This document shows positions 1-63,102 of a stretch of 63,102 nucleotides of DNA, in pieces. A model generated the notes under the pieces. That model did not search any database and was not told the origin of the DNA. It saw only the letters and a list, made by a program, of their open reading frames with translations. A program made the position numbers and the translations under genes. Numbering within the stretch: the first letter of the stretch is position 1; each line of letters opens with the position of its first letter. The DNA is from Paracoccaceae bacterium (GTDB lineage: Bacteria; Pseudomonadota; Alphaproteobacteria; Rhodobacterales; Rhodobacteraceae). The stretch lies in contig JAIXSA010000160.1 of the NCBI GenBank assembly GCA_027484915.1, positions 1 to 63,102 on the forward strand, in the 5' to 3' direction.

Positions 1-439
1 GACCGATGTCCGCGCGCTGCGCCAATGGCACGACCGAGGCGGTGTGGCTGACCAATGCACCAGGCAACCATACCACCCCGACCAGCACGACCGCGGCCGT
101 CGTCCCGGCCAGAAGGACACCCCGCAGGCGACCGGGCTTGGCGGTGGCCGCCTGTACGGCGTGCTGCACCGCACCAAGGGCCGCGATCATGTCTGGATCG
201 GTGAGTTCGAGGCTTTCGCTGGCATCCGGGCCGGGGGCGAAGATGGGTGGATCCTCGCCCTTGTTCATCCTCTCGACGGCAGGAAGCGACCAATGCGAAA
301 TCGCCGTGCCGCTTTTCGGGTCCGACAGGACGAGCGTTGCGTCGCCCAAGCGGACCAGCACCTCACGACGTTGGTCCTGCGGCGTTTCGCGCCACAGGCC
401 ACCGCATTCCAGCCGTTGATACTTTCTTAGCGCCGTCAT
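1..439 (-). CDS. Conserved membrane protein, N-terminal part (runs off left edge)
   Basis: The frame is open from an ATG at 437-439 on the minus strand to the window edge, giving 146 residues with no stop, so the 3' end is missing. The first ~100 residues are soluble and include a motif around SHWSLPAVERMN (48-59). A hydrophobic segment at about 106-130 looks like one membrane helix. From memory it resembles rhodobacterial proteins whose C-terminal part is an M48-type metalloprotease, but no HExxH motif lies in the visible part, so that is only a guess. It is divergent from the EamA gene, with 187 bp between them. Confidence 0.6.
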   Translation of the reverse strand, partial: MTALRKYQRLECGGLWRETPQDQRREVLVRLGDATLVLSDPKSGTAISHWSLPAVERMNKGEDPPIFAPGPDASESLELTDPDMIAALGAVQHAVQAATAKPGRLRGVLLAGTTAAVVLVGVVWLPGALVSHTASVVPLAQRADIG

Positions 440-626
440 CGGCTGAAATGGTCTCTGCCTGTTTTGCCGCCAGCTTATCCGGCCCCGGCGGCGGCGACAA
501 TCACCGATCCCGGCAGTGCACCCAGACGCACGCAAGCGACCGGGAATTGTCGCGAGGGGTCGCGTTCAAGCTGGCGCGGGGGGGCAATGTCGGGTCCTGT
601 CGGGAAAACGACAGCCGGACGAGCAG

Positions 627-1562
627 ATGACCGAAACTCCGAACCGAACCCTGGCCGCTTTTGGCGCTGTGCTGATCTATGCCAGCGTGATCGCCTTCAC
701 TGACAACTATGTCCGGGTGATCGCCCAGGATGCAGGGCTGTGGCAGTTCCATGCGACGCGCACGGCGATGGCCTTCGTGCTTCTGGCGCTAGCGGCGGTG
801 CCGTTGGGGCTGAAGCTTTGGCCTAAGCGGCCAAAAGCGGTGCTGGCCCGATCTGCGATCCACGGTGCGGCGATGGTGATCTATTTCGGCGCGCTGGCCT
901 TTCTGCCCGTGGCGCAAGTGGCCGCGGGCCTTTTCACCGCGCCGATCTTCGTGCTGTTGATCCAGCGCTTTGCCTACGGACGCCCGATCCTGGGGTTGCA
1001 GATTCTGGCCGTGGTGGTGGGCTTCGCGGGCGTCGTCCTTGTGCTGGGACCCGAGGCTCTGTCCGGGGCGACTTTTGCGGCCCTTCTGCCTGTGATCTCG
1101 GGCGCGCTTTACGCAATGGGCAACATCGCCACGCGGGAATGGTGCGAAGGCGAGACGCCCGAGACGATCCTTGCGGGGTTCTTCGGGATGCTGGGGGTGA
1201 TCGGGATCGTGGGGATGGCCGTTCTCTGGCTGGTGCCGCTGCCGGTGCCTGAGGGACCGGAGGGCTTTCTGCAACGCGGGCCGGTCTGGCCGACGGGCGA
1301 GTTCATGTGGTGGACCTTCGTCCAGGCGGCGGGGTCGCTTCTGGGTGTGGGGATGATTGTGAAAGCCTACCAGATTGCCGAAGCCTCGCGCGTTTCGGTG
1401 TTCGAATACGTGATCCTGCCCGCCTCGGCCGCCTGGGGCTTTTTCCTTTGGGGCGAGACGTTGAGCTGGCTCGCAGTGGCAGGAATGGCTCTGATCGTTC
1501 TCGCGGGAATGCTGATCGCGCGCGCGCCGCAGCCTCAATCACCCATCGCGGCGCGCCAGTGA
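627..1562 (+). CDS. EamA/DMT-family transporter
   Basis: The 311-residue product is almost entirely hydrophobic, with about ten predicted membrane helices in two repeated halves, as in the EamA (DUF6) branch of the drug/metabolite transporters. These are inner-membrane permeases, usually exporters of amino acids or other small metabolites; the substrate cannot be read from sequence. The ATG at 627 gives MTETPNRTLAAFG and places the first helix near residue 10. A longer in-frame reading upstream adds a hydrophilic, compositionally odd stretch and was not used. The 3' end overlaps the convergent thymidine kinase gene by 28 bp. Confidence 0.9.
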   Translation: MTETPNRTLAAFGAVLIYASVIAFTDNYVRVIAQDAGLWQFHATRTAMAFVLLALAAVPLGLKLWPKRPKAVLARSAIHGAAMVIYFGALAFLPVAQVAAGLFTAPIFVLLIQRFAYGRPILGLQILAVVVGFAGVVLVLGPEALSGATFAALLPVISGALYAMGNIATREWCEGETPETILAGFFGMLGVIGIVGMAVLWLVPLPVPEGPEGFLQRGPVWPTGEFMWWTFVQAAGSLLGVGMIVKAYQIAEASRVSVFEYVILPASAAWGFFLWGETLSWLAVAGMALIVLAGMLIARAPQPQSPIAARQ

Positions 1563-2113
1563 CGGCGGCAGAGGCTGACGTAGGTCTCATTCCCGCCGAT
1601 CACCACTTGCTCACCGTCCCTCAGTGCGCGACCGTCAGGGCCGCGGCGGATGACCATCGTCGCCTTCTTTCCGCAGTGGCAGATCGTGCGGACCTCGCGC
1701 ATTTCGTCGGCCCAGGCCAGAAGGGCGGCCGAACCGGGGAAAAGGTTGCCCTGAAAATCGACGCGGAGCCCGTAACACATGACCGGCACGCCAAGGTCAT
1801 CGACGGCGCGGGCCAGTTGCCACACCTGCGGCTTGGACAGAAACTGCGCCTCGTCGATGAAGACGCAGGCCACGGGACCTTGCGCGAAGCGGGCCTTCAG
1901 CTTTTCGAACAAATCCTCATCGGGGGCGAAGGTATCGGCAGGCTCGCCAATGCCTATGCGGCTGGCGATGCGGCCCTCTCCGGCACGGTTGTCGAATTGC
2001 GCGGTGATCAAGTAGGTCTGCATTCCGCCTTCGCGATAGTTGTGCGAGGCTTGCAGGAGCGAGGTCGATTTCCCCGCATTCATGGTCGAATAGTGGAAGT
2101 AGAGCTTGGCCAT
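1535..2113 (-). CDS. tdk: Thymidine kinase (type II)
   Basis: The 192-residue protein is full length for a bacterial type II thymidine kinase, which makes dTMP from thymidine and ATP in the salvage pathway. The P-loop MNAGKST lies at 11-17, the FIDEAQF segment carries the catalytic Glu at 88, and a zinc site is formed by Cys145, Cys147, Cys182 and His185. The lasso segment NETYVSLCRRHW is present near the C-terminus. It is convergent with the EamA gene and the two coding ends overlap by 28 bp. Confidence 0.97.
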   Translation of the reverse strand: MAKLYFHYSTMNAGKSTSLLQASHNYREGGMQTYLITAQFDNRAGEGRIASRIGIGEPADTFAPDEDLFEKLKARFAQGPVACVFIDEAQFLSKPQVWQLARAVDDLGVPVMCYGLRVDFQGNLFPGSAALLAWADEMREVRTICHCGKKATMVIRRGPDGRALRDGEQVVIGGNETYVSLCRRHWRAAMGD

Positions 2114-2488
2114 GACGCGATCCCCTAGCCGATCACCGGGCCGCGCTGCAAGCCTGTTGGCGGGCAGACACGACCCGGCTTACCGGGGAACCGTTCACCG
2201 GGCGGGACCACAGGCCCAAACCATTCACTCATGCACTGCCGCGGACAGGTCCGCGGATAGAAGAACGCGGGCCCGCCGCGTTTCGTCGGCGTTGCCGTCA
2301 CCCGCAAGGATGATGCGGCGGACCCCACACCTGCCGATGCTGGGGACATCGGTCACTCATTAACATTCCGGATGGTCCGGAACTGCTTTATCCATGACAA
2401 ATGGTTGTCGCCCGATTAATGGGAAAAAATCTTCGGGGTTCCCCGAGGGTTCCCGGGTATTGAACTGGGCAGGACAGTGGAGTTGGTG
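2114..2488. other. Intergenic region between tdk and the 2489 gene
   Basis: This 375-bp stretch holds no convincing gene; short open frames here lack family features. It must contain the promoters of the divergent tdk and 2489 genes. The part from about 2355 to 2450 is AT-richer than its surroundings. I see no clear operator or RNA. Confidence 0.5.
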
Positions 2489-2941
2489 ATGTCGGTTGCG
2501 TCCTATTTGAAGAAGCACAGCGAAGCCTTGGTGAAGGACGTAGGCATCGAGGCGGCTTGCGAGATCACGGGGAAGTCGAAGGCTACGCTCGGGCGCTACT
2601 ATTCAGACAACGACGAGCACGAAGACCGTTTCATGCCCCTTGACGTCGTGGCGGCGCTGGAGGCTTCCAGCCGGTTTCCGCATGTCACGGCGGCGCTGGC
2701 AGACCTGCGCGGGATCACGCTGTCCTATGACGGCGAGAAGCGGAACGCGACCTCGTCCGGGGTGAACCAGGACGTGGTCGCGTTGGCGCAGCGGTTCGGG
2801 ATGCTGATGGCGGAATACAATCAGGCCATCGGGGACGGCAAGATTTCCGTCAACGAGGCCAAGCGGCTTCTGCGCGAGACGCTGGCGATCCAGCAGGTGC
2901 TGCTGGAGATGAAGCTGAACCTGGAAGAAGAGGCGGGGTGA
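2489..2941 (+). CDS. Hypothetical small protein, possible HTH regulator
   Basis: The product has 150 residues from the ATG at 2489, which was preferred over an in-frame GTG 12 bp upstream. The N-terminal half (about 5-45) contains EAACEITGKSKATLGRYYSD, which reads like a helix-turn-helix of the kind seen in phage-type regulators, followed by a second helical part ending in an acidic coiled region (EMKLNLEEEAG). I do not recognise a named family. It probably binds DNA, but partner and target are unknown. It is convergent with the DEAD-box helicase gene across a hairpin at 2943-2963. Confidence 0.75.
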   Translation: MSVASYLKKHSEALVKDVGIEAACEITGKSKATLGRYYSDNDEHEDRFMPLDVVAALEASSRFPHVTAALADLRGITLSYDGEKRNATSSGVNQDVVALAQRFGMLMAEYNQAIGDGKISVNEAKRLLRETLAIQQVLLEMKLNLEEEAG

Positions 2942-2942
2942 G

Positions 2943-2963
2943 GGGGTCGGACCAACCGACCCC
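2943..2963. terminator. GC-rich hairpin between convergent genes
   Basis: A perfect 8-bp stem (GGGGTCGG/CCGACCCC) with a 5-nt loop lies immediately after the stop of the 2489 gene and before the 3' end of the helicase gene. It could end transcription from both sides. There is no strong T-run. Confidence 0.5.
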
Positions 2964-2975
2964 GCCAATCCCCTG

Positions 2976-4334
2976 CTAGCGCGCGTCGCGGCGCGGGGCG
3001 AAGGTGCCGCCCTGCGGTTTTGCGGGACGCTGGCCCGTCGGTTTGCCCTGACCGCCCGGACGACCCTGACCTGCAGGCTTGGCCGACCCGCCGGGGCGCT
3101 GGCCTTGCGGCTTGGCCGTCAGCTTCTGTCCTTGCCGTCCGCCGTTGCCGGGGCGCTGGCCACGGTTCTGTCCAGGCTTCGGTGCTGCGGCCACGATATC
3201 CGCAGCCCAGGGCGCGCCACCCACGACGGGAAGCGGGGCCTTCAGCATCTTTTCGATCGCCTGCAGCTCTCCCATCTCGGCCGGGGCGCAGAAGCTGATC
3301 GAGGACCCGTTGGCCCCCGCCCGCGCGGTGCGGCCGATGCGGTGGACATAGTTTTCCGGCACGTTCGGCAGGTCGAAGTTGTAGACGTGGCGCACGGTCG
3401 GGATGTCGATCCCGCGCGCGGCGACGTCGGTGGCGACCAGAACGTCAAGCTCGCCATTGCGGAACTCGGTCAGGGTGCGGTCGCGCTGGTTCTGGCTTTT
3501 GTTGCCGTGGATCGAGCCGACCTTGAAGCCCCAGACCGCCAGAAGCTTCGAGAGCTTTTCCGAGCCGTGCTTGGTGCGACCGAAGACCAGAGCCTGCTCG
3601 CCCGGGTGTTTCTTGAGGTACTCTTCCAGCACGCGGGCCTTGTCGCCGTTCGGGATGAAGTGGACGCCCTGGCTGATCCGTTCGACCGGCTTGCCGGGGG
3701 GGGCGACCTGGACCTTGATCGGATCGCGCAGGTAGGTGTCGGCGATTTCCGAGATGTCCTTGGGCATCGTGGCGCTGAACAGAAGCGTCTGGCGCTTCAG
3801 CGGAATGTGCTTGGCGATCTTCCGCAGGGAATGGATGAACCCCATGTCCAGCATGTGGTCGGCTTCGTCCAGAACCAGATAGCCGCACTTTTCAAGGCTG
3901 ACGTCACCGCGTTCCAGAAGGTCGATCAGGCGGCCCGGTGTCGCCACCAGCACGTCCGTGCCCTTGGACAACGCCTGGGCCTGTTTGAACAGCGAGGCAC
4001 CACCGACGACCATCGTGATCTTGACGGCAGTGCCCTTGGTGAAGACCTCGAAGTTGTCCTTGATCTGGCCGATCAGCTCACGCGTTGGCGCAAGGATCAG
4101 CGCGCGGACGTTCTTCGGCCCCGGCGGGTGGCCGAGGTCCAGAAGCCGGTGGAGGAGCGGCAGGCCGAAGGCGGCGGTCTTGCCGGTGCCGGTCTGGGCA
4201 AGGCCCATCAGGTCGCGGCCCTGCATGATGTGCGGGATGGCCTGCGCCTGGATCGGCGTCGGCGTCTTCAGCGTGGTCTTTTCCAGCGCCTTAAGGATTT
4301 TCGGCGAAAGGCCGAGGTCGGCAAAAGTGGTCAT
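2976..4334 (-). CDS. DEAD-box ATP-dependent RNA helicase (RhlE-like)
   Basis: This 452-residue protein has the full DEAD-box core: Q motif (TPTPIQAQ, 24-31), Walker A AQTGTGKT (46-53), PTREL (83-87), DEAD (156-159), SAT (187-189) and the HRIGRTARAG motif of the second RecA domain. These enzymes unwind short RNA duplexes in ribosome assembly, RNA decay or cold adaptation. The last ~75 residues form a low-complexity basic tail rich in Gly, Gln, Pro, Lys and Arg, as usual for RhlE-type members. The ATG at 4334 begins MTTFADLGLS, the expected start of the Q-motif region. Confidence 0.95.
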   Translation of the reverse strand: MTTFADLGLSPKILKALEKTTLKTPTPIQAQAIPHIMQGRDLMGLAQTGTGKTAAFGLPLLHRLLDLGHPPGPKNVRALILAPTRELIGQIKDNFEVFTKGTAVKITMVVGGASLFKQAQALSKGTDVLVATPGRLIDLLERGDVSLEKCGYLVLDEADHMLDMGFIHSLRKIAKHIPLKRQTLLFSATMPKDISEIADTYLRDPIKVQVAPPGKPVERISQGVHFIPNGDKARVLEEYLKKHPGEQALVFGRTKHGSEKLSKLLAVWGFKVGSIHGNKSQNQRDRTLTEFRNGELDVLVATDVAARGIDIPTVRHVYNFDLPNVPENYVHRIGRTARAGANGSSISFCAPAEMGELQAIEKMLKAPLPVVGGAPWAADIVAAAPKPGQNRGQRPGNGGRQGQKLTAKPQGQRPGGSAKPAGQGRPGGQGKPTGQRPAKPQGGTFAPRRDAR

Positions 4335-4675
4335 GGGAATCCCATTCGTTCAGAGGGCCTGCGACCCTCGTCCCGAGCTGATGCCCGTGACCGTGCCGCA
4401 AGCGGCGCCCCTGCGTGACTAATGGGAACCAGAGTATCCGGGCCTTTCGGTGCTCACGCGGCACGGGCTTCGGATCTGGGGGACATGGGGGCATTCGGGA
4501 GGGAAGTCAAGCCAAAGCGGTTGCAAGACCGGGCTGGACCTTGTTTGGCGGCAGGCGTATGACTTCGCGCGTCTGCGTACAGAGTCTTCCCCACCCTTCG
4601 ACAGCCGGGCTGACATGCGGGCTGTGAGGGAAGAAGTTTCCTCTGATCAACCACTTATCCGGAAGCCATCACGTC
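4335..4675. other. Intergenic region between helicase and RND pump genes
   Basis: This 341-bp divergent spacer must carry promoters for both sides. I see no gene with family features, no TetR-type repressor gene and no clear palindromic operator. Confidence 0.5.
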
Positions 4676-5773
4676 ATGCCGAAAGTTCATCGTATTGCTG
4701 CCCTCTGTGTCATGGCTGGTGCCGTCGCATGGATTGCGACTGGCGAGTTCTCCTCGGTGGGCAGTGCCCAGACAGCCGAGGGTAAGGAATCCCCGACACC
4801 AGAGGTCTCTGCGGCAGAAAACGCTCCGCTGATCCGGACGGTTTCGGCGGTCGAACCCGTGTTCATCGACCACGCCCGCGCCATCCGCCTTTCCGGGATA
4901 ACCGAGGCAGACAAGCGCGTCGATCTTGCGGCGCGGGCCGACGGGGTGATCGCCTCTCTGGCCATGACCAAGGGCGGAATGGTCGGTGCCGGGTCCGAGG
5001 TGATGACGCTTGAAGGCCCTGAAGCCGTGGCCCAGGAAGAGATCGCCCGTATCGCGCTGGACCAGAAGGAGCGGGATCTGGAGGTCGCACAGAAGCTGTT
5101 CGAAGGGGGCAGCACCTCGGAGTCGAACCTGACCAACGCGCGGTCGGCCCGTGATGCTGCAGCGGCCGAGCTGGCGCGCGCGCAGGCCACGGCGGACCGG
5201 TTGCGCCTGAAAGCGCCCTTCGCGGGCGTGGTGGATACCGTTTCGGTTGAGCTGGGCGAATGGGTGCAGACCGGGACCCCGGTCGCGACGATCCTGTCGC
5301 TGGACCCTATCCTTGTGAAGGCTGAAGTCAGCGAAATCGACCTTGCGGCGGTGGCCGTCGGCTCGACTGCCAAGGTGCGGCTGGTCAACGGAACCGAGAT
5401 GGATGGCACGGTGCGGTTGGTGGCGCGTGAAGCATCGGCCCAGACCCGGACTTTCCCGGTCGAGATTGCCCTGCCCAACCCGCAGATGACGTTGCCTTCG
5501 GGCATGACCGCCGAGGTACAGCTTTATGCCGCCCCGGTTCGGGCGGTCGTGGTGCCCCGGTCGATCATCACGCTGTCGGACACGGGCGAACTTGGTCTGC
5601 GGGTCGTGGGCAAGGACAACGTGGCGCAGTTCGCAGCCGTGCAGATCATCGACGACACGCCCGACGGGCTGGTCGTGACGGGCGTGCCCGAGGGGGTGCG
5701 CATCATCACCGCCGGGCAGGACCTGGTCCGCGACGGCGAGACGGTCGAGGTTGTTGCCGGGGTTGGCCAATGA
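4676..5773 (+). CDS. RND efflux pump periplasmic adaptor subunit
   Basis: The 365-residue protein begins with a basic n-region and a hydrophobic stretch (about 6-31), consistent with export and a membrane anchor. It then shows the HlyD/AcrA layout: a lipoyl-like half (KGGMVGAGSEVMTLEG), a helical hairpin with a coiled coil (about 120-165), the second lipoyl half (LKAPFAGVVDTVSVELGEWV) and beta-barrel domains. Adaptors link the inner-membrane pump to an outer-membrane channel. Its stop overlaps the start of the permease gene by 4 bp (ATGA), so the two are co-translated. No TolC-type gene is adjacent, so a channel encoded elsewhere is probably used. Confidence 0.93.
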   Translation: MPKVHRIAALCVMAGAVAWIATGEFSSVGSAQTAEGKESPTPEVSAAENAPLIRTVSAVEPVFIDHARAIRLSGITEADKRVDLAARADGVIASLAMTKGGMVGAGSEVMTLEGPEAVAQEEIARIALDQKERDLEVAQKLFEGGSTSESNLTNARSARDAAAAELARAQATADRLRLKAPFAGVVDTVSVELGEWVQTGTPVATILSLDPILVKAEVSEIDLAAVAVGSTAKVRLVNGTEMDGTVRLVAREASAQTRTFPVEIALPNPQMTLPSGMTAEVQLYAAPVRAVVVPRSIITLSDTGELGLRVVGKDNVAQFAAVQIIDDTPDGLVVTGVPEGVRIITAGQDLVRDGETVEVVAGVGQ

Positions 5774-8700
5774 AGATCGTCGAAACCGCCATTGCCAATG
5801 CACGGCTGACGATCTCGGTCCTGCTGTTCCTCATGCTTGCGGGGACGATGGCCTATGTCTCGATCCCCAAGGAAGCCGAGCCGGATATCCAGATCCCGAT
5901 CCTTTACGTCTCGATGCACTATTCGGGCATTTCGCCCGAGGACAGCGAGCGGCTTTTGCTGCGGCCGATGGAAACCTCGCTGAAATCGATCACCGGGATC
6001 AAGAAGATGACCTCAACCGCCTATCAGGGCGGGGGCAACGTGCTGATCGAATTTCAGGCCGGTGCGGACTTGAAGAAGGCGCTGGACGACGTCCGGAACA
6101 AGGTCGACATGGCGCGTCCCGAACTGCCGGACGGTGCCGACGAGCCCACGGTGAACGAGGTCAACCTGTCCGAATTCCCGATCCTGGTCATCACCCTGTC
6201 CGGTGACGTACCCGAGCGCGTTCTGGCCAAGGCCGCGCGGGAACTTCGCGACCGTATCGAGGAGCTTCCTCCGGTCCTGAACGCCGAACTGCAGGGCGTC
6301 CGGGACGACTTGGTCGAGGTGGTGATCGACCCCGGAAAGCTCGCGACCTATGGCTTGCGCCCGGACATCCTGATCGCGGGCTTTGCCGCAGGCAACCAGC
6401 TGGTGGCGGCGGGCTCGCTGGAAGGCGCCGAAGGGCGTTACGCCATCAAGGTGCCGTCTTTGCTGGAGACGATCGAGGATGTGGCGAACCTGCCCGTCGT
6501 GTCGACCGGCACTGCCACGGTCCGCGTGCGAGACATCGCCAGCATCCTGCCGACGCTGAAGGAACCCGAGACGGTCACCCGCCTGAACGGCGCGCCGGCC
6601 ATCGCCATCGAGGTGTCCAAGCGGTCCGGCGCGAACCTTATCGAGACGGTCGACCAGGTGAAGGCCGTCACCGAAGAGTTCAGGGCGCTGCTTCCCGAAG
6701 GGACCGAGGTCAGCTTCAGCCAGGACAAGTCCAAGGACATTCGGCAACTGCTGTTCGACCTGCAGAACTCGGTCCTGACGGCGGTGATCCTGGTGTTCAT
6801 CGTCATCCTTTATGCGCTGTCGGTCCGCGCCTCGATCCTGATCGGCTTGGCGATCCCGGCGTCCTTCCTGATGGGGATGCTGGCACTGTCGCTGTGGGGC
6901 TTCACGGTCAACATCGTGGTCCTCTTCTCGCTGATCCTTGCCGTCGGGATGCTGGTCGACGACGCGATCATCGTCACCGAGTATGCCGAGCGGCGTATGT
7001 CCGAGGGGATGGAAAAGCGTGAAGCCTTCGCCTTGGCATCGCACAAGATGGCTGGACCGGTCATCGCCGCCACCACGACGCGCATCGCGGCCTTCTCGCC
7101 CTTGCTGTTCTGGCCGGGGATCGTCGGCGAGTTCATGAAATACATGCCGATCACGTTGATCGTGACGCTGTCAGCCTCGCTCGTCTATGCGCTGATCTTC
7201 GTGCCGACGCTGGGTGCGATCATCGCCAAGCCCTTCAAACACCCTCCCGAGCACAAGGACGGGGCCTACATGTGGGTCGTGGGCAAGGCCGTGCGGCATC
7301 CGTGGATCATGCTGACCCTGGCGATCGGGCTTCTTGGCGCTGTGCCCTACGCCTATGTCCAGTACGGCAAGGGCGTGATCTTCTTCCCGGACGTCGAACC
7401 GGAATTCGGCCTTCTCTACGTCAAGGCGCGCGGGAACCTGTCGATTGCCGAGAAGGACGCCTTGGTCGCGCAGGCCGAGGAACGCATCCTTGGCTGGCCG
7501 GGGATCGAGACGGTCTATACCCGCACCGGCGCGGGCGGTGGCATGGGGAACGAGGTCGACGCCGACGTGATCGGGGTAATCCAATATGAATTCGTCGACT
7601 GGCGCGAACGCAAGAACGCGAACGCGATCCTGGCCGACCTGCGTCAGGCGATGGTGGGAATCCCGGGCGTGGATATCCAGGTCTCGGTCCCGCAGGCCGG
7701 GCCGCCCACGGGCAAGGCGATCCAGATCCAGCTGTCTGCCGACGATCCGACTTACCTGAACGACGTTGCGCAGCGGGTGGCCGAGCAGCTTGCCAAGGTG
7801 CCCGATGTCATCGACATCTCGAACGGACTGCCGCCGCCGGGCGTGGACTGGGAGCTGCAGGTCGACCGCGCCGCTGCCTCGCGCTATGGCATCGCGCCGT
7901 CCACCGTGGGGGCGATGGTGCAGTTGGTGACCGGGGGCCTTAAGCTTTCGGACTACCGGCCCGCAGGGGCCGATGACGCTGTGGACATCGTCCTGCGCCT
8001 GCCGGCGGATCAGCGGACGATCTCGGCGCTGGACCAACTGCGCATCCAGACGGCCGAGGGGTCGGTCCCGATCTCGAACTTCGTCACCCGCAAGCCCGCG
8101 CCCACCACGGGCACCCTGACGCGGCTGGATGGCGCGCGGACGGTGACCGTCCAGGCGGGCATCCGTGAAGGCGTGCAGCCCGACAAGATCTATGCCCAGG
8201 TTACCGCAGCGATGGAGGCAGCGAACCTTGACCAGTACGGCATCCGCTGGAAGCTGGCGGGTGAGGATGCCGAGCAGGCCGAGGCCGGGGCGTTCCTTTC
8301 CAAGGCCTTCGCGGCGGCGATCTTCCTGATCTTCATCGTCCTTCTGGCACAGTTCAACAACTTCACTTCGGTCTGGCTGGTGCTGTCAGCCGTCGTGATG
8401 TCCACGATCGGCGTGCTTCTGGGCCTGATGATCATGGCGCAGCCCTTCACGATGGTGATGACCGGGATCGGCATCATCGCGCTGGCAGGGGTCGTGGTGA
8501 ACAACAACATCGTGCTGATCGACACCTACGACACCTTGCGACGTGAGGGGCGACCGAAGATCCAGGCGATCCTGCAGACCTGCCGCGAACGCGCGCGCCC
8601 CGTGGTCCTGACAGCGCTTACGGCGATCCTTGGCGTCCTGCCCATCGCTTTCGGTCTGAACATGGAGCTTCTGAATCACGAGGTCACGATCGGCGCGCCA

Positions 8701-8913
8701 TCGACCCAGTGGTGGATCGCGCTGTCCTCGGCCATCGTCTATGGGCTTGCCTTCGCCACCGTGCTGACGCTGATCATCATTCCGTCAATGCTGATGCTGG
8801 TGACGCGGGACGACAACCCGAAGCCCTGGTTCTGGCAGCGTCAGAAGCGGCGTGAGTGGTATACCCGCTTCCGGCCGGCAAAGCCGCGCGGGCGGGCCCA
8901 GCCGGCAGAGTAG
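5770..8913 (+). CDS. RND efflux pump permease (AcrB/MexB superfamily)
   Basis: The 1047-residue product has the expected length and repeat layout of a proton-driven RND pump: one N-terminal helix, a large periplasmic loop (about 35-330), a cluster of helices, a second long loop (about 555-855) and a second helix cluster. The transmembrane segment with VGMLVDDAIIVTEYAERR resembles the helix 4 proton-relay region. The C-terminus is basic (QRQKRREWYTRF). Substrate is unknown; adaptor-permease pairs without a local outer-membrane gene are common in Rhodobacterales. Confidence 0.95.
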   Translation: MKIVETAIANARLTISVLLFLMLAGTMAYVSIPKEAEPDIQIPILYVSMHYSGISPEDSERLLLRPMETSLKSITGIKKMTSTAYQGGGNVLIEFQAGADLKKALDDVRNKVDMARPELPDGADEPTVNEVNLSEFPILVITLSGDVPERVLAKAARELRDRIEELPPVLNAELQGVRDDLVEVVIDPGKLATYGLRPDILIAGFAAGNQLVAAGSLEGAEGRYAIKVPSLLETIEDVANLPVVSTGTATVRVRDIASILPTLKEPETVTRLNGAPAIAIEVSKRSGANLIETVDQVKAVTEEFRALLPEGTEVSFSQDKSKDIRQLLFDLQNSVLTAVILVFIVILYALSVRASILIGLAIPASFLMGMLALSLWGFTVNIVVLFSLILAVGMLVDDAIIVTEYAERRMSEGMEKREAFALASHKMAGPVIAATTTRIAAFSPLLFWPGIVGEFMKYMPITLIVTLSASLVYALIFVPTLGAIIAKPFKHPPEHKDGAYMWVVGKAVRHPWIMLTLAIGLLGAVPYAYVQYGKGVIFFPDVEPEFGLLYVKARGNLSIAEKDALVAQAEERILGWPGIETVYTRTGAGGGMGNEVDADVIGVIQYEFVDWRERKNANAILADLRQAMVGIPGVDIQVSVPQAGPPTGKAIQIQLSADDPTYLNDVAQRVAEQLAKVPDVIDISNGLPPPGVDWELQVDRAAASRYGIAPSTVGAMVQLVTGGLKLSDYRPAGADDAVDIVLRLPADQRTISALDQLRIQTAEGSVPISNFVTRKPAPTTGTLTRLDGARTVTVQAGIREGVQPDKIYAQVTAAMEAANLDQYGIRWKLAGEDAEQAEAGAFLSKAFAAAIFLIFIVLLAQFNNFTSVWLVLSAVVMSTIGVLLGLMIMAQPFTMVMTGIGIIALAGVVVNNNIVLIDTYDTLRREGRPKIQAILQTCRERARPVVLTALTAILGVLPIAFGLNMELLNHEVTIGAPSTQWWIALSSAIVYGLAFATVLTLIIIPSMLMLVTRDDNPKPWFWQRQKRREWYTRFRPAKPRGRAQPAE

Positions 8914-9175
8914 GTCAGGACATCGCTGTCGGTCAGGCAATCCAGACGCTTGTTTGGCTTCTGGAACCCTGCGGCGTCACGCTGGGACTTGCTGCGCAGC
9001 GGGATCCCCAAGCGGCGATCGGCAGGTTCACCACGGCGGGCTATCCTGTCGTGATCTGCGCGCGGGTGGCAACAGGGGGGCCGCCCGAATAACGTCGGCG
9101 CCTGGGCGCGGGACCTGACGCAGGCGAAGCCCGCCATCAGGTCGAAGGCACCGTCATCCCTGGTCGAACGTCTGC

Positions 9176-10471
9176 TTAACCCGAGTTGGTTTCGCCATCC
9201 AGAAGGGCAGTCGTCGACCCTTCGTAGCACACGCCTTCTGCCGTCACGTAGCGGACTGTCACAATATCGCCTACGTCGAATACACTGAAGTCACCATTAG
9301 CATCGGTGTAGGACTGAAAGAGATTCCCCCATGGAACACCCCGTACAGTCAGAGAAGCATAAGTCCAATTTCGGGTGCTTTGGTTTACTGTGAGAGAGAA
9401 TTCCTGGTTCTCGACAAGACCCGGTGGCATTGGGTCCAGCACCAGCACGTCTTGCGGCGCAAAATTGTTAATGTTCGCTGTGGCACTGACTTGTAACGGC
9501 AAACAAGACTGTGCTGCTCGCGCCAAAACACGTTCAGGCAGGAACGCCGGGCGGGTCATGACGTCAGCAAGCAGGTCTTTCCGCGTGACAGACGACATGG
9601 CATCCAATGGGATGTCAGTGCCCGCACTTGCGGCACCGCCAAGGCCCATTGTCCAGTTGATCGCAAGGCGCGTGTCGTCGGTGATCCCGTGCTTGCCCTG
9701 GATTTCCTTGAAGCTGATCGACAGCGAACTGTTTCGCATGGTGGCATTGGACAGGTCGTAGGTCAGGCCCAGCCCAAAGGTATTCTCGGTTTCGGCCGAT
9801 TTCGCGGCATAGTTCAGCGACAGCGTATCCGAGACCTGCAACGATCCGATGGCTTGCAGCGTGAACCCTTCGTCAATGTCACCACCCTCCCACTCGGCGC
9901 GCTCATAGCCCACGCCAAGGCGAAGATCGGCGCCCTCGGACGGCTTGAGCGTCGTCACGGCCTGCAGGCCCGTCAGATCACCAGTTTCGATAGAGTCCGC
10001 GTCCCCAGATGCATCCGTTCGATAGGCATTGATCTCATACCCGCGGATTGGCCCCGCATCGTAATGGCCCTTCAAGCTTAGACCATATTCGAATTGTTGA
10101 ACGTCTTCGCGACCCTCACCCGGCGTGAATTCCTCGCTTTCTTTCAGAAGACCGAAAGAGCCGACGACGCGGGTGTTTGCATTCAATTGAAGACCTGCAT
10201 TCGCAAGGTATTCCTCACGGTGCTGGCCGTAGTCGATGATCACGCCAAGGGCGACAGTCTCGCTGAGGTATCCACCAACTGTTGTCCGCACGCCAAAACC
10301 GAACAGCTCGCTGTAGGAGGGTGCGACCTGCCACTGTATAGCTTCAGACCCACCTGCCGCGTTCATCGACGACAGGATGGTTTGAACGGAGAGGTCCAGA
10401 TTTTCCGCCTGCACTGAACAGGTCAGTGCAACGATGCTTGCGCCGGACAACAGTGCAAAAGACGTCTTCAT
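9176..10471 (-). CDS. Exported, probably outer-membrane beta-barrel protein of unknown function
   Basis: The product has 431 residues from the ATG at 10471, with a clear signal peptide (1-22, ending SVQA). Residues ~25-260 alternate hydrophobic and polar positions with many aromatic and Gly residues (for example RVVGSFGLLKES and LRLGVGYERAE), as in porin-like barrels. The last ~110 residues form a separate Ig-like part with two Cys and a DANGDFSVFDVGD segment resembling a calcium-binding loop. A barrel followed by a globular domain is unusual. I do not recognise a named family. It lies at the edge of the AT-richer block. Confidence 0.75.
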   Translation of the reverse strand: MKTSFALLSGASIVALTCSVQAENLDLSVQTILSSMNAAGGSEAIQWQVAPSYSELFGFGVRTTVGGYLSETVALGVIIDYGQHREEYLANAGLQLNANTRVVGSFGLLKESEEFTPGEGREDVQQFEYGLSLKGHYDAGPIRGYEINAYRTDASGDADSIETGDLTGLQAVTTLKPSEGADLRLGVGYERAEWEGGDIDEGFTLQAIGSLQVSDTLSLNYAAKSAETENTFGLGLTYDLSNATMRNSSLSISFKEIQGKHGITDDTRLAINWTMGLGGAASAGTDIPLDAMSSVTRKDLLADVMTRPAFLPERVLARAAQSCLPLQVSATANINNFAPQDVLVLDPMPPGLVENQEFSLTVNQSTRNWTYASLTVRGVPWGNLFQSYTDANGDFSVFDVGDIVTVRYVTAEGVCYEGSTTALLDGETNSG

Positions 10472-11599
10472 TGGTTCTCTCACCCACTCCTAAAACGAAC
10501 CAGACGCTAGCGAGGCTGATTAATTGGTCAAGGCCCGTTTCCTTCGATATTGATGGATGTGTTGCTGCAATAGCACGATAGGGCTATAGATCAACGACCG
10601 AACGCCGTGTGTCATGGACCAAGATATCTTTAGTATATTGATATTGTCCTTAAGATAATTCGAAATCATCAGAGTGACCTCCGGCTTGCCCTCGTTCATG
10701 ACATTAGGTCTTGGGCTAGGTAGCGTCGGTTTCAGATCTGGCGACCGCGCCTGGGGCAGAGCCATCGGATTGCCCGAGCGCCAAGCGCACTACGCCCTGT
10801 GCTGACTTGCGGCTTTTCTGATGCTGATCCCACTGCGGGACGCTGATCTTCATCAGAAACGCTGGCATGTAGATCCGCACTGAAAGGGGGCATTGAACGA
10901 CTTGCAGTCATTGGCGAGACAATCGTCGCTGAGAGCCTGGCTGCGTCTCATCGCGGTCGATGTCGATGTATGGCGTCGAATAATGAAGGCAGACCAAGTA
11001 ACTATTTCAAAGAAAACCCCGTCTGATTAATATAGCAAACTTTAATTAATCACGGCGCTTGAATTTCAAAAAAATAAGGGAGAAAATTGCAGCCGCCAAG
11101 ATCGCCCAGATGAAAATCCAGACCGCAAGCATCATGCGATCACCGCGCGCGTACGAGATTGCGGTCACCCTGACTAATTTAACTATCGGAAGCGCGATTA
11201 GCTCGATAAACTCCGTTTTCGACGACATCTTTCAGGTATACCCACGATTGTCACCATTGCCGCTTCTGTATAAATGAATGTGTGGCAAAAGCAATAATTA
11301 AGATGTTCGCAGACAGATGCCAGTCATTTGGGCTCTTCGGTTGCCCGTCGCGTTCGGGTCGCAGGAAGTTCAACACGAACGCTGAACGAAAGATCAGAGG
11401 TGCTGGTGGTTCGTTGCGGACGTGCAGTCATTAACGACTCATTCTTCGCTGAATACGAGCCATCGCTATATCGCAGTCCAGCCGACGCGAAGCGTAACAT
11501 CACGCCTAAAGTGCGGCTAGGCTGGCAACCAAAATCTAATTTCAGCAATCTTCGCCAAGATTGGACAGTCGGCGCGCAAACTCTTAGAACGAAGACATT
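10472..11599. other. Gene-poor, AT-richer region with doubtful ORFs and possible remnants
   Basis: No confident gene lies in these ~1.1 kb. A minus-strand frame of 81 codons at 10520-10765 has no family features. A small membrane-protein frame (11046-11228) and a possible remnant (11328-11606) are listed separately. Base composition is clearly more AT-rich than in the flanking housekeeping DNA, with stretches such as 10610-10670 and 11020-11060. It looks like decayed acquired DNA. Confidence 0.5.
11046..11228 (-). CDS. Possible small single-span membrane protein
   Basis: This 60-residue frame ends with a strongly hydrophobic segment (about 33-54, AVWIFIWAILAAAIFSLIF) followed by a basic tail KFKRRD, the pattern of a small inner-membrane protein. 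A shorter version could start at Met32 or Met33. There is no family match I can name and no clear ribosome binding site, so it may be chance. Confidence 0.3.
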   Translation of the reverse strand: MSSKTEFIELIALPIVKLVRVTAISYARGDRMMLAVWIFIWAILAAAIFSLIFLKFKRRD

Positions 11600-11606
11600 C
11601 TATTGA
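11328..11606 (+). pseudogene. Possible remnant of a sugar-nucleotide dehydratase-like gene
   Basis: The last third of this 92-codon frame contains ADAKRN followed a few residues later by RLGWQPKSNFSNL. That spacing resembles the C-terminal end of GDP-mannose 4,6-dehydratase and related extended SDR enzymes, where a D-x-x-K/R-A-K...LGW-x-P-x-x-x-F-x-x-L pattern is usual. Nothing upstream encodes the Rossmann fold, so if the match is real this is a decayed fragment. The match is short and could be chance. Confidence 0.2.
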
Positions 11607-12946
11607 AACATTTCGTCAAGTTGCTCTTGCGTGCGGGTGCCAGATTCATACTCTATCTTTGCTTCCCTGATAACATAGGAAAGGTATGCCTGCAGTAGCA
11701 GGGCGCTATCGATTGAAAAATTCACACCCTCCTGAAAGGCGCCTTTGTTCTGTTGAAGTCGGCCTCCCGTTGAGCCGTCTTCATAAATCATGAATACCAC
11801 CTCGGTGGATGTCTTGCCTTTCTGGCCCTTTTTCCGTTCTGCCGGACATTGTTCAATTGGAAAACATGTCACCCGCTTGGTATAGTTCTCTCGAATTTTC
11901 TTGTCATGGGCTATCACGGAGTTCTTGTGGAGTTTAAACAAAGCATTCTGCGTATCCTCAAGTTGTTGAAGATTCATTGCTATTAGGCTTCGCGTTGTGT
12001 CATTTTCAGCATTTGGATCAATGAGGCGAAAATGAAACATCAAGTCCCCAACATCGGTCACTTTAGGCTCAACCCAGAATTCGCCAGTCTCGTTTGTTCC
12101 AGGAATATAGTACGGCACCTTTGGATACAGCTGAGAAGCTTTTCTTGAGGTCAAATATAGGTCTCTATCATTTGGCTCTATTGATGTAAGGTAGTTACTG
12201 AAGGCCACATCAATTTCGCTGTATTCGGTTTTCAGGGATTCAATCCGCTGAGTTATCGCTGTTACAGTGTACTGAATTGTGGACTTTTCTTCTTCGTCCG
12301 CCGAAGCCTCGCTTGCCTTCTGCTCATCCAGGACCCGCGTCAGGATTTCGATCTGTGCTGCAAGGTCACCTATTTTATCATTAAGTTGCGCTGCGTTTTC
12401 ACTTGAAATCTTAGCAGATGAATTGACAGCCGACGTCATTTCCTCAACGGCTTCGGTAGCTTCGCTGATCTCTGATTGAACAGATTGGGTGGCTTCTGTA
12501 TTCTCTTTGATGGATGCGCTAAGTTGGTTATTGGATCTTGTATTTTCCATAATTGCGCCATCGGTTTCTGCTTCTTGTTCGGCGTAAACCCAACTTGGAA
12601 GAAGAATTGGCGCGCCAGAAAGCTGATACGCCGAAATGGCATCAATTTGACGTTCTGCAATACAGTCGATATCGCTCTTGCACGCCATCCTCAACTTGAG
12701 AAGCGGCTTTCCAACAGCCTCAGCGTATGCGCGACCTTTTGTTGACTTCAGGAACTTATATCCCGCAGCCACCAGGTTATCCAGCTCGGCCAAATAGGAG
12801 TTCGAGCAGATCGCGTATTCATCAGGCAATGATGCCTTACTGCAATCAAAGCTGGGACGTAATCCTTCTTGGGCATACGAAGCGCCAGTCAGCAGACAAT
12901 ACGCAATGGCAAAACTATGGGTCAGGCTGAGCGTCATGTAGCGCAT
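11600..12946 (-). CDS. Exported coiled-coil protein with LprI-like N-terminal domain
   Basis: The 448-residue protein has a signal peptide (about 1-25, ending SYAQ). Residues 32-100 read like the DUF1311/LprI N-terminal domain: SFDCSKASLPDEYAICSN with Cys35, Cys47, Cys89 and Cys95 likely in disulfides. A long polar helical region follows (about 140-260) with Ser/Glu/Ala heptads that should form a coiled coil. The C-terminal part (about 265-448) is globular and unassigned. LprI-like domains occur in periplasmic lysozyme-inhibitor-type proteins, but no activity can be assigned here. GC content is well below the window average and suggests transfer. Confidence 0.75.
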   Translation of the reverse strand: MRYMTLSLTHSFAIAYCLLTGASYAQEGLRPSFDCSKASLPDEYAICSNSYLAELDNLVAAGYKFLKSTKGRAYAEAVGKPLLKLRMACKSDIDCIAERQIDAISAYQLSGAPILLPSWVYAEQEAETDGAIMENTRSNNQLSASIKENTEATQSVQSEISEATEAVEEMTSAVNSSAKISSENAAQLNDKIGDLAAQIEILTRVLDEQKASEASADEEEKSTIQYTVTAITQRIESLKTEYSEIDVAFSNYLTSIEPNDRDLYLTSRKASQLYPKVPYYIPGTNETGEFWVEPKVTDVGDLMFHFRLIDPNAENDTTRSLIAMNLQQLEDTQNALFKLHKNSVIAHDKKIRENYTKRVTCFPIEQCPAERKKGQKGKTSTEVVFMIYEDGSTGGRLQQNKGAFQEGVNFSIDSALLLQAYLSYVIREAKIEYESGTRTQEQLDEMFQ

Positions 12947-13179
12947 GCAAGTTGCCGCCCTTCACAATGATGTTTCAACTTTCTCCCATCAAGGCTTGTG
13001 CGGGTTCAAGTTAATAAAAGGATTTGATGCTACTCAAAAGTTTATTACCCGGATCTTCTGACGGGGGGTGTTGTCAGTGCGTCAGAGGAGGGGGATCCAG
13101 GGCACCAAGCACGTGTTTAGGTCGCTGAGCCGCTGCGGCGCTAGATTAACCCCAACACGTCTTGTCCGGAGTAATGAAC

Positions 13180-13213
13180 AACGCCGCCAACGGACTAAAC
13201 CATTGACGGCGTT
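13180..13213 (-). terminator. Probable terminator of tRNA-Ala
   Basis: Just downstream of the tRNA (minus strand) there is an 11-bp stem with one G-T pair (AACGCCGTCAA/TTGGCGGCGTT) and a 12-nt loop. The T-tract is weak. Confidence 0.5.
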
Positions 13214-13221
13214 TGTTTATT

Positions 13222-13297
<76 letters not shown>

Positions 13298-13402
13298 ACC
13301 GGAGAGAAGCACCGCGCCGTTGCCGCCGCGATGCCGGCTATCTAGGACAGGTCGCCGGGGGGTGCAAGGGAAAAAAACGTCCCCCGAACCCGGCACGTGC
13401 CC

Positions 13403-13738
13403 TCAGACTTCTTCCTCATCGCCGGGGACGTCCGCGAGGTCGTCGAGCGAGACGTTGTCGTCCGCATCGTCTTCCAGCAGATCATCGTCCATCTCGGCAT
13501 CGTCGGCGACGGCGCCGTCGAGGAGGACGTCTTCGGTCTCCAGATCCTCGACAAGAACGTCGTCGTCCTTTTCGGGTACGGCCCGCGAAATGACCGAGGC
13601 GGCCATTTTGCGGCGCACGGATTCGATGTCCACGACCTCGCCCGTGTAGGGGCTGACGATCGGGGATTTGTTCAGGTCATAGAAGCGCTTGCCGGTCGTC
13701 GGGCAAATCCGCTTCGTGCCCCATTCTGCCTTGGGCAT
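13403..13738 (-). CDS. TIGR02300 family (FYDLN acid) protein
   Basis: The 111-residue product from the ATG at 13738 starts MPKAEWGTKRICPTTGKRFYDLNKSPIVSPYTG, which contains the FYDLN signature and a zinc-ribbon-like N-terminus conserved in alphaproteobacteria. The C-terminal half is extremely acidic (long runs of Asp and Glu, about 55-111). The function of this family is not known. It starts upstream of tRNA-Ala on the same strand and could be read with it. Confidence 0.92.
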   Translation of the reverse strand: MPKAEWGTKRICPTTGKRFYDLNKSPIVSPYTGEVVDIESVRRKMAASVISRAVPEKDDDVLVEDLETEDVLLDGAVADDAEMDDDLLEDDADDNVSLDDLADVPGDEEEV

Positions 13739-13863
13739 GGTGATCCCTTTGGATGGTGGGTAAGCAGGAAAGTTGCCGCTTGCCACAGGTTCAGGCGACT
13801 GTCAAAGCCTTTTGCGTACCTGTGGAAGTGGCTATGTTCGCAGCAGCTTTCAAGGGGAATTCA

Positions 13864-14556
13864 ATGGCCATCCTGCCAGGCCCTCCGCCGGTCGAGGTGC
13901 ATCTGAAACGCTCGGCCCGCGCGCGGCGGTTCTCGCTGCGCGTGTCGCGGCTGGACGGGAAGGTGACCCTGTCCATGCCGCTTCGCGCGCGTGAGGGCGA
14001 GGCGCTGGCTTTCCTGCGTGGCAACGAGGATTGGCTCCGCCAGACCCTGTCGGCGATGCCAGGTTCGGCCCTGCAGGCGGTGCGCCCAGGGGCTGCGATT
14101 CCGGTTGAAGGCGATGATCTGATCCTGACCCCCGCCACGGGCCGCGGAGTTCGGGTCGAGGGGCAGATGCTGCTGGTCCCAGGCAGCGCCGAGACGATGG
14201 GCCCTCGCGTGGCGGCCTGGCTGAAGGTGCTGGCGCGCGACCGGCTGGCGGCTGCATCGACCCGCTATGCCGGGCTGGTGGGCCGCAGCTATGCGTCACT
14301 GGCGATCCGCGACACGCGCTCGCGCTGGGGGTCCTGCTCGCCCGACGGGCGGCTGATGTATTCCTGGCGGCTGATCATGGCGCCGCCCGCGGTGTTGGAT
14401 TATGTCGCCGCGCATGAGGTGGCGCATCTGGTCGAGCTGAACCATTCGGCGGCCTATTGGAAGGTCGTTACCGGCATCTGCCCAGACTGGAAGGACCACC
14501 GGGCCTGGCTGAAGTCCAACGGCAACACGCTGCACCGGGTGCGCTTTCAGGATTGA
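13864..14556 (+). CDS. DUF45/YgjP-type metallopeptidase
   Basis: The 230-residue product carries a zinc-metalloprotease motif AAHEVAHLVELNHSAAYW near residues 182-199, giving HExxH plus a downstream His as third ligand. The SRWGSCS segment typical of the YgjP/DUF45 family precedes it. The family is related to SprT and WSS1 proteases, but its cellular substrate is unclear. The ATG at 13864 has an AAGGGGA ribosome binding site 6-7 bp upstream; an in-frame ATG at 13834 is a weaker alternative. Confidence 0.9.
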   Translation: MAILPGPPPVEVHLKRSARARRFSLRVSRLDGKVTLSMPLRAREGEALAFLRGNEDWLRQTLSAMPGSALQAVRPGAAIPVEGDDLILTPATGRGVRVEGQMLLVPGSAETMGPRVAAWLKVLARDRLAAASTRYAGLVGRSYASLAIRDTRSRWGSCSPDGRLMYSWRLIMAPPAVLDYVAAHEVAHLVELNHSAAYWKVVTGICPDWKDHRAWLKSNGNTLHRVRFQD

Positions 14557-14589
14557 CCGCTTGGCCCGACGGGTGTTCCACTGCCGACC

Positions 14590-15237
14590 ATGCTGACCCC
14601 TCGCCCCCCCGACCCCAACGCTTCGGCGCATGAACGGCTGTACCGGACGCTGCGCCAGCAGGTGATGCATGGCGAGCTGGACCCGGGCCAGTCGCTGACC
14701 TTGCGGGGTCTCGGCAAACAGTTCGGTGTCTCGATGACCCCGGCACGCGAGGCGGTTCGGCGGCTGGTGGCGGAGGGGGCGTTGACGTTGTCGTCCTCGG
14801 GCCGGATTTCGACGCCGGAACTGACGCCGGAGAGGATCGAGGAGCTGGCGGCGATTCGGGCGCTGCTGGAGCCTGAGATGGCCGCCCGTGCCCTTCCCCG
14901 CGCCCACTTCGCGCTAATCGAGCGGCTGACCGCGATCAACCTGATGAACGGCGAGGCGGCGGTCCGGGGGGATGCGGTCACCTATGTCCGGACGAACCTG
15001 GAGTTTCACCGGACCCTGTACCTCCGGGCCCAAACTCCGGCGATGCTGGCCATGTGCGAGACGGTCTGGCTGCAGCTGGGACCGACGATGCGGGCGGTCT
15101 ATGCGCGGGTCAAGCGGAGGGAGCCGCCGACCCACCATCGGATGATCCTGGCGGCCCTGAAAGCGGGGGATGAGCCGGGGTTGCGGCTGGCGGTCCGGAC
15201 CGACGTTACCCAGGGGCTGCGGCATCTGACGGGATGA
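14590..15237 (+). CDS. GntR-family transcriptional regulator (FadR/FCD type)
   Basis: The 215-residue protein has an N-terminal winged helix (about 12-75; LRGLGKQFGVSMTPAREAVRRLVAEGAL is the typical GntR helix pair) and a C-terminal all-helical FCD-type ligand domain (about 85-210) with His residues positioned for metal. Such regulators respond to organic acids or sugar acids. The target is not evident; the pirin gene follows 243 bp downstream. A palindrome with a T-run just after the stop probably ends its transcript. Confidence 0.92.
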   Translation: MLTPRPPDPNASAHERLYRTLRQQVMHGELDPGQSLTLRGLGKQFGVSMTPAREAVRRLVAEGALTLSSSGRISTPELTPERIEELAAIRALLEPEMAARALPRAHFALIERLTAINLMNGEAAVRGDAVTYVRTNLEFHRTLYLRAQTPAMLAMCETVWLQLGPTMRAVYARVKRREPPTHHRMILAALKAGDEPGLRLAVRTDVTQGLRHLTG

Positions 15238-15238
15238 G

Positions 15239-15260
15239 TGCCCACGCGTGGGCATGTTTT
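15239..15260 (+). terminator. Rho-independent terminator after the GntR gene
   Basis: A perfect 16-bp palindrome TGCCCACGCGTGGGCA starts one base after the GntR stop codon and is followed by TGTTTT. Confidence 0.65.
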
Positions 15261-15480
15261 CGGGGCGTGGGAAATCAAGGGGTTGGGTGTGAGCGTTAGG
15301 GCGTTGGTAACCTTTCCGCCCCTCACGTCGCCAACTGCTGGCGCCGATTTCTTCGAAAACTCCGCTTCCCGCCGGGCACGACATGGTTCATTTGCGCACA
15401 GATGATCCCCGCATTTGCGCCTTGGCGCGGAGCGCCTCCCGCCCCATCTTCTGTGGCAACAGCAATTCTAGGAGAGTCCC

Positions 15481-16392
15481 ATGTCCATCCGTCCCGTCAT
15501 CGAGACCCGCCGCGCCCAGCCCCATATCGAGGGCGCGGGCGTCCATCTGCACCGCGCCTTCGGGTTCCAGGACCCGACCGAGGCGGACCCGTTCCTGCTG
15601 TTCGACGATTTCCGAGGCGATCATCCCCGGGATTACTCGGCTGGCTTCCCGTGGCATCCGCACCGGGGCATCGAGACGATAACCTATGTCCTCGCGGGGA
15701 CGGTTGAGCATGGCGACAGTCTCGGGAACCGCGGCATCCTTGGGCCGGGCTCTTTGCAATTGATGACCGCCGGGCGGGGTATCCTGCACCAGGAGATGCC
15801 GAAGGGCGACGCCAAGGGCCAGATGCATGGCTTCCAGCTGTGGGGCAACCTTCCGAAGGCGCTGAAGATGACCGCGCCGCGCTATCAGGATATGCCCGCC
15901 GAGGCGCTGCCCGAGCGTCATGAGGATGACGGCACCAGCATTCGCGTGGTGATCGGCGACTATCGCGGGGTGAAAAGCCCGGTGGATGGTATTGCCGCCG
16001 ACCCGCAGTATCTGGACGTCTATGTCCCGGCGGGAAAGCGGAAGACCTTCAAGGTCGATACCCGGCGCCGGGCCTTTGCCTATGTGTTCGAGGGTGCGGG
16101 GAACTTCCGTGATGCAGCCCGGCCCGAGGGCGTGCTCTTGGAGAAGGAAGTGAAGGGCCAGGAGGTCAACATCCGCGACCTGTCCGGCAACCGGACCCTG
16201 GTCCGTTTCGGCGCGGGCGACGAGGTGACCGTCACGGCGGGGCCGGATGGCGTGCGGTTCCTGCTGGTGAGCGGTGCCCCGATCGAGGAGCCGGTGGCCT
16301 GGGCCGGGCCGATCGTGATGAACACCGAGGCCGAATTGCAGCAGGCGTTCAGGGAGTTGCGCAACGGGACCTTCATCCGCCCGGCGCATTGA
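15481..16392 (+). CDS. Pirin family protein
   Basis: The 303-residue protein has the two-cupin layout of pirins. The N-terminal cupin shows the metal site HPHRGIETITYVLAGTVEH (about 59-77) and the later GILHQEMP motif; the C-terminal cupin follows from about 175. Bacterial pirins bind iron, and some have quercetinase activity or act as redox-sensing cofactors. A short AGGAGAG-like ribosome binding site precedes the ATG. It appears monocistronic. Confidence 0.95.
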   Translation: MSIRPVIETRRAQPHIEGAGVHLHRAFGFQDPTEADPFLLFDDFRGDHPRDYSAGFPWHPHRGIETITYVLAGTVEHGDSLGNRGILGPGSLQLMTAGRGILHQEMPKGDAKGQMHGFQLWGNLPKALKMTAPRYQDMPAEALPERHEDDGTSIRVVIGDYRGVKSPVDGIAADPQYLDVYVPAGKRKTFKVDTRRRAFAYVFEGAGNFRDAARPEGVLLEKEVKGQEVNIRDLSGNRTLVRFGAGDEVTVTAGPDGVRFLLVSGAPIEEPVAWAGPIVMNTEAELQQAFRELRNGTFIRPAH

Positions 16393-16547
16393 GCGGGCGG
16401 CGCGTGGTCGCAATTCCAGCGCTCCTCGCTTGGGGCTGACCCAAGCGAGGAGGGACGCAGTCGACCAACAAGGGATGGGTGAGGCCCCCGGGTTGCACAG
16501 CGCCCCGCCCCCCTTCATGGTGCCCGCGTTCAGTTGCGGGATTACCG

Positions 16548-17291
16548 ATGTTTCTCAAACCTTCCGGCATGCCCTACTACCGCTTTCTGCGGACGCTGCA
16601 TGAGGCCTGCCTTTTCGACTGGTATCTGGAAGTGGGCTGCCGGTCAGGGGAAAGCTTCGCCCCGGTCCGGTCGAAGACGGTGGCGGTGGACCCGTTCTTC
16701 CAGGCCGAGATCAACATCATCGGCAAGAAGCCCGCGCTACATGTCTTCCAGCAGACAAGCGACGATTTCTTCGCGTCGGGCTTTCTGGCGCGGAACGGCA
16801 TCCGGCTGGGGTTGGCGTTCCTGGATGGGATGCATCTTGTCGAATACCTGCTGCGCGATTTCATGCAGACCGAAGCGGCGATGGCCCCGGGTGGGGTCAT
16901 CCTGCTGCATGACTGCGTGCCCTATGGGCCGGGGATGACCACCCGGGATCTTTCGCGGCTGCCGAAGGGATCCTGGACGGGCGATGTCTGGAAGCTGATC
17001 CCGATCCTGCAGGAATGGCGGCCGGACCTGCGGCTTACGGTGCTGGATTGCCGGTCGACGGGGTTGGTCTGCGTCTCGGGTCTGGACCCTGACAGTCGTG
17101 TGCTTGCCAAGGCTTATGCCCGGATAGTCGCGGACTGGGCCGGGGTGGAGTTGGAGGACTATGGCGTGGAGCGGTTCTTCGGGTCGTTCCAGATGGTCAG
17201 CGCCCGGGCCGAGCGGCAGGCGGGGTTCCCGCTGTTCCGCCCGGCTGCCGTGGAAGGCGTGGCGCTGGAGCCGGTTCCGGTGACGCCCTAG
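16548..17291 (+). CDS. Class I SAM-dependent methyltransferase-like protein
   Basis: The 247-residue product resembles the Methyltransf_24 group: an N-terminal motif DWYLEVGCRSGESF (about 24-37) for SAM binding, then AVDPFF as the acidic second strand, LAFLDGMHLVEYLLRD and the VILLHDCVPYG segment. Members are often linked to glycan or surface modification, but no such genes are near. The ATG at 16548 begins MFLKPSGMPYYRF. The 3' end overlaps the convergent ABC permease gene by 4 bp. Confidence 0.85.
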   Translation: MFLKPSGMPYYRFLRTLHEACLFDWYLEVGCRSGESFAPVRSKTVAVDPFFQAEINIIGKKPALHVFQQTSDDFFASGFLARNGIRLGLAFLDGMHLVEYLLRDFMQTEAAMAPGGVILLHDCVPYGPGMTTRDLSRLPKGSWTGDVWKLIPILQEWRPDLRLTVLDCRSTGLVCVSGLDPDSRVLAKAYARIVADWAGVELEDYGVERFFGSFQMVSARAERQAGFPLFRPAAVEGVALEPVPVTP

Positions 17292-19801
17292 TCCTGGGCC
17301 CGCAGCGTCCGGGCGGGGCGGGCGTTGAGCGGGCGGAGGGCGAAGAAAAGCCCGGCGAGGAGGGTGGCAAGGATGCCGCCGAGGACGATGCCGATGGCTG
17401 AGAGCGGCTCGAACCGGTAGGTGGAGTCCATGACGAAGGTCATCACCGCCCAGCCGCTGATCCCGCCAGCGACAACGGCGACGATGCCTGCCGCCGCGCC
17501 CATGAGGGCCGAGCGGAGGGCGAAGCTGGCGAGGATCTTGCCGCGCGTGGCGCCGAGGGTCTTCAGGATCGCGGATTCGTAGATGCGGGCGCGTTCGCCT
17601 GCCGCGGCCGCGCCGATCAGGACGACGAAGCCGGTGATGAGGGTCCCTGCGGCGGCCCAGGCGGTGGCAGTGGCGATGGCGGAGAGCGCTTCGGCCACGC
17701 GGTCCACCGCCTCACGGATGCCGATGGCGGTGATGTTGGGCCAGGTCTTGGTGACGTCCTTGAGGATTTGCGCCTCGGCTTCCGGCGGGGCGTAGACGGT
17801 GGCGATGTGGGTGTGGGGCGCCCCGGCGAGGGCCGAGGGGTTCAGGGTCATCACGAAGCCCATCCCGGCGTTGGAGAAGTCGACCTCGCGGAACGAGGTG
17901 ATCGTGGCGGTCAGGTCGCGGCCAAGGATGTTGACGGTCATCGTGTCGCCGAGTTTCAGGCCGATTTCCTCGGCTTCCTCGGTGGCGAAGCTGATCTGGG
18001 GGTCGCCGGTGTAGTCCTCGGGCCAGAAGGTGCCCTCGGTGATGCGGGTCTTGGCGCCGGGGGTGGCGGCGTAGGTGATGCCGCGGTCGCCCCTGACGAC
18101 CCAGTGGTCGCCGGCCACTTCGCGGGCAGGCTTGCCGTTGATCTGGGTGATGACGCCGCGCAGCATGGGGGCGGTTTCCATCTCGGTGACGGCGGGGTTG
18201 GCCTTCATCATCGCGAGGAAGGGGTCAAGCTGGTCGGGCTGGATGTCGACGAAGAAGAAGGCCGGGGCGCGGGTGGGCAGGTCGGTGGCGATGGCCTGGC
18301 GGAGGTTCCAGTCGATCTGGCCGACGGCGGCAAGGACGGAAAGGCCGAGGCCGAGGGAGAGGACGACGGAGGTTGCGTCGGACCTTGGCGCACCGATGGC
18401 GGCAAGGGCGGCGCGGGTGGCGGGGCGGCCGTGGGTGAGTTTCGTCCGGGCGAGGCGTTTGGTGGCCCATCTTAGGCCTGCGGCAGAAAGGGCCAAGATG
18501 AGGAGGGCGCCGAGGACGCCTCCCGCCGCGCCGAGGGCCAGTTCCGGGATGCCGGAGAGCCAGGTGGCGCTGCCGATGAGGGCGAGGGCCGCGAGGGCGA
18601 GGGCGGTGAGGTAGCGCTTGCGGGGCCAGGCGCGGGTGCCGCTGCCGCCTCGGTAAAGGGCGGCGGGGCGGATGCGTTCGGTGCGGGCGAGGGGCAGGAG
18701 CGTGAAGATGAGGGCGGAGAGCGTGCCGTAGAAGGCGGCCTCAACCAGCGCGCCGGGGGAGAGGCGAATCTCGGCGGGGAAGGGGAGGGAGGCCTCGATC
18801 AGGGGCGCGGCGAGGAGGGGGACGATGGCCCCGAGCGCGAGGCCGATGGCGATGCCGAGGGCCGAGAGGATCGCGGTCTGCCAGAGGTAGCTGCGGAAGA
18901 TAAGACCACCTTCCGCGCCGAGGGTCTTGAGGGTGGCGATGGTTTCGACCTTGCCGTCGAGGTAGGAGCGGATCGCGGCGGAGATGCCGACGCCCCCGAC
19001 CGCCAACCCGGCAAGGCCGACAAGGACGAGGAAGCTGCCGATCCGGTCGACGAAGGTTTCGATCCCGGGGGCGGCGTTGCGGCTGTCGGTCCAGCGCATG
19101 CCCTTGTCACGGAAGGTGGTTTCGGCTTCGTCTTCCAGGGTTTGCAGGTCAGCCGTGGGCGGGAGGACCAGGCGGTAGCGGGTTTCGTACATGGACCCGC
19201 TGGCCAAAAGGCCGGAGTTCGCCAATGCATCCGAATGGACTACTGTGCGAGGGCCGAGGGTGAAGCCGGTGGAGGCGCTGTCGGGTTCACGGGTCAGGGC
19301 GGCGGTCAGGCGGAACTCTTGGGTGCCGAGGCGGAACGTGTCGCCGATGGCGAGGGATAGTCGTTCGATCAGCACGGGGTCCATGATCGCGCCGGGCAGG
19401 CCATCGGACAAAGCCAAAGCATCGGCCACGGGGATCGGCGGGTCGAGCTGGGCCGCGCCGGTCAGGGGCCAGGCGTCGTCGACAGCCTTGATCTGGGTGA
19501 GGGCCTGGTCGTCCGGCACCAGCACCATGGAGCGGAAGTCGTAGACCTCGGACACCTTCGTCGCGATGCGGTCCATGTAAGCGCGTTCGTCCGCGTCGGC
19601 GGGTCGGTAGGTGAAGCGCATCTCGGCATCGCCGCCAAGAATCACCGCGCCCTGGTCAGTCAGGCCTTGCTGGATGCCGGTGCGCAGGGTGCCCACGGCG
19701 GCGATGGCGGCCACCCCAAGGGCGAGGCAGGCCAGGAAGACGCGAAAGCCCTTGAGGCCGCCGCGAAGCTCGCGCCGGGCGATTGTGAAGGCGAGGCTCA
19801 T
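17288..19801 (-). CDS. ABC transporter permease, FtsX/YbbP type
   Basis: The 837-residue protein has an N-terminal helix, a large extracytoplasmic domain (about 45-240), a first FtsX-type membrane domain (about 245-370), a second soluble region (about 490-690) and a C-terminal FtsX domain (about 700-825), the double-domain layout of YbbP. It pairs with the ATP-binding protein encoded just upstream; the two coding ends overlap by 4 bp. YbbA-YbbP systems next to a TesA-type esterase are a known arrangement. They probably move lipophilic compounds or lipoproteins out of the membrane, though the substrate is unproven. Confidence 0.92.
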   Translation of the reverse strand: MSLAFTIARRELRGGLKGFRVFLACLALGVAAIAAVGTLRTGIQQGLTDQGAVILGGDAEMRFTYRPADADERAYMDRIATKVSEVYDFRSMVLVPDDQALTQIKAVDDAWPLTGAAQLDPPIPVADALALSDGLPGAIMDPVLIERLSLAIGDTFRLGTQEFRLTAALTREPDSASTGFTLGPRTVVHSDALANSGLLASGSMYETRYRLVLPPTADLQTLEDEAETTFRDKGMRWTDSRNAAPGIETFVDRIGSFLVLVGLAGLAVGGVGISAAIRSYLDGKVETIATLKTLGAEGGLIFRSYLWQTAILSALGIAIGLALGAIVPLLAAPLIEASLPFPAEIRLSPGALVEAAFYGTLSALIFTLLPLARTERIRPAALYRGGSGTRAWPRKRYLTALALAALALIGSATWLSGIPELALGAAGGVLGALLILALSAAGLRWATKRLARTKLTHGRPATRAALAAIGAPRSDATSVVLSLGLGLSVLAAVGQIDWNLRQAIATDLPTRAPAFFFVDIQPDQLDPFLAMMKANPAVTEMETAPMLRGVITQINGKPAREVAGDHWVVRGDRGITYAATPGAKTRITEGTFWPEDYTGDPQISFATEEAEEIGLKLGDTMTVNILGRDLTATITSFREVDFSNAGMGFVMTLNPSALAGAPHTHIATVYAPPEAEAQILKDVTKTWPNITAIGIREAVDRVAEALSAIATATAWAAAGTLITGFVVLIGAAAAGERARIYESAILKTLGATRGKILASFALRSALMGAAAGIVAVVAGGISGWAVMTFVMDSTYRFEPLSAIGIVLGGILATLLAGLFFALRPLNARPARTLRAQD

Positions 19802-20493
19802 TCGGCGGCCTTGGCAAGCGCTTCGGGGGCAAGAAGACCATCGGCCAGCCGGATCACCCGGTCGCAGCGTGCCGCAAGCTCGGGCGCGTGAGTGACCAGC
19901 ACCAGCGTGGCACCGTGGCGGTCACGGAGACCGAAGAGCAGGTCCATGATCGCCTGGCCGTTCACGCCGTCGAGGTTGCCGGTGGGTTCATCCGCCAGAA
20001 GGATCGCGGGGCGGGGCACGGCGGCGCGGGCAAGGGCTACGCGCTGCTGCTCGCCGCCGGACATCTGGCTGGGGTAATGGTGCATCCGCGACCCAAGGCC
20101 AACCGCGGTCAATTCTGCCTCGGCCCGGGCAAAGGCATCGGCTGCCCCCGCCAGTTCCAGCGGTAACGCCACGTTCTCCAAGGCGGTCATCGTGGGAATG
20201 AGGTGGAAGCTTTGGAACACAACCCCCATATTCCCCCGACGGAACCGGGCGAGCGCATCTTCGTCCATCGCGGTCAGGTCCTGCCCCAAGGCAAGCACCT
20301 TGCCGCCGGTGGCACGCTCCAACCCGCCCATAAGCATGAGGAGCGACGACTTGCCCGACCCCGATGGCCCGATGAGCCCGACCGTTTCGCCCTTGTGGAC
20401 CGAAAGCGTGATGCCCTTCAGGATCTCGACCGGGCCGGCGTTGCCTGCAAGGGTCAGCCGCGCGTCGGTAAGCGCGAGAACGGGATCGGTCAT
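19798..20493 (-). CDS. ABC transporter ATP-binding protein (YbbA/LolD type)
   Basis: The 231-residue ATPase shows Walker [10 protein letters not shown], the ABC signature [13 protein letters not shown], Walker [14 protein letters not shown] and the H-loop VTHAPE, as in LolD/MacB/YbbA proteins. The ATG at 20493 has an AAGGAC ribosome binding site just upstream; a longer reading from 20607 would run through the divergent arylesterase gene and is unlikely. It is translationally coupled to the FtsX-type permease. Confidence 0.95.
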
Positions 20494-20545
20494 GCAAAAG
20501 GTCCTTCGGGTGGCTCGTACTACCGGATATGGCGCGGTTCGTCGG

Positions 20546-21190
20546 ATGCGCAATGCTGCAATTGCAGTCTTGTCACTGTCAAGTTTGGCAATGGCCGAGC
20601 CGGTCACGATCGTGGCATTGGGCGACAGCCTGACGGCGGGGTATGGTCTTAGCGATCAGTCCCAGGGCTTTGTCCCGGTGCTGGAGGGCTGGCTGACGGC
20701 GAAGGGGCACGATGTCGTCGTGCAGAACGCGGGCGTGTCGGGGGATACGACGGCGGGGGGCCTCGCGCGGATCGGCTGGGCGCTGGGGCCAGAGGCCGAT
20801 GCGCTGATCGTGACGCTGGGGGGCAACGACCTGTTGCGCGGCCTGGACCCGGCGTCGTCGCGGGCGAGCCTGGACGGCATCCTGAAAGAAGCAGCCACGC
20901 GGAAGCTGCCGGTGCTGCTGGTGGCCATGAAGGCGCCGGGCAACTTTGGGCCAGAGTACAAGGCGGCCTTCGACGGGATGTACGGCGAGCTTGCCGCCCA
21001 GTACGGGACGCTTCTGGCTGACGACTTCTTTGCCGGGCTGCGGGCAGCGGGTGCGGACCCGGCCGATCCTGCCTCGCTTGCGGCCTTCATGCAGGCGGAT
21101 GGGCTGCACCCGAACCCCGAGGGCGTGAAGCTGATCGTCGAGGGGCTGGGGCCGAAGGTCGAGGAGCTGCTGACGAGGGTCGGAAGCTGA
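20546..21190 (+). CDS. Arylesterase / TesA-like GDSL lipase
   Basis: The product has 214 residues from the ATG at 20546, with a short signal peptide (about 1-17, ending LAMA). SGNH-hydrolase blocks follow: GDSLTAGYGL with the catalytic Ser, GVSGDTTAGG, GGNDLLRG, and DGLHPNPEG with the catalytic Asp and His. It is probably a periplasmic esterase/lysophospholipase. An upstream in-frame ATG at 20492 would add 18 basic residues and overlap the ABC start codon by two bases, so the true start is uncertain. Confidence 0.92.
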   Translation: MRNAAIAVLSLSSLAMAEPVTIVALGDSLTAGYGLSDQSQGFVPVLEGWLTAKGHDVVVQNAGVSGDTTAGGLARIGWALGPEADALIVTLGGNDLLRGLDPASSRASLDGILKEAATRKLPVLLVAMKAPGNFGPEYKAAFDGMYGELAAQYGTLLADDFFAGLRAAGADPADPASLAAFMQADGLHPNPEGVKLIVEGLGPKVEELLTRVGS

Positions 21191-21211
21191 TCAGGCCTGT
21201 GGGGCGGGCGG

Positions 21212-22360
21212 TCAGCCGTTGACGAGAAGGTCGAGGCCGTGGCGGGACAGACGCTCGATCCCGTCGGTCTTCACCAGCACCGAGTGGCCAAGCGTCATCG
21301 CCTGACCCGCGTCGCTATCCATCAGGATCATGTGCAGAAAGAAGACCTGGCCTTCCTGCATGATCAGGGGGTTGCCTTCGTAGAACATGGGGAAGTCGAC
21401 CCAGATCGGGTTGTAGACCGCACCCATCGCGTAGCCGCAGGCCTTGAGTCGCGCATGGCCAAGACCCCGGGCGTCGAACACACGGGCGTGGGCGTCGTAG
21501 ACGTCGCCCATCGGCGCGCCGGGGCGGATGGCCTGTTCGCAGGCCTCCAGCGCCTCGACGGCGGCTTCGTGCATGCGGCGGTGGTGCGTTGAAGGAGCGC
21601 CGATGATGAGAGTGCGCATCATCGCGGCGTGGTAGCGGGCATAAGCACCGGACCATTCGAGCGTGAGTTGGTCGTTGGCCGACAGGTGCCGGCGGCCGGA
21701 GTAGTAGCGGCAAAGAAGCGCGCCGGGGCCGGAGCCAAGGATGAACTCGTTCCCGGCATAGTCGCCGCCGCCTTTGAAGACAGCGCCTTGCATCGCGGCG
21801 AGGATGTCGCCCTCGAATGCCCCCGGATGGGCGAGGGCGATGGCCTGATCGAGCGCGTCGTCGGAAAGCTGCGCGGCGCGGCGGTGCATCTCGATCTCGG
21901 CCGGGGATTTGACGCGGCGAAGGGCGCGGATCAGTTCCGAAGCGTCGATGAGGCCGGGGATCGCGGCATGGAGCGCGCGGCCGGTGCGGTTGGTCAGGCC
22001 AACGGTGTCGGATTCGTAGCCGATGGGTCCGGCAACCCCGAGGTCGGACAGGAGTTTGGCAAGGTCTTCCGCAGGACGCGCGCCCTCGATGTCCGGCCAG
22101 ATGTGGATCTGGTCCGGCCCGAGGGTGGAGGTGTACAGTGCCTGCCGGAGGTCGGGCGTGCGGGTCAAAAGGTGCAGCTCGCCCCTCGCGGTCAGGACCA
22201 TGCACTGGAACATCGCAAAGCCGAAGGTGTCGTAGCCGGACATCCAGAAGTGGCTTTCGGGAGCGAACATCAGGATCGCGTCCAGACCCTGGGCTTGCAG
22301 GGCGGCGCGGGCCTTGGCTTGGCGGGCGGCGTATTCGGCCGGGGTGAAGTGCAAGGGCAT
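21212..22360 (-). CDS. M24-family creatinase-like / Xaa-Pro peptidase-like protein
   Basis: The 382-residue protein has a creatinase N-terminal domain (about 1-130; GLDAILMFAPESHFWMSGY) and a pita-bread C-terminal domain (about 135-380). The usual M24 metal ligands are not recognisable: the Asp pair region reads LEWSGAYARYHAAMMRT, the expected GHGxG His region reads CGYAMGAVYNP, and the Glu motifs read EGQVFFLHMIL and TLGHSVLV. That makes it more like metal-free creatinases or ectoine hydrolases than a true aminopeptidase. The start at 22360 gives MPLHFTPAEYAARQ; a longer reading overlaps the hydantoinase gene. The start is 84 bp from the divergent hydantoinase start. Confidence 0.85.
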   Translation of the reverse strand: MPLHFTPAEYAARQAKARAALQAQGLDAILMFAPESHFWMSGYDTFGFAMFQCMVLTARGELHLLTRTPDLRQALYTSTLGPDQIHIWPDIEGARPAEDLAKLLSDLGVAGPIGYESDTVGLTNRTGRALHAAIPGLIDASELIRALRRVKSPAEIEMHRRAAQLSDDALDQAIALAHPGAFEGDILAAMQGAVFKGGGDYAGNEFILGSGPGALLCRYYSGRRHLSANDQLTLEWSGAYARYHAAMMRTLIIGAPSTHHRRMHEAAVEALEACEQAIRPGAPMGDVYDAHARVFDARGLGHARLKACGYAMGAVYNPIWVDFPMFYEGNPLIMQEGQVFFLHMILMDSDAGQAMTLGHSVLVKTDGIERLSRHGLDLLVNG

Positions 22361-22444
22361 GACGGCAGGTGAGCGGTTCGGGGCGAGTCGGTCAAGTGTT
22401 GCATCTGGCGTTCCGCCGGGCCACGAAAGGGGCGGAGGTGCGTC

Positions 22445-25400
22445 ATGGCTTGGGAATTCTGGATCGACCGGGGGGGCACCTTTACCGACGTGGTGGGGCG
22501 GGCCCCGGACGGACGGCTGGTGACGGCGAAGCTTTTGTCCGAGAACCCTGAACGCTATCCGGATGCCGCCGTGCAGGGAATCCGGGAGTGCCTGGGGCTG
22601 AAGGCCGGGGAGCCGATCCCGGACGGGGCGATCGCCGCGGTGAAGATGGGGACCACGGTCGCGACGAATGCGCTCTTGGAGCGGAAGGGTGAACGCGTTG
22701 CGCTGCTGATCACCGAAGGGTTCGGGGATCTTCTGCGGATCGGGACGCAGGCCCGGCCTGCGCTGTTTGATCTGAACATCCGCCGCCCCGATCTGTTGTA
22801 TGAACGGGTGTTCGAAATTCCTGGTCGTCTGGATGCCGAAGGGGCGGAGGTGCGGCCCCTGGATGAGGCGGCCGTGCTTGCAGCGCTGCAGGCGGCGCGC
22901 GCGGAGGGGATCGCGGCTGTTGCGGTGGCGTTGATGCATGGCCACGTGAACTCGGCGCACGAAGCACGGGTCGGTGCATTGGCGCAGGAGGCGGGGTTCA
23001 CGCAGATTTCCCTGTCGCATCACGTCTCTCGCCTGGCAAAACTGGTGCCGCGTGGCGATACCACGGTGGTCGACGCCTACCTCTCGCCAATCCTGCGTCG
23101 CTACGTGGCACAGGTGGAAGGGGCCTTGGACATGGGGCGCGCGACGGCGCGGCTTCTCTTCATGCAGTCGAACGGTGGACTGACCGAGGCAGGACGGTTT
23201 CAGGGCAAGGACGCCATCCTGTCCGGTCCGGCGGGGGGCATCGTCGGGATGGTCCGGACGGGCGTTGCCGCGGGGTTCGACCGGCTGATCGGCTTCGACA
23301 TGGGCGGGACTTCGACCGATGTGAGCCACTATGCGGGGGTATATGAACGGTCGTTCGAGACCGAGGTTGCGGGCGTCCGGATGCGGGCGCCGATGATGGA
23401 CATCCACACGGTTGCCGCGGGTGGCGGGTCGATCTGTTCATTCAGGGATGGGCGGTTCCAGGTGGGGCCGGAAAGTGCGGGGGCCAATCCGGGTCCGGCG
23501 AGCTACCGGCGGGGGGGACCTCTGACGATCACGGACTGCAACGTGATGCTGGGGCGACTGAGCCCGGCGCATTTCCCGGCGGTTTTCGGGCCGGGTGGCG
23601 ACCAGCCTCTCGACGCCGAGGTGGTGCGTGAGACGTTTGCCGCCCTTGCGACGGACGTGGCGGAAGTAACCGGCCGTCTGGACCCGCCGGAGGTGATTGC
23701 CGAGGGGTTCCTTAGAATTGCCATCGACAATATGGCCAATGCGATCAAGAAGATAAGTGTCCAAAGGGGGCACGACGTGACGGCCTATGCCCTGCAATGC
23801 TTTGGCGGGGCGGGCGGGCAGCATGCCTGTGGGGTGGCGGATTCTCTCGGCATGAGAGCGGTGTTCATCCACCCGCAGGCCGGCGTTCTTTCGGCCTTCG
23901 GCATGGGACTTGCGCAGTTGCGGGCGCTTCGGGAGGCGCAGTTCGATGCGCCGTTAAGCGCCGTTGACCACGCGCGGTCGGTCATGGACGCTCTCGCCGC
24001 CGAAGCCGCTGCTGAATTGACCGTGCAGGGGATTTCGGCGCCCGTCCTGACCCGCACGGCGCACCTGCGGTATGAGGGGCAGCACCAGTCGCTTGCCGTA
24101 CCATTTGGCTCGGCCACTGAAATGGAACAAGCGTTCACATTGGCGCACCAGGCGCGGTTCGGATTCACTTCGCCAGAGCGGGCACTTTTGTTCGAGATGC
24201 TGGCGGTAGAGGCCGAGGGTGGTGGCGCCACTGTTCCCGATCTTGCCCCGCAGCAGGGCGCCGGGAAGGCGGTGGAACACGTGCGGTTCTGGGCGGGTGG
24301 GGCGTGGCAGGAGGTGCCGCTCTATCGGCGGGACGACTGCGGCACGGGAACGCGGATTGCGGGGCCGGCGGTGATCAGCGAGGCGACGGCGACCACTTTG
24401 GTCGAGCCCGGCTGGGAGGCGACGGTTGACGGTCAAGCGAACCTGATCCTGCGTCGTGTCGAAGCGGTGGCACGGCCGGCAGCGGCGGGAACCGAGGCGG
24501 ACCCTGTGCTGCTGGAAGTGTTCAACAACCTCTTCATGTCGGTCGCCGATCAGATGGGGGCCACGCTGGCGAACACCGCATGGTCGGTCAACATAAAAGA
24601 AAGGTTGGATTTTTCTTGCGCGATCTTTGATGCCGCAGGCGACCTTGTGGCCAATGCGCCGCATGTGCCGGTGCATCTGGGGTCGATGTCCCATGCGGTG
24701 AAGACGGTCATCGCGGCAGTCGGCGCGATGGCAGCGGAGGGCGACGCCTGGATGCTGAATGCGCCCTGGAACGGGGGGACGCATCTGCCGGATGTAACGG
24801 TGATCACCCCGGTCTTTGTGCAGGGGAAGGCCGCGTTCTGGCTGGGCTCGCGCGGGCATCACGCGGACATCGGCGGCCGGACGCCCGGTTCTGCCCCGCC
24901 GGACAGCACCACGATCGAGGAAGAGGGAGTGGTCATCGACCTTTTCCCGCTGGTGGTCGGGGGCACCCTTCGCGAGGCGGATACACGGGCACTGTTGGGC
25001 TCGGGGCGCTGGCCTTGCCGGTCCATTGACCAGAACATGGCAGATCTGAAGGCACAGATCGCCGCGAACGAAACAGGTCGCCGGGAACTGCTGCGCGTGG
25101 TCGCCATGCATGGGGCCGATGTGGTTTCGGCCTACATGGGCCACGTCCAGAGGAACGCCGAAGAATGTGTTCGTGCGGTGATAGACCGGCTACATGACGG
25201 AGCGTTCACATATCCAATGGATATTGGAACGAGCATTCATGTAAGTGTTTCGGTGGATCATGCCACACGGTCGGCGGTGATCGATTTCAGCGGCAGCAGT
25301 CCCCAGCACAGTGGAAACTACAATGCGCCGCAAGCCGTGACGCGGGCGGTGGTGCTGTATGTGTTCCGGACCTTGGTCGGCAAGTCGATCCCGCTGAACG

Positions 25401-26023
25401 AGGGATGCCTGAAGCCGCTGACCATCATCGTGCCAGAGGGGACGCTTTTGAACCCGGTGGCCCCGGCGGCGGTGATCGCGGGGAATACCGAAGTCAGTCA
25501 GTCGGCGTGCAATGCGCTTTACGGTGCGCTTGGGGTCGTCGCGGCGGCGCAGGGGACGATGAACAACTTCATCTGGGGCAACGAGCGGTTCCAGAATTAC
25601 GAGACCATCGCGGGCGGCACGGGGGCCGGACCTGGGTTTGTCGGCTGTGATGCCGTGCAAAGCCACATGACGAACACGCGCATGACGGACCCGGAGATCC
25701 TGGAGAAGCGGTTCCCGGTGCGGCTGGAGGAGTTCGGGATCCGGCGCGGGTCGGGTGGCGGCGGTCGGTGGCGGGGCGGTGACGGGGCAGTGCGGAAGCT
25801 GCGGTTCCTTGCGCCGGTGACGGTGACGACGCTGTGCGGAAGCCGGAAGGTGGGGCCCTTCGGCGGCGATGGCGGGGCGGCGGGAGCGGTCGGGCAGAAC
25901 CTTGTCCATTGGCCGGACGGCCGGGTGGAATCACTGGAAGGCAATGACGAGCGTGACCTGCCCGCAGGCGCGGTGTTCGAGATGCAGACGCCGGGCGGCG
26001 GCGGTTGGGGTCAATTGGCGTAG
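22445..26023 (+). CDS. Hydantoinase A/B fusion (5-oxoprolinase / N-methylhydantoinase family)
   Basis: The 1192-residue protein fuses HyuA (about 1-680) and HyuB (about 685-1190). The N-terminus [15 protein letters not shown] is the actin-like ATP phosphate loop of hydantoinase A, and [14 protein letters not shown] is the second ATP-binding motif. HyuB starts at [20 protein letters not shown] and includes the [14 protein letters not shown] and [10 protein letters not shown] motifs. Enzymes of this fused form are ATP-dependent ring openers acting on 5-oxoproline or N-methylhydantoin; sequence alone does not separate them. It overlaps the class II aldolase gene by 13 bp at the 3' end. Confidence 0.93.
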
Positions 26024-26757
26024 GCCGGGTCCTCGACGTCAAGGATGGCGCGCAGTTCGCGCAGGTGGTTTTCGGCGAAGCCGGGGTATGCCTCCCATTC
26101 GCGGGCGGTCTTTTCGGCGATGTCGTCGGGCAGGACCCGCAACGGACGTCCGGTCTGCAGCGCGCGGATGTAGGTCTCGGCCGCCCGCTCGAAGTAATAG
26201 AGGTGATTGAACGTCTCGGCGACGGTGCGCCCGATGACGAGGACGCCGTGGTTGCCCATGATCATCGTGGTGATCCTGGGGTCGGCCAGCATGGAGGCGC
26301 AGCGTGCGCCCTCTTCCTCGAACGCCATGCCGCCGTAGTGGTCGTCGATGACCTGGCGATTGTGGAACATCGCGGTGTTCTGATCGATCGCGGGAAGCCG
26401 CGAATCGGCGAGGCTGGCAAGGACGGTCGCGTGGATCGAATGGACATGCATCACGCAGACCGCATGGGGGCAGGCCCGATGGATGCTGCCGTGAAGCCCC
26501 CAGGCGGTGGGGTCCGGCGCGTCGGGACGGGACATCGTTGCGGGATCGTTGGCGTCGATCTCGACCAGGGAGGAGGCGGTGATCCGGCTGAAGTGGCGAC
26601 CGTTCGGGTTGATGAGGAACCGGGTGCCTTCGGGGTTCACCGCGAGGGAAAAGTGGTTCGCCACAGCCTCATGCAGACCAAGGCGCGCGGTCCAGCGGAA
26701 GGCGGCCGCGAGGTCCTGTCGCAGGTCGAGGAAGGTCATGTTCGTGTGATGATTCAT
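26011..26757 (-). CDS. Class II aldolase/adducin family protein
   Basis: The 248-residue product has the zinc-aldolase fold features: ANHFSLAV near the start, [14 protein letters not shown] with the two metal His residues, and [30 protein letters not shown] with the third His. Family members are sugar-phosphate aldolases, decarboxylases or epimerases; the substrate is unknown. A start at Met1 or Met7 is possible. Its convergent overlap with the hydantoinase gene and the nearby creatinase-like gene suggest one catabolic locus. Confidence 0.9.
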
Positions 26758-27018
26758 ACAGCGGCCTTTCCGCGAATCGTGCAGTAGCCCATTTGAGGCT
26801 GCAATTCGGATCAGAATAGGTTAACACAAGCACGATGGATACATTGGTCACAGAAAGGAGCAAGTCATACAACCTTAGTGCTGACTGTACCCTTTCGCGC
26901 AGCAACCCTGGCCTGAATGTGGCGCAGCTCGATGGTTTTACCCGCAAGTTTCCTTTATTCCGGCGAATGCTCTCCGCATTGTTCAGCGAGATTGGCAGAA
27001 GGTAGTGGAGGAGTGCAC

Positions 27019-27450
27019 GTGCAGACTTTCATTCAGACCGGCCGCCAGCAGGTTCAGCAACACACCCTGGGTGTGCGGGTCTTGCTTCTGACCGATATTT
27101 CCAACGGGAGCACGGCACGGCGGCTTGCCGAGTTCGGCAGCCTCGTGGAGGTGTCCGACGATCTTGACGATGCGGTTGCCACCGTCCTCGATGATCGCTT
27201 CGGCTACGATCTTTTCGTGATGGATTGCGACGGGTTCGGCGGGATTGCCGGGGCCGAGCGGGCGATTGCCGCGCTGATTGCCGGTGATGCCAGGATGCGG
27301 GTGATACTGATCAGCGGCGAGTTTGACGTGCCTGCCTATCCGCTGGGCCGTCGTACTGCCGTGTGCCTGCCCGAGGATGTATCGGACGCAAGCTTTCGGA
27401 TCGGCTTTGATCATGTGCTGCGCGACCGGGCCGCGCTGACGATGAACTGA
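27019..27450 (+). CDS. Receiver-like (CheY-fold) stand-alone protein, degenerate
   Basis: The product has 143 residues from a GTG at 27019, chosen because GGAGG lies 7 bp upstream; a GTG at 27013 is too close to it. Residues 18-135 read as a receiver fold: VRVLLLTD, then YDLFVMDCDGFGG with a candidate phospho-Asp (69), and VILISGEF with Ser99. The usual Lys before Pro is replaced by Leu (CLPED, 116-120), so normal phosphotransfer is doubtful. No output domain and no adjacent kinase are seen. It may be a pseudo-receiver adaptor. Confidence 0.7.
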   Translation: MQTFIQTGRQQVQQHTLGVRVLLLTDISNGSTARRLAEFGSLVEVSDDLDDAVATVLDDRFGYDLFVMDCDGFGGIAGAERAIAALIAGDARMRVILISGEFDVPAYPLGRRTAVCLPEDVSDASFRIGFDHVLRDRAALTMN

Positions 27451-27456
27451 AAGGGT

Positions 27457-27476
27457 GGGGGCGGCGAACCGCCCCC
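27457..27476. terminator. Hairpin between convergent receiver-like and csp genes
   Basis: A perfect 8-bp GC stem (GGGGGCGG/CCGCCCCC) with a CGAA loop lies in the 33-bp gap between the two stops. It can serve both strands. Confidence 0.6.
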
Positions 27477-27483
27477 GACCGGC

Positions 27484-27690
27484 TTACGCCAGCGCCAGGT
27501 TGGTCGCGCTTTCGCGGCCATCGCGGCCAGCCTCGATGTCGAAGGTCACGGCTTGGCCGTCCTTCAGACCACGCAGGCCAGCGCGTTCCAGCGCAGTGAT
27601 GTGAACGAACACGTCCTTCTTCCCGCCTTCCGGCGCGATGAAGCCGTAACCCTTGGTTTCATTGAACCATTTCACGGTGCCCTTGGCCAT
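27484..27690 (-). CDS. Cold-shock protein (CspA family)
   Basis: The 68-residue product MAKGTVKWFNETKGYGFI... is a complete cold-shock domain with RNP1 (KGYGFIAPE) and RNP2 (DVFVHITAL). It binds single-stranded nucleic acid as an RNA chaperone. The ATG at 27690 is the family start; an upstream in-frame ATG adds only six residues. A long 5' leader, as is common for csp genes, would fit in the 356-bp gap upstream. Confidence 0.97.
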   Translation of the reverse strand: MAKGTVKWFNETKGYGFIAPEGGKKDVFVHITALERAGLRGLKDGQAVTFDIEAGRDGRESATNLALA

Positions 27691-28046
27691 CGTGAAGTCT
27701 CCATTCAAGTCGTACCGCCCGCGGGATGCGGCGGCTTGGCCCCGTCAGCTGTAGTCGATTGCTGTGGCCGATGGTCGGAGACAGTGGTCGAATAGATAAC
27801 GTCGCGAATGGCAAGATAGGCAGGTTGCGGCGCGAATCCAAGCGGAAATCCTGCAAAAGGCGCTGTGTCGGCAGGTTGCGGACAAGGCTTTTCAAGGGGT
27901 TGGCGGGGTGATCTGCAGCGCAGGGTGGGCAGATTGCCCACCTTTAGGGCCGTGGTCTGCCCGGTCCTTATGCAAATAGCGCTTCACCGCCTTGGTGTTT
28001 CCCCCTAAGCGACCGGTGCATCCCATACGGGCGCAGGGGCAGGGAA
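27691..28046. other. Intergenic region between csp and cmk
   Basis: No gene is visible in these 356 bp. They must hold the divergent csp and cmk promoters and probably the csp leader. A perfect 8-bp inverted repeat with a 3-nt spacer lies at 27924-27942. Confidence 0.5.
27924..27942. promoter_or_regulatory. Perfect inverted repeat upstream of cmk
   Basis: GGTGGGCA-GAT-TGCCCACC is a perfect dyad about 105 bp before the cmk start and 235 bp before the csp start. It may be an operator or a small hairpin; only one T-triplet follows it. Confidence 0.35.
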
Positions 28047-28637
28047 ATGATCTTCACGGTGGCAATCGACGGGCCGGCAGCGGCGGGCAAGGGCACGATC
28101 AGCCGGGCGGTCGCCGGGCGCTTCGGGTTTCGGCACCTGGATACCGGGCTTCTGTACCGGGCCGTGGGAATGAAGGGCGGCGATCCGGTCGAGGCCGCGC
28201 GTCAGCTCACGCCCCAGGATCTCGGCCGGAGTGACCTCCGCACGCTGGAGGCCGGGCAGGCCGCCAGCCGTGTCGCGGTCCTGCCAGAGGTGCGGGCGGC
28301 GCTGATGGACTTCCAGCGCAGGTTCGCCCGCGCCGAGGGTGGTGCCGTGCTGGACGGGCGCGATATCGGCACGGTGATCTGCCCCGAAGCCGAGGTGAAG
28401 CTGTACATCACCGCCAGCCCCGAGGTCCGGGCGCATCGGCGCTGGCTGGAGGTCGGCGGGGACGAGGCGCGCGTGCTGGCCGAAGTGCGGGAACGCGATG
28501 CCCGCGACATGGGGCGGGCGGATGCTCCGCTGCGGGCCGCCGAGGATGCGGTGCAGATCGACACCAGCACGATGGACATCGACGAGGCGGTCGCCGCCGC
28601 CGTCGCGGTCGTGGCCGCGCGGTTGGCCGGAACTTGA
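28047..28637 (+). CDS. cmk: Cytidylate kinase
   Basis: The 196-residue protein begins [20 protein letters not shown], with the P-loop at 8-16, and contains [22 protein letters not shown], the CMP-binding Arg/Asp motif of Cmk. It phosphorylates CMP and dCMP. It is about 30 residues shorter than the E. coli enzyme, with much of the middle insert reduced, as I expect for alphaproteobacterial Cmk. It lies upstream of rpsA, as in many proteobacteria, but a YihY gene sits between them here. Confidence 0.96.
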
Positions 28638-28674
28638 GACGCTTTCGCGGGTTTCCTGGCAAAGGAGCCTGCCT

Positions 28675-29532
28675 ATGCCGATCCGATCCTTCGCTGACTT
28701 TTGGGACTTTCTGCGCGACCTGAAGGACGAGGTCGACCGGGACCGTGTGCTGGCTGTCGCGGCGGGTGTGACCTTTTATGCGATCCTTGCCGTCGTTCCT
28801 GCGATCACCGCGATGATTTCCGTCTTTGGCCTTGTGTTTTCACCCGCAGAGGTGCCGGGCATACTTGCCCCCATCACCACCTTCTTGCCGGAAGAGGCCG
28901 CGACCCTGATCACCACGCAGGCCGAGCGGATCTCGGGCACGGCGAACGATACGCTGTCGCTGACGGTGCTGATTGCGCTGGTTATTTCCCTATGGTCGGC
29001 GAACGGCGGGACCAAGGCGCTGATCGAAGCGCTGGATATCGCCTACGACGTCAAGGAGACACGGGGCTTTGTCCGACTGAACCTGGTGTCGCTTGGCTTT
29101 ACCCTGGCCGGAATCGTGCTGGTGATCGTGCTGGGCATCCTTGTTGCCGCGCTGCCCTTTCTGGTCGACCAGCTGGGACCTGTGGGTGAGGACCTGATCC
29201 TGGCGTTGCGCTGGCCGGTCATCCTGGCCCTGCTGCTTGCGGTTCTGGCCGCCATCTATTTCTGGGCGCCGGATCGCCCCGAGGCCGAATGGGCCTGGAT
29301 CACCCCCGGTGCTGTGGTGGCTGCCCTGGGGCTGATTGCAGCCTCGGCAGGGTTGGGCTGGTATGTCAGCAACTTCGGCAGTTATGGCGAGACTTATGGG
29401 TCACTTGCTGCCGTCGTGGTGCTGATGCTGTGGATCTGGCTTTCGACGGTGATGGTTCTGGTCGGAGCCGAGGTCAACGCAGAACTGGACCAGCGCAGTG
29501 TCCGGCGCGGCGGGTCGGTGCCAGCGGTCTAG
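28675..29532 (+). CDS. YihY/BrkB-family inner-membrane protein
   Basis: The 285-residue protein has about six membrane helices and the YihY family blocks: DRVLAVAAGVTFYAILAVVPAITAM, LWSANGGTKALIEALDIAYDVKETRGFV, and GSYGETYGSLAAVVVLMLWIWLS. The family (once mis-called RNase BN) has no settled function. The ATG at 28675 follows an AAAGGAG ribosome binding site. It lies 37 bp after cmk and before rpsA, so it may be read with cmk. Confidence 0.93.
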   Translation: MPIRSFADFWDFLRDLKDEVDRDRVLAVAAGVTFYAILAVVPAITAMISVFGLVFSPAEVPGILAPITTFLPEEAATLITTQAERISGTANDTLSLTVLIALVISLWSANGGTKALIEALDIAYDVKETRGFVRLNLVSLGFTLAGIVLVIVLGILVAALPFLVDQLGPVGEDLILALRWPVILALLLAVLAAIYFWAPDRPEAEWAWITPGAVVAALGLIAASAGLGWYVSNFGSYGETYGSLAAVVVLMLWIWLSTVMVLVGAEVNAELDQRSVRRGGSVPAV

Positions 29533-29705
29533 GCCCGCAGCCCGGTTTTCCTTGCCTCCTGCGGGCGTTGGGATTATAGGCCCCCGCATCCTGAAAGGAC
29601 TCGCGGCCACCGGTTTGCCGGAGGGCTGCGATTTTTCATTCGGGTTAAGACCGGCGGAGCCAACCGCATGGCCAGTGAAAAGACGAGAAAAGGAAACTGA
29701 TCTAT

Positions 29706-31385
29706 ATGTGCGCTAAAGCAACCATGGAAGACTTCGAAGCCCTGCTGAAGGAAAGCTTCGAGATCGACACCCCTGAAGAGGGCACTGTCGTCAAAGGCCG
29801 GGTCATCGCGATCGAAGCGGGCCAGGCCATCATCGATGTCGGCTACAAGATGGAAGGCCGCATCGACCTCAAGGAATTCGCGAATCCCGGTGAGCAGCCC
29901 AACATCAACGTGGGCGACACGGTGGAAGTCTACCTCGACCGCGTGGAAAACGCCCGCGGCGAAGCCCAGATCAGCCGCGAGAAAGCTCGCCGCGAAGAAG
30001 CCTGGGACCGTCTGGAAAAGGCCTATGCCGCCGAGCAGCGCGTCGATGGCGCGATCTTCGGTCGCGTCAAGGGCGGCTTCACGGTCGACCTGGGTGGCGC
30101 TGTTGCGTTCCTTCCCGGCAGCCAGGTTGACGTCCGCCCGGTGCGTGACGCTGGCCCGCTGATGGGCATGAAGCAGCCGTTCCAGATCCTGAAGATGGAC
30201 CGTCGTCGCGGCAACATCGTTGTCTCGCGTCGTGCGATCCTGGAAGAAAGCCGCGCCGAACAGCGCGCCGAAGTCATCGGCAACCTGACCGAAGGTCAAG
30301 TGGTCGACGGCGTGGTCAAGAACATCACCGAATACGGTGCCTTCGTTGACCTGGGCGGTGTGGACGGCCTGCTGCACGTCACCGACATGGCCTGGCGCCG
30401 CGTCAACCATCCGTCGGAAATCCTGTCGATCGGCGAGACCGTCAAGGTTCAGGTCATCAAGATCAACAAGGAAACCCACCGTATTTCGCTGGGCATGAAG
30501 CAGCTTCAGTCCGATCCGTGGGATTCGGTCGAGAAGATGTACGCCATCGGCACGGTCCACAAAGGCCGCGTCACCAACATCACCGACTACGGCGCCTTCG
30601 TGGAGCTGGAAGCCGGCGTCGAGGGCCTTGTTCACGTCTCGGAAATGTCCTGGACGAAGAAGAACGTGCACCCCGGCAAGATCGTTTCGACCTCTCAGGA
30701 AGTCGACGTCATGGTGCTGGAAATCGACAGCGCCAAGCGCCGCGTTTCGCTTGGCCTGAAGCAGACCCAGCGCAACCCGTGGGAAGTCTTTGCGGAAACC
30801 CACCCGGTCGGGTCGGCGATCGAAGGCGAAGTCAAGAACATCACCGAATTCGGTCTGTTCGTCGGCCTCGACAATGACATCGACGGCATGGTCCACCTGT
30901 CGGACCTGTCCTGGGACCAGCGCGGCGAAGAAGCCATCCAGAACTACCGCAAGGGCGACACGGTCAAGGCCGCCGTCACCGAAGTGGACGTCGAGAAAGA
31001 GCGGATCTCGCTTTCGATCAAGGCTCTGGGCGACGACACCTTCACCGATGCGGTTGATGGCGTGAAGCGTGGCGCGGTGATCACCGTGACTGTCTCGGCC
31101 ATCGAAGACGGCGGGATCGAGGTGGAGTACAACGGCGCCAAGTCGTTCATCCGCCGGTCCGACCTGGCGCGCGACCGTGCCGACCAGCGCCCCGAGCGCT
31201 TCCAGGTGGGCGACCACGTCGACGTCCGTGTGACCAACATCGACCCGAAGACCCGCAAGCTGGGCCTGTCGATCAAGGCGCGCGAGATTGCCGAAGAGAA
31301 GGAAGCCGTCGAACAGTATGGCTCGTCCGATTCGGGTGCGTCGCTGGGCGACATCCTGAGCGCGGCCCTGAAGGACCGCAGCTAA
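29706..31385 (+). CDS. rpsA: 30S ribosomal protein S1
   Basis: The 559-residue protein contains six S1 (OB-fold) repeats starting near residues 24, 110, 197, 283, 368 and 456. Repeats 3-5 are the best conserved (for example VVKNITEYGAFVDL and RVTNITDYGAFVEL). S1 brings mRNA to the 30S subunit. The ATG at 29706 follows a purine-rich AAAAGGAAA site; Met7 is a possible alternative. Codon use is strongly biased to C-ending codons, as expected for a highly expressed gene. A strong terminator follows at 31416. Confidence 0.98.
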   Translation: MCAKATMEDFEALLKESFEIDTPEEGTVVKGRVIAIEAGQAIIDVGYKMEGRIDLKEFANPGEQPNINVGDTVEVYLDRVENARGEAQISREKARREEAWDRLEKAYAAEQRVDGAIFGRVKGGFTVDLGGAVAFLPGSQVDVRPVRDAGPLMGMKQPFQILKMDRRRGNIVVSRRAILEESRAEQRAEVIGNLTEGQVVDGVVKNITEYGAFVDLGGVDGLLHVTDMAWRRVNHPSEILSIGETVKVQVIKINKETHRISLGMKQLQSDPWDSVEKMYAIGTVHKGRVTNITDYGAFVELEAGVEGLVHVSEMSWTKKNVHPGKIVSTSQEVDVMVLEIDSAKRRVSLGLKQTQRNPWEVFAETHPVGSAIEGEVKNITEFGLFVGLDNDIDGMVHLSDLSWDQRGEEAIQNYRKGDTVKAAVTEVDVEKERISLSIKALGDDTFTDAVDGVKRGAVITVTVSAIEDGGIEVEYNGAKSFIRRSDLARDRADQRPERFQVGDHVDVRVTNIDPKTRKLGLSIKAREIAEEKEAVEQYGSSDSGASLGDILSAALKDRS

Positions 31386-31415
31386 GGCCTTGGGTACTTA
31401 ACCTGCGATTGAATG

Positions 31416-31444
31416 AAAAGGCCCCGCGACAAGCGGGGCCTTTT
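31416..31444 (+). terminator. Rho-independent terminator of rpsA
   Basis: A 12-bp perfect stem (AAAAGGCCCCGC/GCGGGGCCTTTT) with a GACAA loop lies 31 bp after the rpsA stop and ends in a T-run. Confidence 0.93.
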
Positions 31445-31562
31445 CGTATGTTCCAAGTCCCCGTTTTTGTTTGCCCGAACACAAATCCTGTCGCTATAGT
31501 CCCGTCAGAACAAGTGCGTGGCGGCCACCCTGCCAGGGGCCGAACCACAGGGGGGACTACGG

Positions 31563-31844
31563 ATGATCCGTTCGGAACTGATCCAGAAGATTGCGGATGA
31601 GAACCCGCATTTGACCCAGCGGCATGTCGAGCGGATCGTGAACACGGTCTTCGAGGAAATCATCGAGGCGCTTGCCAAAGGCGACCGGGTGGAACTGCGC
31701 GGTTTTGGCGCGTTCTCGGTCAAGGCCCGCGATGCCCGCGTGGGCCGCAACCCGCGGACCGGCGAGGCGGTGAAGGTCGATGACAAGAAGGTGCCGTTCT
31801 TCAAGACCGGCAAGCTTCTGCGCGACCGGCTGAACGGCAAGTAA
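31563..31844 (+). CDS. ihfB: Integration host factor subunit beta
   Basis: The 93-residue protein [17 protein letters not shown]... has the complete HU/IHF fold, including the GRNPRTGE beta-arm (about 61-68) with the intercalating Pro and the C-terminal [12 protein letters not shown] helix. IHF bends DNA in recombination and transcription control. The order rpsA-ihfB is conserved in proteobacteria. The ATG at 31563 is the family start. Confidence 0.97.
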
Positions 31845-31914
31845 CCCCCCTCTTGCCTTGCGCCCGGCTTGGATCGGGCCGATATTGGTTTGGCAGCCTG
31901 GGGCACCGAACCGA

Positions 31915-32268
31915 ATGATCCGATATATGAAACTGATCCTCCTGGTCCTACTAGGCCTGTCGCTTCTGACGGTGGCGCTGGCGAACCGCGCGCCAGTGGC
32001 GGTGCGGCTCTTGCCCGAGGACCTTGCGGCGCTGACCGGGTTGACCTGGGCGATGGAACTGCCGCTGTTCCTGGTGATCTTCGCCGGGATCATCGCGGGC
32101 GTGCTGATCGGCTTTGTCTGGGAATGGTTCCGCGAACATGGCCACCGCGCCACCGCCAGCCAGAAATCGCGCGAGGTGGCGCGGCTGGAGCGGGAACTGG
32201 CGGTGTTGAAGGACTCAACCTCGGTTCCGCCGAAGGATGAGGTCCTGGCGCTGCTGGAAAAGCGCTGA
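31915..32268 (+). CDS. LapA-domain (DUF1049) membrane protein
   Basis: The 117-residue product has two membrane helices (about 5-23 and 45-67) with the [11 protein letters not shown] segment between them, followed by a cytoplasmic coiled coil ([16 protein letters not shown]). This matches the LapA/DUF1049 family, which in E. coli acts with LapB in controlling lipopolysaccharide synthesis. No lapB is adjacent. The start at 31915 (MIRYMKL) is chosen; 31927 is possible. It shares one base with trpF (TGATG). Confidence 0.88.
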
Positions 32269-32906
32269 TGCGGGATGTCAGGGTCAAGATCTGCGGGCTG
32301 CGCACCGCGGCCGACGTCGCGGCTGTGGCCCAGGCGGGTGCGGCCTATGCCGGGTTCAACTTCTTTCCGAAGTCGCCGCGCTATGTGACGCCCGCCGAAG
32401 CGCGTGTGCTGGCGCTGGAGGCCCCCGACGGTCTGTGCAAGGTCGCGCTGGTGGTCGATGCGGACGATGCAACGCTGGACAGCATCGTCTCTGAGGTGCC
32501 GCTCGACATGCTGCAGCTTCACGGCCACGAGACTGCGGCCCGCGTGGCCGAGGTCAAGGCGCGCTACGGCTTGCCGGTGATGAAGGTGATTGGGGTGGCC
32601 GAGGAGGCCGACCTTGCGGACCTGATGGATTTCCAACTTGTCGCCGATCAGATCCTGGTCGATGCCAAGGCGCCGAAGGGCGCGGTGCTGCCCGGCGGCA
32701 ATGGGCTGACTTTCGACTGGCGGCTTCTGGTCGGGCGGAAATGGCTGAAGCCGTGGATGCTGGCAGGCGGCCTGACGCCGGACAACGTCTCCGAGGCGAT
32801 CCGACGGACGGGGGCGCGGCAGGTCGATGTGGCAAGCGGTGTGGAAAGCGCGCCGGGCGTGAAGGATGCAGGCAGGATCGCGGCCTTCGTCGCGGCGGCG
32901 GGTTGA
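32268..32906 (+). CDS. trpF: Phosphoribosylanthranilate isomerase
   Basis: The 212-residue TIM-barrel begins with [25 protein letters not shown], in which Cys7 is the catalytic base, and retains [26 protein letters not shown] and the phosphate-binding [30 protein letters not shown] end with the catalytic Asp. It converts PRA to CdRP in tryptophan synthesis. It overlaps the LapA-like gene by one base and lies two genes before trpB. Confidence 0.97.
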
Positions 32907-32912
32907 CCTGAG

Positions 32913-34058
32913 GTGAGCTACTTCTCCAACCGCAACTTCAACCTGGTCTATGTCCACGCCGCGTTGCAGGCGTTCGCGTCCTATGGGGGTGAGGCCTTCG
33001 CCTTCGTCTACCTTCTGAAGGCAGGCGTCCCGGCCCCGCTGGTGCTGCTTGCCATCGGGGCGATGTTCGGCAGCCGGATGATCTTTCGTCAATTGGTGCT
33101 GCCGCTGGTCCGCCGCGTAGGCCTGCGCCGCGCCCTTATCGTGGCGATCCTGGCCGAGGCGGCAACCTACCCTATCCTGTCGCAGATCACCGGGACTGGC
33201 TGGCTTCTCTTCGTCTACCTCGCGCTGTGGGCATTCAGCAGCTCGCTTTACTGGACGACCTACCATTCCTACGTCGCGTTGATGGGCGACAACCACGCGC
33301 GGGGCAAGCAGACCAGCGCCATCGAGATGATCGGGATGGGAATCCTCGCCCCTGCGGTGACGGGCCTTCTTCTGACCGCCTTCTCGCCCATCGTCGCATT
33401 CGGGACGGTTGCGCTTGCGATGGCGCTGTCGACGGTGCCGGTGCTGCTGGGGCCGGATGTCGCGGTGGAGCACCAGGCCGAGATGCCGCGCGAGGCGCGG
33501 GTGGCGGCGCGGACGATCCTGTTCGCGGACGGCTTGCGCAGCGGGTCGTTCCATTTCACCTGGCTGATCGCGCTGTTCCTGACGCTGGGGTCGAACTATG
33601 CGGCCTTCGGCGGCGCGATGGCCCTCAGCGGGCTGGTGGGCGCGGTTGGAGGGCTGTTCCTGGGCCGGGCCATTGACCTGGGGCGCGGGCTGGGCGCAGT
33701 GCAGATCGGTTTTGCGGCGCTGGGCGTGGCGGCGGTGGCGCGGCTCTTCGGCTGGCCGGTGCCGATTTTGGCGGTCGCCGCAAATGCCGCGGCGGCTCTG
33801 GCCTGGCCGCTTTATGCCACCGCGTTCAACGCGCGGGTCTACAACCTGGCGCGGCAATCACCCTGCCCCCTGCGGTTCCACATTGTCGCCGAGGGAGGCT
33901 GGGACCTGGGCACCTGTCTGTCCTGCCTGGCGGGCGCGGCACTTCTGTACCTGGGCTTCGACTTCCACCTGCCGCTCGCTATCGGTGTCCTCGCCTGTGG
34001 CCTGGGGTACCTGACGATCGCCCGCACCTTCCGCATCTCGCCCCAACCGGCGCAGTGA
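32913..34058 (+). CDS. MFS transporter
   Basis: The 381-residue product starts at a GTG and is hydrophobic throughout, with about 11-12 membrane helices. The loop [21 protein letters not shown] after the second helix fits the major facilitator pattern. The substrate is unknown. It begins 6 bp after trpF and ends 61 bp before trpB, so it is embedded in a tryptophan synthesis cluster and may be co-transcribed; a role in tryptophan transport is not shown. Confidence 0.88.
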
Positions 34059-34119
34059 GGCCCTTTCCCAACCGGCCCGGGGGCGCTACATCGGGGGGAA
34101 CGGAACGAAGGGAAAGATC

Positions 34120-35352
34120 ATGGCCGAGGACGGATTGAACAGCTTCATGACGGGACCCGATGAGCAGGGCCGGTTCGGCCTGTTCGGCGGACGGTTTGTG
34201 TCCGAGACGCTGATGCCGCTGATCCTGGAGCTGGAAGAGCGCTACAACCACGCCAAGACCGACCCGACTTTCTGGGCCGAGATGGAGGATCTGTGGAAGC
34301 ACTACGTGGGCCGCCCCAGCCCGCTGTACTTCGCGCCCCGGCTGACCGAACACTTGGGCGGTGCCAAGGTCTACATGAAGCGCGACGAGCTGAACCACAC
34401 GGGTGCCCACAAGATCAACAACGTGCTGGGCCAGATCATCCTGGCGCGGCGGATGGGCAAGACCCGGATCATCGCCGAGACGGGTGCCGGTCAGCATGGC
34501 GTGGCGACGGCGACTGTCTGCGCCAAGTTCGGCCTGCAGTGCGTGGTCTACATGGGCGCGCATGACGTGGAGCGGCAGGCTCCGAACGTGTTCCGGATGA
34601 AGCTTCTTGGGGCCGAGGTCATTCCGGTGACCAGCGGTCGCGGCACGCTGAAAGATGCGATGAACGACGCGCTGCGCGACTGGGTGACCAACGTCCGCGA
34701 CACCTTCTACTGCATCGGCACGGTGGCGGGGCCGCATCCCTATCCCGCGATGGTGCGCGACTTCCAGTCGATCATCGGCAAGGAAGTCCGCTGGCAGCTG
34801 GCGGAGCAAGAGGGCGAGGGCCGCCTGCCCGATGTCGTCGTCGCGGCGATTGGTGGCGGATCGAACGCAATGGGCCTCTTCTACCCGTTCCTTGACGACA
34901 AGTCGGTGCGGATCGTGGGGGTCGAGGCGGGCGGCAAAGGCGTCGACGACCGGATGGAGCATTGCGCCTCCCTGACCGGCGGGCGTCCGGGCGTGCTGCA
35001 TGGCAACCGGACCTACCTTCTGCAGGATGCGGACGGGCAGATTCTGGAAGGTTTCTCGATCAGCGCGGGTCTCGATTACCCCGGGATCGGGCCGGAACAT
35101 GCTTGGCTGCACGACGTGGGCCGGGCGGAGTATGTCAGCATCACCGACGCCGAGGCGCTGGAGGCGTTCCAGCTCTGCTGCAAGCTGGAGGGAATCATCC
35201 CGGCGCTGGAGCCTTCGCACGCCCTGGCACAGGTAATGAAGCTTGCCCCGACCCTGCCCAAGGATCAGATCATCGTGATGAACATGTGTGGCCGTGGCGA
35301 CAAGGACATCTTCACGGTGGCCAAGCACCTGGGCGTCCAAATGAAGGTCTGA
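34120..35352 (+). CDS. trpB: Tryptophan synthase beta chain
   Basis: The 410-residue protein is full length. The PLP lysine lies in [11 protein letters not shown] (Lys98), the indole channel region includes [12 protein letters not shown], the phosphate loop is GGGSNAMG, and the C-terminal SHALAQ is present. It joins indole with serine. The trpF-MFS-trpB order suggests one operon; trpA is not seen downstream. A terminator follows at 35378. Confidence 0.98.
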
Positions 35353-35377
35353 TCGGCCTAAACCGCAGGCAGAAAAT

Positions 35378-35407
35378 GGCCCGTGGCACCAAAGCCGCGG
35401 GCCTTTT
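35378..35407 (+). terminator. Rho-independent terminator of trpB
   Basis: A 10-bp stem with one G-T pair (GGCCCGTGGC/GCCGCGGGCC), a 6-nt loop and TTTT lies 25 bp after the trpB stop. Confidence 0.88.
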
Positions 35408-35469
35408 CCATTTGCCGAGTCGCCCCGCCAAAGCAGTCTGCGCGATCGTCGGCCCCGGGATACAAGCGT

Positions 35470-35513
35470 GTTTGCAGGCATTTCGGCATAAACCCCGGTT
35501 TATGGCTGCAAAC
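35470..35513. promoter_or_regulatory. Nested inverted repeats upstream of the poly-Asp gene
   Basis: An 18-bp palindrome, CATAAACC-CC-GGTTTATG (35487-35504), is flanked by an outer pair GTTTGCA (35470-35476) and TGCAAAC (35507-35513). It lies about 150 bp before the start of the first PepSY/poly-Asp gene and after the trpB terminator, so it most likely controls the downstream locus. The binding protein is unknown; the membrane LuxR-type protein encoded at 36637 is a natural candidate. Confidence 0.5.
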
Positions 35514-35650
35514 CGGTGGCCTAGGACGCTCTCTGTAAACCGCTGTGCAATGGTAAGCCCGCTTCGGATGCGGCCTGATCCTCCCATGCTCTCGACGGTG
35601 GTCATGCGGCCCCTGGACGAGCTGGAACCGCAACCGAGGAGATCAACCTG

Positions 35651-36094
35651 ATGACGCTGAGAAGCAAACTCCTGACCTACACCGCCGTCCTTGCCCTGTC
35701 GGCAGGGGCCGCCTTCGCCGCGATCGATGGCAATCAGCTGGCCGATGACTACCTGGCCGCGGGTTACACATTCGTTGAGGTCAAGGTCGGTCCGACCCAA
35801 ACGAAGGTCGAGGCGATCAAGGATGGCACCAAGGTCGAGGTCATCTACGACAACGAGACCGGCTCGATCATCAATCAGGAAGAAGAGGCGGCGGATGCCG
35901 AAGACGCCGCTCGCACCGGCAAGGACGTGAAGATCGTCGACAAGGACTTCGACGACGGCGACGATGACGATGACGATGATGACGACGGCGATGACGACGA
36001 TGACGACGACGACGACGATGATGACGATGACGACGACGACGATGATGACGACGATGATGACGACGATGATGACGACGATGATGACGACAACTGA
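35651..36094 (+). CDS. Exported PepSY-like protein with long poly-aspartate tail
   Basis: The 147-residue protein has a signal peptide (about 1-23, ending AFA) and a core (25-98) that reads like a PepSY-type domain: LADDYLAAGYTFVEVKVGP, then TKVEVIYDNETGSII. From residue 101 it is almost pure aspartate: two Asp, Gly, nine Asp, Gly, 33 Asp in a row and a final Asn. Net charge is extremely negative, which suggests binding of calcium or another cation at the cell surface; this is inference. The tail is encoded by mixed GAT/GAC with a 12-bp repeat at 36041-36088. A second such gene follows 89 bp later. Confidence 0.85.
   Translation: MTLRSKLLTYTAVLALSAGAAFAAIDGNQLADDYLAAGYTFVEVKVGPTQTKVEAIKDGTKVEVIYDNETGSIINQEEEAADAEDAARTGKDVKIVDKDFDDGDDDDDDDDDGDDDDDDDDDDDDDDDDDDDDDDDDDDDDDDDDDN
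36041..36088 (+). repeat. 12-bp tandem repeat in the poly-Asp coding tract
   Basis: The unit GATGATGACGAC is repeated four times without error, encoding 16 aspartates. It lies within a longer GAY-only stretch. Such a repeat can gain or lose units by slippage without breaking the frame. Confidence 0.85.
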
Positions 36095-36183
36095 GGTCGC
36101 TTCCTGACCTCTGGTTCGGGCCCCGGTCTTGCCGGGGCCCGAGGTATGTCGCATACTTGGTTTGAACCTGGGTGGGATATGAC

Positions 36184-36603
36184 ATGAAACGCCGGGCGTT
36201 TCTTTACGGGCTGGCGGTAGGGCTCGCGGTGGCAAGTCCCGTGCTCGCCAACTCATTTGTGGACGACATCGTCGCACAACTGAAGCGGCAGGGCTTCAGC
36301 GAGGTCATGACGGAACGCACCCTCCTGGGCCGCGTCCGGATCGTCGCGTCACGCGATGACGGAACGCGAGAAATCATCGTGAACCCGCGGACGGGAGAGA
36401 TTCTGCGCGATCTCTGGGCGTCCAAATCCGGTGCGAACGGGATGATCGACATCATCGAAGAGACACCTGGCGGAGATGGCAAGGATCACGACGACGATGA
36501 TGACGATGATGACGACGACGATGATGATGACAACAGCGGGAAGGGCAGCGGCAGCAGTGGCAGTGGTGACGATGATGACGACGACGATGACGACGACGAC
36601 TGA
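36184..36603 (+). CDS. Second exported PepSY-like protein with two poly-Asp blocks
   Basis: The 139-residue product begins MKRRAFLYGL, whose RRxFL resembles a twin-arginine signal, with cleavage likely after VLA (about 22). The core (24-92) resembles that of the upstream gene: VDDIVAQLKRQGFSEV, RVRIVASRDDGTREIIVNPRTGEILRD. The tail has 14 Asp, a flexible NSGKGSGSSGSG linker and 11 terminal Asp. The start at 36184 is preferred over an in-frame ATG four codons upstream. It is probably a paralogue of its neighbour with the same kind of cation-binding role. Confidence 0.82.
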   Translation: MKRRAFLYGLAVGLAVASPVLANSFVDDIVAQLKRQGFSEVMTERTLLGRVRIVASRDDGTREIIVNPRTGEILRDLWASKSGANGMIDIIEETPGGDGKDHDDDDDDDDDDDDDDNSGKGSGSSGSGDDDDDDDDDDD

Positions 36604-36636
36604 CCCTGTGTCCGGGCAACAGTCTCGGGCGCGGGC

Positions 36637-37173
36637 GTGAGGCGGGCTGCTCCTTTCGTTGCGATCTTCGTGATCCAGGCGCTGTGCGCCTTCTTCTTCG
36701 TGTCCGACATCCTGTCCTCGTTCTTCGGTTTCCAGACCACGCCGATCAGCTGGGAAATGCGCGAGCTTCTGGAGATCGGCGCTGCGATCGGGCTGATCCT
36801 TGGAGTGGTCCTTGGCGGCCTGATGTTGCGCTGGGCGCTGCGCGAGCGGCACAAGGCACAAGAGCAGCTGCGCCGGGCCTCGGGCGCGTTCTTGGACCTT
36901 CTGCAGGAACGCTTCGCCGAATGGGGGCTGACGCCATCCGAGAAGGACGTGGCGCTGTTCGCGATCAAGGGGATGTCCACGGCCGAGATCGCGACCCTGC
37001 GTGCGACGTCCGAGGGGACCGTGAAGGCGCAGACCAATGCGATCTACCGCAAGGCGGGGGTCAGCGGGCGTTCGCAGCTGCTGTCGCTGTTCATCGAGGA
37101 CCTGATGCGCGATGACGGTGCCGTGCGGCCGATGCCGGCGTCCCAGCCGGCGGCGATGGTTTCAGCGAAGTGA
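36637..37173 (+). CDS. Membrane-anchored LuxR-type HTH regulator
   Basis: The 178-residue product (GTG start) has two membrane helices (about 6-30 and 44-66) joined by a short extracytoplasmic loop of ~14 residues, a helical linker (68-95) and a C-terminal LuxR/GerE helix-turn-helix (98-158; LTPSEKDVALFAIKGMSTAEIA, EGTVKAQTNAIYRKAGV). No receiver or ligand domain is present. Its position 33 bp after the second poly-Asp gene suggests that it regulates that pair from the membrane. The 3' end overlaps the convergent truncated haemoglobin gene by 12 bp. Confidence 0.85.
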   Translation: MRRAAPFVAIFVIQALCAFFFVSDILSSFFGFQTTPISWEMRELLEIGAAIGLILGVVLGGLMLRWALRERHKAQEQLRRASGAFLDLLQERFAEWGLTPSEKDVALFAIKGMSTAEIATLRATSEGTVKAQTNAIYRKAGVSGRSQLLSLFIEDLMRDDGAVRPMPASQPAAMVSAK

Positions 37174-37554
37174 GGGCGGCGCGCCCCGTTCGCCCTGCAT
37201 CCCGAACATGAGCCCGCGTCCGATCCGGTGCGCCAGCGTGGACCACTGCAAGGCGGTGTCCGACGGGAGTTCCAGTCGCAGAACCGAGTCGAACAGGCCC
37301 AGCCAGACGTCGAACATCCCCAGCCGGACATTTCCCGCAGCGCGGTGAACGGCGAGCGGGTTTCCGTCGTAGCTGCGTTCATGCAGGATCGCGTTGCGCC
37401 AGAAGCGGGTGATCTTCGCCTCATGCGCGGGCCAATCGGTGACATGGGTCGCAAAGACCGGACCCAGGCCGGGATGGTCGCGGACGCAGGCATAGAAGGT
37501 CGCCACGACGCGGGCGATCTGGTCTTCAGTGACGTCGAAGCGGGGCGGGATCAT
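37162..37554 (-). CDS. Group III truncated haemoglobin
   Basis: The 130-residue protein fits the group III (trHbP) pattern: VVATFYACVRDHPGLGPVF near the N-terminus, ITRFWRNAILHERSYDGNPLAVH with the proximal His, and a shortened C-terminal helix. These haem proteins bind oxygen or react with peroxide and nitric oxide; the in vivo role is mostly unclear. It starts 84 bp upstream of the DUF2237 gene's 3' end on the same strand. Confidence 0.93.
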   Translation of the reverse strand: MIPPRFDVTEDQIARVVATFYACVRDHPGLGPVFATHVTDWPAHEAKITRFWRNAILHERSYDGNPLAVHRAAGNVRLGMFDVWLGLFDSVLRLELPSDTALQWSTLAHRIGRGLMFGMQGERGAPPSLR

Positions 37555-37638
37555 GGGGTTCGCTCGTCGTCGCGACTTTCGTGCGCTCCTTGCCGGTTTC
37601 GCGCCGAGTGGAGTGGAAGTCCATCGGCGCGGCGCAGA

Positions 37639-38007
37639 TCAGTCGGTGGCGTATTGCCGCAGGATGTCCAGGGGGACGAGGGACAGGGTGGCCTGGTGGG
37701 TGGCCGCCAGCCGCACCTTGGGGGCGGCACCTTCCTCATGCGCCTGGAGGAACCGGGCGGCGCAGAGGCACCACTGGTCGCCGGGCTTCAACCCCTGAAA
37801 CCCGTATTCGGGCCGGGGGGTGGAGAGGTCGTTGCCGAGGTACTTCGACAGCGCAAGGAATTCGGCCGTCATCAGGGCGCAGACGGTGTGCAGACCGCGG
37901 TCCATCGGGCCGGTGTTGCAGCAGCCGTCGCGGAAAAAGCCGGTGACCGGGTCGGTAGAGCAGCTTTCCAGCGGCGCGCCAAGCACGTTGAGGGACGGAA
38001 GTTTCAT
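37639..38007 (-). CDS. DUF2237 family protein
   Basis: The 122-residue protein MKLPSLNVLGAPLESCSTDPVTGFFRDGCCNTG... contains the conserved GFFRDGCC, DRGLHTVCALMT, FLALSKYLGNDLSTPRPEYGFQGLKPGDQWCLCAARF blocks of DUF2237. The family has conserved cysteines and no known function. It may be read together with the truncated haemoglobin gene downstream. Confidence 0.93.
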   Translation of the reverse strand: MKLPSLNVLGAPLESCSTDPVTGFFRDGCCNTGPMDRGLHTVCALMTAEFLALSKYLGNDLSTPRPEYGFQGLKPGDQWCLCAARFLQAHEEGAAPKVRLAATHQATLSLVPLDILRQYATD

Positions 38008-38115
38008 GCATCCAGGATGGCAGGTCGGGGCCGGGCTGTCCAGCCTTGTCCACGGTGGAATTCAGGGGCAGCTTCAATGAATTCAAGAGCTTGGTCGTGG
38101 GCGTTCAGGAAGTGT

Positions 38116-39294
38116 TTACCCCTGTGCCCTGTCGCCCGGATACCCTGCGATGGGCGGGACCAGATCCCCCGCGACGAGGGACGAGAGGATGCGGGGCAGG
38201 GGCCAGAGGCGGGAGAGTGGCGACAAAAGGCGGTCTCGTAGGGCCGGCAGGACGCGGCTGTGCGACTGGTATTGCGGGGTGAAGGCGGCCGAGAGGGCCT
38301 GGTAGAGGCCAAGGTGCCAGCGGCGGGACGTGTGCCACGCGGGCAGGGCTTCCTCCAGCGGGAGGCGAAGGGCGAGGGCAAGGGCCCTTGCATCAAGAAG
38401 CGCCATGTTGGCCCCCTGGCCCAGCTGGGGGCTGGCGCGATGGGCGGCATCGCCGATGTGGATCAGTCGCGGGCTGTAGGGTTTGTGCAGCGTGCCGTGG
38501 CTGTAGCGGGCGGGGGTGAGCTGCGCTTTGTCGGTGATGCCGTCCAGAAACGGCGTCATCGCGGGCCAGAAGCTGGCAACCTCGGCCTTCCAGTCGGCAA
38601 GCCGCCGGGCGGGCCAGGCGTCAAGCTCTGCCAGGGACAGCGACCAGAAGACCGCAGCCCTTGGGGTCGGGTCGCCGGGCAAGCGGCCGATGGGCAGGAT
38701 GCCGGCCATGCGCGAGGCGCGGTGGTAGCGTTGACGCAGTTCAGTGCCGGGCAGGTCAGTTGCGGGCCAGGGGACATTGGCCCAGATGGCCCCGAAGGAC
38801 AGGGGTCTGGCGGTAAGGGGTGAGAGGTTCGAACCTGCGCCCGAGGCATCGACGATCAGGTCGAAGGGGCCATGCTCGCCCTGGTCGGTGGTCAGGTGGA
38901 TGGCGGTCTGGCTCTGACGGGTGCCGGTCGCTGTGTGACCGGTCAGGGGTAGGACCCCGGCGCGGGTGGCGGCCTGCCAAAGGCAGTGGAAAAGGGCCGC
39001 ACGGTGCATGGCAAGGCCGGGCGCGCCAGGTCGGTAGGCGACGTCCAAGGCTATGCGGTGGCCGGAGTGGCCAAGCATCCGGGTGAGCGGGGCGCCGAGA
39101 CTGCGAGCCTCTTCCCCCGCGCCGATCGCGTCGAGGACGGCCAGGCCGACGGGTTGGACGACAAGACCGGAGCCGAGGGGTCGGGCGGCGGGGAACCGCT
39201 CGAACAGGGTGACTGCGTGGCCGTCGCGGGCAAGCTGGGCGGCAGCGGCAAGGCCGCCGATCCCGGCCCCGGTGATGGCGATGCGGTAGCTCAT
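38116..39294 (-). CDS. FAD-dependent monooxygenase (salicylate hydroxylase/UbiH-like)
   Basis: The 392-residue protein begins MSYRIAITGAGIGGLAAAAQLARDG, a GxGxxG Rossmann motif for FAD. DLIVDASGAGSNL is the DG motif, and LIHIGDAAHRASPQLGQGANMALLDARALA is the GD motif. These class A flavoprotein hydroxylases use NAD(P)H and oxygen on aromatic or related substrates; the substrate is unknown. The ATG at 39294 is chosen because longer in-frame sequence upstream lacks family features. Confidence 0.92.
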   Translation of the reverse strand: MSYRIAITGAGIGGLAAAAQLARDGHAVTLFERFPAARPLGSGLVVQPVGLAVLDAIGAGEEARSLGAPLTRMLGHSGHRIALDVAYRPGAPGLAMHRAALFHCLWQAATRAGVLPLTGHTATGTRQSQTAIHLTTDQGEHGPFDLIVDASGAGSNLSPLTARPLSFGAIWANVPWPATDLPGTELRQRYHRASRMAGILPIGRLPGDPTPRAAVFWSLSLAELDAWPARRLADWKAEVASFWPAMTPFLDGITDKAQLTPARYSHGTLHKPYSPRLIHIGDAAHRASPQLGQGANMALLDARALALALRLPLEEALPAWHTSRRWHLGLYQALSAAFTPQYQSHSRVLPALRDRLLSPLSRLWPLPRILSSLVAGDLVPPIAGYPGDRAQG

Positions 39295-39636
39295 GCGGGA
39301 AGGGGTGACAGGGGATGGCGGCTTGCGCAAGCGCGCCGGTGTCGCGGATGAACGCGGGTTCGAGATGGAGCGCTGGCGCGCAAGCCTTTTGTCTCGTCGT
39401 CGGGCTTCGCCTCCTCCTCGGTGCGCCTCCGGCGGGGATATTTGGGCAAATGTGAAAGGCAGCGGGGCGGGCTGGACCCCTGTCGGGCCTTTGTCTATAA
39501 GGCCGCCCATGCAGATGTGGTGGGTTCATCCGGCGCGAATTACTTGCCCGGCGGGCTGAGGCCCGGCCGGGTTCGTCGTCTTGCCGCTGGTCCGTTCCGG
39601 GCCGACCTGCCCCTGATCCTTTGAGGTTCCCCTCCC
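39295..39636. other. Intergenic region between monooxygenase and ileS
   Basis: This 342-bp divergent spacer holds no gene. It contains a motif of the type GCCTCCGGCGGGGATATTTG at 39425-39444, followed by a CAAATGTGAAAG segment, which I associate with a recurrent Rhodobacterales intergenic element. The ileS promoter probably lies between 39460 and 39600. Confidence 0.5.
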
Positions 39637-42552
39637 ATGTGCGCCGATACCGCCGCTGTCGACTACCGCGAGACCGTTTTCCTGCCCGAGACCGCCTTCC
39701 CGATGCGGGCGGGCCTGCCCCAGCGTGAGCCGGAGTGGCTGGCACGGTGGGAGCGGATCGGGGTCTATGACCGGCTGCGGTCGCAGGCGTCGGGGCGGGT
39801 GCCCTTCGTCCTGCATGACGGCCCGCCCTATGCCAACGGGCACCTGCACATCGGTCATGCGCTGAACAAGGTCCTGAAGGACATGGTGGTGCGGTCCCAG
39901 CAGATGATGGGCCGCGATGCGCGCTATGTGCCAGGCTGGGACTGTCATGGCCTGCCGATCGAGTGGAAGATCGAGGAGCAGTACCGCGCCAAGGGGTTGA
40001 ACAAGGACGACGTGGACATCGTCGACTTCCGGCAAGAGTGCCGCCGCTTTGCCGAGGGCTGGATCGACATCCAGCGCGAGGAGTTCAAGCGGCTGGGTGT
40101 CACGGGGAAGTGGGACAAGCCCTACCTGACGATGGACTACCACGCCGAGGCGGTGATCGCGGACGAGTTCATGAAGTTCGTGATGAACGGGAGCCTCGAT
40201 CAGGGGTCGAAGCCGGTGATGTGGTCCCCGGTCGAGAAGACCGCGCTGGCCGAGGCGGAGGTGGAGTATCACGACCACACGAGCCATCAGGTCTGGGTGC
40301 GGTTCCGGGTGATCCACGGGGATACGGTCTTTACCAAGACTCCTACCGATGTGGTGATCTGGACGACGACCCCCTGGACCATCCCGCAGAACCGGGCGGT
40401 GGCCTTCGGGCCGGAGATCGCCTACGGGCTGTACGAGGTCATCGGGCGGCCCGAGGACAGTTCGGCGACCATCGGGCAACGCGTGATCGTTGCGGACAAG
40501 CTGGCGGATGCCGTGTTCGGTCAGGCCAAGCTGGTCGGGCCCGAGATGGTGCGCCGACTGGCCGATGTTTCGGCGGCGGACCTTGCCGGTTTCGTCATGG
40601 CCCACCCCTTCCGCGGCATCGAGGGCGGCAACGGTGAGTGGGACTATGACGTCCCCATGCTGCCGGGCGACCATGTCACTGACGATGCGGGGACGGGGTT
40701 TGTGCATACGGCCCCTTCGCACGGCGATGACGACTATCAGCTGGGCGTGAAGTTCGGGCTGCCGATGACCTACAACGTCGAGGCGGATGGGTCCTATCGA
40801 GCCGACCTGCCCTTGTTCGGCGGGCAGCACATCATCACGCCCGACGGCAAGGAAGGCCCGGCGAACGTGTCGGTCATCAAGCAGCTGGCCTATACCGGCG
40901 CGCTGTTTGCCAAGGCGAAGCTGAAGCATTCCTATCCGCACTCGTGGCGGTCGAAGGCCCCGGTCATCTACCGCAACACGCCGCAGTGGTTCGTGGCCAT
41001 CGACCGCAAGCTTGACGACGGTTTGTCGACCTATGGCGAGACGATCCGGGCGCGGGCGCTGACCTCGATCAACCAGCTGGTGGACTGGACTCCCTCGACC
41101 GGGCGGAACCGGCTCTTCTCGATGATCGAGGCGCGGCCGGATTGGGTGCTGTCGCGGCAGCGGGCGTGGGGCGTGCCGCTGACGGCCTTCGTGAAAAAGG
41201 GCGCGCGGCCGGATGCGCCGGACTTCCTGCTGCGCAACGCCGAAGTGAACGCCCGGATCAAGGCGGCGTTCGAGGCCGAGGGCGCCGATGTCTGGTATGT
41301 GCAAGGATTCAAAGAGCGAATGCTCGACGGGATCGTTCCAGCGCAGGATTATGAACAGGTCTATGACGTGCTGGACGTGTGGTTCGACTCCGGCTCCACC
41401 CATGCCTTCGTGCTGCGAGACCGTGAGGATGGCGCGGCAGACGGGATCGCGGACCTGTACCTGGAAGGCACCGACCAGCATCGCGGGTGGTTCCACTCCT
41501 CGATGCTGCAGTCCTGTGGCACCAAAGGGCGCGCGCCGTACCGGGGTGTTCTGACCCACGGGTTCACGCTGGACGAGAAGGGCATGAAGATGTCCAAGTC
41601 GCTTGGCAATACCGTGGCCCCGCAAGAGGTGATCGGCGAGTACGGCGCGGATATCCTGCGGCTTTGGGTGGCGCAGTCGGACTACACGGTGGACCTGCGC
41701 ATCGGGAAGGAGATCCTGAAAGGAGTCGCCGACAGCTATCGCCGGTTGCGGAACACGATGCGCTACATGCTGGGGGCGCTGAAAGGATTCAGTGAAGCCG
41801 AGCGGGTGGACGTCAAGGATATGCCGGAAAGCGAGCGGTTCATCCTGCACCGGCTGGCCGAACTCGATGCCGAGGTGCGCGAGGGCTATGCCAAGTACGA
41901 CTTCCAGGGTGTGTTCCAGAAGCTCTTCACCTTCTGCACCACGGACCTGTCGGCGATCTACTTCGACGTCCGCAAGGATGCGCTGTACTGCGATCCGGTG
42001 GACAGCCTGACCCGCCGGTCCTGCCGGACGGTGATGGACATCCTGTTCCACCGCCTGACCACGTGGCTGGCCCCCGTCCTCGTCTTCACGATGGAGGAAG
42101 TCTGGCTGGAGAGGTTCCCGGGCGAGGACAGCTCGGTCCATCTGGTCGACTTCCCCGAGACGCCGAAGGCTTGGCTGGACGAGACGCTGGCCAGGAAGTG
42201 GGAGCAGGTGCGCGAGGTGCGCCGCGTCGTCACGGGCGCGCTGGAGGTGCAGCGGACGGCCAAGGTGATCGGGTCGAGCCTGGAGGCGGCGCCGGTGGTC
42301 TTCGTTTCTCCGGTGATGATGTCGGTCCTGGAGACGGTGAAGTTCGAGGAGCTGTGCATCACCTCTTGCGTCTGGCTTTCGACGAAGCCCGCGCCGGAGG
42401 AGGCGTTCCGGTTGCCGGAAGTGCCGGAGGTTGCGGTGGTCTTCGAACCCGCCAAGGGCCAGAAGTGCGAGCGGTGCTGGAAGGTCCTTCCGGACGTCGG
42501 AACCCACAAGCACCCGGGCACCTGCCAGCGCTGCAACGACGCATTGGGCTGA
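39637..42552 (+). CDS. ileS: Isoleucyl-tRNA synthetase
   Basis: The 971-residue class I synthetase has the HIGH motif at 71-74 (NGHLHIGH), an editing domain (about 185-420) with WTTTPWTIPQN and the GTGFVHTAPSHGDDDY motif, KMSKS at 651-655, and a C-terminal zinc finger CERCWKVLPDVGTHKHPGTCQRC. It charges tRNA-Ile in the cytoplasm. The ATG at 39637 gives MCADTAAVDYRETVFLPET, a normal N-terminus for this family. Confidence 0.98.
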   Translation: MCADTAAVDYRETVFLPETAFPMRAGLPQREPEWLARWERIGVYDRLRSQASGRVPFVLHDGPPYANGHLHIGHALNKVLKDMVVRSQQMMGRDARYVPGWDCHGLPIEWKIEEQYRAKGLNKDDVDIVDFRQECRRFAEGWIDIQREEFKRLGVTGKWDKPYLTMDYHAEAVIADEFMKFVMNGSLDQGSKPVMWSPVEKTALAEAEVEYHDHTSHQVWVRFRVIHGDTVFTKTPTDVVIWTTTPWTIPQNRAVAFGPEIAYGLYEVIGRPEDSSATIGQRVIVADKLADAVFGQAKLVGPEMVRRLADVSAADLAGFVMAHPFRGIEGGNGEWDYDVPMLPGDHVTDDAGTGFVHTAPSHGDDDYQLGVKFGLPMTYNVEADGSYRADLPLFGGQHIITPDGKEGPANVSVIKQLAYTGALFAKAKLKHSYPHSWRSKAPVIYRNTPQWFVAIDRKLDDGLSTYGETIRARALTSINQLVDWTPSTGRNRLFSMIEARPDWVLSRQRAWGVPLTAFVKKGARPDAPDFLLRNAEVNARIKAAFEAEGADVWYVQGFKERMLDGIVPAQDYEQVYDVLDVWFDSGSTHAFVLRDREDGAADGIADLYLEGTDQHRGWFHSSMLQSCGTKGRAPYRGVLTHGFTLDEKGMKMSKSLGNTVAPQEVIGEYGADILRLWVAQSDYTVDLRIGKEILKGVADSYRRLRNTMRYMLGALKGFSEAERVDVKDMPESERFILHRLAELDAEVREGYAKYDFQGVFQKLFTFCTTDLSAIYFDVRKDALYCDPVDSLTRRSCRTVMDILFHRLTTWLAPVLVFTMEEVWLERFPGEDSSVHLVDFPETPKAWLDETLARKWEQVREVRRVVTGALEVQRTAKVIGSSLEAAPVVFVSPVMMSVLETVKFEELCITSCVWLSTKPAPEEAFRLPEVPEVAVVFEPAKGQKCERCWKVLPDVGTHKHPGTCQRCNDALG

Positions 42553-42591
42553 CGTCGGGGGACCGAAACTTTTTGCTTTGAACCGTGCTAT

Positions 42592-42610
42592 CCTCCCCGT
42601 GAAGGGGAGG
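42592..42610 (+). promoter_or_regulatory. Hairpin enclosing the Shine-Dalgarno sequence of the acyl-CoA synthetase gene
   Basis: CCTCCCC (42592-42598) pairs perfectly with GGGGAGG (42604-42610) over a 5-nt loop. The second arm is the ribosome binding site, 6 bp before the ATG at 42617. The structure would mask the site in the mRNA. Confidence 0.6.
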
Positions 42611-42616
42611 ACGACC

Positions 42617-44134
42617 ATGATCTATCAAAGCCCGTATCCGCCGATCGCTCTGACCGGCGAGAGCATCACCGAACGCGTCTTGCGCGGCCTTGGGCCGGAC
42701 CCGTCCCGCGTCGTGCTGATCGACGGCCCGTCAGGCCGCGAGCTGACGGCGGGGGCGCTGGAGGAGGGCATCCGGCGACTGGCGGGGGGGCTGGTGGCGC
42801 GGGGCCTGGGCAAGGGCGATGTCGTGGCGATCCTTGCGCCGAACTGTCCGGAGTACGCGGTTGCCTTCCACGGCATCGCCTATGCCGGTGCGACGGTGAC
42901 TACGATCAACCCGACCTACACCGCACCCGAGGTGGCGCACCAGCTTGACGACTCGGGCGCAAGGCTGCTGATCACCGTCCCGGCCTTTCTGGAGACCGCG
43001 AAGGCTGCGGCGGGCGGGCGGGATATCTTCGTCATCGGCGAGGCAGAGGGTGCGACGCCCCTGACAGCGTTGATGGGTGCCCCACTGGCGGCGCAGGTGC
43101 CGGTGGAGGCCGCGACGGACGTGGTGGTGCTGCCCTATTCGTCAGGCACGACGGGCCTGCCCAAAGGCGTGCGGCTGACACACAGGAACCTCGTGGCCAA
43201 CGTGGACCAGTGCCTTGCGGTGATCGGCTGCGAGGCCGGCGAGTGGTCGGTGGGCTTTCTGCCGTTCTTCCACATCTACGGCCAGACCGTCCTGATGAAC
43301 ATGCATCTGGCGGCGGGGGCTGGGGTGGTGACGATGCCCCGGTTCGATCTGGAGCAGTTCCTGACCCTTGCAGCAAAGCACCGGACACCCACGCTGTTCA
43401 GCGCCCCGCCTGTCGCGGTGGCATTGGCGAAGCATCCGATGGTGGCGGGCTTCGACCTTGGGCATGTCGAGCGCTTCTTCTCGGGGGCCGCACCCCTTGG
43501 CGGGGCTGTCGGCGATGCGGTGGCGGGGCGGCTGGGCTGCCTGTCGGTGCAGGGTTACGGCATGACCGAGATGTCCCCGGTCAGCCACGCAACGCCCCGC
43601 GGGCAGGCGCGGACCGGATCGGTCGGGGTGACGCTGCCATCAACCGAATGCCGGATCGTGGTCGCGGGCCGCGATGCCGGGCCGGGCGAGGCGGGAGAGC
43701 TTTGGGTGCGGGGACCGCAGGTGATGGCGGGCTATCACAACCGGCCCGAGGCGACGGCAGAGACGCTGGTGGATGGCTGGCTGAAGACCGGCGATCTGGC
43801 CGAGGTGGATGCCGAGGGTTGGGTCTTCATCCGAGACCGAATGAAGGAGCTGATCAAGGTCAAGGGCTTCCAGGTCGCTCCGGCAGAGGTGGAAGAGGCG
43901 CTGCTGACTTGCCCGATGGTGAAGGACGCGGCGGTGAAGGGCGTTCCAGACGATGAGGCTGGCGAAGTGCCGGTCGCCTTCATCGTGCCCGCCGAGGGGG
44001 CGGACGAGGCAGCGATCCGTGCGCATCTGGCGGCGCGGCTGGCACATTACAAGCTGCCGCGCCGGATCAGCTTTATTGACGCCATCCCGAAGTCGGCCTC
44101 GGGCAAGATCCTGCGGCGGATGCTGCCGGTCTGA
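42617..44134 (+). CDS. AMP-dependent acyl-CoA synthetase (4-coumarate-CoA ligase-like)
   Basis: The 505-residue ANL-superfamily enzyme has the P-loop-like YSSGTTGLPKGV motif, YGMTEMSPVSH, GWLKTGDLAEVDAEGWVFIRDR, the hinge MKELIKVKGFQVAPAEVE and the catalytic Lys in SASGKILRRML. It activates a carboxylic acid to an acyl-AMP and then acyl-CoA; the overall pattern is closest to 4-coumarate-CoA ligases, but the substrate is not certain. The ATG at 42617 is fixed by the GGGGAGG site upstream. Confidence 0.94.
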   Translation: MIYQSPYPPIALTGESITERVLRGLGPDPSRVVLIDGPSGRELTAGALEEGIRRLAGGLVARGLGKGDVVAILAPNCPEYAVAFHGIAYAGATVTTINPTYTAPEVAHQLDDSGARLLITVPAFLETAKAAAGGRDIFVIGEAEGATPLTALMGAPLAAQVPVEAATDVVVLPYSSGTTGLPKGVRLTHRNLVANVDQCLAVIGCEAGEWSVGFLPFFHIYGQTVLMNMHLAAGAGVVTMPRFDLEQFLTLAAKHRTPTLFSAPPVAVALAKHPMVAGFDLGHVERFFSGAAPLGGAVGDAVAGRLGCLSVQGYGMTEMSPVSHATPRGQARTGSVGVTLPSTECRIVVAGRDAGPGEAGELWVRGPQVMAGYHNRPEATAETLVDGWLKTGDLAEVDAEGWVFIRDRMKELIKVKGFQVAPAEVEEALLTCPMVKDAAVKGVPDDEAGEVPVAFIVPAEGADEAAIRAHLAARLAHYKLPRRISFIDAIPKSASGKILRRMLPV

Positions 44135-44212
44135 CGGCTGGTCGAAGCCCTTCGGGTACTCCTCCCAGGGGCTGACAAGCGACCGAAGCGATCAAGGAAC
44201 TGTCGCGGCAAG

Positions 44213-44247
44213 AAAAATCTTCGCCGGGGACCAGACCCCCGGCGAAG
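44213..44247 (-). terminator. Rho-independent terminator of the DUF1127 gene
   Basis: On the minus strand a perfect 11-bp stem (CTTCGCCGGGG/CCCCGGCGAAG, 7-nt loop) is followed by ATTTTTC. Confidence 0.9.
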
Positions 44248-44249
44248 AG

Positions 44250-44465
44250 TCAGGCCGAAGCGCTTACGGGGAGACCGCGAGGCGTCGGCGTCGTGCGAAA
44301 ACGGGTCGTCTTGATCAGCGCATCGGCCAGGCTGTCGCCTCGGCGAAGCGCAAGCAGGTCGGCGCGGGTCAGACCGATGTCGTCCAGCAGGTGATCATCC
44401 TCGCGTTCCAGCAGGAACGCGGTCGAGCGGCGCAGCTGCAGAAGGTCGAAGAGGCGGGCGAACAT
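44250..44465 (-). CDS. DUF1127 small protein
   Basis: The 71-residue product MFARLFDLLQLRRSTAFLLEREDDHLLDDIGLTRADLLAL... contains the LLDDIGLTRADL core of DUF1127. Small DUF1127 proteins in alphaproteobacteria have been linked to RNA turnover and to phosphate and carbon metabolism. It is divergent from a LysR gene with ~100 bp between starts and ends at a strong terminator. Confidence 0.92.
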   Translation of the reverse strand: MFARLFDLLQLRRSTAFLLEREDDHLLDDIGLTRADLLALRRGDSLADALIKTTRFRTTPTPRGLPVSASA

Positions 44466-44536
44466 GATGGTCTCCTTTGCTTGAGACCCAGATATAGGCG
44501 CCGGTTTGACATTTCACAAACGAATAGGTTTGATGG

Positions 44537-44556
44537 ATGACATAAGTATGACTCAT
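44537..44556. promoter_or_regulatory. Dyad in the DUF1127/LysR intergenic region
   Basis: ATGA-CATA-AG-TATG-AC-TCAT forms an interrupted 20-bp dyad in the 89-101 bp divergent spacer, the usual place for LysR autoregulation. It touches the upstream candidate start codon of the LysR gene. Confidence 0.35.
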
Positions 44557-44566
44557 GGGTGGGCCG

Positions 44567-45439
44567 ATGCAGCCGCTGGACAGTGACCTGATGCGCAGCT
44601 TCCTTGCAGTGGCGGATGCCGGATCGGTCACAGCGGCGGCGGCGCGGCTTTACCGGACGCAATCGGCGGTCAGTCTTCAGGTGAAGCGGCTGGAGGAAAG
44701 CCTGGGCCAACCCCTGTTCGACCGGCAGGCGCGCGGCGTGGTCCTGACCCCGCGCGGCGAGCAGCTGGTACCCTATGCCCGGCGGGTGGTGGCGCTTCTG
44801 GACGAGGCGGCGGTGGCGCTGCGGGAAAAGCCCCTTGTCGGGCCGGTGCGGGTGGGCATTCCCGACGAATACTCGGGCACCGTCCTGCCGCGGGTTCTGG
44901 CGGCCTTTGACGAGCGACAGGAGGGGGTCCAGGTTTCGGTCCGGGTCGACCATTCCACGGCGCAGATCGCGGCGCTTGAGGCGGACGAGATCGACCTCGC
45001 CGTCATATACGACTGGGAATACGTGCAGGAAGGGGAAGTCCTGGGGATCGACCCGACCGTCTGGGTAACCTCGGTGACCCATGCCCAACACCAGCGGCGG
45101 CCGGTCCCTGTGGCGGTCTATTTCCAGTCGGTATGGAGCCGCGACTATGTCGAGCTGTCGTTGAACCGGCTGGGGATCGACTGGCGCGTCGCCTGGGCCT
45201 GCGACATGGCCGGGGGGGTCAGGGTGGCGGTGACGAACGGGATGGCGATTGCGCCCCTGTCCCGAAGCACGATCCCGACCGGTTGCCGCGAGCTGACGGC
45301 CGAGGACGGGTTCCCCATCGTCGACAACGCGCGGGTAGTGCTGCGGCGCAACCCGAGGGGAACCTCTCCGGCGGTCGAGGGGATGGCCGAGATCCTGCGC
45401 CAGGCCTTCGCCCCGTTGCGACAGGAGATGAGGCCATGA
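44567..45439 (+). CDS. LysR-family transcriptional regulator
   Basis: The protein has 290 residues from the ATG at 44567, or 294 from 44555. The N-terminal winged helix MRSFLAVADAGSVTAAAARLYRTQSAVSLQVKRLEESLGQPLFDR is typical LysR. Residues from about 90 form a periplasmic-binding-like effector domain. The shorter start was chosen because the longer one lies in a dyad and lacks a ribosome binding site. It probably controls itself and perhaps the divergent DUF1127 gene. Its stop overlaps the ogt start by 4 bp. Confidence 0.93.
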   Translation: MQPLDSDLMRSFLAVADAGSVTAAAARLYRTQSAVSLQVKRLEESLGQPLFDRQARGVVLTPRGEQLVPYARRVVALLDEAAVALREKPLVGPVRVGIPDEYSGTVLPRVLAAFDERQEGVQVSVRVDHSTAQIAALEADEIDLAVIYDWEYVQEGEVLGIDPTVWVTSVTHAQHQRRPVPVAVYFQSVWSRDYVELSLNRLGIDWRVAWACDMAGGVRVAVTNGMAIAPLSRSTIPTGCRELTAEDGFPIVDNARVVLRRNPRGTSPAVEGMAEILRQAFAPLRQEMRP

Positions 45440-45882
45440 TGCGGGCTGGAATGGTGGGGCCGTTGGGACCAGTCAGTCTGGTGGAGCGGGACGGGATCCT
45501 GGTCGGGCTGGAGTGGCGGATGCCGGAAGTGGGCGGCACGAGTGCGCTTCTGGCCGAGGGGCTTGCGCAGTTGGAGGCATATTTCGACGGCAGGCTGCAC
45601 CGCTTTGACCTGCCGCTGGACTGGGGCACGGGGCTGAACGCCGCAGTGCGCCGCGCCATGACGGCGATCCCCTGGGGCGAGACGCGGACCTATGGCGAGA
45701 TCGCCAAGGCGGTTCGGGCGCCGGCACAGGCCGTGGGGCAGGCTTGCGGGGCGAACCCGCTGCCGATCCTCATCCCTTGCCACCGGGTCATGGGAACGAA
45801 TTGGTTCGGTGGCTTCTCGGCGCCGGGCGGGGTCGAGACCAAGGCCGCGCTTCTGCGCCACGAAGGGGCGATTCTGCTATGA
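45436..45882 (+). CDS. ogt: Methylated-DNA-[protein]-cysteine S-methyltransferase
   Basis: The 148-residue protein has the active-site motif PCHRV with Cys115, the DNA-binding helix region YGEIAKAVRAPAQAVGQACGANPLPILIPCHRV and the C-terminal GGVETKAALLRHEG. It repairs O6-alkylguanine by irreversible transfer to Cys. It lacks an Ada-type N-terminal domain. It overlaps both neighbours by 4 bp, so LysR-ogt-DUF3253 look translationally coupled. Confidence 0.95.
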   Translation: MMRAGMVGPLGPVSLVERDGILVGLEWRMPEVGGTSALLAEGLAQLEAYFDGRLHRFDLPLDWGTGLNAAVRRAMTAIPWGETRTYGEIAKAVRAPAQAVGQACGANPLPILIPCHRVMGTNWFGGFSAPGGVETKAALLRHEGAILL

Positions 45883-46106
45883 CGGACAGGATGCGCGCGG
45901 CAATCCTGGATCTTGCCCTGCAGCGGGGCCGGGAAAAGTCGCTCTGCCCGTCCGAGGTTGCCAGGGCGCTGGCAACGGACTGGCGGCCCCTGATGCTCGA
46001 AGTGCGGCGGGTGGCGGCAGAGATGCCTGAGATCGTGGCCATGCAGAACGGCGCCGAGGTGGGCCCGCGGACCGCGCGTGGACCTATCCGCCTGCGGCTG
46101 CGCTGA
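45879..46106 (+). CDS. DUF3253 small protein
   Basis: The 75-residue product MTDRMRAAILDLALQRGREKSLCPSEVARAL...WRPLMLEVRRVAAEM... matches the small DUF3253 family, which reads as a winged-helix fold and has no assigned function. It overlaps the ogt stop by 4 bp. The C-terminal basic GPIRLRLR is typical. Confidence 0.88.
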   Translation: MTDRMRAAILDLALQRGREKSLCPSEVARALATDWRPLMLEVRRVAAEMPEIVAMQNGAEVGPRTARGPIRLRLR

Positions 46107-46249
46107 AGGTTGAGATCAGGGTCGGCGACACCGCCCACCCCGGGCTGGCGCTGATGCTATCGACCGGGTGGGTCTGGACATATGCGGTGGCTTGTCTGAT
46201 GCCCGTCCTGGGCTTAGGCCTTGCGTGACAGTTTTATGACAGGTGCGCG

Positions 46250-47086
46250 GTGAGCCTTGGCATCTTCCTGGCCGTCCTGGGCGCGGCCTTCCTCCATGCG
46301 CTCTGGAACGCGCTGATCAAGATGGGAACCTCGAAGGTCGGCGGGATGGTGATCCTGTCGGTCGTAGAGGTGCCGATCGGGCTGACTGTCGTGGCCTTTT
46401 TCCCCGCCATCGATCCGGTGGCGATCCCCTGGGTGATCGCTGCTGGCTGTACCCACTTCGCCTACAAGTTCTTCCTCACCTATGCCTATGACCGTGGCGA
46501 CCTGAGCCGGGTCTACCCGATCGCCCGGGGTGCCGCGCCGATGATCGTCGCGGTGTTCGGCGCGGCCTTCCTGGCCGATGCGGTGACGCACCAGGAATAC
46601 ATCGGAATCGCTGTCGTGGCGGCTGGCATCCTTCTGATGGCGCGGGGGGTCTTCACAAGTGGCGAGGACCGAAAGCTGCTGCCCTTCGCCCTTGGCTCGG
46701 CTTGCGCCACGGCGACCTATACGCTGATCGACGGGATGGGCGCGCGGGTCTCGGGCTCGCCCGCCGCCTATGTGGCCTGGGTCTTCGTCGCGGATGGGAC
46801 CATCTTCACCTTGGGGATGCTGGCGTTGCGCGGGTGGAACGTGATCCCGCGCAACTGGCAGGCCTGGCGGATGGGCACCTTTGCCTCGGCCGCAAGCTAC
46901 GGGGCCTATGCGGTATCGATCTGGGCGATGACCACGGCACCCATCGCCGTGGTGGCCGCGCTGCGCGAGACCTCGATCCTTTTCGCGGTGCTGATCGGCT
47001 GGCTGGTCTTCGGCGAGAAGATGACCGGGGAAAAGGCTGTCGCGGCGCTGATCATCGTGACGGGGGTGATGCTGACAAGGCTTTGA
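46250..47086 (+). CDS. EamA/DMT-family transporter
   Basis: The 278-residue product (GTG start) has about ten hydrophobic helices in two repeats; the first half ends near PMIVAVFGAAFL and the second near LRETSILFAVLIGWLVFGEK, a typical EamA motif. It is an inner-membrane exporter of unknown substrate. It lies 143 bp after the DUF3253 gene. Confidence 0.92.
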   Translation: MSLGIFLAVLGAAFLHALWNALIKMGTSKVGGMVILSVVEVPIGLTVVAFFPAIDPVAIPWVIAAGCTHFAYKFFLTYAYDRGDLSRVYPIARGAAPMIVAVFGAAFLADAVTHQEYIGIAVVAAGILLMARGVFTSGEDRKLLPFALGSACATATYTLIDGMGARVSGSPAAYVAWVFVADGTIFTLGMLALRGWNVIPRNWQAWRMGTFASAASYGAYAVSIWAMTTAPIAVVAALRETSILFAVLIGWLVFGEKMTGEKAVAALIIVTGVMLTRL

Positions 47087-47164
47087 CCGGACGGCTCGTC
47101 CTGCGCCTTCGGCTTCTCCTCGCGAGGCCGGCGAGGCGTGACGAAGCTATCGACGAGCCTTGGT

Positions 47165-47869
47165 TCACCGCACCCGGCGGATGCCTTCGGGGATGATCTG
47201 CTGCACGATCCCGGCCAGCAGAAGGTAGAGTGAGGTCAGCACCAGCAGCCACTTCGCCACAGGCCCCTCGTTGAAATCCCACCAGGCAGCCCAGGCAGCC
47301 AGGGCAATCCAGGCAACGCAGACCGCAATCGAGATCTCGTACCAGCGGCTGGTGCGGACCGGGTGGATGAACTTGAGGTTGGTGAACATCGTCACGGTCA
47401 GCAGGATGACGACCATCAGGATGATCGCCTCGCCCGGCTTTGTGGCGAAAAGCACAAGGACAACCATATTCCAGCAGGCGGGGAAGCCCGCAAAGCTCTT
47501 GTCCTTCGTCTTCATCCGCGTATCCGCGAAGTAGATCACCGAGCCGTAGCAGATCACGATGATCGCCAGCCAGCCCGTCCAGCCAGGCAGAAGGCCGGAC
47601 TGGAAAAGCGCAAAGGCCGGGATGAAGACATAGGTCAGGTAGTCGACGATGAGGTCCATCAGGACCCCGTCATAGGTCGGCCAGTTCTTGTGGACCTCGA
47701 ACCGGCGCGCGAGCGGTCCGTCGATTCCGTCGACGATCAGCGCCACCACAAGCCAGAGGAACATCAGGCTCCACTCCCCCTTCACCGCGGCAAGCATGGC
47801 GAACATGGCGAGCACCGCACCAGTTGCGGTCAGGAGATGGACAGACAGGGCTTTTAGGCGCGGGTTCAT
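47165..47869 (-). CDS. pcs: Phosphatidylcholine synthase
   Basis: The 234-residue membrane protein contains a CDP-alcohol phosphotransferase motif in the form DGIDGPLARRFEVHKNWPTYDGVLMDLIVDYLTY (about 47-80), with the spaced Asp residues required for catalysis, and about seven or eight membrane helices. Pcs joins choline to CDP-diacylglycerol and is typical of alphaproteobacteria that make phosphatidylcholine. The ATG at 47869 gives MNPRLKALSVHLLTATG. Confidence 0.95.
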   Translation of the reverse strand: MNPRLKALSVHLLTATGAVLAMFAMLAAVKGEWSLMFLWLVVALIVDGIDGPLARRFEVHKNWPTYDGVLMDLIVDYLTYVFIPAFALFQSGLLPGWTGWLAIIVICYGSVIYFADTRMKTKDKSFAGFPACWNMVVLVLFATKPGEAIILMVVILLTVTMFTNLKFIHPVRTSRWYEISIAVCVAWIALAAWAAWWDFNEGPVAKWLLVLTSLYLLLAGIVQQIIPEGIRRVR

Positions 47870-47920
47870 GGGAACTTGATGGCGGATTACGGGCAGGCGT
47901 GCAACTGGATGGTGCCGCAA

Positions 47921-48853
47921 TCAGGCACGTGGGTGGGCTTTTTCGTAGACTTCCATCAGTCGCGCCGCATCGACGGCGGTGTAGGCCTGCGTGGTGGAAA
48001 GCGAGGCGTGGCCGAGAAGTTCCTGGATCGCGCGCAGGTCGCCACCGGCCGACAGAAGGTGGGTGGCAAAGCTGTGCCGCAACGCGTGGGGCGTGGCGGT
48101 GGCAGGGAGGCCAAGGCGGAGGCGGGCCCGCTCCATCGCGGCCTGGATCAGCCGGGGGTTCACTGGCCCGCCGCGCGCGCCACGGAAGAGCGGCTCGCCC
48201 GGGGTGAGTTCGAAAGGGCTGAGGCGGACATAGTCGGCGACAGCCTGGACTGCAGCGGGGATGACCGGGACGGGACGCGTCTTCCCGCCCTTGCCGGTGA
48301 TGCGCAGCGTCTGGGGCAGGGGGTGCTCGGCGCCGGTAAGCGAAAGCGCCTCGCCGATCCGCAGGCCCAGGCCATAAAGCAGCGTGGCGATGGCGATGTC
48401 GCGGGCGGCGATCCAGTCTTCGCGGGCATCGCTGCCGATCTCGGTCAGAATTTCCCTGGCGCCGTCTTCACTTAGGGGACGCGGGAGCTTGCGGCGGAAC
48501 TTCGGGCCGCGGGCGGAGAGGACCGTGGTGGCGTCGGTCCCGGTGCGGTCGGCGGCCCAGGCCGTGAAACCCTTGACGGCCGAAAGGGCGCGGGCCAGGG
48601 AGCGGGCGGAGAGGCCGCGGTTGCGTTCCTCGGCCATCCAGGCGCGGAGGTCGGTCTGGGTGGTTCGGGCGACAGCGGCGATGCCGTCGGCGCCGCCACG
48701 GTGGGCGGACAGGAACTTCAGGTACCGGCTGACGTCGCGGCGGTACGCCTCGACCGTGTTTTGTGCTGCGCCCTCAAGGGCTTGCAGCTGCGCAAGCCAC
48801 TGCGACAGCCCGGCCCCAAGCGCGGGGGCGAGGAAGGGGTCTAGCCCAGCCAC
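47921..48853 (-). CDS. xerC: Tyrosine recombinase XerC
   Basis: The 310-residue protein has the core-binding domain (about 15-105) and the catalytic domain with Arg165, Lys188, His256, Arg259, His282 and the nucleophile Tyr291, all in expected contexts (GLGLRIGEAL, HALRHSFATHLL, LGHASLSTTQAY). With XerD it resolves chromosome dimers at dif. Its start overlaps the end of the DUF484 gene by 13 bp, a gene pair common in proteobacteria. Confidence 0.96.
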   Translation of the reverse strand: MAGLDPFLAPALGAGLSQWLAQLQALEGAAQNTVEAYRRDVSRYLKFLSAHRGGADGIAAVARTTQTDLRAWMAEERNRGLSARSLARALSAVKGFTAWAADRTGTDATTVLSARGPKFRRKLPRPLSEDGAREILTEIGSDAREDWIAARDIAIATLLYGLGLRIGEALSLTGAEHPLPQTLRITGKGGKTRPVPVIPAAVQAVADYVRLSPFELTPGEPLFRGARGGPVNPRLIQAAMERARLRLGLPATATPHALRHSFATHLLSAGGDLRAIQELLGHASLSTTQAYTAVDAARLMEVYEKAHPRA

Positions 48854-49539
48854 CGGCGCATCGAGCGTTCGAAGACGCCCGCGAAGAACTGAAGGAGATC
48901 CGTGCCATGCGTGGACTTGAACTGGGTCGGGTCTTCGGACGCGAAGACCAGCATCGCCGGCAGGCGATTGGGGCCGAGGTCGAGTTTCATCAGGGCTTCG
49001 GATTGCAGGTCCTGGGCCCTTTCGCCGTAAAGGTTAACGCCAAGCGCGGTCATCGAGCGCAGCACGATCTGGCGGCCGGGGCCGTTCCGACCGTTGGTCA
49101 GATAGTGGCCGACGAACCCCGCCGGGGCCACCTGCAGCACGTCGCCAAGCCGGCGGAGGGTGGGGTCGGTGTCGGGGTCGTCCTGCAGGGTTTCAAGGAC
49201 GAGGCGGACCACGTCGACCCGCAGGGTCTGGGCGACCTCGGTCGTCAAGGCCTTGATGAAGCTTTCGAAATTCGTCGGCTCCAGCAAGTGCAGCACGGCC
49301 CGGTGAACCTGGTTGGTCCCCGCCAGGTTCTCGTAAGCCGCTGCGATCACGGACCTGTGCGTGTCCTCCAGCCGGTCGAGACGGCTCTCCAGCCGCTGCA
49401 TGGCGATTCCGCGGAGGTCGACGATATTCTCGCCCAGGCTGCGCTCGTTGGCGGCGACGAGGGCGTTCATCACGTCGCGGTCTTCCAGAAGCCGTTCAGG
49501 CTCGGCGAGGATCCGGTCGCGGAGGTCGGGTTCGATCAT
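48841..49539 (-). CDS. DUF484 family protein
   Basis: The 232-residue protein has an N-terminal helical part (IEPDLRDRILAEPERLLEDRDVMNALV) and a GAF-like domain with the conserved GPGRQIVLRSMTALG and LDLGPNRLPAMLVFASEDPTQF blocks of DUF484. The function is unknown, but the gene is usually linked to xerC, as here. The ATG at 49539 is chosen; the longer frame upstream lacks family features. Confidence 0.93.
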   Translation of the reverse strand: MIEPDLRDRILAEPERLLEDRDVMNALVAANERSLGENIVDLRGIAMQRLESRLDRLEDTHRSVIAAAYENLAGTNQVHRAVLHLLEPTNFESFIKALTTEVAQTLRVDVVRLVLETLQDDPDTDPTLRRLGDVLQVAPAGFVGHYLTNGRNGPGRQIVLRSMTALGVNLYGERAQDLQSEALMKLDLGPNRLPAMLVFASEDPTQFKSTHGTDLLQFFAGVFERSMRRWLG

Positions 49540-49754
49540 GGCGGGCCAGTTTCCGAAAGGATTACCGCTGACTATAGGCCGAAGCTCACACGGAAGGCGA
49601 CAGGTTTTCGGCGGCGTCGGCGGGGAATGGGGCAGGGATGCAACAGTCGGTCTTTCCCGCATCTTATTTGCGTCTTCCTTCCGTCTCTACGCGCGCATCG
49701 GTCGGCTGGCGTTAACTTTTGGGCGGGAAGCTGGGGGCCGCAAAGGAGTCCGCC

Positions 49755-50261
49755 ATGCCCGACCTTCGGAAACAGACCCCCCGGCAGCGAGCCCAGATGA
49801 CCTATATGATGGACGTCATGCGGCGTCTGGAATGGGACCTGCACAACACCATCGAACTGACGGGCCGCATCCCCGAGGAGTGGCACCGGATCGCCCAGGC
49901 GACGCCCCGACAGGCCAAGGTGAAGGTCAACCTCGCGCTGGAGGCGGATGTGGTGAAGTTCTTCAAGTCGATGGGCGAGGGGTACGGGCCGCGGATCAAC
50001 GACGTGTTGAAAAGCTACATGCACGCGCGGCTGGCCGGGGTGATCCGGGGGGCCGAGACGCTGGCGCATTACCGGGAGCGGGAGGAGGCTTGGTCTGGGG
50101 AGAAGCCAGCCTTTGGGGATGTGGCGTGGGTGACGGGCGGGGAGTGGGAGGACGAGGGGCCGCCAGTGGTGGAGGCCGTCCGGGCGCAGGTGCAGGAGGC
50201 CGCACAGAAGGCGGTGGCGGAGGGGGACGAACGGGTGTTTGGGGGGCCGTTGGTGAGGTGA
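49755..50261 (+). CDS. BrnA-like antitoxin family protein (orphan)
   Basis: The protein has 168 residues from the ATG at 49755, preceded by an AAAGGAG site. Residues 55-98 (KVKVNLALEADVVKFFKSMGEGYGPRINDVLKSYMHARL) match the ribbon-helix-helix region of BrnA antitoxins, which usually repress and neutralise a BrnT toxin. No brnT gene precedes it. The C-terminal ~65 residues form an extra acidic, Glu/Ala/Val-rich extension. It may act as a DNA-binding regulator without a toxin, or be left over from a toxin-antitoxin pair. Confidence 0.78.
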   Translation: MPDLRKQTPRQRAQMTYMMDVMRRLEWDLHNTIELTGRIPEEWHRIAQATPRQAKVKVNLALEADVVKFFKSMGEGYGPRINDVLKSYMHARLAGVIRGAETLAHYREREEAWSGEKPAFGDVAWVTGGEWEDEGPPVVEAVRAQVQEAAQKAVAEGDERVFGGPLVR

Positions 50262-50381
50262 GGGGGGTGTTGCTATAGATTTGTGGTAATGTGCATCCGA
50301 ATTTGGCGCACTATACACTGATGCGATTTTCTCATTGGTATTTGGTAAACGTGAGCTCTTTAGTGTGAGGTTGCAGATTAG

Positions 50382-51296
50382 ATGTCTATGCCAAGCCCAA
50401 CCGTTCAGTTGCCTGAGGTACCTGTTTCAGAGTGGAATGCTATCAACACCCGAACTGCTTCAGGTCTTTTTGCTTACCGTCAAATGCAGGCAATTAACCT
50501 TTTGGAATTACCTGATTATGGTGGCGGCGACCTCGACGCATCCCAGCGCAGGGAAGCGTTGCGTGACGCGGTGTCCTTGCAAAAGCCACTTGCGGCGCTG
50601 GCCCTGTTCCTCGGAGTGGTTGCGCTTGAGGATTTCCTCCGCGACTTGGCCTCAAGGCTAGCAGATACTCCATCGTGTTTGGCCCATTTTCCTGGGTTAG
50701 CCAGTTTACGTGCTAGAAAGGTCTCTAAACCGCCTGAAAAGATGTTCATGCGCCTAGATAGCGACCCCGCAGGAGTCGGTGTTCTAGACCCAGAGAGGAT
50801 CAATGAAGCATTTAAATTGGCATTAGGTCTTGAGCCTATTCCGGCGGCTGAGTTCTGGCATCTTCGTGACTTGGCCTTGCTCAGGCACACTGTTGCACAT
50901 CATGGAGCGGTTATCCGCAAAGTTGACGTTCCTAGATTTGCGCACTTTATTGTCGCTCCTGGGCGCGTGATCAATCCTCCACCAGAATTCGTTACGGGAG
51001 AGTTGACTTACCTATACAAACTGGGGCGACAGATTGAGAATGGAGTTCGCAATGCCATCTTCACTAGTTTAATCAAAGCGGAAGGTGAGGGTTGGTCCAA
51101 AAATCCTTCACGAGATATAGTTGAGCTGATTGAGTTATTTGCCTTTTTTGGGCACCTTGAAACGACCAATGTCGTGGTGGGTTACTCTAAGCCAGGGTCG
51201 GAACTTAGGCTTAGACAAGAAGCAGAGGCACTTCGAATTCGGACGCTTCTGCTTCAAAAATGCATCTCTGATTTGATAAGTGAGTTCGGCGAGTGA
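50382..51296 (+). CDS. HEPN-like protein of unknown function
   Basis: The 304-residue product is mostly alpha-helical in appearance and carries LALLRHTVAHHGAVI, in which Arg168 and His173 form an R-x4-H motif as in HEPN ribonucleases. No signal peptide or membrane segment is seen. I do not recognise a named family. Codon use and GC content are much lower than in the neighbours (many ATT, TTG, AAA codons), which points to recent transfer. HEPN proteins often act as RNA-cutting toxins or anti-phage effectors, so that is a reasonable but unproven idea here. A terminator hairpin lies 100 bp downstream. Confidence 0.72.
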   Translation: MSMPSPTVQLPEVPVSEWNAINTRTASGLFAYRQMQAINLLELPDYGGGDLDASQRREALRDAVSLQKPLAALALFLGVVALEDFLRDLASRLADTPSCLAHFPGLASLRARKVSKPPEKMFMRLDSDPAGVGVLDPERINEAFKLALGLEPIPAAEFWHLRDLALLRHTVAHHGAVIRKVDVPRFAHFIVAPGRVINPPPEFVTGELTYLYKLGRQIENGVRNAIFTSLIKAEGEGWSKNPSRDIVELIELFAFFGHLETTNVVVGYSKPGSELRLRQEAEALRIRTLLLQKCISDLISEFGE

Positions 51297-51397
51297 GGCA
51301 TCTTGGCGCCGCGGAACCCTTGGCCCGGAATCAAGGTGCTTGCGCCGCCGGACCGCGCCCTCCCCACTGCCCGGCCACGGGCCGTTCGTTCTTCGCG

Positions 51398-51424
51398 GAA
51401 ATCCTCCACTGGAGGATTTCTTTT
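51398..51424 (+). terminator. Rho-independent terminator
   Basis: GAAATCCTCC/GGAGGATTTC forms a perfect 10-bp stem with an ACT loop and is followed by TTTT. It probably ends the HEPN-like gene transcript. Confidence 0.85.
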
Positions 51425-51562
51425 CCCTCATCACCCCCCGGGAGGGCGCTTTGGACGTGTCTCGCGCAGAACGGCGGTGGGAGGGGTGGCACCACAAAGT
51501 GCTTTGCTCGGTTGGTGGTGCGCCCGGCCGAGGGAGGGCGCGGCCCTGTGTGGGGCGGGGGA

Positions 51563-51597
51563 GGTGCGCCATGAATGCGCACCCTACGGGAGTCGGG
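51563..51597. repeat. Palindromic intergenic repeat, copy A
   Basis: The core GGTGCGC-(CATGAAT)-GCGCACC is a perfect 7-bp inverted repeat and is followed by CTACGGGAGTCGG. Copies B (51704) and C (55479) share the same core. Confidence 0.8.
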
Positions 51598-51703
51598 GCA
51601 GGCCCCGACTTGCGGGGGGAGCGGTGGTTGGGCCGGTGCCCCCCACCCCCATCCCTTCCCCACAGAGGGGGAGGGGAGGCGCGGGGTGGTTGGGGTTCGG
51701 CGT

Positions 51704-51737
51704 GGTGCGCAATGAATGCGCACCCTACGGGAGTCGG
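51704..51737. repeat. Palindromic intergenic repeat, copy B
   Basis: The same core with spacer AATGAAT, again followed by CTACGGGAGTCGG. It lies directly after the 3' end of fsa (which is on the minus strand). Confidence 0.8.
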
Positions 51738-51746
51738 CGTGAACCC

Positions 51747-52400
51747 TTACAGGATCTTCTGGCCCGTCTTCGCCCAGTCGGCGTTGAACTGGTCGAGGCC
51801 CTTGTCGGTCAGCACATGGCTCGCCAGCGCCTTGATGACGTTCGGGGGCGCGGTGACGACGTCGGCTCCGATCAGGGCGCAGTCCTTGACGTGGTTGGCG
51901 TTCCGGATCGAGGCGGCAAGGATTTGGGTCTTGAAGTCGTAGTTGTCATAGATCGTGCGGATGTCGCCGATCAGGTCCAGCCCGTCGAGGTTGATGTCGT
52001 CCAAGCGGCCAATGAAGGGCGAGATGAAGGTGGCCCCGGCCTTGGCGGCGATCAGCGCCTGGTTGGCCGAGAAGCAGAGGGTGACGTTGACCATGAAGCC
52101 CTCACCCGACAGGACCTTGCAGGTCTTGAGGCCGTCCCAGGTCAGCGGGACTTTGACGGCGATATTGGGGGCGATGGCGGCCAGTTTGCGGCCCTCGGCG
52201 ATCATGTCGTCGGCTTTCAGGGCCACGACTTCGGCCGAGACGGGGCCTTTGACGAAGGAGCAGATTTCCTTGGTGACTTCCAGGATGTTGCGGCCGGATT
52301 TCAGGATCAGCGACGGGTTGGTGGTGACGCCGTCGACCATGCCGAGGTCGTGCAGCTCGCGGATGGCGTCGACGTCGGCGGTGTCGATGAAGAATTTCAT
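51747..52400 (-). CDS. fsa: Transaldolase / fructose-6-phosphate aldolase
   Basis: The 217-residue protein [31 protein letters not shown]... has the small-transaldolase pattern. The Schiff-base Lys83 lies in [10 protein letters not shown], and [14 protein letters not shown] completes the active site. It runs the sedoheptulose/erythrose exchange of the pentose phosphate pathway or the related aldol reaction; sequence alone does not decide which. The ATG at 52400 is the family start. It is divergent from priA. Confidence 0.95.
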
Positions 52401-52514
52401 TTGGGCCTCGTATCGTTTTCGCGCGGGGGGGCGGTTGCGGCGGGTGCCGCGCGGGGGTTGAATGCTCTCGGGCGCGGGTTTAGCGCAAAGGGCGGGTGAG
52501 CGAAAGGTTTCAGC

Positions 52515-54707
52515 TTGGCGGATCGTGTGTATCAGGCGGGCGATCTGGTGGGCGTGCTGACGACGGAGCCGTTGGGACGGGTGCTGGACTATCGCGCGCC
52601 GGAGGGGGGCTGCGGGGACGGGGATTTCGTCGAGGTGCCGCTGGGGCCGCGGCGGGTGTTGGGGGTGGTTTGGGGGCCGGGGGTTGGCGGGTGGGACCCG
52701 GCCAAGGTGCGGCCCGTGGGGCGGGTGCTGGATGCGCGGCCGATGCGGGGGGAGTTGCGGAGTTTTCTGGGGAAGGCCGCCGATTATACTTTGACGCCGC
52801 GGCCTGCGATGCTGCGGCTGGCGACGCGGGCCCCTGGGTTGGGGGAGCCGGCCTCGACGCGGCGGGTGTATCGGTTGGCGGGGGCGGTGCCCAACAGTCT
52901 GACCGAGGCGCGGCATCGGGTGGTGGAGGCGCTGCGGGAGTTCCGGGGGGCTCCGGTCACCTTGGGGGAGCTGGTGGAGGCGGCGGCCTGTGGCAGTTCG
53001 GTGGTGAAGGGGCTGGTGAAGCTGGGGGTGGTGGCGGAGGAGGATGCTCCCCGCGACACGCCCTATCCTCGGCTGCGCGCGGATGTGGGGATGCGGCTGG
53101 CGGGGGAGCAGGTTGCGGCCGGAGATGCGCTGGTCGCCGACGTGGCGCGCGGGGGCTATGCGGCGACGCTCTTGAAGGGGGTGACGGGGTCCGGGAAGAC
53201 CGAGGTTTATCTGGAGGCGGTGGCGGAGTGTTTGCGGTCGCGTAGGCAGGCGCTGGTGTTGCTGCCGGAGATCGCGCTGACGGCGGAATTTCTGACGCGG
53301 GTCGAGGCGCGGTTTGGGGCGAAACCGGCGGAGTGGCATTCGGGCGTCACGATGACGGAACGGCGGCGGCTGTGGCGGATGGTGGCGGAAGGCGGGGCGG
53401 AGCTGGTGGTGGGCGCGCGGTCGGCGCTGTTCCTGCCGTTCCAGGACCTCGGCCTGATCGTCGTCGATGAGGAGCACGACACGTCCTACAAGCAGGAGGA
53501 CGGCGTTCTGTACAACGCCCGCGACATGGCGGTGCTGCGGGCGGCGATTGCGGGGTGTCCGGTGGTGCTGGCCTCTGCCACGCCCAGCCTGGAGACTTGG
53601 GCGAATGTCGAGGCGGGGAAGTATCGGCGGCTGGACCTGGGCTCGCGGTTTGGGGCGGCGGAGATGCCGGAGATGCGGGCGATTGATATGCGGGCCGAAA
53701 AGCTGCCGGGGGATCGGTGGATATCGGAGACTTTGGCCGGGAAGGTGCGTGCTGTGGTGGCACGGGGGGAGCAGGCGCTGTTGTTCCTGAACCGGCGGGG
53801 GTTTGCGCCGGTGACGCTTTGCCGGGCTTGCGGGCATCAGGTGGGCTGCGATCACTGCGACGCGCGGATGGTGGAGCATCGGTTCCAGAAGCGGCTGGTC
53901 TGCCACCAATGCGGGGCGACGAAGCCGGTTCCGGTGGCCTGCCCTTCCTGCGGGGTGGAGGGCCGGATGGCGGCCGTCGGGCCGGGGGTGGAGCGGCTGG
54001 CGGAGGAGGTCGCGGCGCGGTTTCCGGAGGCGCGGGTGGCGGTGCTGTCGTCGGATTTGTTTGGAAGCGCGCGGGCGCTGAAGGAGAAGATCGCCGAGAT
54101 TTCGGGCGGGGGCGCGGACATCATCATCGGCACGCAGATCGTGGCCAAGGGGCACAACTTTCCCCTGCTGACGCTGGTGGGGGTGATCGACGCTGATTTG
54201 GGCTTGCAGGGGTCCGACCTGCGGGCGGCGGAGCGGACGTTCCAGCTGATGCGCCAGGTCGCGGGCCGCGCGGGGCGGACGGCGGAGCGAAAGGGCGAGG
54301 CCTGGCTGCAGACCCACCAGCCGGAGCATCCGGTGATCCGGGCCATTCTTGGTGGGGATGAGGAGGCCTTCTGGCGGGCCGAGGCGGCGGAGCGGCGGGC
54401 CTCGGGCGTGCCGCCCTATGGGCGGATGGCGGGGATCATCCTGTCGTCAACCGATGTGGCGCAGGTGTTTGATTTTGGCGGGGAGCTGGCGCGACGCTGT
54501 GAGCCGTTGAAGCGGATTGGGGCGGAGGTCTGGGGGCCTGCTCCGGCACCCATCGCACGGGTCCGGGGGCGGCACCGGGTGCGGTTGCTGGTGAAGGCAG
54601 AGAAGGGGGCCCCGTTGCAGGCGGCCTTGGCGGAGTGGCTGGCGGGGTTCAAGCTGCCGAGGGATTTGAGGCTCGCGGTGGATATTGATCCGCAGAGTTT
54701 TTTGTGA
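52515..54707 (+). CDS. priA: Primosomal protein N' (replication restart helicase)
   Basis: The 730-residue protein starts with TTG ([26 protein letters not shown]), has a 3' DNA-binding domain at the N-terminus, Walker [12 protein letters not shown] near 220-230, [10 protein letters not shown], and a zinc-binding region with four CxxC pairs (CRAC, CDHC, CHQC, CPSC, about 437-480). The C-terminal helicase motifs [12 protein letters not shown] and QVAGRAGRT are intact. PriA reloads the replisome at stalled forks. It is divergent from fsa, an arrangement seen in other alphaproteobacteria. Confidence 0.96.
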
Positions 54708-54871
54708 GGGGTGACCACAGTGGAAGGCGCGTGTGCTTGCTCACTTTCAGTAAGTGATTAACCGCGCTTGATTAACATCGACCCTGAGACGAACTGAGTT
54801 CTTGCAAATTCATTCGTAACTGGCGAACCTGCCGCCGTTCAGTTAGTGTCTGCGACTAACCACAAGGAGTC

Positions 54872-55261
54872 GTGAAAGTGACTGATTTTCTTACTAGATC
54901 AATCTTCTGTTTTGCAGTCTTGGGTGGGGCATGTTCTGCATCTCAAGGTATTGCTGGTCCTGTAGAAAATGCAATCAGGTCGGCGGAGAACTATCTAATG
55001 ATGACGGGTTTCTCTCGGGATGGGCTGATTGAGCAGCTCTCTTCTCCATATGGTGACGGTTACAGCGTTTCTGACGCTACTGCTGCAGTTGACAGCCTTT
55101 CTGTCGATTGGAATGCGCAGGCTGTGCGTTCTGCAGAACAGTATCTTCAGATGACCGGGTTTTCATGCAGTGGGCTGATTGAACAGCTTTCTTCTGAATA
55201 CGGCAGCAAATACACCATTGATCAGGCAACATATGGGGCAAAGCAGGCAGGTGCTTGCTGA
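54872..55261 (+). CDS. Ltp-like two-repeat (putative) lipoprotein
   Basis: The 129-residue product (GTG start, AAGGAG site upstream) has a signal sequence with Cys21 in a weak lipobox (LGGAC). Two similar ~44-residue repeats follow at 33-76 and 82-125. Each has A-[IV]-RSAE-x-YL-x-MTGFS and GLIEQLSS-x-YG, the pattern of the Ltp (host cell surface-exposed lipoprotein) domain. In the Streptococcus phage TP-J34 this domain blocks DNA injection by other phages. GC content is lower than that of its neighbours. Many chromosomal copies have no known role, so exclusion activity is inference. Confidence 0.82.
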   Translation: MKVTDFLTRSIFCFAVLGGACSASQGIAGPVENAIRSAENYLMMTGFSRDGLIEQLSSPYGDGYSVSDATAAVDSLSVDWNAQAVRSAEQYLQMTGFSCSGLIEQLSSEYGSKYTIDQATYGAKQAGAC

Positions 55262-55575
55262 TCTGAAGCAGCAGAGGGCAGCGCCTGACCGCCGGGTGGG
55301 CGCAGCGACGTCTGTTTTGGGCGCTTTATGGTGCAACCCCTCCGACCGGAGTTCGGCAGACTGACGGTGCAGAAGCGCCCGTCCGAGGGGGCGGTCGGGC
55401 GCTGCCCGGGTCGCTTGTCGCGACTTTTCCGGGCGAAGGGGGACGAACGCCCATGGGTGCTCAAGGAGGTGACGGGGTGGTGCGCCGTGAATGCGCACCC
55501 TACGGCTGCTTTGCGATTGTTCCCCGCACAAGCTTTCGCTTTCCCGTCCGGCGCTTCGCCTGTAAGCCCTTGCCC
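55262..55575. other. Intergenic region with palindromic repeat copy C
   Basis: These 314 bp hold no credible gene. A palindromic repeat lies at 55479-55506. The sequence before it (55370-55425, GCGCCCGTCCGAGGGGGCGG...) is GC-rich and can form several hairpins. Confidence 0.6.
55479..55506. repeat. Palindromic intergenic repeat, copy C
   Basis: GGTGCGC-(CGTGAAT)-GCGCACC then CTACGG matches copies A and B except for the spacer and the end of the tail. Confidence 0.75.
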
Positions 55576-56805
55576 ATGCGAATGATGCCCCTTTCCGAAG
55601 CCCACACCCTGCCGCGTTGGCGGCGGCCGGAGTCGCTCCTCTTCCTGATGGCCGCCGCGCAGCCGATCAGTTTTGCGACCTGGACGGCGCTGCTCAACAA
55701 CTTCGTCATCGAGGTGGCGGGGTTCACCGGGCAGGAGATTGGGTGGCTGCATACGGTGCGGGAGGTTCCGGGGCTTCTGGCCGTGGGGGCGATTCTGGTG
55801 CTCTTGGTGCTGCGCGAGCAGGTGCTGGCGCTGCTGGCGTTGACGCTGCTGGGTGCTGCGACCGCGTTCACGGCGTGGTTTCCGTCCTACATGGGCATTC
55901 TGGTGATGACCCTCCTTTCCTCTATCGGGTTTCACTACTTCGAGACGGCGAACCAGTCGTTGCAGATGCAGTGGATCGAGAAGAAGGACGCGCCGCGCGT
56001 GTTGGGGCGGATCGTGGCGGCGGGGGCTGGGGCGTCGCTGCTCGCCTATGGGGCGATTGTCTTGCTGTGGAACCGGCTGGGGCTGGATTACAACACGGTC
56101 TACATGGCGGCGGGCGGGCTGACGGTGCTGATCGTGGCGTTTGCGGCGCTGGCCTATCCGCAGTTCCAGGGGCATCACGTGCAGCACCGGCATATGGTGC
56201 TGCGGAAGCGCTATTGGCTGTATTACGCGCTACAGATGATGGCGGGGGCGCGGCGGCAGATTTTCGTCGTCTTCGCGGGCTTCATGATGGTCGAGAAGTT
56301 CGGGATGCATGTCAGCGAGATGACCGGGCTTCTGCTGGTGAATTACCTGATCAACATGCTGGTGGCGCCGTCGATGGGCCGGGCACTGGGCAAGTATGGC
56401 GAGCGGAACGTGATGGGGTTCGAGTATATCGGCCTTACTCTGGTGTTCCTGGCCTATGGCGGGCTTTACTGGTTCGGCTGGGGGATCGTGGTGGCCGGGG
56501 GGCTTTATATCCTGGACCAGCTTTTCTTTGCGCTGTCGTTCAGTCTGAAGACCTATTTCCAGAAGATCGGCGATCCGAAGGACATGGCGCCAACCTCGGC
56601 GGTGGCCTTCACGATCAACCATATCGCGGCGGTGTTTCTGCCGGCGGCGCTGGGGTACATGTGGGCGAAGTCTCCCGACCAGGTGTTCCTGTTGGGGGCC
56701 GGGATGGCGGTGTTCGCGTTCCTGCTGGTCTGCCTGATCCCGCGGCATCCGGGGCCGGGGAACGAGACGGTGTTCTCGCGCGGGGTGCCGGTGGCGGCGG
56801 AGTAA
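55576..56805 (+). CDS. MFS transporter
   Basis: The 409-residue product has about 12 hydrophobic helices and MFS-type loops (for example VREVPGLLAVGAILVLLVLREQ). The later half includes KTYFQKIGDPKDMAPTSAVAFTINHIAAVFLPAALGY, a conserved block in a group of rhodobacterial MFS proteins. The substrate is unknown. Starts at 55576, 55582 or 55585 are all possible; a reading from 55453 runs through repeat copy C and is unlikely. Confidence 0.87.
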   Translation: MRMMPLSEAHTLPRWRRPESLLFLMAAAQPISFATWTALLNNFVIEVAGFTGQEIGWLHTVREVPGLLAVGAILVLLVLREQVLALLALTLLGAATAFTAWFPSYMGILVMTLLSSIGFHYFETANQSLQMQWIEKKDAPRVLGRIVAAGAGASLLAYGAIVLLWNRLGLDYNTVYMAAGGLTVLIVAFAALAYPQFQGHHVQHRHMVLRKRYWLYYALQMMAGARRQIFVVFAGFMMVEKFGMHVSEMTGLLLVNYLINMLVAPSMGRALGKYGERNVMGFEYIGLTLVFLAYGGLYWFGWGIVVAGGLYILDQLFFALSFSLKTYFQKIGDPKDMAPTSAVAFTINHIAAVFLPAALGYMWAKSPDQVFLLGAGMAVFAFLLVCLIPRHPGPGNETVFSRGVPVAAE

Positions 56806-56886
56806 CCCTGCGGTGAGGCGGGTGTAACGGGCGTTGGGATTTCGGGTCGGGGCGCTATATACCGTCCTGACAATGGAGGTCTTCTG

Positions 56887-57540
56887 ATGTTCTTCACGCG
56901 CAAGTCGATGGAAATGGTTCGCCCCGAGGATGCCCTGCCGGGCCGTGCGGAGCCCTTGCCGACAGCGGAGGTGCATTTCCTGTCGGGGATACCGCTGAAG
57001 TCTTATGTCCCCGAGGGCATGGAAGAGGCGATGTTCGGGATGGGCTGCTTCTGGGGCGTGGAGCGCAAGTTCTGGCAGACTCGGGGCGTCTGGCTGACGA
57101 TGGTCGGCTATGCGGGCGGGTACACGCCGAACCCGACGTACAAGGAGACCTGCACTCAGCTGACCGGCCACAACGAGGTGGTGCGGGTGATCTACGACCC
57201 AGCGGTGGTGTCGTACGAGGGGCTTCTGAAGGTGTTCTGGGAAGGGCATGACCCGACACAGGGCATGCGGCAGGGCAATGATGTGGGCTCGACCTATCGG
57301 TCGGGGATCTACACCTATACGCCTGAGCAGCTGGCGGCCGCGAAGGCCTCGAAAGAGGTCTATTCGGCGGCGCTGAAGGCGGCGGGGATGGGGGGGATCA
57401 CGACGGAGATCCTTCCGGTGCCGACGTTCTACTTCGCCGAGGACTACCATCAGCAATACCTGGCCAAGAACCCCGGCGGGTATTGTGGGGTGGGCGGCAC
57501 GGGCGTGACCTGCCCGATCGGGACCGGCGTCCGCGCTTGA
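56887..57540 (+). CDS. msrA: Peptide-methionine (S)-S-oxide reductase
   Basis: The 217-residue protein has the active-site motif GCFWG with Cys54, the GYAGG segment and the C-terminal [13 protein letters not shown] that holds the resolving cysteines. It reduces methionine-S-sulfoxide in proteins and free methionine. The N-terminal extension of about 45 residues before the GCFWG block is common in this group. It is followed 48 bp later by prmA. Confidence 0.97.
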
Positions 57541-57588
57541 CCGGGGAAGGGCCGGGGACTATCCGGCCCTGAACTCTGGAGAAAGCCC

Positions 57589-58476
57589 ATGCCCACCTAT
57601 TCCGCCCTGACCACGCTGCCCGGTGAAGAGGCCGCGCAATCGCTTGCATGTGCGATGGAGCGGATGACGCCGGAGCCTACCGGGGTGGGCGTGTTCGAGA
57701 TCGAGGACGGTTCGGGCCTGTGGGAGGTCGGGGCCTATTTCCTGGAAGCACCGGATCAGGTGATGCTGGAGGTGCTGGCGACGGCCTTCGGGGCGAAGCC
57801 CTTCGCGCTGTCCGAACTGCCCGAGGTCGACTGGGTCGCCCATGTGCGCCGTGAGCTGTCGCCGGTGGAGGCGGGGCGGTTCTTCGTTTTCGGCAGCCAC
57901 GACGCCGACAAGGTCCCCGCTGGCCGGGTGCCGTTGCAGATCGAGGCGACGGTGGCCTTCGGGACGGGTCACCACGGGACGACGCTGGGCTGCCTGAAGG
58001 CCTTCGACCGGCTGCTGAGCGAGGGCTGGCGGCCCGCCAAGGTGGCCGACATCGGCTGCGGGACGGCGGTGCTGGCAATGGCGGCGGCGGCGACGCTTCC
58101 CGACGCGCTGGTCATCGCCAGCGACATCGACCGGGTCGCCGTGGACGTCGCCGAGGCGAATGTCGCGATCAACCATCTGGAGGGCCGGATCGAGTGTCTG
58201 GAGGCGGCGGGCCTTGATCATGCCCGAATCAAGGCTGCCGGACCCTACGATCTGGTGTTCGCGAACATCCTGAAGGGCCCGCTGATCGAGCTTGCGCCGG
58301 CCATCGCGACTCAGCTCGCAACCGGGGGTAGAGCCATCCTGTCGGGTCTTCTATCTGTGCAGGCAGATTCGGTAACGGCCGCCTACGTGGGCTCAGGACT
58401 GGTCCTGAACAATCGCGAGGATATCGGGGAATGGTCCACGCTTGTGCTACAAAGACCGGCTGTTCGTGGACAATAG
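57589..58476 (+). CDS. prmA: Ribosomal protein L11 methyltransferase
   Basis: The 295-residue protein has an N-terminal L11-recognition domain (about 1-110) and a SAM-methyltransferase domain with FGTGHHGTTLGCLKAFD, VADIGCGTAVLAMAAA and the NPPY-like FANILKGPLIELAP motif. It trimethylates L11 lysines. The N-terminus MPTYSALTTLPGEEAA is a normal PrmA start. Confidence 0.95.
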   Translation: MPTYSALTTLPGEEAAQSLACAMERMTPEPTGVGVFEIEDGSGLWEVGAYFLEAPDQVMLEVLATAFGAKPFALSELPEVDWVAHVRRELSPVEAGRFFVFGSHDADKVPAGRVPLQIEATVAFGTGHHGTTLGCLKAFDRLLSEGWRPAKVADIGCGTAVLAMAAAATLPDALVIASDIDRVAVDVAEANVAINHLEGRIECLEAAGLDHARIKAAGPYDLVFANILKGPLIELAPAIATQLATGGRAILSGLLSVQADSVTAAYVGSGLVLNNREDIGEWSTLVLQRPAVRGQ

Positions 58477-58584
58477 GGCCAGAGATGGGCTGTATGATTA
58501 ACCGTAGATAAACGTGCCGCAATTTCGCCATATCTGTGCGGCAAAAAACTCTCATGACAGGGCTGCCAACCTGGAGCGTGTACT

Positions 58585-58932
58585 ATGTGGGTTGATCCAA
58601 ATCTTAACGACTTCTACAGCCGCGTTTCGCGGATCGAGAAATCCCATGCCAAGGGCTATGGCTTCGAAGCCGCCGGGACGTTGGGACGCAAGGGCTCGAC
58701 CCGGAGCGGTTCGCGCCTTCTGAAACTGGTCAAGCCGCTGGTGCTGGTGCTGGCGGTCGGGACCGGGGTCAAGGGTGTGATCCACTACTATGTCGGTGCC
58801 CAGACCTATGAGACCCGCGTTAGCGCGCTGGCAGCCGGTGAGGGGTTTGACCCTGTCGGCGCCTGGCTTATGCAGGCCGACCCGGTGACCCTCTGGGCCT
58901 CCGCACAGATGCAGACCCTGCTTCCCCGTTGA
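58585..58932 (+). CDS. Conserved hypothetical single-span membrane protein
   Basis: The 115-residue product MWVDPNLNDFYSRVSRIEKSHAKGYGFEAAGTLGR... has a basic segment (about 34-47) before one hydrophobic helix (about 48-65), then a short extracytoplasmic part. I recognise it as a rhodobacterial conserved protein without known function. It follows prmA and is followed by a bidirectional hairpin. Confidence 0.82.
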   Translation: MWVDPNLNDFYSRVSRIEKSHAKGYGFEAAGTLGRKGSTRSGSRLLKLVKPLVLVLAVGTGVKGVIHYYVGAQTYETRVSALAAGEGFDPVGAWLMQADPVTLWASAQMQTLLPR

Positions 58933-58966
58933 ACGAAGCTGCTTGATCGAACAATTTTATGAAGAA

Positions 58967-58990
58967 GGGCCGCATCGATCGATGCGGCCC
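58967..58990. terminator. Bidirectional hairpin between convergent genes
   Basis: GGGCCGCATC-GATC-GATGCGGCCC is a perfect 24-bp palindrome in the gap between the 58585 gene and the convergent DUF1127 gene. T-runs are weak on both sides. Confidence 0.75.
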
Positions 58991-59031
58991 CATTTCGCGT
59001 TTACATGTCCGGCCCCGCGGGGCCGCCGACC

Positions 59032-59235
59032 TTAGCGGCCGATGAAATCCAGATCACCCCGGCACAGGCCGATATCGTCCAGTTCGCGGTCCGAAAGCTT
59101 GGACAGGGCCTTGCGGGTGACGCGCGCATCGTTCCAAGCCGACAAAGCGCCAAAGGCGTTCGTCAGCGCATTGATCGCGCGGTAGGTGGTGATGGCGCCG
59201 TAGGGCGCCGGGCGGGTCGTCTCGACAGCGGCCAT
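59032..59235 (-). CDS. DUF1127 small protein
   Basis: The 67-residue product MAAVETTRPAPYGAITTYRAINAL... ends with KLSDRELDDIGLCRGDLDFIGR, the DUF1127 core. The ATG at 59235 has an AAGGA site 8 bp upstream and is preferred over one ten codons further up. Its role may be in RNA or metabolic regulation, as for other DUF1127 proteins. It is the second DUF1127 gene in the window. Confidence 0.92.
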   Translation of the reverse strand: MAAVETTRPAPYGAITTYRAINALTNAFGALSAWNDARVTRKALSKLSDRELDDIGLCRGDLDFIGR

Positions 59236-59556
59236 GGCGTTGATCCTTGTTCTTAAACTGCTCATTTCGGAGGCTTATTCCTCCATGCAGTGCCAGATAG
59301 TCTTGCTGCAGGTGCAAAGCAAGGTATGGAAAGGCATGCCCGCCATGCAGGCGCTGCATGACGCATGTCAAAATTTTGTCAAACTTTACAGTCTGTTCTG
59401 GCGCGCCGCGTCGGCCCGCGTCGCTTTTCTTAGCCAACCCGTCGTATTCTGCAAGTGCAAAATGAATGGGCGGATCGCTGGGGTCCGCTGGAAAGCCATT
59501 GGCGGATGTTCCCTTTTCGTGCTAACCCTTGTGGCAATAAGAGGGACGGGGGCAAG
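59236..59556. other. Divergent spacer between DUF1127 and ruvC
   Basis: These 321 bp hold no gene. They include a 17-bp dyad (59344-59360) and an AT-rich stretch around 59365-59395 that could hold promoters for both sides. Confidence 0.5.
59344..59360. promoter_or_regulatory. Palindrome between DUF1127 and ruvC
   Basis: CATGCAG-GCG-CTGCATG is a perfect 7-bp inverted repeat with a 3-nt spacer, about 110 bp before the DUF1127 start and 197 bp before ruvC. It may be an operator. Confidence 0.35.
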
Positions 59557-60066
59557 ATGCGGGTCATCGGCATCGATCCGGGGCTGCGAAACCTGGGCTG
59601 GGGCGTCATCGACGTGGCGGGCTCGCGCCTGAGCCATGTGGCAAACGGTATCTGCCATTCCGACGGAGCCGACGGCGACCTGGCCGTGCGGCTTTTGAGC
59701 CTTCATTCGCAATTGACCGAAGTCTTTCGCACCTGGCTGCCGGAAACGGCGGCGGTGGAGCACACTTTCGTCAACAAGGACGCCGTGGCGACGCTGAAGC
59801 TGGGTCAGGCGCGGGGAATCGCCCTGCTGGTTCCGGCGCAGTTCGGACTGGCCGTCGGAGAATATGCGCCGAACGCGGTGAAGAAGACGGTGGTGGGCGT
59901 GGGGCACGCAGCGAAGGTGCAGATCGACCACATGGTGAAGCTGCAGTTCCCGGGCGTGAAGATCGCCGGGGCCGACGCGGCGGACGCGCTGGCGGTGGCG
60001 ATCTGCCATGCGCACCACGTGCAATCCTCGGGCCGCTTGGCCGCGGCGTTGAGGGCGGCGGAATGA
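59557..60066 (+). CDS. ruvC: Crossover junction endodeoxyribonuclease RuvC
   Basis: The 169-residue resolvase has all four catalytic acids: Asp7 ([12 protein letters not shown]), Glu68 (AVEHTF), Asp140 and Asp143 (GADAADALA). It cuts Holliday junctions. Its stop overlaps the ruvA start by 4 bp, so ruvC-ruvA-ruvB form one operon. Confidence 0.97.
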
Positions 60067-60737
60067 TCGGGCGCATCTCGGGGCGGCTGGACTGGCGCGG
60101 GTCGGACCATGTGCTGATCGACGTGCGCGGGGTGGGCTATATCGTTTACGTCAGCGAGCGGACGCTGCGCGCGATGCCCCCGGTGGGCGAGGCGGTGTCG
60201 CTTTATACCGATCTTCTGGTGCGCGAGGACCTTTTGCAGCTGTTCGGCTTTCCGACCATGCTGGAGAAGGAGTGGCACAAGCTTCTCATGACCGTGCAGG
60301 GCGTGGGCGCGAAGGCGTCGATGGCGATCCTGGGAACCCTGGGGGCCGAGGGCGTGGGCCGCGCGATCACCCTGGGCGATGCCCGTGCGGTGCAGTCGGC
60401 GCCGGGCGTGGGGCCGAAGTTGGCGCAGCGGGTGATCCTGGAGCTGAAGGCGAAGGCGCCGGGCGTGATGGCGCAAGGGGTTGGGTTGTCTTCCGCGGCG
60501 GGGGCGGAGGATATGGTGATCGAGGAGACCGTGCCCGCCCCGCGCAAGGCGGTGAAGATGGATGAGAGCGCGGCGCGGCGGGCCTCGGCCTCGGCGGACG
60601 CGCTGTCGGCGCTGGTGAACCTTGGGTATGGCCAAGGGGATGCGGCGCAGGCGGTGGCGACGGTTGCCGGGGACATGGTTGAGGCAGATGCGGCGGCGCT
60701 GATCCGGGCGGCGCTGAAAGTGCTGGCACCGAAATGA
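60063..60737 (+). CDS. ruvA: Holliday junction branch-migration protein RuvA
   Basis: The 224-residue protein has the N-terminal OB-fold ([34 protein letters not shown]), the HhH region ([38 protein letters not shown]) and a C-terminal RuvB-binding domain. It tetramerises on four-way junctions and recruits RuvB. It overlaps the ruvB start by 4 bp. Confidence 0.97.
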
Positions 60738-61759
60738 GTTCCGATCCGACGCTTCGCCCCGAAAAGTTGCCCGAGGATACCGACAAGGCGCTGCGGCCAC
60801 AGATGCTGGCCGAGTTCATCGGTCAGGCGGAGGCGCGGGCGAACCTGGCGGTGTTCATCGAAAGCGCCCGGATGCGGGGCGAGGCGATGGACCATACTTT
60901 GTTCCACGGCCCCCCCGGTCTGGGGAAGACGACGCTGGCGCAGATCATGGCGCGGGAGTTGGGGGTGGGGTTCCGGATGACCTCCGGCCCCGTGCTGGCG
61001 AAACCCGGCGATCTGGCGGCGATCCTGACCAATCTGGAGCCGCGCGATGTGCTGTTCATCGACGAGATTCACCGGCTGTCGCCAGTGGTGGAAGAGGTGC
61101 TGTACCCCGCGATGGAGGATTTCGCGCTGGATCTGGTGATCGGCGAGGGGCCGGCGGCGCGGACGGTGCGGATCGAGTTGCAGCCCTTTACGCTGGTGGG
61201 GGCGACGACGCGGTTGGGGCTGCTGACGACGCCGCTGCGCGATCGGTTCGGGATTCCGACGCGGTTGCAGTTCTATACCGAGGATGAGCTGGACCTGATC
61301 GTGGCGCGCGGGGCGCGGTTGTTGGGCGTGCAGGCCGAGCCGCCGGGCACGCGCGAGATCGCGCGGCGCGCGCGGGGCACGCCCCGCGTGGCGGGGCGGC
61401 TGCTCCGGCGGGTGGTGGATTTTGTTCTGGTAGAGGGCGATGGCTGCCTGACCAAGGCGATTGCCGACCGTGCGCTGACGCGGCTTGGGGTGGATCATCT
61501 GGGGCTGGATAGCGCGGACCGGCGCTATTTGCTGCTGTTGGCTGAGAATTACGGGGGCGGGCCAGTGGGTGTGGAAACCATTGCCGCAGCGTTGTCGGAA
61601 GCACGTGATGCGATTGAAGAGGTGATCGAGCCCTTCCTGTTGCAGCAGGGCCTGATCCAGCGGACGCCGCGTGGGCGGATGCTGGCGGCCAAGGCCTGGC
61701 GCCATCTTGGGCTGGACGCGCCGCGCGCGCCGGGGCAAAGCGATTTGTTCGAGGCGTGA
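60734..61759 (+). CDS. ruvB: Holliday junction helicase RuvB
   Basis: The 341-residue AAA+ motor has Walker A GPPGLGKT at 59-66, Walker B/DEIH at 110-113, [18 protein letters not shown] with sensor 1 and the arginine finger, and the C-terminal winged helix ending in [14 protein letters not shown]. It drives branch migration with RuvA. Paired hairpins follow. Confidence 0.98.
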
Positions 61760-61761
61760 GC

Positions 61762-61828
61762 CGCGCAAAAATTTTCAGGAAAATTTTGCGCGGGGGGCAC
61801 CAAAAGTTTTCTGGAAAACTTTTGGTGC
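61762..61828. terminator. Two consecutive long hairpins after ruvB
   Basis: The first (61762-61792) is a ~14-bp stem with one bulged A, centred on AAAATTTTC/GAAAATTTT and closed by CGCGC/GCGCG. The second (61797-61828) is a perfect 14-bp stem GCACCAAAAGTTTT with loop CTGG. They could end the ruv operon or insulate it from the next gene. Confidence 0.7.
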
Positions 61829-61867
61829 ATCCGCGGGGTGATGGGATGCAGGACGATGGAGTTTGAG

Positions 61868-62494
61868 ATGACCCCGGATCAGGTGCAGGCTTTGTTCACC
61901 CGGGCGGACGGGCAGTATCTGTTCGCGCGCTGGGGGCGGCCCATTGTGCCGGTGGTGTTTGGCGTCGAGGAAGCGACGCTATCCGTAGTGAAGGGCGCGC
62001 TGGAGGCTGTGGTGGCTTTGGCTGGTCACAAGATGGCCGAGACGGACCCGGAACTGGGCGCGAATCTGATGGTGTTTTTCTTTCGCGACTGGGCGGAATT
62101 GCCCGAGGTGCCGAACCTTGACCGGTTGGTGCCGGGGTTGGGAGAGCTGTGCGCGCGGCTGGCGGCGGCGGAGGCGAACCAGTACCGGGTTTTCCGCTTC
62201 GATCCAGAGGGCGGTATTCGCGCGGTTTTTGTCTTTGTGCGGATGGATGCGCATCTGGATGCGGTGCCGGCCGAGACTTTGGCATTAAGCCAGGCGGTGC
62301 AGTTGATCCTGCTGTGGTCGGACCGGGCCTTTGCCGACTTGTCGCCCTTGGCGCAAGGGGTTGGGGGCGCAGTTATGCTGCGACCTGAAATCGCAGCGGT
62401 GATCAGGGCGAGCTATGACCCGGTATTGCCGGTTGCGGCGACGGATGCCGCCCATGCGTTGCGGCTTGCGGCGCGGATCGGGCGGCTGGTCTGA
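61868..62494 (+). CDS. Conserved hypothetical protein (possible DUF)
   Basis: The product has 208 residues from the ATG at 61868, which has GGAG 6 bp upstream; ATG 61856 is an alternative. The N-terminus MTPDQVQALFTRADGQYLFARWGRPIVPVVFGV and LGANLMVFFFRDWAEL resemble a conserved rhodobacterial protein whose function I cannot name. No signal peptide, membrane helix or catalytic motif stands out. Confidence 0.75.
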   Translation: MTPDQVQALFTRADGQYLFARWGRPIVPVVFGVEEATLSVVKGALEAVVALAGHKMAETDPELGANLMVFFFRDWAELPEVPNLDRLVPGLGELCARLAAAEANQYRVFRFDPEGGIRAVFVFVRMDAHLDAVPAETLALSQAVQLILLWSDRAFADLSPLAQGVGGAVMLRPEIAAVIRASYDPVLPVAATDAAHALRLAARIGRLV

Positions 62495-62862
62495 GGGAAT
62501 GCTGGGCGCGAGCGACGAGCCGTCTGGTGGAATCGCTGACTTTGGGATGCAGGTTTGAATGCTGCGGCGCGTGGCGGTGACGGCGTGCCAGCGCGGGTTG
62601 CCAAGGCCCGAGGACGATTTGCCGCAGGCGTTTCGTTGCCGCAGCATCGACGGGATTTCGCGTGTTGGACGGGATGGTTAGCTGCGATTTTGTGAATGTA
62701 TTTACAAAATATCCCAAAGTTCGTAAACTAATTTACAAAAAATGCGATAGACATCAACGACTTGTTGGCAATTAACTAAACGTCAATTATCATCGCGATG
62801 GCGTGATCTTATTGCCTCCGGGAGGGGGGCGGCACGCGGCGCGGCAGTCGGGAGGACAATCC
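62495..62862. other. Intergenic region upstream of acs
   Basis: This 368-bp spacer has no credible gene. From about 62680 it becomes AT-rich, and it contains two TTTAC/GTAAA-type dyads (listed separately) and the acs leader with a GGAGGA ribosome binding site. Confidence 0.65.
62687..62740. promoter_or_regulatory. Twin AT-rich dyads upstream of acs
   Basis: Dyad 1 is ATTTTGT-10-ACAAAAT (62687-62710). Dyad 2 is GTAAA-CTAA-TTTAC (62723-62736). A direct repeat ATTTACAAAA at 62700 and 62731 is spaced 31 bp apart, about three helical turns, which suggests a regulator binding on one face of the DNA. Confidence 0.55.
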
Positions 62863-63102
62863 ATGGCGGATACCATGCAGGCGCAGGGGGTTTATGCGGC
62901 CTCGGACGCGTTCATTGCCAAGGCGCATGTCGATGCGGCGGGCTATGAGCGGATGTATGCGGAATCGGTTTCCGATCCGGCGGCATTCTGGGCCGCGCAG
63001 GGCAAGCGGATCGACTGGATCAAGGATTATACGAAGGTAAAGGACACTACGTTCGCGCTGGGTGAGGTGTCAATCAAGTGGTTTGAGGATGGCACGCTGA
63101 AC
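62863..63102 (+). CDS. acs: Acetyl-CoA synthetase, N-terminal part (runs off right edge)
   Basis: The 80 visible residues, MADTMQAQGVYAASDAFIAKAHVDAAGYERMYAES...PAAFWAAQGKRIDWIKDYTKVKDTTF..., match the start of acetyl-CoA synthetase, including the ACAS_N segment Y-x-x-M-Y-x-x-S-x-x-D-P-x-x-FW. GGAGGA lies 6 bp upstream of the ATG at 62863. It would activate acetate to acetyl-CoA. The catalytic domains lie outside the window. Confidence 0.85.
   Translation, partial: MADTMQAQGVYAASDAFIAKAHVDAAGYERMYAESVSDPAAFWAAQGKRIDWIKDYTKVKDTTFALGEVSIKWFEDGTLN

Follow-up and report, generated by a model that had tools for sequence, protein, structure and literature searches.

Judged by its sequence, the three-gene unit described here, which lies behind a common control site, is conserved in many purple-bacteria relatives. 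It consists of two adjacent genes for small PepSY-like proteins, predicted to be exported and carrying mostly acidic tails (A and B), followed by a gene for a regulator with a LuxR-type helix-turn-helix (HTH), here called R. We propose, at about an even chance, that A-B-R is a PepSY-gated, autoregulated one-component membrane switch, that is, an envelope-signalling operon with cation-dependent tails. Sequence comparison supports the unit, its conservation, its operator and the association of that operator with an R-type HTH, and the conservation of the trio together with the place of the palindrome makes the locus more than a chance arrangement. The unit was found in a stretch of 63,102 nucleotides from a Paracoccaceae bacterium, called the window below.

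The trio and the place it occupies

The open reading frame list and the sequence place A, B and R in this order behind a palindrome (Table 1), with 89 bp between A and B and 33 bp between B and R; for B an alternative GTG start is possible at 36172. The gene trio, the nested palindrome and the aspartate runs (33 residues in A, which also has a run of 9; 14 and 11 in B) are thus present as the sequence-only reading had described them. The trio is flanked upstream by trpB and downstream by two minus-strand genes, one without Pfam match and one encoding a DUF2237 protein. The small protein encoded between the trio and DUF2237 (37162-37554, minus strand) appears globin-like by eye only, has no Pfam match and is found in 25 of 65 loci from named genomes.

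Table 1. Features of the A-B-R locus in the window
Feature	Position	Strand	Description
Intrinsic-terminator-like hairpin after trpB	35378-35403	+	with T-run; upstream of the palindrome
Nested palindrome	35470-35513		outer arms GTTTGCAG/CTGCAAAC at 35470-35477 and 35506-35513 (by eye)
Inner palindrome	35487-35504		CATAAACC-CC-GGTTTATG (by eye)
Conserved core, proposed operator	35489-35502		TAAACCCCGGTTTA, i.e. TAAAC-N4-GTTTA; conserved place before the first PepSY-like gene
Second TAAACC half-site	35536-35541	+	begins 47 bp downstream of the first base of the core
Gene A	35651-36094	+	147 aa; signal-peptide-like start, PepSY-like core at about residues 24-100, 47-residue tail with the 33-Asp run
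Gene B	36184-36603	+	139 aa from ATG 36184; RR-containing signal-peptide-like start, PepSY-like core, acidic tail
Gene B core motif	36184-36603	+	RTLLGRVRI...REIIVNPRTGEILRD
Gene R	36637-37173	+	178 aa from a GTG start; two hydrophobic spans with a conserved short loop; LuxR/GerE-type HTH at the C-terminus

In R, two hydrophobic stretches (about residues 1-34 and 40-70) are followed at residues 98-150 by an HTH of the GerE/LuxR type (PF00196, 28.6 bits against a cut-off of 23.5), which bears out the earlier description of a two-span membrane protein with a C-terminal LuxR-type HTH; no Pfam family besides GerE reaches its cut-off. The short loop is among the best-conserved parts of the protein, with G31, P36, W39, E43, E46 and I47 invariant in 10 rows. 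A search with Pfam and NCBIfam profiles found neither a kinase nor a receiver domain, and no autoinducer-binding domain matched in Pfam at E<=1. Only the two hydrophobic spans stand before the HTH, and R was rejected as a quorum-sensing LuxR protein. The best named family, NCBIfam NF047608 (LIC13292 family transcriptional regulator), matches with 63.2 bits over residues 76-159, far under its cut-off of 200 bits, and membership was rejected; a full-text literature search found no paper naming the LIC13292 family. A paralogue of R in the same genome (G000:C68:5661-6101, locus L031) differs in its recognition residues (KAHLN) and has no PepSY gene detected upstream.

A and B were compared with the Pfam families PepSY (PF03413) and PepSY_2 (PF13670). 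Both proteins of the window score below cut-off, A with 16.4 bits against PepSY_2 (cut-off 24.3) and B with 15.0 bits against PepSY (cut-off 24.0), and none of 24 relatives scored singly (18 A, 6 B) reaches a curated PepSY or PepSY_2 cut-off. At E<=0.1, PepSY_2 is nevertheless the commonest Pfam match among relatives of both the A core (38/59, best E 2e-7) and the B core (30/65, best E 7e-5), and we therefore call the proteins PepSY-like. Profile alignment (hhalign probability 98.5%, E 2.8e-15) shows that A and B are divergent homologues, both PepSY-like, and B has eleven residues invariant in 65 rows (G37, T46, L48, G49, R62, E63, G71, E72, L74, R75 and D76). The AlphaFold2 models show a helix followed by four strands in B (pLDDT >=90 for 56 of 96 residues) and the same elements with a further short helix and strand in A (pLDDT >=90 for 76 of 100). 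Foldseek searches of the PDB with these models returned no match at E<=0.001; among the weaker matches 4exr ranks first for A and second for B, and 5boi, the structure of YpeB, which we take to be a PepSY protein, stands at rank 11 for B. The PepSY-type fold assumed in the sequence-only reading is hence favoured by the confident helix-plus-sheet models and by PepSY_2 being the commonest match, and finds no counterpart among the PDB structures at that threshold; the evidence for it is suggestive without being decisive. When the PDB was searched by sequence with the profiles of A and B, the matches were weak and we judged them spurious, ribosomal protein S3 for A being an example. By eye, the A-type proteins of L118 and L151 seemingly carry two PepSY-like repeats per chain before the acidic tail.

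Conservation was followed through three sets of loci, of which the first comprises 31 (29 from the genus and 2 from other genera), the second, the family set, was picked by hand from the R matches listed for 248 family genomes, and the third comes from named genomes. Since 26 of the 31 first-set and 5 of 60 family-set loci recur among the named set, the three are not independent. An R orthologue at E <1e-50 is present in 29 of 32 genomes of the genus and missing in G002, G014 and G023. R is present in all 31 first-set loci, and upstream of it 30 have one or more PepSY-like genes and 28 two or more. A scan of the named genomes with the B core only, and thus blind to R, returned 65 Rhodobacteraceae-type loci, every one of which has R and 60 of which have a second PepSY-like gene, so that the two proteins and the regulator do occur together in related genomes, as had been supposed for a self-contained locus. 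The taxa of this set include Tabrizicola (most of the closest loci), Pseudotabrizicola, Gemmobacter, Frigidibacter, Rhodovulum and Albidovulum. The 248 family genomes (247 genera) gave a B-like match in 113, an R-like match at E<=1e-8 in 153 and a strong R match in 105; a close R is thus found in about 4 in 10 sampled genera, which makes the unit common and far from universal. Among the matches listed for these genomes, a B-like gene lies on the same strand within 2.5 kb upstream of R at 106 of the 110 strongest R places, and R is found downstream of 139 of the first 150 B matches.

Next to the named loci lie trpB (61/65) and DUF2237 (57/65), and this constancy suggests that the trio has kept one chromosomal place and, from its sequence context, looks vertically inherited. 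In a sample of 289 genomes of the class an R-like match at 1e-12 was obtained in 16, four of them family members, and in two genomes of one non-family genus (G393 and G497) an R-like gene follows the gene for an acid-tailed B homologue. One record titled Exiguobacterium profundum (L103) contains trpB and the trio as in Rhodobacteraceae, and its name looks wrong. A single open reading frame joining B and R in L067 (the same record as L137) was not used as a real fusion; the record belongs to a metagenome bin of low coverage, and a frameshift close to the first span of R probably joined the two frames.

Acidic tails and other R-like operons

The tails of A and B diverge fast in length and in letters, while their charge is mostly kept, above all in A. 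First-set tails have a median of 53 residues and 80% acidity in A (n=28) and of 45.5 residues and 60% in B (n=30), none being less than 25% acidic. The corresponding values in the family set are 72 residues and 59% for A and 65 residues and 47% for B, and tails below 25% acidity number 1 of 31 in A and 13 of 56 in B (including the odd fused frame L137); in the named set they number 2 of 60 and 7 of 64. Family B tails range from 16 to 226 residues and some are rich in Gly or Pro. Charge can persist despite altered letters, as in the Asp/Glu/Ala/Leu pattern of the L023 tail and the Asp/Arg tail of L118. Acidity of the B tails is thus not universal, which counts against a PepSY-gated switch that depends on cations. 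The 33-Asp run of the window is written in mixed codons (20 GAC and 13 GAT), with a regular codon pattern at its end. In two other genera (L033, at 2808-3734, and L034) a B-R pair follows a gene for a translational GTPase-like protein, TypA/BipA-like by eye, and the B tails are Gly-rich instead of strongly acidic.

Outside the main set we collected 54 R-like loci, whose layouts were called with profiles built from our own seeds; among them L031 and L192 are one place, and the best R in L191 is its B-linked neighbour. A PepSY-type gene lies upstream in 35 of the 54. By layout, 25 are PepSY-cytochrome b561-R, 10 are PepSY-R, one has cytochrome b561 only and 18 have neither, so that no PepSY gene was detected upstream in 19 of 54, which counts against a general PepSY-gated reading. 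Pfam checks of examples bear out the assignments: three of three small PepSY proteins pass PepSY_2 (34.5, 46.7 and 65.1 bits; cut-off 24.3) and three of three cytochromes pass the prokaryotic cytochrome b561 family PF01292 (75 to 98 bits; cut-off 30.1). The recurrent operon of a small exported PepSY protein, a cytochrome b561 and an R-like regulator was seen in L032, L035, L037-L040, L044, L046-L048, L201, L202 and others, and its composition suggests redox-linked signalling. The PepSY partners in L032 and L202 have no acidic tail. In a third layout (L203, L204, L205, L208, L211 and L216) a small PepSY gene stands directly before the R-like gene, and all six of its products end in acidic residues, some of them long stretches; acid tails thus recur with R outside the main trio.

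A palindrome placed like an operator

In sequence and position alike, the palindrome TAAAC-N4-GTTTA is conserved in the manner of an operator. In 29 of the 30 testable first-set loci its start lies 142-183 bp ahead of the first PepSY-like gene, and it occurs nowhere else in the 98 kb that those loci span. A TAAACC half-site about 47 bp downstream shows in the consensus of 28 first-set rows and, less strongly, in that of 72 family and named rows. The family set has the palindrome within 350 bp of the first detected PepSY-like gene in 25 of 56 loci, as compared to 0.02 expected from mononucleotide shuffles. The other 31 have no exact copy within that distance, and in 12 of them the site stands at a greater distance upstream, perhaps with an A that escaped detection in between. 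In the named set it is present in 52 of 65 loci. Within the genus 30 of 32 genomes contain the site, in 34 copies, 27 of which lie no more than 1.6 kb upstream of R; the two genomes that lack it, G002 and G014 (about 80% complete), also lack R, and G023 has a site near a contig end and no R orthologue. The window's own 3.8-Mb genome holds a single exact copy, which led us to reject a genome-wide regulon. The backwards control likewise occurs once, so that the count of the palindrome is unremarkable and only its place is remarkable.

The site also goes together with R. Among the 248 family genomes it is found in 87 of 105 with strong R versus 34 of 95 without R (Fisher p 9e-12), and in 18 of 48 with weak R only; the remaining 18 of the 105 strong-R genomes have no exact site. 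At the R-like loci outside the main set, 52 of which entered the comparison after removal of L192 (the duplicate of L031) and L200 (no upstream DNA), the exact site is present at 4 of 8 with KAQT or KAQS recognition residues and at 0 of 44 others (p 2.6e-4, for a KAQ[TS] class that was drawn after the table had been seen). The four are L035 and L201, both of the PepSY-cytochrome b561-R layout, one PepSY-R locus, and L197, in which no PepSY gene was detected; the other four KAQT/KAQS loci have no exact copy. Sites with one mismatch occur at L216, which fits the KAQ[TS] class, and at L193, which does not. Since the site thus also precedes two PepSY-cytochrome b561-R operons with similar recognition residues, R is likely, on these comparisons, to be the protein that binds TAAAC-N4-GTTTA. 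The earlier claim that the membrane regulator controls the pair gains from this in so far as the palindrome behaves like a conserved operator.

Other roles for the upstream region were considered and set aside. The 201-nt leader (35460-35660) folds no better than shuffled sequences (z -0.32), which speaks against an RNA leader or riboswitch, and the palindrome was rejected as terminator of trpB on account of the separate terminator-like hairpin further upstream. The window has two such hairpins against 1.0 expected from shuffles, so that this one is weak evidence taken alone.

A proposed PepSY-gated switch and its alternatives

How could a regulator of this build be informed of events outside the membrane? 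We suggest that R acts as a one-component regulator anchored in the membrane, and that its N-terminus and its HTH would be cytoplasmic while its short conserved loop would face outwards. A and B would be exported PepSY-like proteins, and B, the constant neighbour of R, would probably touch the loop or the spans of R and set its activity, much as DbfQ does with DbfS, with A perhaps joining B in gating R from outside. Through the disordered, strongly anionic tails of A and B, divalent or other polycations of the periplasm would govern the contact between B and R or the amount of free PepSY-like protein. R would bind the palindrome together with the half-site downstream and switch the A-B-R promoter, thereby joining the state of the envelope, or of the cations, and the abundance of A and B in a closed loop. 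It may do so as an activator, as the upstream place of the site suggests, or possibly as a repressor. We infer here the binding of cations by the tails, the contact between B and R and the direction of control.

Membrane-anchored one-component regulators are known from the ToxR/CadC type, in which a DNA-binding domain tethered to the inner membrane acts without phosphorylation and, in the case of ToxR, has a separate partner, ToxS. R resembles these proteins in being membrane-anchored and of one component; whereas they combine an N-terminal winged helix with a large periplasmic domain, R carries its HTH, of the LuxR type, at the C-terminus behind two spans and a short loop. The closest precedents for the PepSY side come from two-component systems, as far as the passages of PMC12714742 drawn on here describe them: the periplasmic PepSY protein DbfQ of V. 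cholerae binds DbfS at the sensory domain and biases the activity of this kinase, and in P. aeruginosa two PepSY genes (PA2659 and PA2658) lie beside BqsRS, of which only PA2658, adjoining BqsS, is predicted to bind BqsS. In these systems, as in A-B-R, one or two small exported PepSY proteins stand beside a regulator, and B adjoins the regulator in the manner of the BqsRS layout. As DbfQ, a PepSY protein beside a sensor kinase, serves as an input to that sensor (PMC12714742, same passages), B may by analogy control R, in which case control would not run solely from R to A and B. However, DbfQRS and BqsRS are pairs of kinase and response regulator, whereas A-B-R has one two-span HTH protein, and the same passages mention no acidic tails for their PepSY proteins. 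A-B-R was accordingly rejected as a DbfQRS-type two-component module, R having neither kinase nor receiver and the flanks being trpB, a gene without Pfam match and DUF2237.

UipA and LanP are PepSY proteins located outside the cytoplasm, as is predicted for the PepSY-like A and B; in the review passages drawn on, UipA is reported to bind uranium and iron (PMC8963506) and LanP to bind lanthanides (PMC12482762). Both differ in having tandem PepSY domains per chain, and those parts mention neither low-complexity tails nor a membrane LuxR-type regulator. Metal sensing is not a given in the precedents, since by the excerpts at hand the V. cholerae reporter was unchanged by Fe(II) and Fe(III) (PMC12714742) and with lanpepsy E. 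coli bound no more La or Tb (PMC11899968); this counts against the cation part of our reading.

Would A and B have to act on R at all? R, answering to membrane state or to another partner, could instead make them as periplasmic or secreted sponges for cations (Ca, Mg, Fe, trace metals) with no feedback on R, an explanation that we consider unlikely while taking it seriously. It would account for the strong negative charge of most tails (first-set medians of 80% acidic for A and 60% for B) and would fit the metal binding reported, in the parts drawn on, for UipA and LanP (PMC8963506, PMC12482762). It would not readily explain that R-like regulators also pair with the tail-free PepSY proteins of L032 and L202, which point to a signalling role of the PepSY core, nor that among ten window genes sought beside the named loci the constant ones are trpB (61/65) and DUF2237 (57/65), none being a metal transporter. 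That the tails act as polyanionic traps for cationic peptides or other stressors of positive charge while R senses envelope damage seems to us quite improbable, even though the excerpts of PMC12714742 have the DbfQRS reporter answering to LPS defects and vc_1639 (dbfS) linked to polymyxin B resistance.

We think it still more doubtful that the tails arose as neutral expansions of low complexity, the PepSY-like proteins being functional otherwise. Their great variation in length and composition (16-226 residues in family B, some rich in Gly or Pro) and the regular codon pattern at the end of the 33-Asp run, which suggests unit expansion, are what such a view would predict. Then again, acidity persists where the letters differ (L023, L118), A tails below 25% acidity are rare (1/31 in the family and 2/60 in the named set), and the small PepSY proteins directly before R-like genes are acid-ended in six of six cases. 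There is, finally, a slim chance that another regulator binds the palindrome and R acts elsewhere, as the site's presence somewhere in 34 of 95 genomes without R and in G023 might indicate. However, 27 of 34 sites in the genus lie at the trio, and outside the main set the site stands before two PepSY-cytochrome b561-R operons whose HTH residues are similar and before none of the 44 loci whose residues are different.

In the full-text literature, outside which most subscription journals lie, we found no description of a system of PepSY and membrane-anchored LuxR-type proteins, as the sequence-only reading had anticipated in knowing of no characterised system of this form. No paper there pairs PepSY with aspartate-rich; PepSY and LuxR together match only a paper on iron limitation in Pseudomonas fluorescens; and among the matches listed for roseobacter genera none mentions PepSY. 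PepSY-tuned regulation as such is already known, and A-B-R is possibly a class of its own. We put forward tentatively, and with slightly less than even confidence, that PepSY-gated membrane LuxR regulators form an undescribed one-component transmembrane class with at least three layouts, namely the acid-tailed PepSY-like pair with R, PepSY-cytochrome b561-R, and the small acid-ended PepSY directly before R, in which a periplasmic PepSY protein would replace the sensor domain and the polyaspartate tails would serve as a cation gauge in the trpB-linked form.

Many genera of an environmental family share the trio, its trpB neighbourhood and its control site. If the proposed switch is real, it would explain how a regulator that has no sensor domain receives a signal from outside the membrane, would link PepSY, a domain that is widespread but poorly understood, with a second regulator class, and would give very long polyaspartate tracts a testable role.
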